A stretch of DNA of 56,609 nt from a bacterium (GTDB lineage: Bacteria; Bacteroidota; Rhodothermia; Rhodothermales; UBA10348). Made by a program: the position numbers and the translations under genes. Positions 1-56,609 of this stretch are shown piece by piece. Location: contig JABMOI010000015.1 in NCBI GenBank assembly GCA_013204185.1, positions 1 to 56,609 of the forward strand. The letters run 5' to 3'. How positions within the stretch are numbered: the first letter of the stretch is position 1; every line of letters starts with the position of its first letter. The notes under the pieces were generated by a model. That model was not told the origin of the DNA. It worked only from the letters and a program-made list of their open reading frames with translations, and did not search any database.

Positions 1-601
<601 letters not shown>

Positions 602-879
602 TTATTTCCGGAATTCCGTTAGCAAAATCACCTGCGTGATTTCTTAACAAAACGACCTGGAAAGACTATTTAAACGAAATACCGCCGTAGAACTTTCCAC
701 GACCGGTTTACCGCTATCAATAAGGGAGCCTCAAAAATACGATGATCCATATCGAATCGCTTCGTTTAGCGCTGGGTATATCGCAAAGAAACGGGGAATT
801 TCCACCTTCTCAATATGTTCACTTTTGCCTGTTTTTTGATCGATTGAGCCTATATTGATCCATCGACATATTCTTCCTG

Positions 880-3444
880 ATGAATCGGGTTTCCGTTATG
901 CTCCGCCGTATCTCCTTTCTGCTCGCACTGGTATTATTAACTTCGTTTTCGGCTCTTGCCCAAGATTTACCCAGTATTGAGGCCAAAACAAAAGGTCTCG
1001 AAAAAATGGAGGGGTTCTATACCATTTATTGGGACGAGGCTGCAGGTAAGGTGTGGTTGGAAATAGACCGTTTTAATGAGGATTTCCTGTACCAAGTATC
1101 CCTCGCGGCCGGTCTTGGATCCAACGATATTGGCTTGGACCGCAATCAGTTAGGGGGAACGTACATCGTTCGTTTTGAGCGCCGAGGGCCCAAGGTCTTT
1201 ATGGTAGTTCCGAACTTGGATTACGTCGCCGTTTCAAAAAATGTAGCGGAACAACAATCTGTGCGCGATGCGTTCGCATCTGGTGTTATGCACGGCTTTA
1301 CCGTGGCTGCCCAGACAGATTCCAATGTGCTTGTCGATGCCACATCGTTCATTGTACGGGATGCACACGGAGCAGCAAACACGCTTAAGAGGTCGAATCA
1401 AGGAGCGTATCGGGTGGACGATTCTCGCTCCGCTCCCTACAAAGAGCGGACAAAAGCTTTTCCAAGAAATACCGAAATGGAGGCCATGCTCACGTTCACG
1501 TCTGACTCCCCCGGAGGTATTGTACGGAGCGTCGCGTCGCTTGCCGAATCGTTCACACTCAGAGAGCGCCATTCATTTATTGCGCTGCCTGAGCCGGGTT
1601 TTGAACCTCGAAAGAACGACCCCCGATCTGGCTATTTCGGACCTAGTTTTGTCGATTACTCCTCTCCGATCGGCTCAGATATGACGGTGCGCTACATTTC
1701 AAGACATCGGTTAGAAAAAATGGACCCTACGGCTGCCGTCTCAGATCCGGTTAAGCCCATTATTTACTACCTCGACAACGGAACGCCAGAACCAGTTCGT
1801 TCAGCTCTGTTGGAAGGCGCTCGCTGGTGGAACGGGGCGTTTGAGGCCGCCGGATACAGAAATGCATTTCAAGTTGAAGTTCTGCCGGACGGCGCCGACC
1901 CGCTCGACGTTCGCTACAACATTATAAACTGGGTCCATCGCTCCACACGAGGCTGGAGTTACGGTTCTTCCATTACAGATCCACGAACCGGTGAAATTCT
2001 CAAAGGACATGTGCTTTTAGGGTCCCTTCGAGTGAGACAAGATTATTTAATTGCTCAAGGACTGCTCAATATGTTTGACCCCTCGTTCACTGGAGGCGAT
2101 GAAAACGACCCGATGCTCAACATGGCCCTTGCTCGAATCCGCCAGCTCTCGGCACACGAGGTAGGCCATACGCTGGGACTTCAGCACAATTTTGCTGCAT
2201 CTGTAAACGACCGTGCTTCGGTTATGGATTACCCAGCTCCGCTAGCCAAAATGGATCCAAACAATCGGATTTTGCTTCACGACGCGTACGACACGGGCAT
2301 TGGCGAATGGGATAAAATCACCATCAAATATGGATACTCTGATTTCCCAGAAGGCACCGACGAACAGGCCGCGCTGAATACGATTGTGGACGAATACGTT
2401 GAGCAAGGATGGAAATACATTACCGATAACGACGCGCGCGACGAGGGTGGTTCTCACCCCCTTGCCCACCTTTGGGATAATGGAGCCAACGCGGTCGATG
2501 GGCTCAAGTTGGATATGGAGGTTCGCGCCGTTGCTCTGGGCCGCTTTGGCGTGAGCAATTTGCAACACGGACAGCCTATGGCCGCGTTGGAAGAAGTCCT
2601 CGTTCCGCTTTATCTGCGACATCGATATCAAGTAGAAGCGGTCTCCAAATTGATTGGTGGAGTTAACTACGCGTATAATGTTCGCGGAGACACTCAAGAA
2701 TTACCAACACCCGTATCTGCAGGCACGCAGCGCTCGGCTATAAATAGCTTGTTGTCAGTTGTTACACCTGGGGCATTAGCCCTGCCAGAGCATATTGCTA
2801 CTCAAATTCCACCTCGTCCTCCAGGGTACGGACCGCATCGCGAACTTTTCTCTGGGCACACCGGCCCGGTGTTTGACCCATATGCCCCGGCAGCGGTTGT
2901 GGCACAACAGGTGTTTGGCTTGTTGCTACATCCAGCCAGGACGGCTCGACTTACCTACCAGTCGGATTTCGATAAAGCACTGCCTGATTTTCTGAGTGTC
3001 CTAGTTATGTTTACACAACAAGTATGGCTCGCTGATATCCCCTCAGACCCCTACTTGGCCGAATTGCAACGCCTGACTCAGCAAGTTTGGGTTGATGCAC
3101 TCCTTTCAGCCGCAGCGTCTCCGGCTCAGTCCCCAGCGGCCCAATCGCGTATCCTGTTTCATTTGAGGGACCTGCACGAATGGCTCACCGAAAACGCCGA
3201 CCGTTCCGACGACGAAACCCGCGCCCACCGGTTTGCCGTTCTTGACGAAATTGATCGCTATATTTTCCGTCCGTACCAGGTCACCGAGCGCCCCGTCCCT
3301 GTAACCACGCCGCCTGGTTCTCCGATTGGCTCCATGATGGCCACAGATGCCCCCGCTTGGGCTATTCGCTCCGCAGAACGCGAGGCGTGGCTCAACGAAT
3401 GGATGGACGCAACGAACCTCTGCACATTTGAGCCTATCTTTTGA
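880..3444 (+). CDS. Zinc-dependent metalloprotease (DUF5117/DUF4953-like), exported
   Basis: 854-aa ORF with signal peptide and HEVGHTLGLQHNF (HExxHxxGxxH) zinc motif. Confidence 0.9.
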   Translation: MNRVSVMLRRISFLLALVLLTSFSALAQDLPSIEAKTKGLEKMEGFYTIYWDEAAGKVWLEIDRFNEDFLYQVSLAAGLGSNDIGLDRNQLGGTYIVRFERRGPKVFMVVPNLDYVAVSKNVAEQQSVRDAFASGVMHGFTVAAQTDSNVLVDATSFIVRDAHGAANTLKRSNQGAYRVDDSRSAPYKERTKAFPRNTEMEAMLTFTSDSPGGIVRSVASLAESFTLRERHSFIALPEPGFEPRKNDPRSGYFGPSFVDYSSPIGSDMTVRYISRHRLEKMDPTAAVSDPVKPIIYYLDNGTPEPVRSALLEGARWWNGAFEAAGYRNAFQVEVLPDGADPLDVRYNIINWVHRSTRGWSYGSSITDPRTGEILKGHVLLGSLRVRQDYLIAQGLLNMFDPSFTGGDENDPMLNMALARIRQLSAHEVGHTLGLQHNFAASVNDRASVMDYPAPLAKMDPNNRILLHDAYDTGIGEWDKITIKYGYSDFPEGTDEQAALNTIVDEYVEQGWKYITDNDARDEGGSHPLAHLWDNGANAVDGLKLDMEVRAVALGRFGVSNLQHGQPMAALEEVLVPLYLRHRYQVEAVSKLIGGVNYAYNVRGDTQELPTPVSAGTQRSAINSLLSVVTPGALALPEHIATQIPPRPPGYGPHRELFSGHTGPVFDPYAPAAVVAQQVFGLLLHPARTARLTYQSDFDKALPDFLSVLVMFTQQVWLADIPSDPYLAELQRLTQQVWVDALLSAAASPAQSPAAQSRILFHLRDLHEWLTENADRSDDETRAHRFAVLDEIDRYIFRPYQVTERPVPVTTPPGSPIGSMMATDAPAWAIRSAEREAWLNEWMDATNLCTFEPIF

Positions 3445-3475
3445 TTTTATCGTTCTAATTTGGGCGTTTTGAAAT

Positions 3476-3513
3476 AAGCGGGGGGATTGAACATGCGTTC
3501 AATCCCCCCGCTT
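3476..3513. terminator. Bidirectional terminator-like hairpin between convergent genes
   Basis: Perfect 17-bp inverted repeat aagcggggggattgaac-atgc-gttcaatccccccgctt between the stops of 880..3444(+) and 3558..6077(-). Confidence 0.8.
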
Positions 3514-3557
3514 CGTTGCCAGAGCCCACCACCGCTCCAACAAAATCTAAGTCCAGC

Positions 3558-6077
3558 TTATCCGATTCCTACGTCTTCAAATCCAGATCCGCCTTCCTGG
3601 TTGGAGCGGTTTGGAGCTCTTTTTGGCGGCTTCCCAAAATTGTATTGAAACGTGAGGCTGGCGGAACGCGACTCCCACTTCCGATTTCCGAGTTGGTAGA
3701 ATGAGGCTTGATCCAATTCGAATTGGAAGCCCATTTTGTCCAACGGGTCGTTCATTCTGAGCGTGAGAGAGCCTTTTCCTTTTAGCACTTTCTGACGCAC
3801 AGAAATATTGGCAACAGAGAAGGAGGATATTTTCCCCTGTGCTACGTCAATGGGGGCGCGGTAGAAGTAAAACAACTGCACATCCGTTTTGTCAGTTACT
3901 TTCCAGGTTGCACTCGCCCGCGAGGACCAAGAAACCGCATCGTTCGCCAGGCTTGCATCTACACTTGCGCCGTCCGTAACAATACGGTAGGCATTAAAGC
4001 TGGCAAATCCACTTAGTTTTGAGCCCAACCGCATCGATCCAATCATTTCTGCTCCAAAAGATTCGCTCTTGTCAAAGTTGCGAAATGTCAAGGTTGAGAT
4101 GCCTGTTGAGCTATCCAGCGTCTTGAATCGTTCAATCTGATTCACAGTTCGGCGGTAGTAGGGCGTGACAGAAATTGAACCTTTCTGAGTAAACTGCTGA
4201 TACGCCATCTCAAAGGAGTGAACGTATTCTGGCTCAAGAAGTGGGTTACCGATCTGCAGATTCAGCGGGTCGGAGAACGTCGTAAACGGATTGAGCTGGC
4301 TGGTTCTAGGTCTACTTACCCGCTTGCTGTAGCTCAATTTCACCTGTTTGGTCTGAGCTAAATTGTAGTTCACAAAAGCACTTGGAAACAGGCTGGTATA
4401 GCTGTTGTCGAAGGACTCGCTGGTTGTTCTCAAGTCAAAGGTCGTGTTGGCTTGCTCTGCCCGAAGTCCTGCTTGTACTTCCATCTTACCGACCTTCGTG
4501 CTTACGATACCGTAGCCCGCAAATACGTTTTCTGCGTAATCAAATCGGTTGCTAAGCCCCATGTCTTCAGCAAAATTGCCAGCTGTTGCATCGAAGAAAG
4601 ACGCATCAAACCGATTGTCCATGGAGCGGAACGTTCCTTTAGCACCCGCTTCGACTTTGACTGAACCGAGCGTACGAATCCAGTCTGTTTGACCTGAAAC
4701 CTCTGTTTCACGATTGTCTAGCTCATTGATGGTCTGTTCAATTAAATCGAGAGCAGACGCTCCGTCAAGGGAAAGCAACTGCTCGGAAAGCTCATCCGTA
4801 TTCCCACCATTTGATCTATTGAACCGGATTTCGCCCGTCGTTTCGTTTTTCGATGAGTCTAGGATTCGTCTAAATGATGTGGAAAAATCCATCGAATAGC
4901 CGTCTGAAGCGACCATGCTCTGGCGAGAAGATCTACTTGTAAGGTCGCGAAGCGCGTCGAGCTGGGCATAAGCATTTGTCGACTCATTGTCTCCTTGCCT
5001 GTTGCTCACAAGAGCCGATCCAGAAAGCTCCGTTTTGTCTGAGATGCTATAGTCGGAGCTCAAACTGAACAGATGCGAAGTACCCGTGCGTAAGCCGAAG
5101 TTATCCTGCTCAATGAACGTGCGTGGGTCTAAATATCTGTTTTCCCTGAGGTTGAACCCATCGCTGTTCCGGTCGTCGCTTCTAAACCCATAGGTGCTGA
5201 AGAGCTTTAGGGCTCCTTTTTGAATGTTATAACTTCCAGATGCGTTGTAGCCGCCGTCGGAACCGCCACCTAGCGTAATTCCTCCACTCGAGCCCATTTC
5301 AGCTTCTTTCTTAAGCACGATATTAATCGCACCAGCTTGGCCATCCGGATCGTATTTCGCGGACGGGTTAGGAATCACTTCAACCCGGTCGATGGAGCTG
5401 GCTGGGAGTTGCTGCAAAAAGGAGGTTAGAAAATCGCCTTTAAGCGGCGACGGCTTTCCGTTGATTAATACAGAAATATTCTGATTGCCCCTCAGACTGA
5501 CATTCCCATCAATATCGACTTCAACCGAAGGAATATTTTGCAATACATCGGTCGCTGACCCACCAGCAGAGCTAATCTGGTTTTTGGTGTTGTACACCGT
5601 GCGATCTATTTCAAAAGCAACTTCCGCGCGTTCTGCAGTCACTTCTACTCCTTCCATTTCCGCTGAATCAAAAGCCAAAGAAACGGTCCCAAGGTCCACA
5701 ATTCTATTCGCCTCGGAGATCACAAAAACCGGGGTTTCAAACGGTTGATAACCCACAAAACTGACGACAGCGAAGTACCGCCCGATGGGCAAGCGCTCAA
5801 TTAAAAAGCGTCCGTCCGAATCACTTATGGCTCCCGTGACTAGTGTTGAATCCGAAGCTGACCTCACTCCGATGGTCGCTGAAAACAGAGCGTTTCCCGA
5901 TTCTTTCTCGAGAATCACACCGCTAATTTGTCCAATAACGGACTGCCGTGTTTCGGTAGCAGATGGACCGCTTGCCACAGTCGATTGAGCGAAAGCGGCA
6001 TTCCCCAAGAGCGTTCCCAGTACTAGGAAGGCTAAAAAGGCTGCACTTTTCTTTAGGATTGGAATAATGTTTGACAT
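3558..6077 (-). CDS. TonB-dependent receptor / outer membrane beta-barrel protein with carboxypeptidase-like regulatory domain
   Basis: ORF 3558..6143; likely start at 6077 (MSNIIPILKKSAAFLAFLVLG signal peptide). N-terminal carboxypeptidase-like domain, plug (TDVLQNIPSVEVDIDGNVSLRGNQNISVLINGKPS) and C-terminal barrel. Confidence 0.9.
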   Translation of the reverse strand: MSNIIPILKKSAAFLAFLVLGTLLGNAAFAQSTVASGPSATETRQSVIGQISGVILEKESGNALFSATIGVRSASDSTLVTGAISDSDGRFLIERLPIGRYFAVVSFVGYQPFETPVFVISEANRIVDLGTVSLAFDSAEMEGVEVTAERAEVAFEIDRTVYNTKNQISSAGGSATDVLQNIPSVEVDIDGNVSLRGNQNISVLINGKPSPLKGDFLTSFLQQLPASSIDRVEVIPNPSAKYDPDGQAGAINIVLKKEAEMGSSGGITLGGGSDGGYNASGSYNIQKGALKLFSTYGFRSDDRNSDGFNLRENRYLDPRTFIEQDNFGLRTGTSHLFSLSSDYSISDKTELSGSALVSNRQGDNESTNAYAQLDALRDLTSRSSRQSMVASDGYSMDFSTSFRRILDSSKNETTGEIRFNRSNGGNTDELSEQLLSLDGASALDLIEQTINELDNRETEVSGQTDWIRTLGSVKVEAGAKGTFRSMDNRFDASFFDATAGNFAEDMGLSNRFDYAENVFAGYGIVSTKVGKMEVQAGLRAEQANTTFDLRTTSESFDNSYTSLFPSAFVNYNLAQTKQVKLSYSKRVSRPRTSQLNPFTTFSDPLNLQIGNPLLEPEYVHSFEMAYQQFTQKGSISVTPYYRRTVNQIERFKTLDSSTGISTLTFRNFDKSESFGAEMIGSMRLGSKLSGFASFNAYRIVTDGASVDASLANDAVSWSSRASATWKVTDKTDVQLFYFYRAPIDVAQGKISSFSVANISVRQKVLKGKGSLTLRMNDPLDKMGFQFELDQASFYQLGNRKWESRSASLTFQYNFGKPPKRAPNRSNQEGGSGFEDVGIG

Positions 6078-6170
6078 GTCAAGTTTTTCTGGCCGCACGA
6101 ATGCGTTGGTGGGGTGTTTACAATAAGTGTAAAAATCCACCACAGCGGAACGTCATCCGATCTCTTTGCG

Positions 6171-6239
6171 ACAAGAGGCGACCACTTGCGACAAAAGGCT
6201 ATTTGTGTCGACAAACGGCTACAGAAAACAACAAGCGGC
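6171..6239. repeat. Four degenerate direct repeats ACAANNGGC at exact 20-bp period
   Basis: acaagaggc 6171, acaaaaggc 6191, acaaacggc 6211, acaagcggc 6231; lies between thiL stop and TonB receptor start. Confidence 0.75.
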
Positions 6240-6285
6240 ACAGCTAAGCCGGCCCCTCCGATCCACAAAAAAGACTCAACGAGAG

Positions 6286-7383
6286 CTATTTTGCTCCGTT
6301 TTTGGAAGGCGGTAGGTCGAAGTCATCGGGGTTCACTTCGTTCGGGTCAAAATGCTGATACCCTGCAGGATGCAGTGGCAACAGTCCTGTTTCCGGGCTG
6401 TAGGCTCTAACGCCCCGAGCTGCTTCTTCGATGTTTCCGATCACCGAAACGCCTTCGAGCGCGTCCACTTTTGAGACCTCAGATGGGTCTACGGTAAAGA
6501 GCAATTCGTAATCTTCGCCGCCGAACAGGGCATAGGCGTCGATATCGTCCATGAATTGATCGGCCACCAACCGGGTTTCCGGATCGAATGGCAGAGCTGG
6601 AATCCGCACGGTGGCTCCTACCCCGCTTCGAATGGCAATATGGTGGACTTCTGACGCAATACCGTCTGAGATATCGATCATCGAAGTTGGGCGGATACCT
6701 GCCTTTTTAAACGCCTCAATCATGTCGAGGCGCGCATTCGGGCGCAGTTGGCGCTGAATCACGTATTGGAGCGCTTCCAAATCAGGTTCGTAGTCTTCGC
6801 CCAAGTCTTTCAGGGCTTGACGCTGGTCTAAGAGCACTTTTAGGCCTGCATAAGCTCCACCCACATCGCCGGTAACGCAAAGAAAGTCGCCGACGTTTGC
6901 CCCTCTTCTGAACACCACATCTCGCTCTGCCACTTCCCCAACCACAGTAATCGAAATGTAGAGAGCATGAGCCGTTGTGGTATCGCCTCCTACCAATTCC
7001 ATCCCGTACTTCTTGCAGGCCATCTTTATGCCGTCGTAGAGACCGTCCAGCATTTCAACCGACATATTCCGCGGAATACCCAGCGCAATAGTGGCATAAA
7101 GCGGCTTTGCATTCATGGCCACCACGTCGCTCACATTGACCGATATGGACTTAAACCCCAGAAACGACATTGGGATAAAGGTGCGATCAAAGTGAACGCC
7201 CTCTATGAGCGCGTCGGTCGTGATCACATGCAGGGTGCCTTCGCTAACTTTGTAAACGGCCGCATCGTCTCCAATGCCCTCGATCAGGCCTGAAGACCTA
7301 GGCAAATCGACCAAACGGTCGGACATGCGCTGAATAATGCCGAACTCCCCAAGAGTTGAAACCGGTGTAAAATGCTCGCTCAT
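6286..7383 (-). CDS. thiL: Thiamine-monophosphate kinase
   Basis: 365 aa; FGIIQRMSDRL...GIGDDAAVY...TTDALIEGVHFD...GDTT...GGEDYELLFTV motifs of ThiL. Confidence 0.95.
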   Translation of the reverse strand: MSEHFTPVSTLGEFGIIQRMSDRLVDLPRSSGLIEGIGDDAAVYKVSEGTLHVITTDALIEGVHFDRTFIPMSFLGFKSISVNVSDVVAMNAKPLYATIALGIPRNMSVEMLDGLYDGIKMACKKYGMELVGGDTTTAHALYISITVVGEVAERDVVFRRGANVGDFLCVTGDVGGAYAGLKVLLDQRQALKDLGEDYEPDLEALQYVIQRQLRPNARLDMIEAFKKAGIRPTSMIDISDGIASEVHHIAIRSGVGATVRIPALPFDPETRLVADQFMDDIDAYALFGGEDYELLFTVDPSEVSKVDALEGVSVIGNIEEAARGVRAYSPETGLLPLHPAGYQHFDPNEVNPDDFDLPPSKNGAK

Positions 7384-7430
7384 AATGATTGATTCGTTTC
7401 CGTGTGTGCGAAAGCTAACGCCTTTACCTG

Positions 7431-7904
7431 CTAAATAAAGATGCCGTAGTCAAACTCCCCGTCTGTACGACGGGGATCAAAAGAGGCCTCGAAGCGACTC
7501 AATTCCAGATTTTCTGAAATCGATTCCCCTGAAGCCGGTACCCATTCATTTAAAACTTTATAGGCCGTCTGGCCCGAAGAGGCGGGAGAACCCTTGTGCC
7601 GAAAATATGCAATCTTTCGATTCGAAAAGTCCAACCGCACGAACATCTCGGGTACGCTTTCAAGTTGGTCCACTTGAATCATGGCGTAGTAAAAGGCTGT
7701 CTCTGATCTCGTAGTAAAATCCCCAGAAATGACGACGTAACGCTCGGTGCCCACGCGCCCTGGAATCTGATCCCAAACTGCCCGCAATTGCTTCCAAAGG
7801 CCCGGAATGCCAGACAAATCGTTTGGCTGTTTCGAATTATGCCTCATCTCAAGTCGAAGTCCAACTAGTTGAAACGAGTCGGGTTGAGTGATAGTGGGCG
7901 TCAT
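7431..7904 (-). CDS. GyrI-like/AraC-type effector-binding domain protein
   Basis: 157 aa with terminal FEASFDPRRTDGEFDYGIFI and Y-I-S-G-type core typical of SOGP/GyrI-like domains. Confidence 0.65.
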   Translation of the reverse strand: MTPTITQPDSFQLVGLRLEMRHNSKQPNDLSGIPGLWKQLRAVWDQIPGRVGTERYVVISGDFTTRSETAFYYAMIQVDQLESVPEMFVRLDFSNRKIAYFRHKGSPASSGQTAYKVLNEWVPASGESISENLELSRFEASFDPRRTDGEFDYGIFI

Positions 7905-7973
7905 TGTTTGCGTTGCTTGGGAGATCAGGCAGTAATCAAAATGAATGGGGGTGCTGAACGCTATGGGCCAAGC

Positions 7974-9227
7974 TTATTTCCCCGGCATGCAGATCTTTCC
8001 TGAAAATGCACAGCCACGCGCGCCCGTAACCGACGGCATTCCCGTTGCCACGCCGCCCATCGCTTCATGCGCTAAAACGGCAAAACAGAGGGCCTCTTTG
8101 GCGTCCGAATCGAATCCGTGTTGCGTGGCTGAATCGACATGGGCGTGCGGTAAGCCGAGGGCCAACCCGTTCATGAGGGTTTCGTTGTGACTTCCGCCTC
8201 CCGAAACAATCACGCGATCAACTGGGAATTCGACAAACTTGCTTAACGCGTCCAGAATTGACTGAACGGTAAAAGCGGTAGCCGTGGCCACGACGTCTTG
8301 GTCAGACAAGCCTTTTTCGCGCCCCTGAGCAACCATTTGCTGAACAAACGCAGCGTTAAAGAGCTCGCGGCCCGTCGATTTAGGAGGCGGTAATTCAAAA
8401 TAGGGATGCTGCAACCACTGCTTCAGCAGAGAGTCGTTTACAACGCCCGAGGCTGCAAAAGCCCCATTCTTATCGTACCAAGCTCCGGTAAACTGCTGCA
8501 TCAATCCATCAATCAGCATATTTGCAGGTCCGGTGTCGAATGCTACAACATCAGTACGCTTACAACCGGCTGTTAGGGCCGAGATATTGGCGATACCGCC
8601 TAAGTTCAATAACACTCGGTTTTCATCGGGGGACGAAAATACCGCCCAGTCTACGTAGGGCACCAACGGAGCGCCTTGCCCGCCGAGAGCCATATCGCCC
8701 ATTCTAAAATCGCCAACAACCGGGATGCCTATGAGATGGGCCAGTGTGGCCGGATCGCCAATCTGCAAGGTGGCTGCTGGTAGCTTCGCGGGAGAAGGAT
8801 CGTGATACATGGTTTGGCCGTGACTCCCCACTAACCCGATGTCTTCCAACGATATAGCGAAACGAGAGCACGTTTTTTTGATCGCAGCCGCATACACGTA
8901 AGCGAGCTCGACGTTGAGTTTGCAGAGTTCAGCGACCGAAGACGTCTCCGGAATCGAATTGCGAAGGATGCGTTGCTTGAGGTCTTCGTCGTAGGGCTGA
9001 GAGGCAAAAGCTCGAGTCTTTATGGACAGCCTTGTCCCACTTCCTTTGATCTCGGCAATAGCAACATCCACCCCATCTAGGCTTGTTCCGGACATTAGGC
9101 CAACGACGAACCGTTTTGAATGAGACAAGAGCTCACTACCGGCGGCGGCGCCCAGTCCGGCGCCCAGTCCGACGCCCTTTCCAGCCCCAAAAGAGCTCAT
9201 CCCTGAAGCTAGGTCAGTTCTTTGCAC
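7974..9227 (-). CDS. anmK: Anhydro-N-acetylmuramic acid kinase
   Basis: VVGLMSGTSLDGVDVAIAEI, GSHGQTMYHDP, LQIGDPATLA, GGIANIS, VSGGGSHNETLM motifs; N-terminal Gly/Ala-rich extension makes the exact start uncertain. Confidence 0.95.
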   Translation of the reverse strand: MQRTDLASGMSSFGAGKGVGLGAGLGAAAGSELLSHSKRFVVGLMSGTSLDGVDVAIAEIKGSGTRLSIKTRAFASQPYDEDLKQRILRNSIPETSSVAELCKLNVELAYVYAAAIKKTCSRFAISLEDIGLVGSHGQTMYHDPSPAKLPAATLQIGDPATLAHLIGIPVVGDFRMGDMALGGQGAPLVPYVDWAVFSSPDENRVLLNLGGIANISALTAGCKRTDVVAFDTGPANMLIDGLMQQFTGAWYDKNGAFAASGVVNDSLLKQWLQHPYFELPPPKSTGRELFNAAFVQQMVAQGREKGLSDQDVVATATAFTVQSILDALSKFVEFPVDRVIVSGGGSHNETLMNGLALGLPHAHVDSATQHGFDSDAKEALCFAVLAHEAMGGVATGMPSVTGARGCAFSGKICMPGK

Positions 9228-9912
9228 TGCTTTTTTTCCTCAACTCCTGCGCTTTTTGTAAAAACTCAGCGGCCTTGTCAGGGCGCTGCACAGCCAATTT
9301 GTCGTAGACAACTGCTGCTTCCTCAAAAAACTTTTGATTGGCGTAAATGCGTGCCAATGTTTCGGAAACGACATCGTCAATTTCCGTTTCCAATTCCCCT
9401 TGCGGAATCATCTCAATATTTGGATCGGGGACGATTCGGGCTGTTTCGAGCTCGCTAATTAGTTTGTCGAGATCCTGATACTCCGGCGAGGAAGGCTCGG
9501 CGTGTGCAGGTTGGTGCTGCTCGATGGGCGCAGTCTCCGGCTTGGAGGGACTCTCTGGTTCAGGTGCGGGCGCAACCGCTGCTTCCCACGACTCAGGATC
9601 TGCAAGTTCAACCGGTGCAAAGCCCGGGCTCTGCGGACTCGCGAACATTCTTCTAGTCACAGCGCGGCGCAGTCCTTTCTCAATGACAGGATTTCCAGGG
9701 CACAAAAATGCCGCCCGTTTCCAGTACTGATAGGCTAATTCTATATCGCGGTTTGCGTCGTGCAACTTGGCCAGCAACACCGTTGCACTCAAGTGATTCG
9801 GAATGACCTGCAGCAAATCACTCAGGAGAGCACGCGCCTCCTCAGAATTGTCTGCTTCAATCAACGAAGCGATTTGAGTGATATCAAGCACCGACATAGT
9901 GTGGCTTACCAA
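9214..9912 (-). CDS. Tetratricopeptide-repeat protein
   Basis: 232 aa; TPR-like helices at both ends (LLAKLHDANRDIELAYQYWKRAAFLCPGNP; TLARIYANQKFFEEAAVVYDKLAVQRPDKA) separated by a Pro/Glu-rich linker. Confidence 0.75.
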   Translation of the reverse strand: MVSHTMSVLDITQIASLIEADNSEEARALLSDLLQVIPNHLSATVLLAKLHDANRDIELAYQYWKRAAFLCPGNPVIEKGLRRAVTRRMFASPQSPGFAPVELADPESWEAAVAPAPEPESPSKPETAPIEQHQPAHAEPSSPEYQDLDKLISELETARIVPDPNIEMIPQGELETEIDDVVSETLARIYANQKFFEEAAVVYDKLAVQRPDKAAEFLQKAQELRKKSSAKN

Positions 9913-10409
9913 TTAGATGTGGCCGCAGTGAACACATCATCTGCAATTTTTTCGAGTGCCGCAAGAGCGGCTGTTTCTTCCTCGCTCGGATTGAAAGGAT
10001 CGTATTCTTCAAACGCCGAAAAGGTACGGTTTAATAACTCTTTGTTTTGCACCTGATCCTGGTATTTGACCGATACGGTTATCGAAATCCTATTTCGAGT
10101 GGCCTGTTCATTGCCAGAAACAGAAGTTGGCGTGTTATCGTAGCGCGAAATCACGACAGATAACACGGCATCAGAAGCCGATTCAGTGGTTTCCAAAGAA
10201 AGGCGCGTCTGGCGAACAAATCGGTCAATGAGCAAGGTGGTCATTTGCTCATCCAGGCCCGTAACCGTTGAAATGGTGTTGTCTTCGACCAACGGAATGG
10301 CAATCGTGCCAAGATGCTCAGGAATGCTGGCTCCCGTGAAGCTGTAGTAGCCGCAACCCGAAAGCCCCAGCCAACACGCTAAGAATATGGATACGAAAAA
10401 CCGATTCAT
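9906..10409 (-). CDS. lptE: LptE-family LPS-assembly lipoprotein
   Basis: Start MNRFFVSIFLACWLGLSGCGYYSFTGASIPEHLGTIAIPLVEDNT; lipobox and LptE-like N-terminus (ORF call starts at 10439). Confidence 0.8.
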   Translation of the reverse strand: MNRFFVSIFLACWLGLSGCGYYSFTGASIPEHLGTIAIPLVEDNTISTVTGLDEQMTTLLIDRFVRQTRLSLETTESASDAVLSVVISRYDNTPTSVSGNEQATRNRISITVSVKYQDQVQNKELLNRTFSAFEEYDPFNPSEEETAALAALEKIADDVFTAATSNW

Positions 10410-10410
10410 G

Positions 10411-11706
10411 TTATGCCGAAGTGCTTTCTGCTGCTTCAATGTCCTTCAGCTTACGATACAGCGTTCTTTCGCTAATACCCAGTGATTCAGCAGTTTGCCG
10501 ACGATTTCCTTCAAAGCGCTCGAGAGCCGTCAAAATTAATGTCCGCTCAGCATGTTCGAGAGTTGGAAGCTCTGTTTGCCTAGGCTGGGTAGGTTGAGCG
10601 CCGTCTGGTTCTGTTTGAAACTCAGTATCCGAAGCGCCCTCGAACTCATAAGGAGCTTCTTCAATAAAGTCTGCTTGCCCAGGTCTGTCCTCGCGCATGA
10701 CCAGCAATCTGCTCGGATCGGTCACGGAAGTCGTTTCTTGGTCAGATCCAGTTCTGGATACCGCTACCAACTGCGCGATTTGCTCTTTTAGGCCTCGAAC
10801 TTCCACTCGTAATTCAACCAACGCTCGGTAGATCAACTCCCGCTCCCTAGCTCCAGCAGGCTCTTCTCCAGATTGACCGGACCCACCGGCAACCGCAATC
10901 AAGCCAACGCCAGAACCGCCATACGTGACCCCTCTCAAATAAGGACGAATGTCTTCCTCCGAAATGGCATCGCCCCTGAGCAACACAACGGTTTGCTCAG
11001 CCACATTTCGGAGCTCTCGAATATTGCCCGGCCAGCGATATCGCGTTAAGAGCTGGCGGGCGCTAATGTCCATCTTGGGCGCCGACGTGTTATACTTTTG
11101 CGAGAAACGGTGCTGGAAGTGATCAAAAATAGGAAGAATGTCTTCTTGGCGCTCCCTAAGTGGTGGAACCGTCAAGATGACGGTGCTAAGCCGGTAGTAG
11201 AGATCCTCGCGGAAACGACCTGCTTCAACTTCTTTTCCCAAATCCTTGTTGGTCGCGGCAATCACTCTAATATCAGACTTGAGCAGGATAGAAGAGCCAA
11301 CCCGGCTGAACTCGCCTGTCTCCAGAACGCGAAGCAAGCGAACCTGAGCGGTTAGAGGCATTTCGCCTATTTCATCCAGAAAGATGGTCGAGCCATCTGC
11401 TTCTTCGAAATATCCTTGCCGCTTTTCCACCGCCCCAGTGTAGGCGCCCTTCTCATTGCCAAACAATTCAGACTCGATGAGCCCTTCCGGCATCGCGCCG
11501 CAGTTCATGACAAGCATTTGCTTGTGGCGCCTGCGGCTCATGTCGTGCAAAGCGTGTGCAAAAAGCTCTTTCCCGACGCCACTCTCTCCTTGGACCAATA
11601 CCGTGATATCGGTCCCCGACACCTGCCGAACGCGATCAAGCGCCAGTCGCATTCCGGGCGACGTGCCAATGATCCCAAATCGTTCTTGCATGGATTGTCT
11701 ATCCAT
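10411..11706 (-). CDS. Sigma-54 interaction-domain transcriptional regulator with Fis-type HTH
   Basis: GESGVGKELFAHALHDMSRR, GAYTGA, ELFGNEKGAYTGAVEKRQGYFEEADGSTIFLDEIGEMP; C-terminal Fis HTH (FEGNRRQTAESLGISERTLYRKLKD). Confidence 0.93.
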   Translation of the reverse strand: MDRQSMQERFGIIGTSPGMRLALDRVRQVSGTDITVLVQGESGVGKELFAHALHDMSRRRHKQMLVMNCGAMPEGLIESELFGNEKGAYTGAVEKRQGYFEEADGSTIFLDEIGEMPLTAQVRLLRVLETGEFSRVGSSILLKSDIRVIAATNKDLGKEVEAGRFREDLYYRLSTVILTVPPLRERQEDILPIFDHFQHRFSQKYNTSAPKMDISARQLLTRYRWPGNIRELRNVAEQTVVLLRGDAISEEDIRPYLRGVTYGGSGVGLIAVAGGSGQSGEEPAGARERELIYRALVELRVEVRGLKEQIAQLVAVSRTGSDQETTSVTDPSRLLVMREDRPGQADFIEEAPYEFEGASDTEFQTEPDGAQPTQPRQTELPTLEHAERTLILTALERFEGNRRQTAESLGISERTLYRKLKDIEAAESTSA

Positions 11707-11804
11707 TCTCTTCTGCTGCGTGTGCTAAAGTTAGTAAAGTGCTAAGGTGCGTAAAGGGTGGTTTGGCGCGCGCTGCCAACGAGGAGCCCGCCCACAATTA
11801 AATG

Positions 11805-13217
11805 CTAAGCCCTTCCAAGCGGAGTTGCTAGCAAGGTGGCCGAGGTACAATCCGTAATCCGAACCCGTACGTAATCCCCTTTTTTAAAGTCTTGTCGATC
11901 GAACACCGTCATTTTATTGGTGTCGGACCGGCCTGAAAGCTGCTCATCACTTCGGCGGCTCAAGCCTTCGACCAAAATGATGTGCTCCTTGCCAATTTCA
12001 GCTTGATTGCTTTCTAGTGAGATGCCCGATTGCTGTTCAATAATCTCCTGCAATCGTTTCTTTTTAACATGTTCAGGGACGTTGTCCGTGAACTTCCGAG
12101 CGGCGTACGTATCGGGGCGTTCTGAGTACATAAACATGTACGCATGCTCATATCGAACCTGCGCCATCAAAGACAAGGTGTCTTGATGCTCGGCTTCCGT
12201 TTCATCACAAAAACCGGCAATAATATCTGTCGATAACGCAACGCCAGGCACAATTTTGCGGGCCCGTTCTACCAAATCCAAATACTGATCTCTAGTGTAG
12301 GTGCGCTTCATCCGCTGTAGCATGTCCGTATTTCCGTGCTGAACGGGCAAATGGATGTAGTTACAGACATTGGCCTGTTCGCGGTGCACGTGCAAAAGCG
12401 CGTCTGAGCAATCTTTGGGGTGGCTTGTTGAGTACCGGATGCGTAGCTCGGGCGAAATCTGGGAAATCCGATAGACCAGTTCAGCAAAGTCTACTGAGCC
12501 TCCTTGCTGTTCATCGCGGTAAGAGTTCACGTTTTGACCCAAGACCGTCACTTCCCGAAACCCGTTCTCTACCAAGGTTTTACATTCATCCAGAATGCTG
12601 GCAACGGGCCTACTGCGCTCTCTTCCGCGGGTGAAAGGGACCACACAAAACGAGCACATGTTGTCGCATCCACGCATAATGGAAACGAAGGATGAAACGC
12701 CATTCGTGGCGTAGCGAACAGGCTCAATGTCCTGGTACGTTTCCTCTTTGGACAACTGCACGTTGACCGCCGCTTGTCCGGTGTCCGTGGCCTGAGAAAG
12801 TAGGTTTGGGAGGTCGCGATAGGCATCTGGCCCAACCACGAGGTCCACCAATTTCTCCTGATCTAACAATTTTTCCCGGAGGCGCTCAGCCATGCAGCCG
12901 AGCACACCCAACTTCACGTCAGGATTCACCTTCATTTTGTGGGAGCGCAGTTCCACCAATCTGCGCCGCACTTTCTGCTCGGCGTTTTCCCGAATGGCGC
13001 ACGTATTAATGAGGATGATGTCGGCTTCTTCCACAGAATGCGTCAAGCCATATCCGTCTTTTGAAAGGACAGACGCCACAATTTCGGAGTCCGAAACGTT
13101 CATTTGGCAACCATACGTTTCCAAATAGACCATCCGCTTTCCATCTGAGGTGCCGGAAATCTGCTTGGGCGCGTCCAAGTCGTCCAAAAGGGGGATATCA
13201 AAAGTAGGTTCCATCAA
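11805..13217 (-). CDS. miaB: tRNA-2-methylthio-N6-dimethylallyladenosine synthase
   Basis: 470 aa; [41 protein letters not shown] radical-SAM motif, TRAM domain at C-terminus. Confidence 0.95.
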
Positions 13218-13354
13218 CAGGGTCTATAAAGATGTCGGTCAGGGTAAGAAGAAGCGGATCAAAACCCGTGTACTTGGGTGAGGTTCAAAACAATATGATG
13301 AAATACACGACAAAATGTCAGGTTCCTTAAAAAGGTTCTCGACTCACGGCCGTT

Positions 13355-13386
13355 GTTCTATCGTAAACTGCCCTCGTTCTATCGTA
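13355..13386. repeat. Two 11-bp direct repeats gttctatcgta, 21 bp apart
   Basis: gttctatcgta at 13355-13365 and 13376-13386, upstream of yebC in the divergent miaB/yebC intergenic region. Confidence 0.6.
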
Positions 13387-13429
13387 TATTCGTAGCTCAA
13401 CTCAATCCTTTCCTCTGGCAGATAAACCT

Positions 13430-14176
13430 ATGGCTGGCCACAATAAATGGTCTAAGATTAAGCGTCAGAAAGCGGTTACTGACGGCCGTCGCTCTAAAAG
13501 CTGGGCGAGAATCACACGCGATATCATGGTTGCGTCTCGGGAAGGCGGTGGAGACACGAGCATGAACGCTCGTTTGGCGTTGGCAGTGGATAAAGCCAAG
13601 TCCGAAAACATGCCGAAGGACAACATTGAGCGGGCCATTAAGCGCGGAACGGGCGAAATCCAGAGCGCCGACTACGTAGAAATGACCTATGAAGGGTTTG
13701 GTCCTCATGGCATTGCTGTATTTGTTGAGGCCCTCACCGATAACACCAACCGAACGGTGGCCGATGTCAGGCATCTATTTAGCAAGTTTGGAGGTAGTCT
13801 CGGCACCAACGGCTCGGTTTCGTTTCAGTTTGACCGAAAGGGCTATTTCGACATTCCCGCTGCAGGAAACGATGAAATGGCGCTTTTTGAACTGGTAGCA
13901 GATGCTGGAGCCGAGGATCTTGTTCTAGAGGAGGGTTCCTTTTCGGTAACCTGTCCGGTAGAAGCGTTCGGAAGTGTTCAGAACGCACTTGATAGCGCTG
14001 GCGTGAAGGTGGAAGAGTCCGGCTTGGAACGCATTGCGACTACCACTTCTTCTCTGGGCGGGGACGAATTAAAAGCCGTGTTGAAGCTTTTGGAACGCCT
14101 CGAAGAGCACCAAGACGTGCAGTCTGTCTATTCCACCTTGGAAATGGATGACGCTGCAATGGAAGCTATCTCTTAG
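13430..14176 (+). CDS. yebC: YebC/PmpR family DNA-binding protein
   Basis: MAGHNKWSKIKRQKAVTDGRRSK...DNIERAIKRGTG...YEGFGPHGIAVFVEALTDN. Confidence 0.95.
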   Translation: MAGHNKWSKIKRQKAVTDGRRSKSWARITRDIMVASREGGGDTSMNARLALAVDKAKSENMPKDNIERAIKRGTGEIQSADYVEMTYEGFGPHGIAVFVEALTDNTNRTVADVRHLFSKFGGSLGTNGSVSFQFDRKGYFDIPAAGNDEMALFELVADAGAEDLVLEEGSFSVTCPVEAFGSVQNALDSAGVKVEESGLERIATTTSSLGGDELKAVLKLLERLEEHQDVQSVYSTLEMDDAAMEAIS

Positions 14177-14178
14177 TC

Positions 14179-14736
14179 ATGATTATTCTGGGCATTGACC
14201 CTGGATCCAACATTACGGGTTTTGGAGTCGTGCGCTCTGAAAACGGTAAAAACGAGCTCGTTGACTCAGGCGTAATTCGGGCTTCTCGTGTCGGAACGGA
14301 CCATCAGCTCCGGCTGAAACAGATCTACGAATCGATCTGTGAACTGATTGCAGAGCACCTTCCCGATTCGTGTGCGGTAGAAATGCCTATCTACGGAAAA
14401 AATCCGCAATCGATGCTAAAACTGGGCCGGGCTCAAGCAACCGCGATGCTTGCGGCGCTCAATCATCAAATCCCCGTTACGGAATACACGCCCAAGGAAG
14501 TCAAAAAAGCGGTAACGGGAAACGGAAATGCGTCGAAAGAACAAGTATGTTTCATGATCGAAACCATGCTTTCGTTGCAACCGGGTAATATGGTCACGCT
14601 CGATGCATCGGATGCACTCGCCGTAGCTTTATGCCACATTCATCGCGGAGTTGGTGGCCAAAAAGGAACGACCAAACGCGGTCCAGCAAAAAACTGGGCG
14701 GCATTTATTCGAGAAAATCCGGATAGACTGCGCTAG
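14179..14736 (+). CDS. ruvC: Crossover junction endodeoxyribonuclease RuvC
   Basis: MIILGIDPGSNITGFGVV..., VEMPIYGKNPQSMLKLGRAQ; starts 3 nt after the yebC stop. Confidence 0.95.
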   Translation: MIILGIDPGSNITGFGVVRSENGKNELVDSGVIRASRVGTDHQLRLKQIYESICELIAEHLPDSCAVEMPIYGKNPQSMLKLGRAQATAMLAALNHQIPVTEYTPKEVKKAVTGNGNASKEQVCFMIETMLSLQPGNMVTLDASDALAVALCHIHRGVGGQKGTTKRGPAKNWAAFIRENPDRLR

Positions 14737-14815
14737 TGCGCATGAAACGAACCAGGGCGAAAGCACGCTGGGCGTAAGGGCCTAGGGCGAAAGCGGGCTG
14801 GCTCCAGGAACCCGA

Positions 14816-15115
14816 TTAAGCGTCTGATCTATTGTGGTGATTCGTAAAACCGCGCTCTTCGTCACGCAATCGAACGATTTCTGCAGTCTCTTCGCGATCT
14901 ACGGCGCCGTGGCTCATATGAAACACCAAATGAGCAATCTGCTCGTCTTTATTGGGCGCTTGGTTCCATTCTGGATGGGCTTGCTCAATAATCGAGATCA
15001 AAATGCGGATATAGGCATACCGTTCATCTTTCGTTGGATACCCACCGATTTTCTGGGCAAAGAGGTCTGCGTTGCGTCCGACCTGACGGTCGGTCATTTT
15101 CTGCTGGGGATTCAT
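14816..15115 (-). CDS. Small hypothetical protein (possibly distant DUF4290-like)
   Basis: 99 aa, charged helical composition; resemblance to DUF4290 is by eye only. Confidence 0.55.
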   Translation of the reverse strand: MNPQQKMTDRQVGRNADLFAQKIGGYPTKDERYAYIRILISIIEQAHPEWNQAPNKDEQIAHLVFHMSHGAVDREETAEIVRLRDEERGFTNHHNRSDA

Positions 15116-15249
15116 GGCTATTTTATTCAGGGTGGGGAGCCTGTGAAACCACTAATTTATGTACTTTCGGGTCCGTAACCAAGCCTAAATCGGAATCAGT
15201 TCCTAACTTTATACCAGAGCGGCGCCGCCGAAGGCGGCTCTCTTCAATC

Positions 15250-15522
15250 ATGAAAAACGTAGATATAACATATCGTCTCGAACTGCTGCAGAAAGTACCT
15301 GCGTTTCATCGTCGCGCGCGAGAAATGAAGGAATTTGACCAGGGCGAATTGGTATATTATGGACCTCACCCTGCGTATTACGGAATAGGAGAAGTCAAAG
15401 ATATGATTGACGGGTTCGTTACAGTAGACTTCCGTGGAACGGGTGAGTTTGGCGTCCACGAAGATATGATTCGACCCGAATATTTGATCCTAATTCCCTC
15501 ATCCACCCGAAGTTTGTTGTAG
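15250..15522 (+). CDS. Small conserved-looking hypothetical protein (90 aa)
   Basis: In-frame ATG at 15250 within ORF 15034..15522: MKNVDITYRLELLQKVPAFHRRAREMKEFDQGELVYYGPHPAYYGIGEVKDMIDGFVTVDFRGTGEFGVHEDMIRPEYLILIPSSTRSLL. Confidence 0.6.
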   Translation: MKNVDITYRLELLQKVPAFHRRAREMKEFDQGELVYYGPHPAYYGIGEVKDMIDGFVTVDFRGTGEFGVHEDMIRPEYLILIPSSTRSLL

Positions 15523-15532
15523 GTAATCCGCC

Positions 15533-16147
15533 ATGCGCATCTCCTTGCTGGTTCTCTTTTTGCTAGTTGGCTGCGGCCCCAGATCCTCTACAATTCCCAT
15601 GTTGGATGGCAAAGTGGACGATTTCGAAGATGGAAATCGCTACAACGAATTGGGTTACGAATGGGAATCGGTATCAGGAGGCGGCGAAACCAACGCTACC
15701 ATTTTCATTGAACCCGGCGGGCGCAAACCTTCTGTGTATCAAATGACGATAGGCGGCATGCGTCCGTTCGGATCTAGTGGCGATAAAGTATCCGGCGCTC
15801 GTGTTGCGCTTGGCAACCCTACTGGTTCAACAGACATTGTGGTCACCGATGTGACCGCCTACATAGGCCTTGAACTGTCCATGAGCGGTACACCGGGCTC
15901 CTACATTGTTCAAATTGGAACAGCTTCCGTCAAAGACTTCGATTTTTACAACTCATACGTTGAGGTGACAGAAGAATGGAACGTGTTTCGCATTCCATTT
16001 AGCCGGTTTGCCCAAGAAGGTTTCGGTAAGACAAAGTCTTGGACAGGCGAAGACGTAACTCACATTGCCATTTACTCGAATATCATTGGACCGTATCAAC
16101 TTGCAGTTGATAACGTCACGTTTTATTCCTCATCAGAGCTTCCATAA
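15533..16147 (+). CDS. Exported lipoprotein with carbohydrate-binding/CIA30-like beta-sandwich
   Basis: Lipobox LLVLFLLVGCGP; DDFEDGNRYNELGYEWESVSGGGETNATI resembles CBM/CIA30-type openings. Confidence 0.65.
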   Translation: MRISLLVLFLLVGCGPRSSTIPMLDGKVDDFEDGNRYNELGYEWESVSGGGETNATIFIEPGGRKPSVYQMTIGGMRPFGSSGDKVSGARVALGNPTGSTDIVVTDVTAYIGLELSMSGTPGSYIVQIGTASVKDFDFYNSYVEVTEEWNVFRIPFSRFAQEGFGKTKSWTGEDVTHIAIYSNIIGPYQLAVDNVTFYSSSELP

Positions 16148-16150
16148 TCC

Positions 16151-17086
16151 ATGCCCATTCTACGCGTAGAAGGCGTTACAAAACGCTACGGCAAGTTCGT
16201 CGCCGTAAATAACGTTTCGTTCGAAGCACAACCGGGCCGCATCCTTGGCCTTCTTGGCCCTAACGGAGCCGGAAAGACTACTACCATCCGCATGGTGACC
16301 TATATCACCGTTCCGGACGAAGGACGAGTTATGTTTGGTGATTCAGAAGTAAGTCCTGTTTCTCAAGAAAACATGGGCTATTTGCCGGAAGAACGCGGGC
16401 TCTACAAAAAGATGAAGGTAGGCGAGCAGCTCATGTACTTTGCTGAGCTGAAGGGCATGAACAGAACGGAGGCTCGCGAAAAAATTAGATACTGGCTCGA
16501 CCGGTTTGGCGCGCTCGAATGGGTGAACAAGAAAACCAACGAGCTATCCAAAGGGATGCAGCAGAAAATCCAGTTTATTGCGACCATCCTGCACAACCCA
16601 AAGCTTCTCATTCTGGATGAACCCTTTGGCGGACTCGACCCGATCAACGCCGAATTACTTCAGAATGTGATCATGGAGCTCAAGGATGAAGGACGGACCA
16701 TTCTTTTTGCGTCCCATCGAATGGAGCAAGTCGAGCAGCTCTGCGACGATATCTGCCTCGTTTCCAGGGGCGAAATCGTAGTCAAAGGAGCGCTTACGGA
16801 CATCAAACGGCAGTTCGGAAAGAACACCGTGATGATGGATTTTGAAGGATCTGACGTGTTTTTGGATGAATTGGAATCCAAAGGGGCGGTCAGGTTAGGG
16901 TCTCGAAGCACCCGGCACGCCGAACTCAATCTGCTGGGGACTACCACGCCAAAGCACATTTTGGAAGTAGCATTGCCTCACGTGTCTAACATTACCCGAT
17001 TTGAACTCGTTGAACCGCCCATGCGTGAGATTTTTGTGACTGCGGTCACGAAACAGCAAGGCGAACAAGCAGCAGCAACCGTTTAA
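16151..17086 (+). CDS. ABC transporter ATP-binding protein (NatA-like)
   Basis: Walker A GPNGAGKTTT, signature LSKGMQQKIQF, Walker B LLILDEPFGGLDP. Confidence 0.92.
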   Translation: MPILRVEGVTKRYGKFVAVNNVSFEAQPGRILGLLGPNGAGKTTTIRMVTYITVPDEGRVMFGDSEVSPVSQENMGYLPEERGLYKKMKVGEQLMYFAELKGMNRTEAREKIRYWLDRFGALEWVNKKTNELSKGMQQKIQFIATILHNPKLLILDEPFGGLDPINAELLQNVIMELKDEGRTILFASHRMEQVEQLCDDICLVSRGEIVVKGALTDIKRQFGKNTVMMDFEGSDVFLDELESKGAVRLGSRSTRHAELNLLGTTTPKHILEVALPHVSNITRFELVEPPMREIFVTAVTKQQGEQAAATV

Positions 17087-17098
17087 GAGCGAATTATC

Positions 17099-18412
17099 AT
17101 GTCTAGAAATAAAATATTTGTTGTCGCCAAAAACGAGTTCACCAAGCGAGTAAAAACGCATTGGTTCGTTATCACAACGCTGTTGGGGCCCATCGTGTTA
17201 GTGACCTTTTTCACTGTGGTTGGCTTCATAACTGCCTCTTCGCTCGAAACCACAGAGAAATCCATTACGGTTCGCGATGAAACCGGCCGCTTAGCGACGG
17301 AACTGGTCGATACCTCGGGCAAAATCACGTTTGAAACCACTCAGGCAAGCGACGACGACCTCAAAACATCTGTGCTCAACAAAGAAGTCTCAGGGTATCT
17401 TGTACTTCCCGAAGGGCTTATTGAAGGCACCGCGTCCGCAAGTTATTATTCAACAGAAGGCGGCGGAATCAGCAATTTCTCGGGAGAACTTCGCTCCATT
17501 GTACGCGATGCTGTGCGTTTAACGCGCCTCGAAGATCAAGATGTGTCCAGGGACGTGTTCGACGCGATTACGGCCAACGTCTCCCTCGATTCCATCCAGC
17601 TTTCGGATGAAGGCGAGGAGCAAGGTAGCACGGCGGCTTACGCCATTGTGGGCGGTATCATGGGCTTTTTGATTTACATCACCATGCTCATTTACGGCTC
17701 CGTCGTGATGCAGGGTGTGATTGAAGAAAAAGTGAGCCGCGTTGTGGAAGTGATAGTGTCTTCCGTCAAGCCATTTCAACTACTGATGGGCAAAGTCCTC
17801 GGTATTGGCGCCATGGGACTTGTACAAATGTCATTTTGGGCCATTTTGATTGCCGCTGGCACCACGTTTTCAGGCGCCATTATCGCTATGATTGCGCCCG
17901 CAGATGCTGTTACCGCCATCGATGGTGCCATAGCTGGGGCTCCCTCACAAGCAGAAATCTTGGAATCTATTGGATTCACCGTTCCCGACCTCGGACCTGA
18001 AGTCTTTATCTTTTTTGTGCTCTACTTCCTTTTGGGCTATCTACTTTATGCCACGCTTTTCGCTGGTATTGGCTCGTCTGTGGAGCAACAACAAGATGCT
18101 CAGAGCCTGATGATACCTGTGATGATGCCCATCATTGTGTCCATCATCTTTCTCCAGGCAGTGATCGAAGCGCCCAACTCCACCCTCTCGGTGGTTCTTT
18201 CGATCTTTCCCTTCACGGCGCCCATCCCCATGGTGGTGCGAATCGCTATGATTGACGTCCCCTGGTGGCAAGTGGGACTCTCCGTGTCGCTGCTCTTCGG
18301 CACGTTCCTCGGCGCCGTCTGGGTTAGCTCCCGGATCTACCGCATCGGCATTCTTTCCTACGGCAAAAAGCCATCCTTGAAAGAGCTTATTCGCTGGATG
18401 CGGTACGCATAG
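17099..18412 (+). CDS. ABC transporter permease (NatB/ABC-2 family)
   Basis: 437 aa; N-terminal TM, large extracytoplasmic segment, multiple C-terminal TMs; directly downstream of the ATPase gene. Confidence 0.9.
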   Translation: MSRNKIFVVAKNEFTKRVKTHWFVITTLLGPIVLVTFFTVVGFITASSLETTEKSITVRDETGRLATELVDTSGKITFETTQASDDDLKTSVLNKEVSGYLVLPEGLIEGTASASYYSTEGGGISNFSGELRSIVRDAVRLTRLEDQDVSRDVFDAITANVSLDSIQLSDEGEEQGSTAAYAIVGGIMGFLIYITMLIYGSVVMQGVIEEKVSRVVEVIVSSVKPFQLLMGKVLGIGAMGLVQMSFWAILIAAGTTFSGAIIAMIAPADAVTAIDGAIAGAPSQAEILESIGFTVPDLGPEVFIFFVLYFLLGYLLYATLFAGIGSSVEQQQDAQSLMIPVMMPIIVSIIFLQAVIEAPNSTLSVVLSIFPFTAPIPMVVRIAMIDVPWWQVGLSVSLLFGTFLGAVWVSSRIYRIGILSYGKKPSLKELIRWMRYA

Positions 18413-18695
18413 AGCGTCTTCTTGCATTTCGAATGAGAGCTTGTGGCTCTTCAGCCATTAGCTCAATCAGTGACATTTTAGATGACGCCTTCACGCCTTG
18501 GGAATCGTCAATTTCCCAACGTTCATACGTTCGTTTTGGCACTCCAAATATGAATGCCATTCCAGCTTGGCTTTGGCCAAGCACCTCTCGTATGACTCGA
18601 AGCTTTTTCGCCGGTTGATCGCCCTTTCCATTCGAAACAACAAGGTACGTGATAGCGGCGGCTTTGAGGAAGGATGGTATTACGAGGGTGAGAGC
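18387..18695 (-). pseudogene. 5'-truncated antitoxin-like HTH (HigA/MqsA C-terminal type) remnant
   Basis: Open frame reads ...QPAKKLRVIREVLGQSQAGMAFIFGVPKRTYERWEIDDSQGVKASSKMSLIELMAEEPQALIRNARRRS; complete HTH, but the only in-frame start seen (GTG at 18584) falls inside helix 1 and an in-frame TAG lies just upstream. Confidence 0.5.
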
Positions 18696-18754
18696 TAGGA
18701 CAGGCTAGAACTCAAAGTTAAAGAGCTCCTAGGTTACTGATTCCTGTGAGATTT

Positions 18755-19741
18755 TTAGTCGCCAGAGATAACCCACCTTTCGAAGTTCTCAACCACCTTA
18801 CCGAATGCCTTCTGGTATTCAAGTCCAGGATAGTCGCGGCCGTCAGGGACGAAAACATCATGAAACTCAAATGCGTTTCGGTGCGACTCGACCAAATCCC
18901 GAGCACGAGAGGCAGATACGTAACTATTTTGATCGCTTTTGGCAGCGGTCAAACAGATTTGTTTGGCGGAAATCAGGAAGTCAAACAGGGCACTCCACAT
19001 AACCCATTTCGGATGATGGCGATGTCCCTCTTCTCCTGGTTGAAAAAGCTCCAGCCAAGGCTTTCTGCTGGTTGAGTAGGTGGCTGGTCGAGAAATGGAT
19101 TCTCTCACAAGTCCTGCCATTGCCATTTCTTTGAGCGCGTCACGAACTGCTGTTTGTGTAAAGCTGAGATGAGTACTGATCGTAGAAACCGTGACCTCCC
19201 TTCCAGACGTTCCTACGAGAAGAGCGATAATGTCTGCCTTAGCGCCCACTCCAAACGCTGCGCGAAGTCGAAGGAGCAATGTGGGACATCCCCTCAGGGT
19301 CAATTCTGATCTCTGAAAACCATCCGGAAGTCTTGTTACTTTCTCGGCATATTTGGCCCAACTCCTGTAACCATAACGGGAGGCCAACTCGGCAAAATGA
19401 ACAAATAAGTCCTTTCTAGAACTGTTTGTATTCGTCGCTAACACTTTCATTCTCTGTACGCTTAAGAGCGGAGTCCCGGCTCCTGCCCACCAATCTAGAA
19501 CTTCGTTAATGCGCTTTTCAGCGGATTGGAAGACGAGTGAAGCAAGAATGAGCGCTTCAGGATCTATAATCCGAAGCGCTTCGTGACCAGAAGTGGGGTT
19601 TGCCATCGAACCCAGGTTGGCCCATTGGTTCCAAATTATGTCTAAGGCCAACCGATCGATTCTATGACCGATGCCTTCCCAGTTGGATTCTGAGTTTGTC
19701 ACTTGCTTGTTCAACAAATTGTTTGAAATACTCACTTTCAT
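18755..19741 (-). CDS. Winged-helix protein partnered with a nucleotidyltransferase (candidate antitoxin/regulator)
   Basis: 328 aa; central TLLLRLRAAFGVGAKADIIALLVGTSGREVTVSTISTHLSFTQTAVRDALKEMAMAGLVRE is wHTH-like; N-terminal IDRLALDIIWNQWANLG...IDPEALILASLVFQ; overlaps the upstream NTase gene by 80 nt. Confidence 0.75.
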   Translation of the reverse strand: MKVSISNNLLNKQVTNSESNWEGIGHRIDRLALDIIWNQWANLGSMANPTSGHEALRIIDPEALILASLVFQSAEKRINEVLDWWAGAGTPLLSVQRMKVLATNTNSSRKDLFVHFAELASRYGYRSWAKYAEKVTRLPDGFQRSELTLRGCPTLLLRLRAAFGVGAKADIIALLVGTSGREVTVSTISTHLSFTQTAVRDALKEMAMAGLVRESISRPATYSTSRKPWLELFQPGEEGHRHHPKWVMWSALFDFLISAKQICLTAAKSDQNSYVSASRARDLVESHRNAFEFHDVFVPDGRDYPGLEYQKAFGKVVENFERWVISGD

Positions 19742-20258
19742 CCTGGGTTTTTACCCAGTCAATAGCTCGAGTTAGTTCTTTTTCACTAGGGCGGAGCGCG
19801 ATCAAATCTTGCCAATGTTTTGATTCAGGGCCTTGATCAATCGATGCAAATAATTTCAACGGGATTAAGCCTTTCCTTCCCACCATCCCAACTTCTAACG
19901 GGCCAAAGTCGAGCCAGGAGATATCTTCGTACAGTGAATCGGGTAGTCCAAATGTCCATTGGTTATCAATCACAGTGTTCAGCCAATTTTTTGGCAAATT
20001 GAAATCGCGCGCTACCCGTTCGATTACCAAACGAATTTCTTCTTGGAACGGGGAAGCTTTTGAAAAAATCAGTTTTCCATCATGCGTTTCAGCTTTTGCA
20101 ATTACATCCACGTCTTTTGTTGTTCTCCCAACAAGATTCGAAGCTGCAAGACTTGCTCCACCAACAACAACAATTTTAATTGATAGTCCGCCTTCTTCCA
20201 TATAGGCTCCAAGAGCGGAAAAAAGCTGAAAAAGTATCCTTCCGTCGAAATCAGTCAT
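19662..20258 (-). CDS. Nucleotidyltransferase-fold protein (DUF6036/AbiEii-like)
   Basis: IVVVGGASLAASNLVGRTTKDVDVIAKAE matches the NTase GG(x)S...D-x-D pattern; 198 aa. Confidence 0.75.
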   Translation of the reverse strand: MTDFDGRILFQLFSALGAYMEEGGLSIKIVVVGGASLAASNLVGRTTKDVDVIAKAETHDGKLIFSKASPFQEEIRLVIERVARDFNLPKNWLNTVIDNQWTFGLPDSLYEDISWLDFGPLEVGMVGRKGLIPLKLFASIDQGPESKHWQDLIALRPSEKELTRAIDWVKTQDESEYFKQFVEQASDKLRIQLGRHRS

Positions 20259-20266
20259 CTTAAAGT

Positions 20267-20321
20267 AAGTTCAACTTTTGTTATTAACAAGTTCAACTAT
20301 CTTTTATGGAAAGTTGAACCT
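20267..20321. promoter_or_regulatory. Candidate operator: three AAGTTSAACTT-like boxes at 22-bp spacing
   Basis: aagttcaactt 20267-20277, aagttcaacta 20289-20299, aagttgaacct 20311-20321; also TTGTTA-T-TAACAA palindrome at 20278-20290; immediately upstream of the NTase start codon (20258). Confidence 0.65.
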
Positions 20322-20409
20322 CTTTTTCTTGTATTTCAAAAGGACACGGTCGGAGTGTATTCATACCTCTATTGGGATCTATTCCACGCCACAATCGGTT
20401 TGGCTCAAG

Positions 20410-23400
20410 ATGAAAAGGCGGCTTTCCTTCATACTAATAGGAGTCTTTCTTGGCCTGGTGGGGGCTGGGACGGCGCACGCCCAGTACTTCCGGTATGGGA
20501 AGAACAAGGTTCATTACGCGGAGCAGGAGTGGTTTTACATTCAGAGCCAACACTTTAACGTCTTTTATTATGGGGACGGGGAGTATTTGGCGGACTTTGC
20601 GACACGGGCGGCTGAGGAGGCGATGTCTTCGCTGGAGGAGTTGTTTGATTTTAGGCCGGATGAGCGTATTCCCATTATCGTTTACCCCAATCACGGGGAG
20701 TTTTCGGTAACCAATGCGGTAGACCTTCCCACGTACACGGATGGGATTGGGGGCGTCACGGAGATGTTCAAGAACCGCATTGCCATCCCATTTAGCGGGG
20801 ACTATTCGGATTTTAGGCGGGTGGTCCATCACGAATTGGTGCACGCCGTTATTAATGCCGTGTATTACGGCGGATCTATTCAGTCCTTGATTCAAACGGG
20901 TACCAAGATGCGGATTCCGCTGTGGTTCAACGAGGGGCTGGCCGAGTATCAGGCGTTGGGCTGGGATACGAATTCAGATATGTATGTCCGGGAAGCCATC
21001 CTTGAGGATGAGCTCGCGCCCATCGACGAACTTTACGGGTACTACGCGTACCGGGGCGGGCAGAGCGTTTGGGACTACATCGCTGAGCAATATGGGGATC
21101 AGAAGGTTGCTGAAATCCTGAAGCGGCTTCGGTCGGCTAGGTCGGTGGAGCAAGCCATTTTAAAGTCCATTGGGCTGAATTTGGATGAACTGAACGACCG
21201 CTGGCAACGCGCCCTCAGAGAGGTCTACTTCCCGGAAGTGACTGCGCGCGAATCCCTTGAGGAGATTGCCGAGCCCATCATCACAAGAAAACATGGGTTC
21301 TATAACACGAGCCCGGCGCTGTCTCCGCTTGGAGACCGGATTGCATTTGTGACCACGACAAGCGGATTGTTCGACATCTACATTGCTCGCACGGACGATG
21401 GGACCATAGAAAAGCGGTTGGTGCAAGGCCAGCTTTCGCAGGACTTTGAGGCGCTTCCTATCCTTACACCGGGCATCGCTTGGAGTCCTGACGGCAGGCA
21501 GATTGCGGTGGCCGTTCGAAGCGGAAGTACGGAGGCCATTGTGCTTATTGATGTGCTTACTGGGGTGGAACGCCGCATTGAAACGCCCCAATTTGCTCAG
21601 ATTTTGTCCATTTCTTGGAATCCAGATGGGATGAGGATGGCCGTGAGCGCCAGCAATGGGGTTCAAAGTGACATTTACAGTCTGAACCTAACGGACGGCG
21701 CAACGACGAACTTGACGGACGATGTGTACAGCGACCTCGAGCCCGCGTGGAGCCCAGACGGAGAAACCATCGTGTTCCATTCGGACCGCGGGGCAGACAC
21801 GGAGATGAGGAGTTTTACGCGTGAAACAACGCGCATTTTCGATAAACAGATTGAGCAGACGGACCTCTACATGCTCACCGAAACATCCCGATTTGCAAGG
21901 CGCCTGACAGTGGACGAAACCTGGAACGAGCGCAGCGCCAGGTTTGGGCGAGATCCAGACCGGATAGTGTTTGTGAGCGACAAGAACGGCATTCCCAATC
22001 TCTACGAAAAACATTTGATCAGCGGCCAAATCAGGGCGCTAACAGACCTAGATGTGGGCATTATTCAAGTCACGATGGCCTCCAAAAATGATGTGGCGGC
22101 CGTGGTTTCGCTCAAGAACGGGACGCCCACGATCTACGCCATTCGAAAGCCGTTTGAACGCTCTCAGCCCCGTGACCCACTCATGCCCAATGTGTGGGCG
22201 CAACGCGTCGATCAAACCGACTTTAGGGTGGCGCCCGCTCTCGCGGTGGCTGGCCGCGCCCGGTTGGAGGGCAACCCCTTCCTTCGCGACGCAAACGACG
22301 GTATTCCGTACTCGCGCGGGCGCCAAAGACTGCTCCCCGATCAACCCGTTCATGTGGCGCTCAAGGACCTAATCAAATCCACTTCTCAAGCAGATTCCAT
22401 CTCCAAATCTCTTTGGCAGAACCGAAAACAGATCGAACTGCCCGTGGACTCGTTCGCGCGCGGCGTGCAGGTTGACTTCGAGTCGCTTACGCGTCGGCCA
22501 GAGCCCGCGAATATCGAGGAGTTGATGCCCGCTTCGGCACTGCAGCTGAAACCAATTGTGGACGAAGAAGGCAACTACATTCCTCAGCGATACAAACTTC
22601 GGTTTTCGCCGGACATCGTGTATGGGGCAGCGGGATACGATGCCTTGTATGGCGTGCAGGGAATAACCCAGATGGAGTTTAGCGACATGCTGGGGGATCA
22701 CAAGATTATTGTGTCCTCCAACCTGCTGCTCGATCTGCGGAATTCGGATTATATGCTCGCCTACCACTACCTCCCTCGGCGGATAGACTGGTCGCTTTCG
22801 ACTTTCCATATCTCAAGGCTGCTGGCTGATTTTACGCTCGTGGACCCGACCTACTATCGGTACCGTCAGTATGGGGCGCACATTGAAGCGAGTATTCCCC
22901 TCGACAAATTCCACCGATTGGACGCCAGAATTGGCATTGTGGGGGTTAATCAGGCGGACGTAACGGACGTGACACGGCCTTCGAGCTCAAGAACCTTACT
23001 CGTGCCCTCCATCACCTATACCAAAGACACCACGACGCCCGGTTACACGTATCCCATTTCAGGATCCCGCCTGGCGGTTTCATTCTCGGGCGCTCCTACC
23101 AGTTTTGGTGACTCGTCTATTCGATTTGGAACCGTCTTGTTTGATGGCCGCTTGTATCGATCCTTCGGAAATGCCCGCTACACATGGGCCATGCGACTTT
23201 CGGCTGGGAGCTCCTTTGGGCCGTATCAACAAGTCTTCTATACCTCGGGCGTACAAAACTGGTTGAATCGCAATTTTGATGACGTAAACGGTTTTCCGCT
23301 GGACGATGTGGCCGATTTCGTGTTTGCAACGCCCATTATGCCGCTTCGAGGCTTCGATATTAACGCAGCCAACGGGAGCCACTTTTCAGTGATAAACGCC

Positions 23401-23718
23401 GAGTTCCGATTCCCACTGGTGGCGGCCTTGCTCCCTGGCCCCATTCCTGTTATCCCTTTGTATAACATTCAGGGGCAGGTATTCGCCGATGTTGGCAACG
23501 TTTGGGGAGGCCGTTCGTCCGTTGGCCAGTTTGGATCGAATGCAAATGGGAGCGCCGAGCGGCGTCCCCGACGATATGATGACCTGCTCATTGGTACAGG
23601 CTTTGGTATTCGAACGCTGTTTCTCGGATATCCGGTTCGACTCGATTTTGCATGGCCTTTCGACGGGAAAGAGTTCGGAGATCGACAGACGTACATCAGT
23701 GTTGGACTGGATTTTTAA
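20410..23718 (+). CDS. Peptidase-MA-like gluzincin / TolB beta-propeller / outer-membrane beta-barrel fusion protein
   Basis: Start MKRRLSFILIGVFLGLVGAGTAHAQ; HHELVHAVINAVYYGG; repeated WSPDG PD40/TolB motifs; C-terminal BamA-like barrel ending ...ISVGLDF. Confidence 0.85.
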   Translation: MKRRLSFILIGVFLGLVGAGTAHAQYFRYGKNKVHYAEQEWFYIQSQHFNVFYYGDGEYLADFATRAAEEAMSSLEELFDFRPDERIPIIVYPNHGEFSVTNAVDLPTYTDGIGGVTEMFKNRIAIPFSGDYSDFRRVVHHELVHAVINAVYYGGSIQSLIQTGTKMRIPLWFNEGLAEYQALGWDTNSDMYVREAILEDELAPIDELYGYYAYRGGQSVWDYIAEQYGDQKVAEILKRLRSARSVEQAILKSIGLNLDELNDRWQRALREVYFPEVTARESLEEIAEPIITRKHGFYNTSPALSPLGDRIAFVTTTSGLFDIYIARTDDGTIEKRLVQGQLSQDFEALPILTPGIAWSPDGRQIAVAVRSGSTEAIVLIDVLTGVERRIETPQFAQILSISWNPDGMRMAVSASNGVQSDIYSLNLTDGATTNLTDDVYSDLEPAWSPDGETIVFHSDRGADTEMRSFTRETTRIFDKQIEQTDLYMLTETSRFARRLTVDETWNERSARFGRDPDRIVFVSDKNGIPNLYEKHLISGQIRALTDLDVGIIQVTMASKNDVAAVVSLKNGTPTIYAIRKPFERSQPRDPLMPNVWAQRVDQTDFRVAPALAVAGRARLEGNPFLRDANDGIPYSRGRQRLLPDQPVHVALKDLIKSTSQADSISKSLWQNRKQIELPVDSFARGVQVDFESLTRRPEPANIEELMPASALQLKPIVDEEGNYIPQRYKLRFSPDIVYGAAGYDALYGVQGITQMEFSDMLGDHKIIVSSNLLLDLRNSDYMLAYHYLPRRIDWSLSTFHISRLLADFTLVDPTYYRYRQYGAHIEASIPLDKFHRLDARIGIVGVNQADVTDVTRPSSSRTLLVPSITYTKDTTTPGYTYPISGSRLAVSFSGAPTSFGDSSIRFGTVLFDGRLYRSFGNARYTWAMRLSAGSSFGPYQQVFYTSGVQNWLNRNFDDVNGFPLDDVADFVFATPIMPLRGFDINAANGSHFSVINAEFRFPLVAALLPGPIPVIPLYNIQGQVFADVGNVWGGRSSVGQFGSNANGSAERRPRRYDDLLIGTGFGIRTLFLGYPVRLDFAWPFDGKEFGDRQTYISVGLDF

Positions 23719-23910
23719 CCAGCAAAGAACAGAGTTTCTGTGAAAACCATTGGCAGAAGGCTCGAATTGACCTCTTATTCCGAACCAAAATCTCCGTATT
23801 CGGTTTGTGGTCTGCTATTGCAAATTTTGGCCTCGACTTTTACTCCTGACTAATGGCGTCCAAGCACATGCTCGGCCCTCGATAAAGTCACCCACCCGGT
23901 TTTACTGACT

Positions 23911-25233
23911 ATGCAGACGGAAATCAAAAAAATTAACGATGTCGAGTTCGATCTCGAAATCACTGCCGCCGCCGCGGATCTAGCCGAACAGATCGATCAG
24001 GCTATTCGGACTCAACGCGCTCGCACATCCATGAAAGGATTTCGCGCAGGCAAAGTCCCGACCGCTCTTGTGCGCAAAATGTATGGCAAATCCCTCGCCT
24101 ACGGCATTGCAGAAGAAACCGTTCAGAACACGTTTCAGGAAGAAGTCCTTAAAAACAAAGAGTATGATGTACTAGGCCAGCCGGTCATCACCGACATAGA
24201 GTACGAATTTGAGGGTGACCTGAAAGCAGTCGTCCGGTTTGGCGTTCGCCCAACCTTCAAGCTGGAAGACCTTTCAAAAACGAAAGTGTCCCGTCTGGTT
24301 CATGAAACGAGTGACGAAGACGTTCAGAAAGAAATTGACGCGCTCCTCGGGCAGCATGCCGAACTAACACCTGTAGACGGCCCAGCGAAAGCTGATTCGT
24401 ATGTCACTGTGGACATGCAGCGCCTCGACGAAAAGGGTAAAACCCCAGAAGGCGATGTACAGAAAGATGTACCGTTCCTGCTTTCTGACGAAAATCTCAT
24501 CCCGGAATTGAGAAAAGCGCTGACTGGCCTGAAAGTGGGCAAGTCGAAGAAGGTGACTTTCCCAAGCCCTGATGGTGAATCCGATAGGCACTATGAAGTG
24601 ACACTAAACGACGTCAAACGTCGTGACCTACCGGAATTGGACGACGAAATGGTCAAGAAAGTGACCAACGACCAAGTTGAGGACGTAGCAACGCTACTCG
24701 GCCAGGTCAAAGATCAGTTGGTTTCGGGTTGGGACCAGCGTTCGAACGAGCTATTCCAGGCCGATGTCATCGAACGGCTGATTGATCTGCACGAATTTGA
24801 AGTGCCATCATCCGTCATCGAAATGTACTTGGACGCCTACCTCAAAGACGTCGCAGACAAGAACAAAGACAAAAAGCTGAAAGCTGGCTTCGATGTGGAA
24901 GGCTTCAAAGAAAGCCGCCGCGAACAAGCTGAGAATCAAGCTCGCTGGATGTTTATCCGGGACGCCGTCATTGCCGAGCATTCGTTCGACGTTACAGACG
25001 ACGATCGCGAGGCACATTTTGCGAAAATGGCAGCCCAAGGCGGATTCGGCGCGGACATGATGAAGTCATTTTATACCGCTCAGCCACAGCTCATGGACCA
25101 GATGGATCAAGGCATCCTGTCTGACAAAGTATTCGCTTTCCTAAGCGGATCCATGAAAGTGACTGAAATGGATAAAGACGCGTACGAAGCAGACGCCAAA
25201 AAAACGGCCGAAAAGAACGCTAAAAAGGGCTAG
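23911..25233 (+). CDS. tig: Trigger factor
   Basis: 440 aa; FKDGRVPxxLVRKMYG-type RBD (MKGFRAGKVPTALVRKMYGKSL), upstream of clpP. Confidence 0.92.
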   Translation: MQTEIKKINDVEFDLEITAAAADLAEQIDQAIRTQRARTSMKGFRAGKVPTALVRKMYGKSLAYGIAEETVQNTFQEEVLKNKEYDVLGQPVITDIEYEFEGDLKAVVRFGVRPTFKLEDLSKTKVSRLVHETSDEDVQKEIDALLGQHAELTPVDGPAKADSYVTVDMQRLDEKGKTPEGDVQKDVPFLLSDENLIPELRKALTGLKVGKSKKVTFPSPDGESDRHYEVTLNDVKRRDLPELDDEMVKKVTNDQVEDVATLLGQVKDQLVSGWDQRSNELFQADVIERLIDLHEFEVPSSVIEMYLDAYLKDVADKNKDKKLKAGFDVEGFKESRREQAENQARWMFIRDAVIAEHSFDVTDDDREAHFAKMAAQGGFGADMMKSFYTAQPQLMDQMDQGILSDKVFAFLSGSMKVTEMDKDAYEADAKKTAEKNAKKG

Positions 25234-25437
25234 AAGGGCGGTTTCGTTCGTTTGAGCGGCTAGTTGCGTTGACTTCATTGCGAATCGCGGACCTTTCCTT
25301 AGGCAATAGAGGAACCAGCCGATAACAGGATAGGTTCGACACCACACGTGTGCCGAGCGGTAATTCTGAACTAACAACAATTCGTTCCGATGGTTGAAGA
25401 TTTTCTCAAGTTCTCCAAAAGTCTAAATAGCTACTCG

Positions 25438-26091
25438 ATGCCGAGCAGCATTTACAGTGGAGGACTCTCGAGTGCTCCTATTTCCCAACTCGTTCCTATG
25501 GTTGTCGAGCAGTCGAGCCGTGGCGAACGTGCATATGACATTTTCAGCCGCTTGCTGAAAGAACGCATTATCATGTTGGGAACGCCTATCAACGATTCCG
25601 TAGCCACGCTGATGGTTGCGCAGTTATTGTACCTAACGAGCGAAGACCCAGCCCGCGATATTAACATTTACGTGAACTCACCGGGTGGTTCTGTAGATAG
25701 CGGACTCGCCATCTACGACACCATGCAGTTCGTCTCGTGCGATGTTTCGACCATCTGCGTCGGTCTTGCAGCATCCATGGGCGCTGTGTTATTAGCTGCA
25801 GGTTCGAACGGGAAGCGCGCTTCCCTACCTAACAGCCGCATCATGGTTCACCAGCCATTAGGTGGCGCTCAGGGCCAGGCATCGGATATCGAAATCCAGG
25901 CTCGCGAAATCATGAAAATGAAACAGGGCTTGTACGGAATCCTTGCGCATCACACAGGCCAGCCAGCCGATAAAATTGCGTCGGACGGAGACCGTGACTA
26001 CTGGATGAGCGCAGCCGAAGCCAAAGACTATGGTTTGATTGATAACGTGCTGATTCCCGGCCCGAAAAAATCGACCGAAAAGAAAGACTAA
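25438..26091 (+). CDS. clpP: ATP-dependent Clp protease proteolytic subunit
   Basis: [23 protein letters not shown]...[17 protein letters not shown]...[14 protein letters not shown]...[25 protein letters not shown]; preferred start 25438 within ORF 25390..26091. Confidence 0.96.
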
Positions 26092-26111
26092 CCGGCTTTT
26101 CTGATATGTAT

Positions 26112-26150
26112 AGAGCGGGGCGCATTTACTTTGTAAATGCGCCCCGCTCT
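26112..26150. terminator. Rho-independent terminator after clpP
   Basis: Perfect 18-bp stem agagcggggcgcatttac-ttt-gtaaatgcgccccgctct followed by attttat. Confidence 0.9.
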
Positions 26151-26166
26151 ATTTTATACCTTCGTT

Positions 26167-26532
26167 TTAAAACCGGATAGCTGGTAAGTTCGCACGCTTA
26201 ATGACGCGGTAAACACTGTTTACGTACGCATCATTCATACAAATAGCGTCCTTAGATCCCGTCATGGCTGAAATATTTCCGCCTTGCTCAACCGCCATGC
26301 AGACGCCACCTTCCGAGCACCTAGCTGGCACGTCAGGGTGCATATTTTCGCAGTGTAGAGTTGACGAGGCTTCGTAATACACAGGGTCAATTCCCTTTAT
26401 CTCGTATCGGGTTTCTGAACTCCCAATTACGATGGTATCGCCCAATTCAATAGGCTCATTGGATCGAAGATCTTTAGGGGCAAAACTGGCGCACCCCGCA
26501 ATCAGCATGATTAGAAGGCTTACTTTTTTCAT
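26167..26532 (-). CDS. Small lipoprotein, hypothetical
   Basis: In-frame start at 26532: MKKVSLLIMLIAGCASFAPKDLRSNEPIELGDTIVIG...; lipobox; Cys-containing C-terminal region. Confidence 0.65.
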   Translation of the reverse strand: MKKVSLLIMLIAGCASFAPKDLRSNEPIELGDTIVIGSSETRYEIKGIDPVYYEASSTLHCENMHPDVPARCSEGGVCMAVEQGGNISAMTGSKDAICMNDAYVNSVYRVIKRANLPAIRF

Positions 26533-26676
26533 TTGATCCTCTGCCTCGTTGTTTAGAGAATATGACAAACTGAATCGAATCCTGCAAATAGCGGCTATTT
26601 TACGATATTTTTGCTCTTCGCATTGCCCAAAGCGTATCTGTTTGTGTAGTTTCGACGGATAAATATCATCAAGCCC

Positions 26677-27264
26677 ATGAAGTCCGTATCCCCCGTTGTT
26701 TTGAGTGGTACCCACGTTCGGCTGGAGCCGCTTTCGCTCGAACATATTGACGCGCTGTGCGAGGTAGGATTAGATCCATCCCTTTGGACCTGGAATCCAT
26801 CGCCGGTTCGCGACAAGTCAGACATGCAGGCCTACGTTGAGTCCGCGCTGCAAGCACGGGATCACGGGAGCATGTTTCCCTTTGCCACCATTGAGCTGCA
26901 GAGTGGAAAGGTCATTGGAAGCACTCGGTATGGCAATATCGCGTTGGAGCACAGGAGGTTAGAGATTGGCTGGACCTGGATTGCTCCGCAATGGCAGCGA
27001 ACTGCCATAAACACCGAAGCGAAGCTCCTCATGCTTCGGCACGCATTCGGCCCGTTGGAGTGCAACCGCGTGGAGTGGAAAACAGATTCCCTTAATGAGC
27101 AATCTCGCAACGCCATTCTTCGTTTGGGCGCCCAGTTTGAAGGGACTCACCGGAGTCACATGCTCGTGGCCGATGGTCGCATTCGGGACACCGTGTATTT
27201 TAGCGTGATCAAATCCGAATGGCCCTCTATTGAAGCCGGATTGGTTCAAAAGCTAAACCGCTAA
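26677..27264 (+). CDS. GNAT family N-acetyltransferase (RimJ/RimL-like)
   Basis: 195 aa; RLEPLSLEHIDALCEV...IGSTRYGNIALEHRRLEIGWTWIAPQWQRTAINTEAKLLMLRHAF...NEQSRNAILRLGAQFEG. Confidence 0.93.
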   Translation: MKSVSPVVLSGTHVRLEPLSLEHIDALCEVGLDPSLWTWNPSPVRDKSDMQAYVESALQARDHGSMFPFATIELQSGKVIGSTRYGNIALEHRRLEIGWTWIAPQWQRTAINTEAKLLMLRHAFGPLECNRVEWKTDSLNEQSRNAILRLGAQFEGTHRSHMLVADGRIRDTVYFSVIKSEWPSIEAGLVQKLNR

Positions 27265-27469
27265 AACGGATGTCCACCCCATTCTGACATGGACTCTTTC
27301 GGGCGTTTCCGGGTACGATTTGGACGATTTTCAAATTGAGCCAGCGTCCTTGCGTTGCACGTGCGTTTTGCGCCCAGAGCGAATGAATATTGAGTAAGAA
27401 TCCGGCATTTAGTTGCCCCGTTGGCGTTCTATGTCGATCATAGTAGCAATATGTTTTTTATGCTTCTAA

Positions 27470-29680
<2,211 letters not shown>

Positions 29681-29714
29681 TCGAAACCCTAGTTCAAAGC
29701 CTATCTTGATTTCG

Positions 29715-29755
29715 GAGAGTGGTTGGCGCGCCTAAAAGGCGCGCCAACCACTCTC
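29715..29755 (+). terminator. Rho-independent terminator after katG
   Basis: Perfect 19-bp stem gagagtggttggcgcgcct-aaa-aggcgcgccaaccactctc followed by tttttattc. Confidence 0.92.
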
Positions 29756-29933
29756 TTTTTATTCGACTCGTAAGGTATCCACGGGCTTACCGGTGTGGAA
29801 GTAGAAGGTCAACGGTGAGCAAGGTCAAAAACGATTGCCCGGGAAACTTGCTCCTTGCGGTGAGCTACAACGAATACGAAAAGCTGCGCCGCGATTGCTG
29901 CACTACGAAAGTACCCTGAAAGCACCTACTACC

Positions 29934-30383
29934 ATGCCTACCTCTATCTTGACTCGTCTTTTTTGCGCCTTTCTCCTCTCTGCAACTCTCTTGGGTTGCG
30001 GTAGTGATTCAATGGTGGACTCCTCCTCAAATACGGAGGAAAAAGAGGTTGTAAACACTTCGACGCTCAGAATGGGTCCGTTTTTGCCCGCGGCGGCTGG
30101 GAAAGAAGCGGCAGGATCTGCCACGCTACGAACTCTAGAAAACGGTTCTCTCCGCCTCGACTTCAGTACCAACTTCAGCCTCACAAATGGCCCAGGCCTC
30201 TTCGTTTTCCTGTCCAATTCGGAGTTCCTTTCCGACGACGCCGTAAACCTGGGTTCATTTATTAGCCCATCAGGGGAGCAAATGTATACAATCCCAGAAG
30301 GCGTTTCGCTGGAATCCTTCACCCACGTGACGGTGCATTGCGTCCCGTACAATGTGACCTTCGCCTACGCAGAGTTGAAGTAA
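29934..30383 (+). CDS. DM13-domain lipoprotein
   Basis: Start 29934 MPTSILTRLFCAFLLSATLLGCG; NGSLRLDFSTNFSLTNGPGLFVFLS...YTIPEGVSLESFTHVTVHCVPYNVTFAYAEL is the DM13 pattern. Confidence 0.85.
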   Translation: MPTSILTRLFCAFLLSATLLGCGSDSMVDSSSNTEEKEVVNTSTLRMGPFLPAAAGKEAAGSATLRTLENGSLRLDFSTNFSLTNGPGLFVFLSNSEFLSDDAVNLGSFISPSGEQMYTIPEGVSLESFTHVTVHCVPYNVTFAYAELK

Positions 30384-30432
30384 CACATCTTTGAGCCGTC
30401 TTCTTAGGAAGCCGCCCAATGCGGTTTTCTGC

Positions 30433-30879
30433 TCATCTAGGGGTCACTCCTTTTTTCAGAATCAGATTTCCATATTTGCGTAGTTCACCCGTCACAACAA
30501 CTACATACGCTTCCCCTGCGCGTTCATAAAACGCATGGCGCTCTAGTCGAATGGGCGAAGAAGACATGGGCTCGTGCTTGCGAATGGCTTCCATGTAATC
30601 GCGTTCAACCGCCGGATCGAACTCGTCCCCCGGGACGGTTTGCATCATGATCAAGGGGTCCTCGTACGTATCGAGCGCAAACAACGGAAGGATTGCGCCA
30701 AGCAACTGAGCAACTGTAACTCCATCTGCCCGAAGGACATAGGGGCGCCCTTGCCCCCCAGACGCAATCGAGTGCCCAGGAAAATGCGCATCGGCCAGTA
30801 CGAATTCATCCCCATGTCCCATTTCGGCGAGTGCCTTCAACAGGTCTGGGCTAATGAGCGGAGAGATTCCTTTTAGCAT
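30433..30879 (-). CDS. RbsD/FucU family sugar mutarotase
   Basis: [37 protein letters not shown]; FucU-like. Confidence 0.9.
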
Positions 30880-30891
30880 GTCTAACCAGAT

Positions 30892-33273
30892 TTACAAGTC
30901 AACTTCCCTTTTGCGAACCAAGAAAATGCCCTCGCCCTGGCTGCTCACGGCAATAATTCCGCTTTTGAAGTAGGGATAGTTACTCCACGAGCCTGCAAAA
31001 CCGTTCACGTTGTCGGCGTAAGGAGCGGTGTCAAAGTGACCTGCTTCAACTGGGTTTTCGGGATCGGTAATATCCAAAATGCGCAATCCTGATTGATAGT
31101 TGGATTGATAGATGAAGTTGCCTTTGACATACAAGTTGTGGTCGCTGGCGCCGTTGCTATGGTAAAACTCGTTGATCAGCACCGGATCGTCCAGATCGCG
31201 AACATCCCATACGAGCGTCCGGGTGCGATCTACAATCTTGTTCATCTCGTCCAATTCGTCGTTCATGTAGAAGTAGTTATGATCCTCAGACAACCAACCC
31301 TGGTGGGTATACGCCGTGTTAGGATACTTGGCCACTGCAATGGTCGCGGGATTCGCTTTGTCGCTCACATCGGCAATCACAAAGGCGCTTCCGTTAGACA
31401 TCAAGCAGACTTCTTGGCCGCTATGGTCGGAGTCGCCGCCGTGGTAGGTCACACATTGCGCGTCGTGCGTGCCACCGGTATCAGGATTTGAATAACAGCC
31501 AACAAATTCTGGATTGAGTGGGTCTTTCAAACTCATCATATGGAGCTGACCTCCGCACGACTCACCGCCCGCGCGAACTCCTACCGCATAGATATAACCC
31601 GAGTCCTCGTTTATGATGATGTTATGTGCGCTGGCCAAGCCCCGGTAAACGGCGTCTGGCTCAAAGTTGATGGGCATCTTTGTTGGATCGGCAAAGCGTA
31701 AGTGAGTCAAGTCAAAGATCTGCATTCCGTGCTCTTGGGCTGCATCGGCTACGATGTACGCGTGGTTGCGATACACCTTTACGTCGCGCCACCACGAACC
31801 CGGGCTGCCCTCCGTTCGCATAATTTGACCCACAACCAATGGGTGATTCGGCGCGCTAATGTCGATAAAAGATAATCCGTCGGTTCTACCTGCAAGGATA
31901 TACTCCTTACCGGTTTCTGGGTCTTCCCATCCCCAAATGTCGTTGAGCGTGGCTCCGCGGTCGTTAACCAATGCTCCGGTCGAAACAAAGGAGATCAAGT
32001 CAACATTGTCGCAAGGAAAAAGGGCTGCCTCGCCATCTTCGCACTTGATTGGTTCTTCTGATGCAATGGGTTCGAAGTAAGAAACATCGCCCATCAAACT
32101 ACCGGTAGCGTCCCAAAAACCATCCTCAGAACGAACGTAGGCCGTTGCCATTCCCGATTCGTAATAGGCATTTGGCGAACCAATGGCCAAGACGTCGCCT
32201 TCAATGGCCAACCCAACACCGAATCCACGCCGAGCTTCCACGTCTTCGGTTTCAATTGCTTTGTAGCCGGCTGCGAGGTCGTTCGTATTGAAGACAAATG
32301 CCTTGCTAGACGCTCCAACAAGCAAGTCTGAACCCGACAGCGCCAAGCCTTGTCCAAAACTAGCAGATCTACGTTCGCCTTCAGCAGGCTCAGCTTGCTG
32401 AAGTGTAGCCTTAAAGCCCCACTGGCCGTTTGCGTCGCGCTCAAATACGACAACGGCGCCGCTTTGCTCGTAACCTGTCGCCCCAACAAAAACCTGACTT
32501 TCGTTGGCAGCTACGGAGCGACCCAGCGCTGCTTTTGCGCCCAACTGATCCCCACTAAATTCAGCCACACTCGTCCAGTCTCTGCCTGCGATCAACTCAT
32601 AAATCATGACGCCGCCCATTCCTTCGTTCGCATCAGGGCTACCCAAGAAGAGAAAATTACCGGCTGAGGCCATCGACCAAATGGGCACGTCAACAAGCGT
32701 ACCCATGGAGTGCCACGCCGTACCCATGTGGTGAATACGATGAACGGCTCCTTCTTTGGTGTCCGTGTTGTAGGACGAAACCAGTACGTGGTCTCCAACT
32801 TTGGCCATATTCTGCGACCTGAAACCGCCCCGGGCATCGGCGCCGGCAAACTCAAAGCCCTTCGCTAGCTCTTCCGCTGGCCCAAACATACCTGCATCGG
32901 CCCATTCACCGTTTTTCCATTCGAAAGCATACACGGCGTTTTCACCGGGCGCACCAACCAGCATCATCCCGTCTTGGATGAGGATAGATCTGCCAAAATT
33001 ATCTCCCCGCTCGCCATCCGCAGCGCGAATCCGACCCACTTCTACCCAATCGCCATTTTCATTGCGGGCAAAGCGGTACACCTCGCCTGCTGGGTCCGCT
33101 CCTCCTGGCCATGAAATGGGAGCCGATCCAACGTAGATTTCGCCGTTGGCCATGGCAATAGCGCCACCGAACCCTTTAAATGTACCCCCATCGGCGCGGT
33201 AAAAAGTCTGTGCTTGGACCATAATAGATCCAAAAACGATCAGGGTAACTATTGAAAATGCGCGTCTAAACAT
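30892..33273 (-). CDS. Choice-of-anchor B family protein with FG-GAP-like N-terminal and LVIVD-like C-terminal repeats
   Basis: 793 aa; signal peptide; LNDIWGWEDPETGKEYILAGRTDGLSFIDISAPNHPLVVGQI; repeated FG-GAP-like 'VGAPGENAVYAF' segments. Confidence 0.85.
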   Translation of the reverse strand: MFRRAFSIVTLIVFGSIMVQAQTFYRADGGTFKGFGGAIAMANGEIYVGSAPISWPGGADPAGEVYRFARNENGDWVEVGRIRAADGERGDNFGRSILIQDGMMLVGAPGENAVYAFEWKNGEWADAGMFGPAEELAKGFEFAGADARGGFRSQNMAKVGDHVLVSSYNTDTKEGAVHRIHHMGTAWHSMGTLVDVPIWSMASAGNFLFLGSPDANEGMGGVMIYELIAGRDWTSVAEFSGDQLGAKAALGRSVAANESQVFVGATGYEQSGAVVVFERDANGQWGFKATLQQAEPAEGERRSASFGQGLALSGSDLLVGASSKAFVFNTNDLAAGYKAIETEDVEARRGFGVGLAIEGDVLAIGSPNAYYESGMATAYVRSEDGFWDATGSLMGDVSYFEPIASEEPIKCEDGEAALFPCDNVDLISFVSTGALVNDRGATLNDIWGWEDPETGKEYILAGRTDGLSFIDISAPNHPLVVGQIMRTEGSPGSWWRDVKVYRNHAYIVADAAQEHGMQIFDLTHLRFADPTKMPINFEPDAVYRGLASAHNIIINEDSGYIYAVGVRAGGESCGGQLHMMSLKDPLNPEFVGCYSNPDTGGTHDAQCVTYHGGDSDHSGQEVCLMSNGSAFVIADVSDKANPATIAVAKYPNTAYTHQGWLSEDHNYFYMNDELDEMNKIVDRTRTLVWDVRDLDDPVLINEFYHSNGASDHNLYVKGNFIYQSNYQSGLRILDITDPENPVEAGHFDTAPYADNVNGFAGSWSNYPYFKSGIIAVSSQGEGIFLVRKREVDL

Positions 33274-33571
33274 GATGATTCTGTTTGGGTCAACGATGAA
33301 CAGGCCGGGGAAGCCGGCGGGAAGCGCAAATAGTAGCGAACGGTAGGCTTGAAGACAACCTTACCGTCAATTTACTTCTCATTTACGTTTTAACGTGCCC
33401 GAGAGTGTGCCGGCCTGTAGAACGCCTGTCATTTGAACGCGTGTTCATTCAAAGCTCCCTTATTTCCACTGAACACCACTTATACACGGTGCAGGGATTT
33501 CCGGACATGTTGTTGATTTGCTCTGAGCTACTTTGATGACGCATTTGGGCAATTCCGAATCGGAAGTCATC

Positions 33572-35242
33572 ATGCGCACTGCTACCCTTTTCTTATTAAC
33601 GGCTTTTCTGGCTTGGCCCGCCCTCGCCCAGACAGACCCTTCTTTGGTCGGGAATTGTGCTCCGAGAACCGCCGTTGCGTATCTCGACGTAAATAACGTT
33701 CGAGCTCGCATTTTTAATGGATCGGAGTTGTTTTACGGCCCCCCAGATGGGTACAGCGGTGGTGGACTAGAGATACCGATTGGTTCGGGACACATTGCAC
33801 ATTATGCCGACAATATGTGGCTTGGTGGATTGGTGAATGATGAAATCCGAACCTCAGGTTCCACTTACGGACCCTATGAAATGTGGCCCGGACCCATCCC
33901 TTCTGATGGCACGCCACCTAAAGATTGCTCTGCTTCCGATCGTTTCTGGTCGTTAAACAGAGAAGCCGACCTCAGTGATGCTAAACCCGGAATACGGCCA
34001 ACATCGGCCGAATTGAATTGGCCAGCCGCACTAGGAGCACCGTATCACGAAGTGGATGGAGTCGAAGGATACTCTCCAGAGTTCGGAGACAGACCGATGA
34101 TTCTCGGTGATCAGATGCATTGGTGGGTCATGAATGACATCGGAAATGAACATGCGTACTCTATGTCCGATCCCCTTGGAGTGGAAGTCACGTCTGCGGC
34201 GTTTGCATTTAAGGAGCCTCGCGTGCTTCAGGAGACCATCTTCATTCGCCACACAATCACCAATAAAAGCACCCATCCCATACGTGAAATGTATATCGGT
34301 CGTTTTTTGGACGTAGATCTTGGCGCAGCATTTGATGATTTTGTGGGTACAGATTCAACCCTGAGCCTGTTTTACTTCTATAATAGCGACAATGACGACG
34401 ATGGTAACTATGGCGAGGCCCCTCCCGCTCTTGGGTTGATGATTCTGGAAGCCTCCCACTCAGGCGGTGGGTTGCCCACAGATATAAGCTCGCCCAAAAG
34501 TAAATTCATGACCAACTCGGTTCACATCTATAAAGGTTCGAACCGCAACGTTCCGAATCCACGTGATAAATTTGCCATATATAACTATCTAAGAAGTTTG
34601 CAAGTTGGCGGAGGCCCTATTGTAGAGGGAGGAACGGGGGGCAATGATGATGGAATCCCCACTAAGTTCGCTTATCCCGGAGACCCTGTTACGGGTACTT
34701 ATTGGTCGGATATAAATTCGGATGGTGATGGCACCCAATCTTCACCTTGGGACCGAAGAGGCTCCGCTTCCTTTGGCCCGTTTGACCTCGAGCCGGGAGA
34801 ATCAGCCTCTTTTACATTTGCATATCTTTGGGCACGAGGCGTTTCGAATCTGGACTCCATCACTAGGCTTAGGTTTGTAGCTGAGAATATTCACTCGGCT
34901 TCTGAGGCCATTCTGAGCGGGGCAAGTTTTACTAATCGTCCAAAGTTTGTCGACAACACCCCTCCCGAGCGCCCACAGCAGTCATTCTGGATGGATGCGC
35001 CCTATCCCAACCCTTCGACTGGCCGCGCCACCATTAAATACAGCCTATCCATGGACGGCGATGCAGATATAGCCGTGTACGATGTGCTTTCCCGCAAAGT
35101 CGCTTCTATTCACAACGGAAATCAAACTGCGGGGCGCCATGAGGCCTCAATAGACACATCAAACCTCAAACCGGGTGTGTATTCAATCCGCCTAAATTCA
35201 AACCGAAGATCTTCCTCACGCCTGCTCACTGTCGTGCGATAA
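33572..35242 (+). CDS. T9SS type A sorting-domain secreted protein (paralog 1)
   Basis: Signal peptide MRTATLFLLTAFLAWPALAQ; C-terminal APYPNPSTGRATIKYSLSMDGDADIAVYDVLSRKVASI...GVYSIRLNSN...LLTVVR. Confidence 0.88.
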   Translation: MRTATLFLLTAFLAWPALAQTDPSLVGNCAPRTAVAYLDVNNVRARIFNGSELFYGPPDGYSGGGLEIPIGSGHIAHYADNMWLGGLVNDEIRTSGSTYGPYEMWPGPIPSDGTPPKDCSASDRFWSLNREADLSDAKPGIRPTSAELNWPAALGAPYHEVDGVEGYSPEFGDRPMILGDQMHWWVMNDIGNEHAYSMSDPLGVEVTSAAFAFKEPRVLQETIFIRHTITNKSTHPIREMYIGRFLDVDLGAAFDDFVGTDSTLSLFYFYNSDNDDDGNYGEAPPALGLMILEASHSGGGLPTDISSPKSKFMTNSVHIYKGSNRNVPNPRDKFAIYNYLRSLQVGGGPIVEGGTGGNDDGIPTKFAYPGDPVTGTYWSDINSDGDGTQSSPWDRRGSASFGPFDLEPGESASFTFAYLWARGVSNLDSITRLRFVAENIHSASEAILSGASFTNRPKFVDNTPPERPQQSFWMDAPYPNPSTGRATIKYSLSMDGDADIAVYDVLSRKVASIHNGNQTAGRHEASIDTSNLKPGVYSIRLNSNRRSSSRLLTVVR

Positions 35243-35246
35243 CTCA

Positions 35247-36899
35247 ATGCAGCGCATTGCCTTCATATTGTTCGCCTTTGTTTTCTGCGCCCAAATCGCA
35301 ACGGCTCAAATCGACTCGCTGATGGTTGGAAACTGCGAAACCGGCCGGGCAGAAGCATATTTAGACGTTGGCAATGTGCGTGCGAGGCTTCTGAACACTG
35401 GTGGTCTCTTTTATCGAGGAAGTCCGGACGTGTATGAAGTACCCAAGGGTTCAGGTCTAAAGTCAATATTTGCTGCTAATTTACTTATTGGAGGTATGGT
35501 GGATGGTCAATTAAGAACGGCTGGGGCTGCTTACGGCCCCTACGAATTTTGGCCGGGTCCCATTTCCGCTCCGGGCTTACCTCCACCAAGCTGCGCGGAG
35601 TTCGACGCCATTTACTCGATAGACCGCGCCCAAGATCTGGATCCGTTCAAAGACGGAGTGATTACAAAACGCGTTCGAGAATGGCCCGCTGAATTAGGCG
35701 CACCATATGTAGATGTCAACGGAGTCTCAGGATATCAATTTGACGATGGCGACTATCCTGAGATCTTAGGCGATCAGATGCATTGGTGGGTGATGAACGA
35801 CGCTGGAAATCTGCATATCCGCACGCAGTCAAATCCACTTGGGGTAGAAGCCCGTGTTTCAGCTTTTGCCTTTGGCTCCCAGAGCAATTTGAAAAACGTG
35901 ACATTCTATCGGTACGAAATCAAAAACAGAGGCCTTAAGCCCATTGAGCAAGCGTATATAGGCCATCTGGTAGACGCCGATCTTGGAAATTTTCTCGACG
36001 ACAGGTTTGGATCTGACGCTCGGCATAGCATGATTTACTTTTACAATGCGGACAATGACGACGAAAGGAATTACGGCGAAAACCCTCCAGCACAGGGCAT
36101 CGCCATTATCGAAGCATCTAGCAGCCAAGGAGACCTGCCTTCAGATATCTCACCGGGCCGAATTGAAGGATTGATGACGAACGCCATGATGTATTGGGGA
36201 GGGGGTGGTCCACAAGGTGATCCAGGCAATGCATCTGACACGTACAATTATTTACGAAGCCGATGGAAAGATGGGTCAGTGCTTAGAGACGACATGTTTG
36301 GCGGGATTTCGGAAGCGCCGTTCGTTCCTATGATGTTTTCGGGTGACCCGGTAACTGGTGGCTTTTGGTCAGAAGTCAATATCGATGGAAATGGGAAGGC
36401 TTTAGCACTTGGAGACAGAAGGGGAATTGGCTCGTACGGGCCGTTTGATCTCAACCCAAATGAAACGGCAACGTTTACTTTTGCTTACGTTTGGGCTCGA
36501 GGCGACAACAACTTAGATTCAATTACTGCCCTTAGGCAGTTGGTTTCTGGGGTACATTCCGCTAACTCTTCCCTTTTGCAGCCGCGTCAGGAGCCTCAAA
36601 AATTTGTCGACAACAGCCTACCCGAACGTCCCCAACAGTCCTTTTGGCTCAATGCGCCCTATCCCAACCCTTCTAACGGCTCTACTACCATCAGGTATAG
36701 CCTGACACTTGATGGCCCTACAGAAGTGGCCGTCTACGATGTCCTTTCCCGCAAAGTGACCACGCTTCACTCCGGAACACAAACCGCCGGCCCTCATGAA
36801 GTCACGTTCGATGTGTCGAGTCTTCCACCAGGCATCTACACCATTCGCCTCCAATCCAACCGAAACGATACTTCTCGGCAGCTAACGGTGGTGCGTTAA
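35247..36899 (+). CDS. T9SS type A sorting-domain secreted protein (paralog 2)
   Basis: Same architecture as 33572..35242; starts 4 nt after it. Confidence 0.88.
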   Translation: MQRIAFILFAFVFCAQIATAQIDSLMVGNCETGRAEAYLDVGNVRARLLNTGGLFYRGSPDVYEVPKGSGLKSIFAANLLIGGMVDGQLRTAGAAYGPYEFWPGPISAPGLPPPSCAEFDAIYSIDRAQDLDPFKDGVITKRVREWPAELGAPYVDVNGVSGYQFDDGDYPEILGDQMHWWVMNDAGNLHIRTQSNPLGVEARVSAFAFGSQSNLKNVTFYRYEIKNRGLKPIEQAYIGHLVDADLGNFLDDRFGSDARHSMIYFYNADNDDERNYGENPPAQGIAIIEASSSQGDLPSDISPGRIEGLMTNAMMYWGGGGPQGDPGNASDTYNYLRSRWKDGSVLRDDMFGGISEAPFVPMMFSGDPVTGGFWSEVNIDGNGKALALGDRRGIGSYGPFDLNPNETATFTFAYVWARGDNNLDSITALRQLVSGVHSANSSLLQPRQEPQKFVDNSLPERPQQSFWLNAPYPNPSNGSTTIRYSLTLDGPTEVAVYDVLSRKVTTLHSGTQTAGPHEVTFDVSSLPPGIYTIRLQSNRNDTSRQLTVVR

Positions 36900-36903
36900 C
36901 TCC

Positions 36904-38556
36904 ATGCGCCGCTTCTTATTCATAGCAATTACCTTCCTTTTCTGCGCACAAATCGCACCTGCTCAAACCGATCCTTCATTGGTCGGGAATTGCGAACCGA
37001 GCACGGCCGAGGCCTACTTGGATGTCGGAAACGTACGCGCGAGACTTCTCAACACAGGTACCCTCTTTTACCGAGGCTCCCCATCAGTTTACGAGGTCCC
37101 AAAAGGCTCCGGTCTCCATTCCGTGTTTGGAACGTCACTTTGGATTGGCGGCTTGGTTGATGATGAAATTCGAGCAGCAGCCACGTTGTTCGGTCCGCAT
37201 GAGTTTTGGCCCGGCCCAATTGCGACTCCGGGCGTACCTCCAGAACAGTGTAAAGACTACGATTCAATCTTTACGATTGACCGAGAACAAGATCTCGACC
37301 CATTAGAGGACGGTTTCATTTCACCGCGAGTCAAGGAGTGGCCTGCTCACCTCGGCGCTCCATTCAAAGATGTAAACGGCGTCCTTGGGTATCAACCAGA
37401 AGAAGGGGACGTTCCGGTAATACTGGGCGATCAAATGCACTGGTGGGTCATGAACGATGCTGGAAACGTTCATGGTTTGTCCCGCTCGAATCCATTGGGT
37501 ATCGAAATGAGAGTTTCTGCTTTTGCCTTCAAACGCCCTCATGGCTTGGAAAACGTGACCTTTTATCGATACGAGGTTACAAATAAAAGCCTAAAAATAA
37601 TTGAGAAGGCTCACATTGGTCACTTTGTTGATGCCGATTTGGGAGCTGCATTTGATGATCGTTTTGGATCGGACTCTACACTCAGCATGATTTATTTCTA
37701 CAATGCCGATAACGACGATGACGGCCAATACGGACCTGCCCCACCAGCACTAGGAGTCGCTATAATCCAAGCCTCGCATAGCAGAGGAGGCCTGCCTTCG
37801 GATTTTTCTGGTACGCGCTCAGGGGAATTTATGACCAGTGCTAAACACGAGGCTACTGGAGGAGGCGTCACAGGCGATCCATCATCGGCTTCTGATTTCT
37901 ACTACTATCTTAGCGGCAGGTGGAAAGATGGAAAAGGTTTTACGGAAGGCGGGTATGGTAGAGGAACATCGACTAAACCAAGCCCGATGATGTGGACTGG
38001 AGATCCGGTAATCGGAGCATTTTGGTCTGAAGTCAATACCGATGGTGCAGGAGGGACAATTCCTCCCCAGGATAGACGTGGTACGGGGTCTTTTGGACCT
38101 TTCGAACTTGAGCCTGAGGACACCGCAACTTTCACGTTCGCGTATGTTTGGGCCCGAGGTGAAAACAATTTGGACTCCATCTCTAAGCTTCGACGATTAA
38201 CCCAAGCCGTACACGAGACCAGTTCGATTATTCTGCAACCTCGTCAGGAGCCCATCAAGTTTGTTGATGGCAACCTCCCGGAGCGCCCACAGCAATCTTT
38301 TTGGCTTGATCCGCCCTTCCCAAACCCCGGAAATGGCCCGATCACGATCAAATTTAGCCTCTCACTGGACGGGCCCACGGAGATTGAAGTTTATGATGTC
38401 CTTTCGCGAAAAGTCGCCTCTATTTTGGGCGGTTTTCAGCAAGCTGGTAGGCATGAAGCCTCCTTCGATACCTCCGACTTAAGGCCCGGCGTTTACACCA
38501 TTCGCCTTCAATCCAACCGAAACAGTACGTCACGGCAACTAACGGTTATTAGGTAA
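36904..38556 (+). CDS. T9SS type A sorting-domain secreted protein (paralog 3)
   Basis: Same architecture; starts 4 nt after paralog 2; LVGNCEPSTAEAYLDVGNVRARLLNTGTLFYRGSPSVYEVPKGSGL shared with paralog 2. Confidence 0.88.
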   Translation: MRRFLFIAITFLFCAQIAPAQTDPSLVGNCEPSTAEAYLDVGNVRARLLNTGTLFYRGSPSVYEVPKGSGLHSVFGTSLWIGGLVDDEIRAAATLFGPHEFWPGPIATPGVPPEQCKDYDSIFTIDREQDLDPLEDGFISPRVKEWPAHLGAPFKDVNGVLGYQPEEGDVPVILGDQMHWWVMNDAGNVHGLSRSNPLGIEMRVSAFAFKRPHGLENVTFYRYEVTNKSLKIIEKAHIGHFVDADLGAAFDDRFGSDSTLSMIYFYNADNDDDGQYGPAPPALGVAIIQASHSRGGLPSDFSGTRSGEFMTSAKHEATGGGVTGDPSSASDFYYYLSGRWKDGKGFTEGGYGRGTSTKPSPMMWTGDPVIGAFWSEVNTDGAGGTIPPQDRRGTGSFGPFELEPEDTATFTFAYVWARGENNLDSISKLRRLTQAVHETSSIILQPRQEPIKFVDGNLPERPQQSFWLDPPFPNPGNGPITIKFSLSLDGPTEIEVYDVLSRKVASILGGFQQAGRHEASFDTSDLRPGVYTIRLQSNRNSTSRQLTVIR

Positions 38557-38710
38557 AGGACGCGTATTTGGTGATTGAACAGGTGATGTTGGTGCCTTTT
38601 AGGTGTCAATTATTTGTGGGCACCTCTTTCTCCTCAAACAATACGCCGTTGTGGACCAAAGTGGAACCATCAATTCACATTGTTGTTACCATTTCTGATA
38701 ACACTTATCA

Positions 38711-38905
38711 ATGGGCAAGATACGCCGGGGAGGATATGTCTTCTTGACCTGGATAGGCGACCACAGTCCCTATCACGTACACGTGTACAAAGATGGCCAT
38801 TTCATCCTAAAATGGGACCTTGAGAATTCCCAAGCCATGAAGGGTGAGCCAAATAATCGAATCCTCAAGCTCATTCAAGAACTGAGAAATGAAGGCCTTC
38901 TATGA
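38711..38905 (+). CDS. DUF4160 family protein (candidate TA partner)
   Basis: 64 aa; FLTWIGDHSPYHVHVYKDGHFILKWDLENSQAMKG is the DUF4160 pattern. Confidence 0.8.
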   Translation: MGKIRRGGYVFLTWIGDHSPYHVHVYKDGHFILKWDLENSQAMKGEPNNRILKLIQELRNEGLL

Positions 38906-39387
38906 AAATCGATTCAGTAGCATTCAACAATCACAAATCTGAGTTTGAGATTGCTTCGGCAGGGCGCCAATTAGTTTTCCCGTATGTCAGGCTGCGAGTA
39001 CGTCCGAGCGCAAGCGATTCGATCTCTGAGGTATTCGTAGACGAAGAATTAGGAAGAGAGGCATTTACATACCGACTCGAATCAGGCGCCGAGGATTCGG
39101 TTCATATGGATGCAGTTCTCGAGTTCAACATGGATCCAGACTACTTCAACGATCTGATCATGTACAAATTGACCGTAGAAGCCATGAAGGCCATACAGCA
39201 AAGCGGTTTAGGCAAACGGCAGATTGCACGGCAGATGGGAACGTCGCCCTCTCAACTTTATCGGCTCTTGGATACCACGAACCGAAATAAGTCGCTAGGT
39301 CAACTGCTCTTCCTGTTTCATCTCGCAAATAAAAACGTCGAGCTTCTGGTTTCAGACAAACGCGCTACTGATACCGAATGCTCTTGA
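38902..39387 (+). CDS. HTH-domain protein, partner of DUF4160 (candidate antitoxin)
   Basis: 161 aa; LTVEAMKAIQQSGLGKRQIARQMGTSPSQLYRLLDTTNRNKSLGQLLFLFHL HTH; ATGA overlap with the upstream gene. Confidence 0.8.
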   Translation: MKIDSVAFNNHKSEFEIASAGRQLVFPYVRLRVRPSASDSISEVFVDEELGREAFTYRLESGAEDSVHMDAVLEFNMDPDYFNDLIMYKLTVEAMKAIQQSGLGKRQIARQMGTSPSQLYRLLDTTNRNKSLGQLLFLFHLANKNVELLVSDKRATDTECS

Positions 39388-42037
39388 CCGGATCGGCCAT
39401 CGCAGCCCGAACGGACTGGAAACTTACCGTCAAGAAGGCGATGAGCATCATGATCACGCCGGCCATAACTAGGAGCTCGATGCCAATGTCTGTGCGGTAA
39501 GCAAAGCGTTCAACCCACTTGTAGGAAATGAAGTAGCCGATTGCTGAAGCAATGATAAAGGACACGAATATGGGCCGCATGGAATCCCCAGACAGCAGCA
39601 TTACCACTTGACGGGACGAGGCGCCCATCGTTTTTCGAATCCCAATCTCTTTGGTTCGCTGCGCTGTGGCAAACGCTGTTAGTCCAGATAGACCAAGGCA
39701 TGCAATCAAAATGGTGAGGATCGCGAAAATGCTAAGGACACGCGTAAGTCGTTGCTCCTCTTCATATTGCAGCGCGAAGTCATCATCCAAAAAGAACGTT
39801 TCGTAGGTAATTCCGGGGAAAAACTGATCCCAAACTCCTGCTATATGGCTCACTACTCCAGCCATTTGGGCGGACTCTACCCGAATCGCGAACAATCCGT
39901 TTGAAGGAGAAATCCCCATCATCATAGGCTCAATAGATTCTTGGAGCCCGTGGTGGTGGTAGTTTTCAAATACCCCAATGACCACACCTTCGGGCTTTCC
40001 TGAGCCAGGAGAAGTGAATCGTTTACCGATGGCTTCTTCCGAAGAGGCCCAGCCAGCTGCTTTCACCGCCTCCTCGTTAATCAAAACGGCAGTGCTTGCG
40101 TCTTGTCCTATTTGCCTGTCGAAAGCGCGGCCAGCAACCATATTGATACCCAAAGTTGGCACCACATCCCAGCCTACGGCCAGGAATTCCAGTCCATAAG
40201 ACCCATCGTTGGGATATCCTTCAGGGAATGATAGCTGCCCTCTCCATCCAGACCTGCCGGGCACGGTCCACATCGAACTCACATTTGAAACAGCTGCGTT
40301 CTCTTTGATGCTTTGCTCAAATGCTTCATATCTGGCATTCCGCTCCGCACCTGGCACTTTGCGGGCATCCACAACCACGACCTGTTCGGCGTCGAAACCA
40401 AGCGGTCTTGACTGCATGTACCGGATTTGGGTATATGCCACGAGCGTTACCACAATGAGGACACCAGACGTAGTGAATTGAAAGCCCACAAGTCCTTTGC
40501 GGAGCCAACCACCGCCGCTTTTAGTGGTCGAAGGACCCTTCATGGCCTCAACCGGATGATATCCGCTCAAGAGCAATGCTGGATAAGCGCCAGATACCAG
40601 CGTGACGCAGGCAAAGATGGCCATTAGCATCCCGAACATTTCCAACGACCAGAGATCTTGGGTGGTGTAAGAACGCTGAACGAGTGAATTGAACAAGGGT
40701 AGAGCTAATCGCGCAATTCCCATTGAGAGAACGGTTGCGCCGAAAGCTGCCAATGCAGAATCAAACAAAAACTGTACAGCAAGAGTTTTCCTGTCTGCCC
40801 CAATCGCTTTTCTGAGCCCGATTTCGCGGGCTCTGGTTGATGCCCGAGCCGTTGTTAAGTTGATAAAGTTGACGCACGCAATAAGGAGCAGAAAGAGACC
40901 AACTGCGCCCAATAAATAGACGTTTCCGAGGCTGCCACTGGGGCCAAGGAGGTTTCCTTGGTCGGATTTAAGGTAGATGTCTCCATATTTTTCTAAACCC
41001 AACTCGTACTCAATACCGTATTGCTTCATGAGCTCTCCTACCTGCTCCATAGGAAGCGTACGGACCTTTTCTTTGAAGGCTGCTACGTCGACCCCTTCAT
41101 TCAAAACGAGGTAGTTAATCATATTCACGTCGAGCCAACCCTGTGACGTCATTCCAGCGTCAAACCGTTCGGAATCAAATGCTCTAAAGGTCTCAAGGGA
41201 CATGAGTCCGCCAAACTGGATATGAGAGTTCCTTGGCACATTGACTACACCCGTGACTGAAAACTGCAACGAGTCCCTAAGTACGATCTGCCGCCCAGCC
41301 GCGTCTTGCGTTCCAAACAACCGCTCCGACAATTCTGAACTCAATACAATGGAGTAGGCCGTTTCAAGGGCGCTTTGAGGGCTCCCCGACACAAAATCGT
41401 AATCGAACACATCAAAAAAGGCATTATCCGCGTAAAAAAGTGTTTCGTAGAGCGTTTGGTCCTGGTGCTTGATCGGAAACGTGGGGTATGACCGCATGTA
41501 GGTTACCCGTTCAACTTCTGGGTACTCTGCCTCCAAGATCTTCCCGTATGGCCAGCCTACCGTAGACGAACCTAAACGGTAAATGCGGTCCTCTTTTTCG
41601 TGGAGTCCCTTGTCGAAGCTCAGCTCTTGGCGAACAAAGAGAACCATCAACAGGCAGCCGGCTAAGCCAACAGCCAATCCACCTATGTTGATAGAGGAAA
41701 AAACAGGATGCTTGCGCATGTACCGAAACGAAGTGAGAGAATAGTTCTTGGCCATGGCCCAAAACCATCTCCAATCTGTTTTCACTGATGTCTTGATACG
41801 TCCCATTCCAAATCTCACTTTCTTGTATTCAGGTTCTAATTCTGTAAAGTCTCCAAGACGCGACTGCGCTTTACGGTAGGCTTCTTCTTCGCCCAATCCT
41901 TCTTCAATTCCGGTCTCTACCGCGTCCCGGAGGTGGTTTTCGAGCTCGTCCAAATCGTCATCAGAAAAGGAGCGGTTTAGCTTTAAGCTTTGGCGCCAGG
42001 ATGCGATAGCAACGTCTAATTTGAATGTGTATGACAT
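39365..42037 (-). CDS. MacB/FtsX-like ABC transporter permease with N-terminal permease-prefix domain
   Basis: 890 aa; two FtsX-type blocks (AREIGLRKAIGADRKTLAVQFL; TKEIGIRKTMGASSRQVVMLLS). Confidence 0.92.
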   Translation of the reverse strand: MSYTFKLDVAIASWRQSLKLNRSFSDDDLDELENHLRDAVETGIEEGLGEEEAYRKAQSRLGDFTELEPEYKKVRFGMGRIKTSVKTDWRWFWAMAKNYSLTSFRYMRKHPVFSSINIGGLAVGLAGCLLMVLFVRQELSFDKGLHEKEDRIYRLGSSTVGWPYGKILEAEYPEVERVTYMRSYPTFPIKHQDQTLYETLFYADNAFFDVFDYDFVSGSPQSALETAYSIVLSSELSERLFGTQDAAGRQIVLRDSLQFSVTGVVNVPRNSHIQFGGLMSLETFRAFDSERFDAGMTSQGWLDVNMINYLVLNEGVDVAAFKEKVRTLPMEQVGELMKQYGIEYELGLEKYGDIYLKSDQGNLLGPSGSLGNVYLLGAVGLFLLLIACVNFINLTTARASTRAREIGLRKAIGADRKTLAVQFLFDSALAAFGATVLSMGIARLALPLFNSLVQRSYTTQDLWSLEMFGMLMAIFACVTLVSGAYPALLLSGYHPVEAMKGPSTTKSGGGWLRKGLVGFQFTTSGVLIVVTLVAYTQIRYMQSRPLGFDAEQVVVVDARKVPGAERNARYEAFEQSIKENAAVSNVSSMWTVPGRSGWRGQLSFPEGYPNDGSYGLEFLAVGWDVVPTLGINMVAGRAFDRQIGQDASTAVLINEEAVKAAGWASSEEAIGKRFTSPGSGKPEGVVIGVFENYHHHGLQESIEPMMMGISPSNGLFAIRVESAQMAGVVSHIAGVWDQFFPGITYETFFLDDDFALQYEEEQRLTRVLSIFAILTILIACLGLSGLTAFATAQRTKEIGIRKTMGASSRQVVMLLSGDSMRPIFVSFIIASAIGYFISYKWVERFAYRTDIGIELLVMAGVIMMLIAFLTVSFQSVRAAMADPVKSIRYQ

Positions 42038-42044
42038 GACGACC

Positions 42045-42401
42045 TCAAACGGAAAGAGTTAGTTGAGCTTCAGGACCCCAAAGACGGATGAACATGGCGT
42101 TCACGCTGAACCAGCTTTGTTTTTCGGCTTCAAGAGCCTGCAAACCGGCGGGTAAAATGCGGTAATACTTGCGTTTTCGACCTGATTCTGGCGTTTTCCA
42201 GAACGACTCGATCAGCTTTTCATCCTCTAACCGGTGCAAGACCGGATAAAGCATGCCTTCTTTCCAGTCCATCACTCCATCGGAAAGTTCGGCCACATTT
42301 TGGATGATGGCATAACCATACGAGTCAGAACGTGCCAAAATGGAGAGCAGAATAGGCCGCGTGGAGGCGCCGGCGAGTTCTTTTGAAATGGAGTGATTCA
42401 T
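42045..42401 (-). CDS. PadR family transcriptional regulator
   Basis: 118 aa; LSILARSDSYGYAIIQNVAELSDGVMDWKEGMLYPVLHRLEDEKLIESFWKTPESGRKRKYYRILPAG. Confidence 0.93.
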   Translation of the reverse strand: MNHSISKELAGASTRPILLSILARSDSYGYAIIQNVAELSDGVMDWKEGMLYPVLHRLEDEKLIESFWKTPESGRKRKYYRILPAGLQALEAEKQSWFSVNAMFIRLWGPEAQLTLSV

Positions 42402-42590
42402 AGGACAACGAAATCAAATGTGTAAGCGCTTGTCGTGATGTTGAGCATCAACCCTAAAACTTCTAGGCACTACGGAAGGGGATACATAAAAGTTATAGGT
42501 AAGTAAAATATTTTAGCAAAAAGGGCAGGAATCGAATATGTTAGCAGCTTAACGTCATTGAGAACTCGGCTCCTTTAATTCCTGCCAAAT

Positions 42591-43388
42591 ATGTCATTCA
42601 AACCCTTCTTTTTTGCTTCCCTTCTCACGGCTGCTGTGCTCATTAGCGGCTGCAGCGATGCCCCTGGGGAGGCTACCAATCTCGCGGGTCAGGATACCCT
42701 GCGCATCTTGGCGTATAACATTCATCATGGCGCGGGGATGGATCTTGAGCTAGACTTAGATCGAATTGCGAAACTAATTCGGGACCTAAACCCCGATCTC
42801 GTTGCACTGCAAGAGATTGACTCCATAGTAACACGAACTGAAGGGGTAGATCAGGCTGCGGTTCTGGGGCGTTTGACTGGCATGGAATCGGTCTTTGGTG
42901 AATTCATGCCGTACCAAGGGGGCAAATACGGAATGGCTGCTATGTCCAAATGGCCCATCATCCAGAGCACCAATCACAGGTTGCCAGATGGGTCCGAGCC
43001 AAGGTCCTCCGTGGCTCTTCATGTCAAGTCTCCCAAGACGGGGCGCGAGCTTCACTTTGTGAGCATCCATTTCTACGAAACCGAATCGGAGCGATTGGCT
43101 CAGGCCCAGGCATTGGCCGGCTTTTATGAAGGGGTCGAAGAGCCCGTGATCCTGGCCGGAGACTACAACTCCGAGCCAGATTCACCCGTCATTGCGTTCC
43201 TCAAACAGCAATGGGGCTTTGTAGACAAAGGCGAAAACCACTTCACGTTCTCGTCCTTCGAGCCGGTAAAAGAAATTGACTACTTCGCGCTCCGCCCCTT
43301 CGACGCATTCACCGTAATCGATCAGTTTATTGTTGAAGAACCCGTGGCCTCGGACCATAGCCCGATATTTATAGAAGTCGTTTGGTAG
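42591..43388 (+). CDS. Endonuclease/exonuclease/phosphatase family lipoprotein
   Basis: 265 aa; LRILAYNIHHGAGMD...LVALQEIDSIVTRT...VILAGDYNSEPDS...VASDHSPIFIEV. Confidence 0.93.
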   Translation: MSFKPFFFASLLTAAVLISGCSDAPGEATNLAGQDTLRILAYNIHHGAGMDLELDLDRIAKLIRDLNPDLVALQEIDSIVTRTEGVDQAAVLGRLTGMESVFGEFMPYQGGKYGMAAMSKWPIIQSTNHRLPDGSEPRSSVALHVKSPKTGRELHFVSIHFYETESERLAQAQALAGFYEGVEEPVILAGDYNSEPDSPVIAFLKQQWGFVDKGENHFTFSSFEPVKEIDYFALRPFDAFTVIDQFIVEEPVASDHSPIFIEVVW

Positions 43389-43504
43389 GCAGCTTGGTGC
43401 CGCTGCTGTGCCGCTGTTGTGTCCCCACTCGGTTCCAAATGCAGTGCCTACAAATATTTTTTCGTCTTCAGAAACTTCTGCAAATTGCGATGTAGAATCG
43501 GAAA

Positions 43505-44014
43505 ATGACACGGCCGTCACATATCCGATTGGGTGAAGTGAGTGCGTTCAAAAGAACGTACTGCTGCATTGCATTGTTGGTTGCTTTTTTTAACGCTTCG
43601 ATTCTGGCGCCGTTCTCTTTCTCGTTGCAGCCCAAGGAGTTAGGAACTGGTTCAATCAGCCCTTCCGCTGAAATAAGTACGCAACAGACTCGTATAGATA
43701 GGCATGATCCTACTCACTTGTTTGATGCCGACGAATCAAGTGAACTTGCCAACGACTTAAACCATTCGGATAACCTTTTTCCAGAAGGCCAATTGTTGGT
43801 TGCCCAGCCAGTGTACTCCGTGCACGCGCTCCCTCAGACGTTCCAGCAAATAAGCAGCAGAACCGAGGTTCGAGCTCCTGCCTCGGAAGAAGATTCCCTT
43901 GCGCCGAAAATGAAAGGAATTCCGATTTCTCATTTTCAGAATGAAGACGCCTCTTTCTGGGCCTCTTCCGTAACACGCGTTCAGCCCAGCTCCTTGCGGG
44001 TATATCGTATCTAG
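43505..44014 (+). CDS. Hypothetical exported/anchored protein
   Basis: 169-aa ORF with hydrophobic N-terminal segment (CCIALLVAFFNASILAPF); no recognised domain. Confidence 0.45.
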   Translation: MTRPSHIRLGEVSAFKRTYCCIALLVAFFNASILAPFSFSLQPKELGTGSISPSAEISTQQTRIDRHDPTHLFDADESSELANDLNHSDNLFPEGQLLVAQPVYSVHALPQTFQQISSRTEVRAPASEEDSLAPKMKGIPISHFQNEDASFWASSVTRVQPSSLRVYRI

Positions 44015-44141
44015 CCGGTACTGATGAGGGGCCTTCCTCTCGTCCATTTCTCCTGTCAATCCTCTGTTTCAGAAGTCTTTCACCTGCAGAGGTCCCACAC
44101 TACCGTGCTTCACATTTTGCGCTGCAACGCGCCATATCGCC

Positions 44142-44414
44142 ATGAGCATTTCCGAATTAAAAAAAACTAGAGTGAGTTCACCTCATCCTGTGCATTCATT
44201 TTCACCTGCTGTCTCTGCAAAATCGTCCTCTGCCAAACCAGTGGTAGCTAAGCCAGTGTTGGCTAAAACCATTGTTCCACCTGGGAAAAAGTCAACCCAG
44301 ACCACCCCCCCTGTTCAGCCGGACGACAGTCGATTGATGATTGTGCTGACCGTGATCTTGGTGGTCGCTATCGGGCTGATTGGGATTCTGTTTTCCACCA
44401 TTCTAGGCGCATAA
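44142..44414 (+). CDS. Small single-pass membrane protein with Lys/Pro-rich N-terminal region
   Basis: 90 aa; KPVVAKPVLAKTIVPP then LMIVLTVILVVAIGLIGILFSTILGA TM. Confidence 0.55.
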   Translation: MSISELKKTRVSSPHPVHSFSPAVSAKSSSAKPVVAKPVLAKTIVPPGKKSTQTTPPVQPDDSRLMIVLTVILVVAIGLIGILFSTILGA

Positions 44415-44423
44415 ATCCGATGG

Positions 44424-44459
44424 GTGCGCAGACCAGACCCGTGGGTCTGGTCTGCGCAC
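44424..44459 (+). terminator. Terminator-like perfect hairpin without U-tract
   Basis: gtgcgcagaccagaccc-gt-gggtctggtctgcgcac (17-bp arms), no following T-run. Confidence 0.6.
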
Positions 44460-44490
44460 ATCCACGCTACTTAGCACGTTCAATACAACT

Positions 44491-46122
44491 ATGAATTCAT
44501 CTAACGAAGCCTGGGGCAGCCGAATTGGTCTCATTTTAGCCATGGCGGGGAATGCGGTTGGCCTCGGTAACTTCCTCCGGTTTCCTACTCAGGCAGCCAA
44601 CCACGGTGGAGGCTCCTTCATGATCACCTATTTCATCGCCCTGTTGTTACTGGGTATTCCTCTGATGTGGATTGAGTGGGGAATTGGGAGAAATGGGGGA
44701 TTGTACAGAAAAGGGCACATTCCGGGTATGTTTGCGGCCTTGTGGAAACACCCTGCAGCCAAATATCTGGGAGCCATAGGCCTTGTCATTCCTTTTATCG
44801 TCCTCACCTATTACACCTACATCGAAAGTTGGACGCTTGCATATACCTTCTTTTCCATAACAAAGGGCTATTGGGGGGTAGAATCGCAAGCCGGAATGAC
44901 AGACTTCCTTCACGCCTACCAAGGGATAGGAAGTCCGGGTATGGCCGCCCTTTGGCTCCCGTTTCTGTTTTTCTGCCTCACCCTTGTTATTAATATCTGG
45001 GTCGTCTCAAAAGGGATATCCGGAGGGATTGAGAAGCTTGCAAAAATTGGCATGCCCATTCTATTTGTGTTTGCGGCCGTTTTAGCCGTTGTGGTGTTGC
45101 TTTTACCCGCTCAACCTGAGGTGGGCACAACGGCCGCAGACGGACTCAACTTCATTTACCGACCCGATCTTTCGGGCCTCGGCGATGCGGGTGTCTGGCT
45201 TGCTTCTGCAGGACAAATCTTTTTCACGTTGTCCGTAGGTATGGGATCGTTGCAAACGTATGCGTCCTACCTCCGAAAAAAAGACGACATTCTGCTCTCC
45301 GGGATTGCAACAGCTGCAACCAACGAAACAGCGGAAGTCGTTTTAGGTGGTACAATTGCCATCCCAGCAGCTGTGATTTTTTTCGGAGTGACTGGAGTAA
45401 CCCAAATTGCTGCTTCAGGGGCATTCAACCTAGGTTTTGCTACCATGCCGCTCGTGTTTATGCAACTCCCACTGGGTCATTTATTGGGATTTATGTGGTT
45501 TGGATTGTTGTTTTTTGCAGGCATTACCTCTTCCGTAGCCATGGCGACCCCCATTATGGCTTTTTTCAGAGAAGAGTTTGGCTTCAAACGAGAGCGCGTC
45601 GCATGGACTATCGGTCTGGTTGTTCTGATTGCCGGAATGATGCACATCCGGTTTCTCGAATTTGGTTTTCTGGATGAGTGGGACTACTGGGCGGGCACCT
45701 TTGGACTCGCGCTCTTCGCCACCGTAGAGGTCATTTTGTTTATGTGGGTTTACAAACCTGAAAATGCCTGGAAGTCGATCCATCAAGGCGCAGATATCCA
45801 GCTACCTCGTGTGTTCAAGTTCATCATGACATTCGTGACCCCCGCCTACCTGATCGTGATCCTGCTTTGGTGGGGATACTCAGAGGCGCTACCGATTCTC
45901 ACGCTGGTTAAAAACCCGAATGGAGGGATGTACTCTCCAGAAGTACTTCCCTACGTGCTGCTCTCTCGAGCCATTATCGTTTTTATCCTGATCACATTCC
46001 TGATTTTGATCCGGGTAGCGTGGAAACGAAATGGGTACAACGACCGCGTTGGGTTCCGTGAGGTTCATGAAGATGCACTCGAGTCGGAATCCGCTTTTCC
46101 TTCCCATCAACCCAACAGGTGA
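44491..46122 (+). CDS. Sodium-dependent (NSS/SNF family) transporter
   Basis: 543 aa; WGSRIGLILAMAGNAVGLGNFLRFPTQAANHGGGSFMITYF is the NSS N-terminal signature. Confidence 0.95.
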   Translation: MNSSNEAWGSRIGLILAMAGNAVGLGNFLRFPTQAANHGGGSFMITYFIALLLLGIPLMWIEWGIGRNGGLYRKGHIPGMFAALWKHPAAKYLGAIGLVIPFIVLTYYTYIESWTLAYTFFSITKGYWGVESQAGMTDFLHAYQGIGSPGMAALWLPFLFFCLTLVINIWVVSKGISGGIEKLAKIGMPILFVFAAVLAVVVLLLPAQPEVGTTAADGLNFIYRPDLSGLGDAGVWLASAGQIFFTLSVGMGSLQTYASYLRKKDDILLSGIATAATNETAEVVLGGTIAIPAAVIFFGVTGVTQIAASGAFNLGFATMPLVFMQLPLGHLLGFMWFGLLFFAGITSSVAMATPIMAFFREEFGFKRERVAWTIGLVVLIAGMMHIRFLEFGFLDEWDYWAGTFGLALFATVEVILFMWVYKPENAWKSIHQGADIQLPRVFKFIMTFVTPAYLIVILLWWGYSEALPILTLVKNPNGGMYSPEVLPYVLLSRAIIVFILITFLILIRVAWKRNGYNDRVGFREVHEDALESESAFPSHQPNR

Positions 46123-46126
46123 CCTT

Positions 46127-46228
46127 ATGACGAGCTCTTCTCTTTTGTTTATGATTGGTAGCTGGACCTGTGTTTTGGGACTTGTCTTTTGGTCTTACCG
46201 AGCGATCTTTGCCGTGAGAAAAAAGTAG
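46127..46228 (+). CDS. MetS-family NSS transporter small subunit
   Basis: ATG at 46127: MTSSSLLFMIGSWTCVLGLVFWSYRAIFAVRKK (33 aa), single TM, 4 nt after the NSS transporter stop. Confidence 0.85.
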   Translation: MTSSSLLFMIGSWTCVLGLVFWSYRAIFAVRKK

Positions 46229-46233
46229 GTACC

Positions 46234-46272
46234 AACCGCGTCTAGTAACCGCGTCTAGTAACAGGGTCTAGT
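46234..46272. repeat. Three tandem 13-bp repeats (aaccgcgtctagt)
   Basis: aaccgcgtctagt 46234, aaccgcgtctagt 46247, aacagggtctagt 46260. Confidence 0.85.
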
Positions 46273-46324
46273 AACATTGGGCTTCGATGTGCATCCAAAC
46301 AGGCAACCTAGACCGAGATGCATT

Positions 46325-46600
46325 ATGTCGCTAGTAACTCCTACGATTAACGAAGACTACATTCCCATTAGCTGCACGTTTCACGACCGTTTGGAGGATT
46401 ACTCGATTCGGGGATCCACCATTGCAGTCCGCTATTTGGAGAATGAAGAATTCGTAGAAGCGGAAGCCCAAATTGCAGATGTTTATGCAAAAGATGGGGC
46501 TGATTTTGCCAAACTCAGACTAACGAGTGGATCCGAGGTTGTGGTGCGCTTGGACCGGTTGCTCTCCGTGAACGGTTTCGATCTGCCAACGGCTTGTTAG
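46325..46600 (+). CDS. rof: Rho-binding antiterminator (Rof)-like protein
   Basis: Start 46325: YIPISCTFHDRLEDYSIRGSTIAVRYLE...AQIADVYAKDGADFAKLRLTSGSEVVVRLDRLLSVNG matches the Rof/YaeO pattern. Confidence 0.8.
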   Translation: MSLVTPTINEDYIPISCTFHDRLEDYSIRGSTIAVRYLENEEFVEAEAQIADVYAKDGADFAKLRLTSGSEVVVRLDRLLSVNGFDLPTAC

Positions 46601-46625
46601 GGCGGAGTCGATGAGCTTGCCAAAG

Positions 46626-47516
46626 TTAGAACGGCAACGGAAACGGCTTTTCCCAAACATAATGATAGAGCCCTACTCCACCCCATATGCCTAATCCGTT
46701 TTTAACGTTGGACAGAACGCCTGGCTGAGCCAAAATTTCAGGATCAAAAACACCTTGTGGCGGATCCCAATTAGCGTCTAGCACGCGAACTTGAAGCACT
46801 AACGCAAAAAATCGAGGTAGGGAATCGGCTGGAGTCAATCCTGCCATATCGCGAATTCTGGCAGCATCAAGGGCCGTGTCGATGGTAAACTTCCAGTTTC
46901 CATCTTCAGTTCGGTGGCCCGCACGTCCGTACGGCAATCGAAAATCGCTTCGCTCTAAATCATAGGTTAGGATAATATCCCACGGTGACGCGATTCCAGG
47001 CAACTCAATTTCGCTCGTCAACCCATCGTCCATGTTATACAGGAAGGGAAACGGGCGTTCGGCAGGAATCGGTTCGGGTACAGGGAAGCTAGGGATTGTG
47101 GTCTCGGCGGAAGTAATCATGCTATCCGCACGAATGACCTCCAATCTATACGTCCTACCCGGCCGAACGATAAAGTTAGCCGAGAAAATATGTCCATAGG
47201 CCCCGTCATCAAGGCGCCTAAGGGAATGGTTCCATCTGATTTTCCTCCCCGTCTCTAGGTCCGTCGAATAGACTTGGGCATCGATTTGGGCGTCATCGTC
47301 GAGGGGGGATGTGATTCGCTCAGGAAATCGAGTAACAGGAATGACGCGTACAGAATGATTTTGACTCAGCTCATCTAAGTACCCATATATGGTGAAATAC
47401 TTTTGATCGTTCTCGAACGGGTCAATCTCAGTACTGTCGCAACCTGCCATTGCCAACACAAAACCCATTAAAAGGACCACGGAGTAATTTCTAAAATGGA
47501 AATAAGTGACAGGCAC
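46626..47516 (-). CDS. DUF4249-like lipoprotein
   Basis: 296 aa; lipobox GFVLAMAGCDSTEID; KYFTIYGYLDELSQNHSVRVIPV...YRLEVIRADSMITSAETTIPSFP. Confidence 0.65.
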   Translation of the reverse strand: MPVTYFHFRNYSVVLLMGFVLAMAGCDSTEIDPFENDQKYFTIYGYLDELSQNHSVRVIPVTRFPERITSPLDDDAQIDAQVYSTDLETGRKIRWNHSLRRLDDGAYGHIFSANFIVRPGRTYRLEVIRADSMITSAETTIPSFPVPEPIPAERPFPFLYNMDDGLTSEIELPGIASPWDIILTYDLERSDFRLPYGRAGHRTEDGNWKFTIDTALDAARIRDMAGLTPADSLPRFFALVLQVRVLDANWDPPQGVFDPEILAQPGVLSNVKNGLGIWGGVGLYHYVWEKPFPLPF

Positions 47517-47769
47517 GAAAAACTAAATTTTGATGGAAGTGATGGGCTTCACTGAAAAGAAGCATCAACCTTTTCTAAAACAGAAGATAGAGCGGACATT
47601 TGGCGTACGAAAGGCTTTTCTCCGTTCCACAATCATTTCTGCATTTTGTGTGACTTCGTAGGCGAAGGCAGAACAAAAAGCTGATTTTAGACTACATATG
47701 GGCTTGCTGGTAGTTAAAGACTACCGGTATTTGGAATATTCTTCTGTTACTTCTCTGATTTCCGTCCCC

Positions 47770-49443
47770 ATGAGCGATCAAAAAATTATCTTTTCGATGG
47801 TCGGTGTAGGTAAAATCTACAAAACGACCAAAAAACAGGTTCTCAAAGACATTTATCTATCGTTTTTCTACGGCGCCAAGATTGGCGTCCTCGGTCTAAA
47901 CGGTTCTGGTAAAAGTACGCTCATGCGCATTATTGCCGGATTGGACAAGGACTATTTGGGAACGATTGAGAGTCAAAAAGGCATCACCTTCGGCTATTTG
48001 TCTCAGGAACCAGAAATGGATGCCAATGCCACAGTTCGTGACATTATCGAGGAAGGCGCCGGCGAAGCAGCTCGGGTGATGAAGGCCTACAACGCGGTAA
48101 ACGATAAATTTGCTGAGCCTGATGCTGACTTTGAAGTCCTCATGGCAGAGCAAGCCAAGCTCCAAGACCGGATTGAAGCGCTCGATGCGTGGGATCTTGA
48201 AAGCCGTCTGGATATGGCCATGGACGCACTTCGGTGCCCTCCTTCTGATGCCAAGATTGGCGTTCTCTCGGGTGGTGAAAAGCGCCGCGTAGCAATGGTC
48301 CGTTTGCTTCTTCAGAAACCAGACGTATTGCTACTGGATGAGCCTACCAACCATTTGGATGCCGAAAGCGTGGCATGGCTCGAGCAGCATTTGGCCCGAT
48401 ACGAAGGCACCGTCATTGCGGTAACGCATGATAGATACTTTTTGGACAACGTCGCTGGCTGGATTCTGGAATTGGACCGGGGCCAAGGCATTCCTTTTGA
48501 AGGAAATTACTCCTCATGGCTCGAGCAGAAACAGAAACGACTCGCACAGGAAGAAAAGCAGGAATCCAAGAAACAGCGAGCGTTGCAGCAAGAATTGGAA
48601 TGGGTTCGGATGTCTCCAAAAGGACGGCATGCTAAGAGCAAAGCGCGTATCTCGGCCTACGAGAAAATGGCACAGGAGCAGAGCGAAAAGCGACAGGACG
48701 ACGTTCAGATCCCTATTCAACACGGTCCTCGTCTCGGCCAGCAAGTCATTGCAGCAGAAGGCATTGCGAAGGGTTATGACGACAAACTGCTCTACGACAA
48801 CCTAACATTTAACCTCCCTCCAGGGGGTATTATCGGCATTGTTGGTCCGAACGGCGCCGGTAAAACAACGTTATTCCGGATGATAACCGGACAGGAAAAG
48901 CCAGACTCAGGTACGTTTGCCGTCGGAAACACAGTGAAACTGGGTTACATCGACCAGGACCGCCCACTGGACGCGGGCAAAACGGTATGGCAGGAAATTT
49001 CTGACGGACTCGATTTTATCACACTTGGAAATCGCGAAGTCAACTCCAGAGCCTACGTGGGTCAGTTCAACTTCTCAGGGAGTGACCAACAAAAATTGGT
49101 TACCGAGCTCTCCGGTGGTGAACGAAATAGAGTTCACCTTGCGAAAATGCTCAAGGAAGGCGCCAACGTGCTCTTGCTGGATGAGCCTACCAACGATTTG
49201 GATGTGAACACGCTTCGCGCCCTCGAAGAAGCCTTGCTCAACTTTGTAGGTTGCGCGGTGGTCATTTCGCATGATAGATGGTTCCTAGACCGAATTGCCA
49301 CACACATTCTAGCCTTTGAAGGCAACAGTGAAGTGGTTTGGTTTGATGGAAATTACAGCGACTACGAAGCGAACCGTAAAGAACGTCTCGGCATGGAAGC
49401 AGACCAACCACATCGAATCAAGTATCGCCACCTGACGCGGTAA
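47770..49443 (+). CDS. ettA: Energy-dependent translational throttle protein EttA (ABC-F)
   Basis: Start 47770 MSDQKIIFSMVGVGKIYKTTKKQVLKDIYLSFFYGAKIGVLGLNGSGKSTLMRIIAG; two ABC domains and EttA-type C-terminus. Confidence 0.96.
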   Translation: MSDQKIIFSMVGVGKIYKTTKKQVLKDIYLSFFYGAKIGVLGLNGSGKSTLMRIIAGLDKDYLGTIESQKGITFGYLSQEPEMDANATVRDIIEEGAGEAARVMKAYNAVNDKFAEPDADFEVLMAEQAKLQDRIEALDAWDLESRLDMAMDALRCPPSDAKIGVLSGGEKRRVAMVRLLLQKPDVLLLDEPTNHLDAESVAWLEQHLARYEGTVIAVTHDRYFLDNVAGWILELDRGQGIPFEGNYSSWLEQKQKRLAQEEKQESKKQRALQQELEWVRMSPKGRHAKSKARISAYEKMAQEQSEKRQDDVQIPIQHGPRLGQQVIAAEGIAKGYDDKLLYDNLTFNLPPGGIIGIVGPNGAGKTTLFRMITGQEKPDSGTFAVGNTVKLGYIDQDRPLDAGKTVWQEISDGLDFITLGNREVNSRAYVGQFNFSGSDQQKLVTELSGGERNRVHLAKMLKEGANVLLLDEPTNDLDVNTLRALEEALLNFVGCAVVISHDRWFLDRIATHILAFEGNSEVVWFDGNYSDYEANRKERLGMEADQPHRIKYRHLTR

Positions 49444-49450
49444 TTAGGGC

Positions 49451-50527
49451 TTAGTTGGCGGTTTTTAATTCCAACAAAAACGCCTTGGCTCGGTCTATAC
49501 TGCCTTCCAAGGTGAGCGGATTGTGGTCGCCTCCTTCGTACAAGAACGACTGGAATTGCTCAGCCGTTTTGCCGGCATTTTCCATGGCTTTAATCATGGC
49601 TTCGGCCTGAGAAACGGGCACCACTTGGTCTGCCGTGCCGTGATGAATTTGCAGGCGGTCAATTCTATCGACAAACAGTACAGCTGAACGGCGAACCATT
49701 TCTAGCCGTACTTCTTCGAGGGACACTTCTCCGGCCTGATACGGCAGCAACAATTCATCCGACAAAAATTCTAGGCCCGGCAAATCACGAGGACTTCCGA
49801 GCAATATGTCGCGGGATACGTCCTGAACAAACGTCCCAAAAAAGTCAGTCGGGCCAAAAAAGTCGAGCACAGCGTCTACTTGTTCGTTGCGAACGTCCAT
49901 CAGCATACCAACACCTGCGCCACGGCTAAACCCGAGCACCCCAATGCGGTCAGGGTCTGCGCCCGGCACGAGGCTTGCCGCCACGTTTACAAGCGACAAG
50001 GCATCGTCCACATCCCGGTCCCATGGGCTCGGAGGGCCATCGGACTTCCACGTTGTATTCTGAAACGAAATGGTCTCATCCCGGAATGACGGAATTACGT
50101 AAACGAACTGATCGGCTTCGTCTGCAAAAAAGCTGAGTACGAGCTGAACTTCCTGATCCACACTGATGCCGTTATCTCCTCCGTGAGAATACACCACTAT
50201 GGGCGCCCCTCGAGGATCCAAACCGTTCGCATAGATAATGGCCCCAAAGTGCTTCACGCCACCAACAAGGTGAGACACAACTTGGATGGTGCCAGGAGTA
50301 CTTCCAAGCAGAATAGGCTGCTGCAGTGCCACCTGAACGCCTTCAACAGGATATTCTCGACTGGCCCAATCAATTTTGACCGCATTAATTTCAGATTGCG
50401 TGGGAGTTGCGAAAAGCGTTGAGAAATCCACCCCACCAATAATTTGATCTTCACCTAGATTGGACGAAAGCTCACATCCAGCGCTTAGAACGGAAACCAA
50501 CAGAACTAGCAATACAAAACGCTTCAT
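49451..50527 (-). CDS. Alpha/beta-hydrolase (prolyl-oligopeptidase-like) lipoprotein
   Basis: Start 50527 MKRFVLLVLLVSVLSAGCELSS; nucleophile elbow GVLGFSRGAGVGMLM; QIHHGTADQVVPVSQAEAMIKAM. Confidence 0.87.
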   Translation of the reverse strand: MKRFVLLVLLVSVLSAGCELSSNLGEDQIIGGVDFSTLFATPTQSEINAVKIDWASREYPVEGVQVALQQPILLGSTPGTIQVVSHLVGGVKHFGAIIYANGLDPRGAPIVVYSHGGDNGISVDQEVQLVLSFFADEADQFVYVIPSFRDETISFQNTTWKSDGPPSPWDRDVDDALSLVNVAASLVPGADPDRIGVLGFSRGAGVGMLMDVRNEQVDAVLDFFGPTDFFGTFVQDVSRDILLGSPRDLPGLEFLSDELLLPYQAGEVSLEEVRLEMVRRSAVLFVDRIDRLQIHHGTADQVVPVSQAEAMIKAMENAGKTAEQFQSFLYEGGDHNPLTLEGSIDRAKAFLLELKTAN

Positions 50528-50655
50528 GCCATTCCCCATGTTAAAATGAATGACTCTCAACGAGGAAATCGAACTTCGGATTCCATTGAAAGAAAACTTC
50601 CATAAAAGCAGACTTCTTAGTCTTTTAATAAACGAGCTAAGTTTGCAAACGAATG

Positions 50656-50680
50656 CTTATTTAGATTCAGTCTAAATAAG
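50656..50680. promoter_or_regulatory. Perfect 10-bp-arm palindrome, candidate metalloregulator operator
   Basis: cttatttaga-ttcag-tctaaataag, 26 bp upstream of the TonB receptor ATG (50707); TAAGTTTG (Bacteroidota -7-like) at 50638-50645. Confidence 0.6.
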
Positions 50681-50706
50681 GACATCGAATCAAATTGGCT
50701 TGTTTC

Positions 50707-53169
50707 ATGTACGCCCGATTACTTTTTGCAGCTATTTTGGCCCTGACGAGCGCTCCCGCTGTCTATTCCCAGAATACCCTAGGCACAATTAGAGGCACGA
50801 TAATAGACGCCGTGACGGGCACATTTCTTCCGGATGCTCACATTGAACTTTCGGAAGCAAATCGCTATGCCACGTCGAACAGAAATGGGGGATTTGAACT
50901 CAAAAGCGTGGCACAAGGAACGTTTAACTTGAATGTTTCCATGATGGGATATGAAAACATCCAGGTATCGGTGACCGTGCGCACAGGACAGACTGCCTTG
51001 GTGTCCGTCGAACTCATCCGTTCTATTGTTGAAATACCTGAACTGATCGTAGAGCGCGAATCTATTCTGGGCGGCGTCCGACATGCCAACTCCCTTCCGG
51101 CCTCAGCCCATCGGATTTCACATCGTCAGATTGAAAAATTTCAGCATTCGGATGTCAGCCGAGCGCTGCGCTCCGTGCCTGGTTTGAATATACAGGAAGA
51201 GGACGGGTTTGGATTGCGGCCAAACATTGGCATTCGCGGAACGGGATCAGAACGGAGTTCAAAAATATCGGTTATGGAAGACGGCATTCTCACGGCGCCA
51301 GCTCCGTATTCCGCACCTGCAGCCTACTACTTCCCGACCTTTGGACGCATGAGCGAAATTGAAATCAGAAAAGGGTCCAGCCAGATCAAATACGGCCCCT
51401 ACACCACCGGTGGCGCTATCAACTTTTTGTCTACGCCGCTCCCGGATCGGACCAAGATCAACGTGAAACTGTCTGGTGGAAGCTACCATTCCAAATTGTC
51501 CCTTCTTCAGGCAGGTCACGCGTTTGCCAACGGCGCGTTTCTGGTTGAATCGTATCGTAACCAGTCCGGGGGATTTAAGAATTTGGATCTCGGTGGCCCC
51601 ACCGGCTTCAACAAAAACGACCTGTTGGCCAAATTTAGGCTGAATACGTCGCCCGGCGCGGCCATGTACCAGGCGATTTTCGTGAAACTGCTCAAGACCA
51701 ATGAAGCGTCAGACGAAACCTATCTAGGACTCACCGGAGCTGATTTCAATAGCAATCCCTTTCGCAGATACGCCGGATCTGGCAAGGACCAAATGAAGGC
51801 CGACTTCGGTCAAGCCGTGATTCGCCATCTGATCCAGGTCACGAGCACCACGCGCATCACAACAACTGGCTATTTTTCACGTTTTTCCCGCAACTGGTAC
51901 AAGTTGGACTCTGTCCTCCCGACTGGTAGCGGCAAGGTTGGTATTGCACCTATGTTGTCCGATCCCGAATTGTACGCCCAAGCTTTGGGCCTTGTGGCTG
52001 GAACAAGTTTTGATCCCAACGATCGCCTATCAGTCAAAGCGAACAACAGAGATTACACATCTAATGGACTCCAAACGGAGGTTTCGACCTCTTTTGACGC
52101 CTTGGGTGTGTCTCACACAATAGAATCGGGGCTCCGCTTTCATCGCGATGAAATGGACCGGTTTCAATGGGTGGACCAATTTTCAATTCAGGATGGCATC
52201 ATGTCCCTTTCTGAACATGGCATTCCGGGGTCGGACAGCAACAGAATTGAGTCGGCTCGCGCTCGCGCGTTCTTTTTCCTGGACACGATCCAATTCGGTC
52301 GATTTACGGTTGAGCCAGGTATCCGCCACGAAAACATCGCCCTTTCCAGGCGGGATTATGGCAAGCAGGATCCCGCTCGCAGTGGCATTGCACTATCCGA
52401 AAGAACCAACAGGGTCGAGGTATGGATTCCAGGTATCAGCGCTGCCTTTCATTCATTCGAAAACCTGTCCTTTTTCGCCGGCTCGCACAAAGGGTTTGCC
52501 CCGCCGGGCTCCAAAGAGGGTACAAGACCGGAAAAAAGCATCAATCTGGAATCCGGCTTTAGATTTAAAAAACAGACCCTCCGAGCCGACATCGCCATAT
52601 TCTACACCAACTATCAAAATCTGCTCGGTTCTGACTTGGCATCGGCAGGTGGCACCGGATCCGGCGATCAATTTAACGGTGGCGCCGCCAGGGTGAGAGG
52701 TGTGGAAGCATTGCTTTCACACAACCTTGGAGACCTGACTGACTGGGCGTTTTCACTGCCGCTTACCTTGACTTATACGTGGACGGACGCTGTCTTCAAG
52801 TCTTCCTTTGAGAGCGAATTTGAACCGTGGGGGGCCATTCAAAACGGATTCGAACTGCCTTATGTGGCTCGGAATGTAGCCTCCCTGCAGGCTGGGATTG
52901 AGGGCAACAAATTCGACCTAGATGTCCAAGTGTCTTACTCTTCGCCCATGCGCACGGAAGCAGGAAAGGGGCCCATGCACGAATCGGAATCAACCGATGC
53001 CCACGTGGTCATGGACTTGGGGAGTTCCTATCAAGCGACCCCGCAGTTGAAGCTCTTTTTCGGTATTCAAAACGTCACTAACAGTGTGTACATAGCTGCA
53101 AGAAGGCCTGCTGGATTGCGCCCGGGGCTCCCCCGTACCATCACGGCAGGTATGACGCTGTCTCTTTGA
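50707..53169 (+). CDS. TonB-dependent receptor with carboxypeptidase-like domain (FecA-like, probable iron/siderophore uptake)
   Basis: Start 50707 MYARLLFAAILALTSAPAVYSQ; plug SVPGLNIQEEDGFGLRPNIGIRGTGSERSSKISVMEDGI; ending PRTITAGMTLSL. Confidence 0.92.
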   Translation: MYARLLFAAILALTSAPAVYSQNTLGTIRGTIIDAVTGTFLPDAHIELSEANRYATSNRNGGFELKSVAQGTFNLNVSMMGYENIQVSVTVRTGQTALVSVELIRSIVEIPELIVERESILGGVRHANSLPASAHRISHRQIEKFQHSDVSRALRSVPGLNIQEEDGFGLRPNIGIRGTGSERSSKISVMEDGILTAPAPYSAPAAYYFPTFGRMSEIEIRKGSSQIKYGPYTTGGAINFLSTPLPDRTKINVKLSGGSYHSKLSLLQAGHAFANGAFLVESYRNQSGGFKNLDLGGPTGFNKNDLLAKFRLNTSPGAAMYQAIFVKLLKTNEASDETYLGLTGADFNSNPFRRYAGSGKDQMKADFGQAVIRHLIQVTSTTRITTTGYFSRFSRNWYKLDSVLPTGSGKVGIAPMLSDPELYAQALGLVAGTSFDPNDRLSVKANNRDYTSNGLQTEVSTSFDALGVSHTIESGLRFHRDEMDRFQWVDQFSIQDGIMSLSEHGIPGSDSNRIESARARAFFFLDTIQFGRFTVEPGIRHENIALSRRDYGKQDPARSGIALSERTNRVEVWIPGISAAFHSFENLSFFAGSHKGFAPPGSKEGTRPEKSINLESGFRFKKQTLRADIAIFYTNYQNLLGSDLASAGGTGSGDQFNGGAARVRGVEALLSHNLGDLTDWAFSLPLTLTYTWTDAVFKSSFESEFEPWGAIQNGFELPYVARNVASLQAGIEGNKFDLDVQVSYSSPMRTEAGKGPMHESESTDAHVVMDLGSSYQATPQLKLFFGIQNVTNSVYIAARRPAGLRPGLPRTITAGMTLSL

Positions 53170-53295
53170 GCCGCCTACCTCAGCACGTATGGTTTTCGAA
53201 AACCCTGTTTCCGCATTTCATGAACCCTTCCTGCTGCTCTTCGTTAACCGTGTTCTATGTTGCGCACCGATTCGGTCCACCATCCCACAGAGCCC

Positions 53296-54438
53296 ATGAA
53301 ACGTCCAATTTACTTTGACAACAACGCGACTACAGCGGTTGAACGGTCCGTTTTGGACAAGATGATTCCCTATTTCACGATGGAATACGGCAATCCTTCC
53401 AACACCAGCCACATGTATGGCTGGGCGGCAGATGAAGCAGTCCAAATTGCTCGCGAACAGCTGGCAAGCCTCTTAAGCGCCGATCCCACGGGTATTGTAT
53501 TCACCAGTGGCGCGACCGAGGCCATCAACCAGGTAATAAAAGGGTTGGGACACGGCAGAAAATCCGGTCACATCCTCACGGTTGCCACAGAACACAAGGC
53601 CGTCTTGAATGCGTGCGAGTGCTTGGCTGAAGATGGCATTGAAACCACCCTCCTTCCAGTCGATCAAAACGGCAGAATCACGGCCAAGCAAGTCAAAGAT
53701 GCGCTCCGCGATGACACCTTCCTTGTTGCTGTGATGTGGGCCAACAATGAAACGGGCGTCCTGCAACCCATTGATGAAATAGCAGAAATGCTCACGTCTC
53801 ATCCCGCTTTGTTTTTTACCGATGCCACGCAATCTATTGGCAAAGTCCCTGTTTCAGTTGAAGGCATTGATTTTCTAGCTCTATCGGCTCACAAGTTTTA
53901 CGGCCCCAAGGGCGTCGGAGCGTTGTATATCCGTCCTGGCCAACCCATCATTCAACTGCCCCAATTGCTGCACGGTGGAGCACAGGAAAAAGGACGTCGT
54001 GCTTCGACACTGAACGTACCCGGCATTGTAGGCTTAGGAGCCGCTGCAGAAATGTGCCACACCGGACTCGAAGCGCGTTTCGAAGAAATGAAATCCAGAC
54101 GGGATCAGTTCGAATCCAAATTATCAAGCCTATTTCCGGACCTCGCAATTCACGGCAAGGAAGTCCCGCGGCTACCTCAGACATCAAATGTCACGTTTCC
54201 AGGGATTCGAGCGGCAGAAATGATGGCCGAAATCGGACAAGTTGCCGTCTCCACGGGCAGCGCTTGTACGAGTGGGTCAGGAAAACCGAGTCACGTATTG
54301 TCTGCCATGGGACTGACTCCGGAGCAGGCGCAGGGCACCGTACGCTTTAGTATGGGAGCTCACACCACGGACGAAGAAATGAACCTAGCCGTTGAATTGT
54401 TTTCCACCTTTGCAGCACATCAAGCACAACTCGCATAA
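53296..54438 (+). CDS. Cysteine desulfurase (IscS/NifS-like)
   Basis: MKRPIYFDNNATTAVE...FTSGATEAINQVIKG...TEHKAVLNAC...LSAHKFYGPKGVGALY...STGSACTSGSGKPSHVLSAMG. Confidence 0.95.
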   Translation: MKRPIYFDNNATTAVERSVLDKMIPYFTMEYGNPSNTSHMYGWAADEAVQIAREQLASLLSADPTGIVFTSGATEAINQVIKGLGHGRKSGHILTVATEHKAVLNACECLAEDGIETTLLPVDQNGRITAKQVKDALRDDTFLVAVMWANNETGVLQPIDEIAEMLTSHPALFFTDATQSIGKVPVSVEGIDFLALSAHKFYGPKGVGALYIRPGQPIIQLPQLLHGGAQEKGRRASTLNVPGIVGLGAAAEMCHTGLEARFEEMKSRRDQFESKLSSLFPDLAIHGKEVPRLPQTSNVTFPGIRAAEMMAEIGQVAVSTGSACTSGSGKPSHVLSAMGLTPEQAQGTVRFSMGAHTTDEEMNLAVELFSTFAAHQAQLA

Positions 54439-54941
54439 TGGAAGTCATCAAAAACAAAGTGGCGGATAGCGGGATTTTGGTCTTCAATTTGGACGACCTG
54501 CTCGAAACGTATGAGATCAAGGAAATTGACTTAGCGCCTTTTCTTTATCGCGGGTTTGTTTTGCGCGAAAAGGAATTCCGCCAGACGCTAAAGGACATGG
54601 ACTGGTCCACCTATCAAGGTGCGCATGTCGGTGTGTTTTGCTCCACGGATGCCATTATTCCGACCTGGGCCTATATGCTTGTAGCCGCGCAACTTGAAAA
54701 CGTGGCAGCCTCCGTTTCCTTCGCGAAAAATCCTGAAATCAAGAGCCGGGTATATCGAGAAGCATTGGGTGTATTTGATTGGTCCACGTACGCAGACAAG
54801 ATCGTTGTGATCAAAGGATGCGGAACGGGCGCCGTGCCCACGAGCGCCTATGTGGAAGCCACCACCCAATTGCAGCGAGTCGCCAAAAAGATTATGTACG
54901 GCGAGCCCTGTTCATCTGTCCCAGTTTGGCGCAAAAAGTGA
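54438..54941 (+). CDS. DUF2480 family protein
   Basis: 167 aa; ATG shares the last base of the preceding stop codon; FNLDDLLETYEIKEIDLAPFLYRGFVLREKEFRQTLKDMDWSTYQGAHVGVFCSTDAIIPTWAYML. Confidence 0.88.
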   Translation: MEVIKNKVADSGILVFNLDDLLETYEIKEIDLAPFLYRGFVLREKEFRQTLKDMDWSTYQGAHVGVFCSTDAIIPTWAYMLVAAQLENVAASVSFAKNPEIKSRVYREALGVFDWSTYADKIVVIKGCGTGAVPTSAYVEATTQLQRVAKKIMYGEPCSSVPVWRKK

Positions 54942-56050
54942 CCATTTCTTCTTCTGTGAAGGGATTTCTTGATGATTTGTTAGTTCGGTATCGACAGCAT
55001 GAACGGCTTGTCGGGTGGCTTTTTTTTGTTTCGGGGATTGTTTGGGACGCCCTGACCTTGCGGCGCATAGACAACGTCTTGGACAACGCCATCTTGTTGT
55101 CCTACTTGGGATTGCTTCTGTTTATCGTAGTCTCAGACATTCTGATTAAGGCCGACCGATATCACGGCGAACGGCTCGACAAGATCAAGCCTTGGCTCAC
55201 GCCCATCACCCAGTTTCTCTTGGGTGCGCTCCTTTCAGCCATCGTCATTTTTTATTCTCGAAGCATTGCGTGGGCATCCCATTTCGGGTTCTGGTTCATT
55301 CTAGTTGTGAGCATGGTTGCCAATGAGTTTTTGCATAGGAAAATCAACTCGTTAACTCCCATGCTGCTCATGTTGTGCGGCAGTTCAACCTTCATTTTGG
55401 CGTGGCTGTTTCCCGTGATGGCCGGAAGTATGTCCCCGTGGCTGTTCCGACTCGCTTGCCTTGCGGGCCTAGCGCTGAGCGGCGGAGTCTGGTATTTCGC
55501 CTTCCGAATGGGGCAGGCGCGAATTCATTGGTGGGGGTCTCTATCCATTTGGAGTTTAGTGGCCTTCGTTGTGGCGCTAAATGTGGGATATGAAAAGGAC
55601 TGGATCCCCCCTGTGCCTATGTCAGTCAAAACGGGAGGAGTCTATCAAAAGGCGGACAAACAAGGAGATTCCTACACGCTCGAGTACCTAACAGACAGCA
55701 AGTTTGTGTTCTTCCCAAGTTATGGAAAGCGGTTCTTTTACGAACCAGGGGACACGGTTTCATGCTTTACTTCCGTCTTTGCTCCCTCAGAAATGACAGA
55801 GCGAATATTCCATGTCTGGGAGCGCTATGATGCAAATACGGGTAGTTGGAAGGCCACCGATCGGAATGGATTCTCCGTCTCTGGAGGACGCGATTCTGGG
55901 TATCGAGGCCTAACCAAGAAGCGCAACGTGACGCTCGGATCTTGGCGCGTGGTGGTTGAAACGGCTCGGGGAAAGACGCTCAGCCGTATTCCATTTGAAG
56001 TCGTGGCCAAACCACAAAAAGACCTGCGCTGGATTGAGCGAATGAAATAG
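54938..56050 (+). CDS. DUF2914-domain membrane protein
   Basis: GTG start at 54938 (GTGA overlap with upstream stop), ~7 TM segments then DTVSCFTSVFAPSEMTERIFHVWERYD... DUF2914-like domain. Confidence 0.8.
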   Translation: MTISSSVKGFLDDLLVRYRQHERLVGWLFFVSGIVWDALTLRRIDNVLDNAILLSYLGLLLFIVVSDILIKADRYHGERLDKIKPWLTPITQFLLGALLSAIVIFYSRSIAWASHFGFWFILVVSMVANEFLHRKINSLTPMLLMLCGSSTFILAWLFPVMAGSMSPWLFRLACLAGLALSGGVWYFAFRMGQARIHWWGSLSIWSLVAFVVALNVGYEKDWIPPVPMSVKTGGVYQKADKQGDSYTLEYLTDSKFVFFPSYGKRFFYEPGDTVSCFTSVFAPSEMTERIFHVWERYDANTGSWKATDRNGFSVSGGRDSGYRGLTKKRNVTLGSWRVVVETARGKTLSRIPFEVVAKPQKDLRWIERMK

Positions 56051-56079
56051 GTGCCGCGATTGATGCTGTGGAGCTCCTT

Positions 56080-56609
56080 CTAGCCTATTCTTGAAAGACG
56101 GAGACCCTGTCGTTCAAAAAACAGTTTGAAGTAGTTTCGCATTTCTGAATGCTCCGCTCTTTTCAGATCTGGATCGTCCTTCATCAGTTTAAATGCCGCC
56201 TCGCGGGCCTGATCCAATATGTGGGCGTCCGTCATGAGGTCAGCAATACGAAAGGTTGGAAGTCCACTCTGTCTCGTCCCAAAGAAGTCCCCAGCACCCC
56301 TGAGCTCCATATCGAACTCGCTGATCTTGAAGCCATCCGTGGTCGATTCCATGGCGCGCAAGCGGCGTTTCGACTCTTCAGACTGTCTGTATTCGGCCAT
56401 GAGAATGCACGTGCTGGCATGCTTGCCTCGCCCTATTCGTCCGCGCAACTGGTGCAATTGGCTCAAACCGAAGCGTTCTGCATGCTCAATGAGCATAAAC
56501 GTGGCATTGGGCACATCGACGCCCACTTCGATAACCGTTGTGGAAACTAAAATGCCCGATTCTCCCGAACCGAAACGAGCCATCACCGCTTCTTTTTCAG
56601 CTGATTTCA
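56080..56609 (-). CDS. recG: ATP-dependent DNA helicase RecG, C-terminal part (runs off right edge)
   Basis: ILVSTTVIEVGVDVPNATFMLIEHAERFGLSQLHQLRGRIGRGKHASTCILM...FDMELRGAGDFFGTRQSGLPTFRIADL; frame is open to the window end. Confidence 0.95.
   Translation of the reverse strand, partial: KSAEKEAVMARFGSGESGILVSTTVIEVGVDVPNATFMLIEHAERFGLSQLHQLRGRIGRGKHASTCILMAEYRQSEESKRRLRAMESTTDGFKISEFDMELRGAGDFFGTRQSGLPTFRIADLMTDAHILDQAREAAFKLMKDDPDLKRAEHSEMRNYFKLFFERQGLRLSRIG

What the first reader, a model, noticed from the sequence alone, without database searches (positions are those of the whole stretch)
18755..20258. Overlapping nucleotidyltransferase / winged-helix operon: candidate undescribed TA or abortive-infection module
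The sequence shows a 198-aa NTase-fold protein (VVVGGASLAASNLVGRTTKDVDVIA) whose 3' end overlaps by up to 80 nt with a 328-aa protein carrying a central winged-helix segment. Characterised AbiE-type systems pair an NTase toxin with a wHTH antitoxin/autorepressor, but there the wHTH gene usually comes first. Here the NTase comes first and the partner has a distinct N-terminal region (IDRLALDIIWNQWANLG...IDPEALILASLVFQ). I infer a two-gene TA/defence-like unit. The pair sits between a natAB-like locus and a cell-surface protease gene, which is consistent with an accessory insertion.
Basis: partly seen in the sequence, partly recalled or inferred. Interest (0 to 1): 0.75.

Follow-up and report, generated by a model that had tools for sequence, protein, structure and literature searches.

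The report
Toxin-first nucleotidyltransferase–wHTH two-gene module
This is a small mobile two-gene unit that very probably encodes a self-poisoning enzyme (a nucleotidyltransferase) and its own antidote/repressor, resembling the known AbiE and MenAT toxin-antitoxin systems but with the genes in the opposite order and with an antidote protein of a type not described before as far as I could find.

Summary
On the minus strand a 198-aa nucleotidyltransferase (NTase; 20258-19662) overlaps a 315-328-aa protein with a central winged helix (to 18755). They form a genuinely conserved pair. In the order to which the genome belongs, all 12 intact NTases of this clade are followed directly by the partner, always with overlapping genes, and the two families diverge together (mirror-tree r = 0.93). 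The NTase belongs to Pfam DUF6036, and 9 of 12 members also match AbiEii. The residues needed by AbiEii/MenT toxins (GG...R-x-T-x-D, K, D) are invariant. The module is accessory: the natB-protease gap is empty in relatives that carry it elsewhere, and one copy sits inside a conjugation operon. In two genomes the NTase's catalytic half is deleted while promoter and partner remain; no NTase lacks its partner, which suggests NTase = toxin. I also found an operator: three GTTGAAC boxes at 21-22-bp spacing before the NTase start; the direct-repeat pair occurs nowhere else in 27 genomes. Best reading: an autoregulated, toxin-first NTase toxin-antitoxin module, AbiE/MenAT-like in function but not a member of either family. 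Toxicity and phage defence are untested. New variant of a known kind.

The parts
19662..20258 (-). NTase gene (198 aa), predicted toxin: DUF6036 / AbiEii-like pol-beta-fold nucleotidyltransferase; motif G33-G34 ... R45-x-T47-x-D49-x-D51, K135, H148, D151
   Evidence: (AlphaFold pLDDT 94)
18755..19702 (-). Partner gene (315 aa from GTG 19702; 328 aa if ATG 19741): helical N-terminal domain with invariant D60-P61-E62, central winged helix, helical C-terminal domain; predicted antitoxin and autorepressor
   Evidence: (AlphaFold pLDDT 86)
19662..19702 (-). 41-nt gene overlap, the likely translational coupling of the pair (80 nt if the partner starts at ATG 19741)
   Evidence: overlaps of 8-47 nt in all 12 intact homologous pairs by the likeliest start codons
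20269..20319 (-). Candidate operator: three boxes, GTTCAACT (20319-20312), AGTTGAAC (20298-20291), AGTTGAAC (20276-20269), at 21- and 22-bp spacing just upstream of the NTase start codon
18387..18704 (-). Start-less XRE/MqsA-antitoxin-like helix-turn-helix remnant beside the module; not part of it, but marks the gap as an insertion site
18413..20409 (.). Extent of the insertion between natB (ends 18412) and the protease-like gene (starts about 20410), empty in relatives G001 and G006

Best explanation
A mobile, autoregulated toxin-antitoxin module with the toxin gene first. The DUF6036/AbiEii-like NTase is the toxin; by analogy with MenT and AbiEii it would transfer nucleotides to a translation component, most likely the tRNA acceptor end, and stop growth. 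The partner has two jobs: its winged helix binds the three-box operator in front of the NTase gene and represses the operon, and its other domains neutralise the NTase, either by binding it or by inducing phosphorylation at invariant T47. Translational coupling through the gene overlap keeps the two products in balance. Shown here by sequence: the pair, its co-inheritance, the conserved catalytic residues, the operator repeats and their confinement to this promoter, mobility, and one-sided decay of the NTase. Inferred: toxicity, the tRNA target, neutralisation, repression, and any role in phage defence or element maintenance.
For: (1) Obligate, co-oriented, overlapping pair: 12/12 intact NTases have the partner directly downstream, mirror-tree r = 0.927, 0 of 2000 permutations. 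(2) NTase motifs invariant: G33, G34, R45, T47, D49, K135, D151 in 12/12, D51 in 11/12; these match MenT1 T39/D41/K137/D152 (PMC11375011) and AbiEii G49/G50/R63/D67/D69/K173, shown there to be needed for toxicity except G50 (PMC3985639). (3) Pfam: DUF6036 12/12, AbiEii 9/12, best 1.5e-8. (4) Operator: three boxes at 21-22-bp spacing; the direct-repeat pair occurs only upstream of this module in 27 genomes, reversed-pattern control 0; repeats of other sequence, often at 22-23 bp, stand at the same place in other lineages. (5) Decay: G003 and G044 have lost the catalytic half of the NTase yet keep operator and partner, and the G003 partner still shows pN/pS 0.24-0.27 against its congeners. (6) Mobility: empty sites in G001 and G006; copies inside a T4SS operon (G037), between TnpB genes (G038), next to HipA/DUF2779 (G006) or a NACHT-TPR gene (G063).
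Against: No experiment. Neither PADLOC nor the literature searched describes it. The whole-fold matches of the NTase are weak (5uvd, E 4e-3), and hhalign against AbiEii of the same order gives no confident match. Motif III Arg of AbiEii is Gln here in 11/12, and motif IV (+DxxD) is replaced by (K/V)HxxD. G006 has D51N. The decay asymmetry rests on two clear deletions plus two divergent partner genes without an NTase (G007, G054) and one fragment (G021).
Confidence: 0.72

Rival explanations
1. The pair is primarily an abortive-infection defence: the NTase is released or activated by phage infection and stops the infected cell. This is compatible with the best explanation but puts the selective benefit on phage defence rather than element maintenance.
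For: AbiE systems, the closest functional relatives, give phage resistance (PMC3985639); some copies sit beside defence-type genes: DUF2779 and HipA in G006, a NACHT-TPR gene in G063; patchy distribution, 14 of 196 relatives.
Against: Most neighbours, including those in this window, are ordinary genes; the conjugation-operon copy fits element maintenance equally well; no phage or plasmid record carries it; PADLOC has no model for it.
Confidence: 0.35
2. The NTase is not a toxin but a beneficial accessory enzyme (for example small-molecule or antibiotic nucleotidylation, like ANT or Lnu enzymes), and the partner is only its ligand-responsive repressor.
For: Same pol-beta fold; ANT(2'')-Ia is among the Foldseek matches (rank 3, prob 0.54); the partner has a MarR/TrmB-like winged helix and extra domains that could bind a ligand.
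Against: Deletion of the enzyme with retention of the regulator (G003, G044) is the reverse of what loss of a useful enzyme would be expected to leave; R-x-T-x-D plus distant K and D is the AbiEii/MenT arrangement; AbiEii matches Pfam in 9/12; tight gene overlap and strict co-inheritance are more typical of TA pairs.
Confidence: 0.13
3. Roles reversed, as in HEPN/MNT: the partner is the toxin and the NTase modifies and neutralises it.
For: NTases can be antitoxins (MntA adenylylates HepT, PMC7641770 abstract); the partner's N- and C-terminal domains are helical and of unknown function.
Against: Intact partners persist without the NTase (G003, also G007 and G054), which a toxin could hardly do; no invariant R-x4-6-H (HEPN) motif in the partner alignment; the partner has a DNA-binding domain and a matching operator.
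Confidence: 0.05
4. The genes are a decaying, non-functional insertion in this genome.
For: A neighbouring HTH gene in the same gap is a start-less remnant; the NTase is deleted in G003.
Against: Both frames intact here, all catalytic residues kept, purifying selection (pN/pS 0.24 and 0.29), operator intact.
Confidence: 0.05

Closest known systems
AbiE type IV toxin-antitoxin system (AbiEi/AbiEii, DUF1814, PF08843)
   Same: pol-beta NTase with GG...R-x-T-x-D-x-D and a later Lys; wHTH partner; bicistronic overlapping genes; repeats in the promoter; 9/12 NTases match PF08843
   Different: NTase gene first instead of second; NTase ~200 aa versus ~300 aa; motif III Arg replaced by Gln in 11/12 and motif IV +DxxD replaced by (K/V)HxxD; partner not alignable to AbiEi, with the winged helix in the middle instead of at the N-terminus; operator of ~10-bp boxes at ~22-bp spacing rather than 23-bp inverted repeats
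MenAT (MenT1/MenT3 with MenA1/MenA3) of M. tuberculosis
   Same: MenT1 T39, D41, K137, D152 have counterparts T47, D49, K135, D151, invariant in 12/12; MenT1 is a similarly small NTase by the Lys/Asp positions
   Different: menA1 homologs lie upstream of menT (PMC10435456); MenA1 is 7.4 kDa without wHTH and MenA3 22.5 kDa; no sequence relation of the partner found. tRNA target and phosphorylation untested here
Other DUF6036 proteins in the same class, with or without an upstream wHTH gene (L130, L132, L134)
   Same: DUF6036 NTase next to a wHTH gene in L130, L132 and L134
   Different: wHTH gene comes first and has a different architecture (hhalign aligns only the winged helix); NTase not alignable; other DUF6036 proteins examined show no partner-family gene beside them
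HEPN/MNT (HepT/MntA)
   Same: two-gene unit with a minimal NTase
   Different: no HEPN motif in the partner; partner binds DNA by prediction and survives without the NTase

Membership tests
AbiE (type IV TA) | NTase of PF08843 / DUF1814 | tested here: inconclusive
   9 of 12 clade members match PF08843 (best 1.5e-8), but the window protein itself matches only DUF6036; hhalign to AbiEii of the same order is not confident
AbiE (type IV TA) | Motifs I and II (hG[G/S]...R...DhD) | tested here: met
   G33, G34, R45, D49 invariant, D51 in 11/12 (motif from PMC3985639)
AbiE (type IV TA) | Motifs III (KLxAaxxR) and IV (+DxxD) | tested here: not met
   K135 invariant but the Arg position is Q142 in 11/12; motif IV reads (K/V)HxxD
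AbiE (type IV TA) | Antitoxin of the AbiEi family, wHTH at the N-terminus | tested here: not met
   winged helix central; no profile match to AbiEi of the same order
AbiE (type IV TA) | Antitoxin gene first | tested here: not met
   NTase first in all 12 intact pairs; AbiE pairs resolved in the same order are wHTH first
AbiE (type IV TA) | Antitoxin represses its own promoter through repeats | tested here: inconclusive
   three-box operator candidate next to the start codon, its direct-repeat pair unique to this promoter; binding not testable here
MenAT | Catalytic set T39/D41/K137/D152 of MenT1 | tested here: met
   T47/D49/K135/D151 invariant in 12/12 (residues from PMC11375011); equivalence by motif order, not by structural superposition
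MenAT | Cognate MenA-type antitoxin gene upstream | tested here: not met
   partner is downstream and a 315-aa wHTH protein
MenAT | tRNA nucleotidylation and growth arrest | not testable with these tools
   needs biochemistry
DUF6036 (PF19502) | Match over Pfam's gathering score | tested here: met
   23.9 bits against 23.6; all 12 clade members match at E <= 0.1
Toxin-antitoxin module in general | Two small co-oriented coupled genes, co-inherited, accessory | tested here: met
Toxin-antitoxin module in general | Toxin never found without antitoxin; the reverse tolerated | tested here: met
   no NTase of the clade without partner; partner without functional NTase in G003, G044, G007, G054; small numbers
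Toxin-antitoxin module in general | Toxicity of one gene, rescue by the other | not testable with these tools
   needs expression experiment
HEPN/MNT | Partner with HEPN R-x4-6-H motif | tested here: not met
   no such pair among invariant or near-invariant columns of the partner alignment

The most novel reading that the evidence does not exclude
A distinct, undescribed family of NTase toxin-antitoxin systems: toxin gene first, with a three-domain antitoxin (helical 'IDPEAL' domain, central winged helix, helical C-terminal domain) that both represses through a co-evolving operator with boxes about 22 bp apart and disarms the NTase, possibly by driving phosphorylation of the invariant active-site threonine T47.
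Probability: 0.5. Interest if true: 0.66.

Novelty: new variant of a known kind. Interest (0 to 1): 0.55.

Why it matters
NTase toxins (AbiEii, MenT) are widespread, but the described ones pair with antitoxins encoded upstream. A clade in which the order is reversed and the antitoxin is unrelated would be a natural test of whether neutralisation by active-site phosphorylation is general, because the phosphorylatable residue is invariant here too. The operator repeats and the wHTH change together between lineages, which offers a comparative system for repressor-operator co-evolution. It also gives a possible function to part of DUF6036, at present 'nucleotidyltransferase of unknown function'.

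Tried and rejected
Searched and found nothing: plasmids and phages by tblastn with the window proteins, and plasmids with proteins of divergent homologs; viral contigs with both alignments; one viral hit for the partner (L035) lies in a region with no matching gene and was rejected as chance. PADLOC matches of the partner (Csa3, CARF, PDC-M05A) cover the winged helix, so were not taken as membership. The NUP159 matches in PDB sequences rejected as chance. Fold matches of the partner, solved or viral, cover only the winged helix. Hits of the partner profile elsewhere in the phylum are short MarR/ArsR-type winged helices. The NTase hit in G109 is another kind of NTase without the partner. HEPN/MNT considered and rejected. 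Sigma-70 promoter scan found nothing at the operator and no more than chance in the region. No Rfam element.

Full report
WHAT IS THERE. On the minus strand lie an NTase gene (20258-19662, 198 aa) and a partner gene ending at 18755. In G001 and G022 an in-frame stop lies just upstream of the codon that aligns with GTG 19702, so 19702 (315 aa, 41-nt overlap) is the likelier start. Across 12 intact homologous pairs the genes overlap by 8-47 nt by the likeliest starts (derived).

WHAT THE PROTEINS ARE. The NTase matches Pfam DUF6036 just over the cut-off. All 12 clade members match DUF6036 and 9 match AbiEii, best 1.5e-8. AlphaFold gives a confident model (pLDDT 94); the best PDB neighbour is the nucleotidyltransferase-like protein 5uvd (prob 1.00, E 4e-3) and a weaker one is ANT(2'')-Ia. 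Invariant in 12/12: G33, G34, R45, T47, D49, R128, K135, D141, S146, H148, D151; D51 is N in G006. MenT1 needs D41, K137 and D152 for activity and is phosphorylated on T39 (PMC11375011); AbiEii needs G49, R63, D67, D69, K173, R180 and D192 (PMC3985639). The order and spacing R-x-T-x-D-x-D ... K ... D is the same here. Differences from AbiEii: the motif III Arg is Gln in 11/12, and motif IV is (K/V)HxxD. The partner has a winged helix at about 155-235 (TrmB/MarR type), flanked by helical domains without any Pfam match. Its invariant residues include D60-P61-E62, R97, R160, G164, D170.

IT IS A REAL, OBLIGATE PAIR. Among 196 relatives 14 genomes have the NTase and 18 have a partner hit. Every intact NTase is followed directly by the partner. 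The two families diverge together: r = 0.927, 0 of 2000 permutations as high. Full-length members were found only in this order, in 395 genomes sampled from the phylum. Other DUF6036 proteins in the same genomes lack this partner.

IT MOVES. In G000, G002 and G003 the module lies between natB and the protease-like gene; in G001 and G006 this gap is about 110-130 nt and empty, while both carry the module on other contigs. Protease identity to G000 is 82% in G002 and 83% in G001, yet the module identities are 77/68% (G002) and 65/49% (G001) for NTase/partner, so G001 probably acquired its copy independently. The G037 copy sits between VirB4/TrbE and VirB5-type genes of a type IV secretion operon, with VirB11 and ParA genes close by. 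The G038 copy has TnpB (OrfB_IS605) nearby, the G006 copy a HipA C-terminal fragment and a DUF2779 gene, the G063 copy a 1812-aa NACHT-TPR gene.

OPERATOR (new here). Immediately upstream of the NTase start are three boxes, GTTCAACT at -61, AGTTGAAC at -40 and AGTTGAAC at -18 (window 20319-20269). The same three positions are kept in G002, the spacing in G003, and the set shifted by 2-3 nt in G001, where the flanks are unrelated. The pattern GTTGAACT-N(11-16)-GTTGAAC occurs in 3 of 27 genomes of the family, only at this promoter (once in G000 and G002, twice in G001); the reversed control has 0. Other lineages have other repeats at the same place: AAACAGGATAAA repeated at 22 bp in G022 (0 of 300 shuffles as good), TTAGATTATCTA...TAGATAATCTGA in G038 (1/300 at 21-23 bp), the like in G112 (1/300), G063 (9/300) and G049 (18/300). 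G091 (one palindrome only), G072 and, at 21-23 bp, G037 and G006 are not significant by this test; G002 by itself is not either (40/300), its support being conservation with G000. The partner's helix after the turn changes with the lineage: (F/Y)TQxAxRD in G000, G002 and G003 against YSRATV/I in G063, G038 and G112. I infer an autoregulatory operator; AbiEi and Rv2827c also bind several repeats in their own promoters (PMC7319586).

WHICH IS THE TOXIN. In G003 most of the NTase gene is gone (only its last ~37 codons remain), while all three boxes and an intact partner are kept; the partner's pN/pS of 0.24-0.27 against G000 and G002 shows no relaxation. In G044 about the first 74 codons, with GG, R, T and both Asp, are missing, while the operator repeat and the partner remain, the latter with a one-base shift near its end that may be an assembly error. 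G007 and G054 have a partner without NTase beside it and G021 a fragment. No NTase of the clade lacks a partner. One-sided loss is what a toxin-antitoxin pair predicts with NTase as toxin; the numbers are small.

COMPARISON WITH KNOWN SYSTEMS. In the same bacterial order the AbiE pairs I could resolve have the wHTH gene first. The partner does not align to AbiEi and the NTase aligns only weakly to AbiEii but clearly to other DUF6036 proteins (prob 84). So it works like AbiE/MenAT, on the evidence of the NTase motifs and the two-gene logic, but fails membership tests of both (gene order, antitoxin family, motifs III/IV).

LIMITS. Nothing here shows toxicity, a tRNA target, neutralisation, DNA binding or phage defence. 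Searches outside the phylum were not possible beyond plasmid, phage and viral collections, all negative, so relatives in other phyla may exist. The literature library lacks most subscription papers; no paper there mentions DUF6036.

Noticed in passing
window 18387-18704 (-): Open frame without a usable start codon that encodes an XRE/MqsA-antitoxin-like helix-turn-helix; looks like the remnant of another TA antitoxin next to the module.
   Followed up: partly
L002:6515-6943 (-), L099:6686-8512, L101:6356-7294: The natB-protease gap holds different extra genes in different relatives (a truncated 142-aa ORF in G002, a hydrolase-like gene in G013 and G023), so it behaves as a recurrent insertion site.
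   Followed up: partly
L130:488-1995, L134:464-2022, L132:1438-2939 (-): Another DUF6036 NTase (about 180 aa) is preceded, with a 4-nt overlap in L130 and L134, by a 320-340-aa wHTH protein of different architecture: a second, antitoxin-first-like DUF6036/wHTH pairing in the same class.
   Followed up: partly
L037:1234-2061 (+) (own genome, contig C100): The window's own genome has a second, unlinked DUF6036-like protein (below Pfam's cut-off) without the partner.
   Followed up: partly
L013, around 2072 and 410 on the minus reading: In G044 the decayed module is flanked by two copies of the first ~60 nt of an SDR-type dehydrogenase gene, as if insertion or recombination had duplicated the target gene's start.
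   Followed up: no
L087:8047-13482 (+) (G063): Next to the module in G063 lies a 1812-aa NACHT/AAA-TPR protein, of the kind seen in STAND-type defence genes.
   Followed up: no
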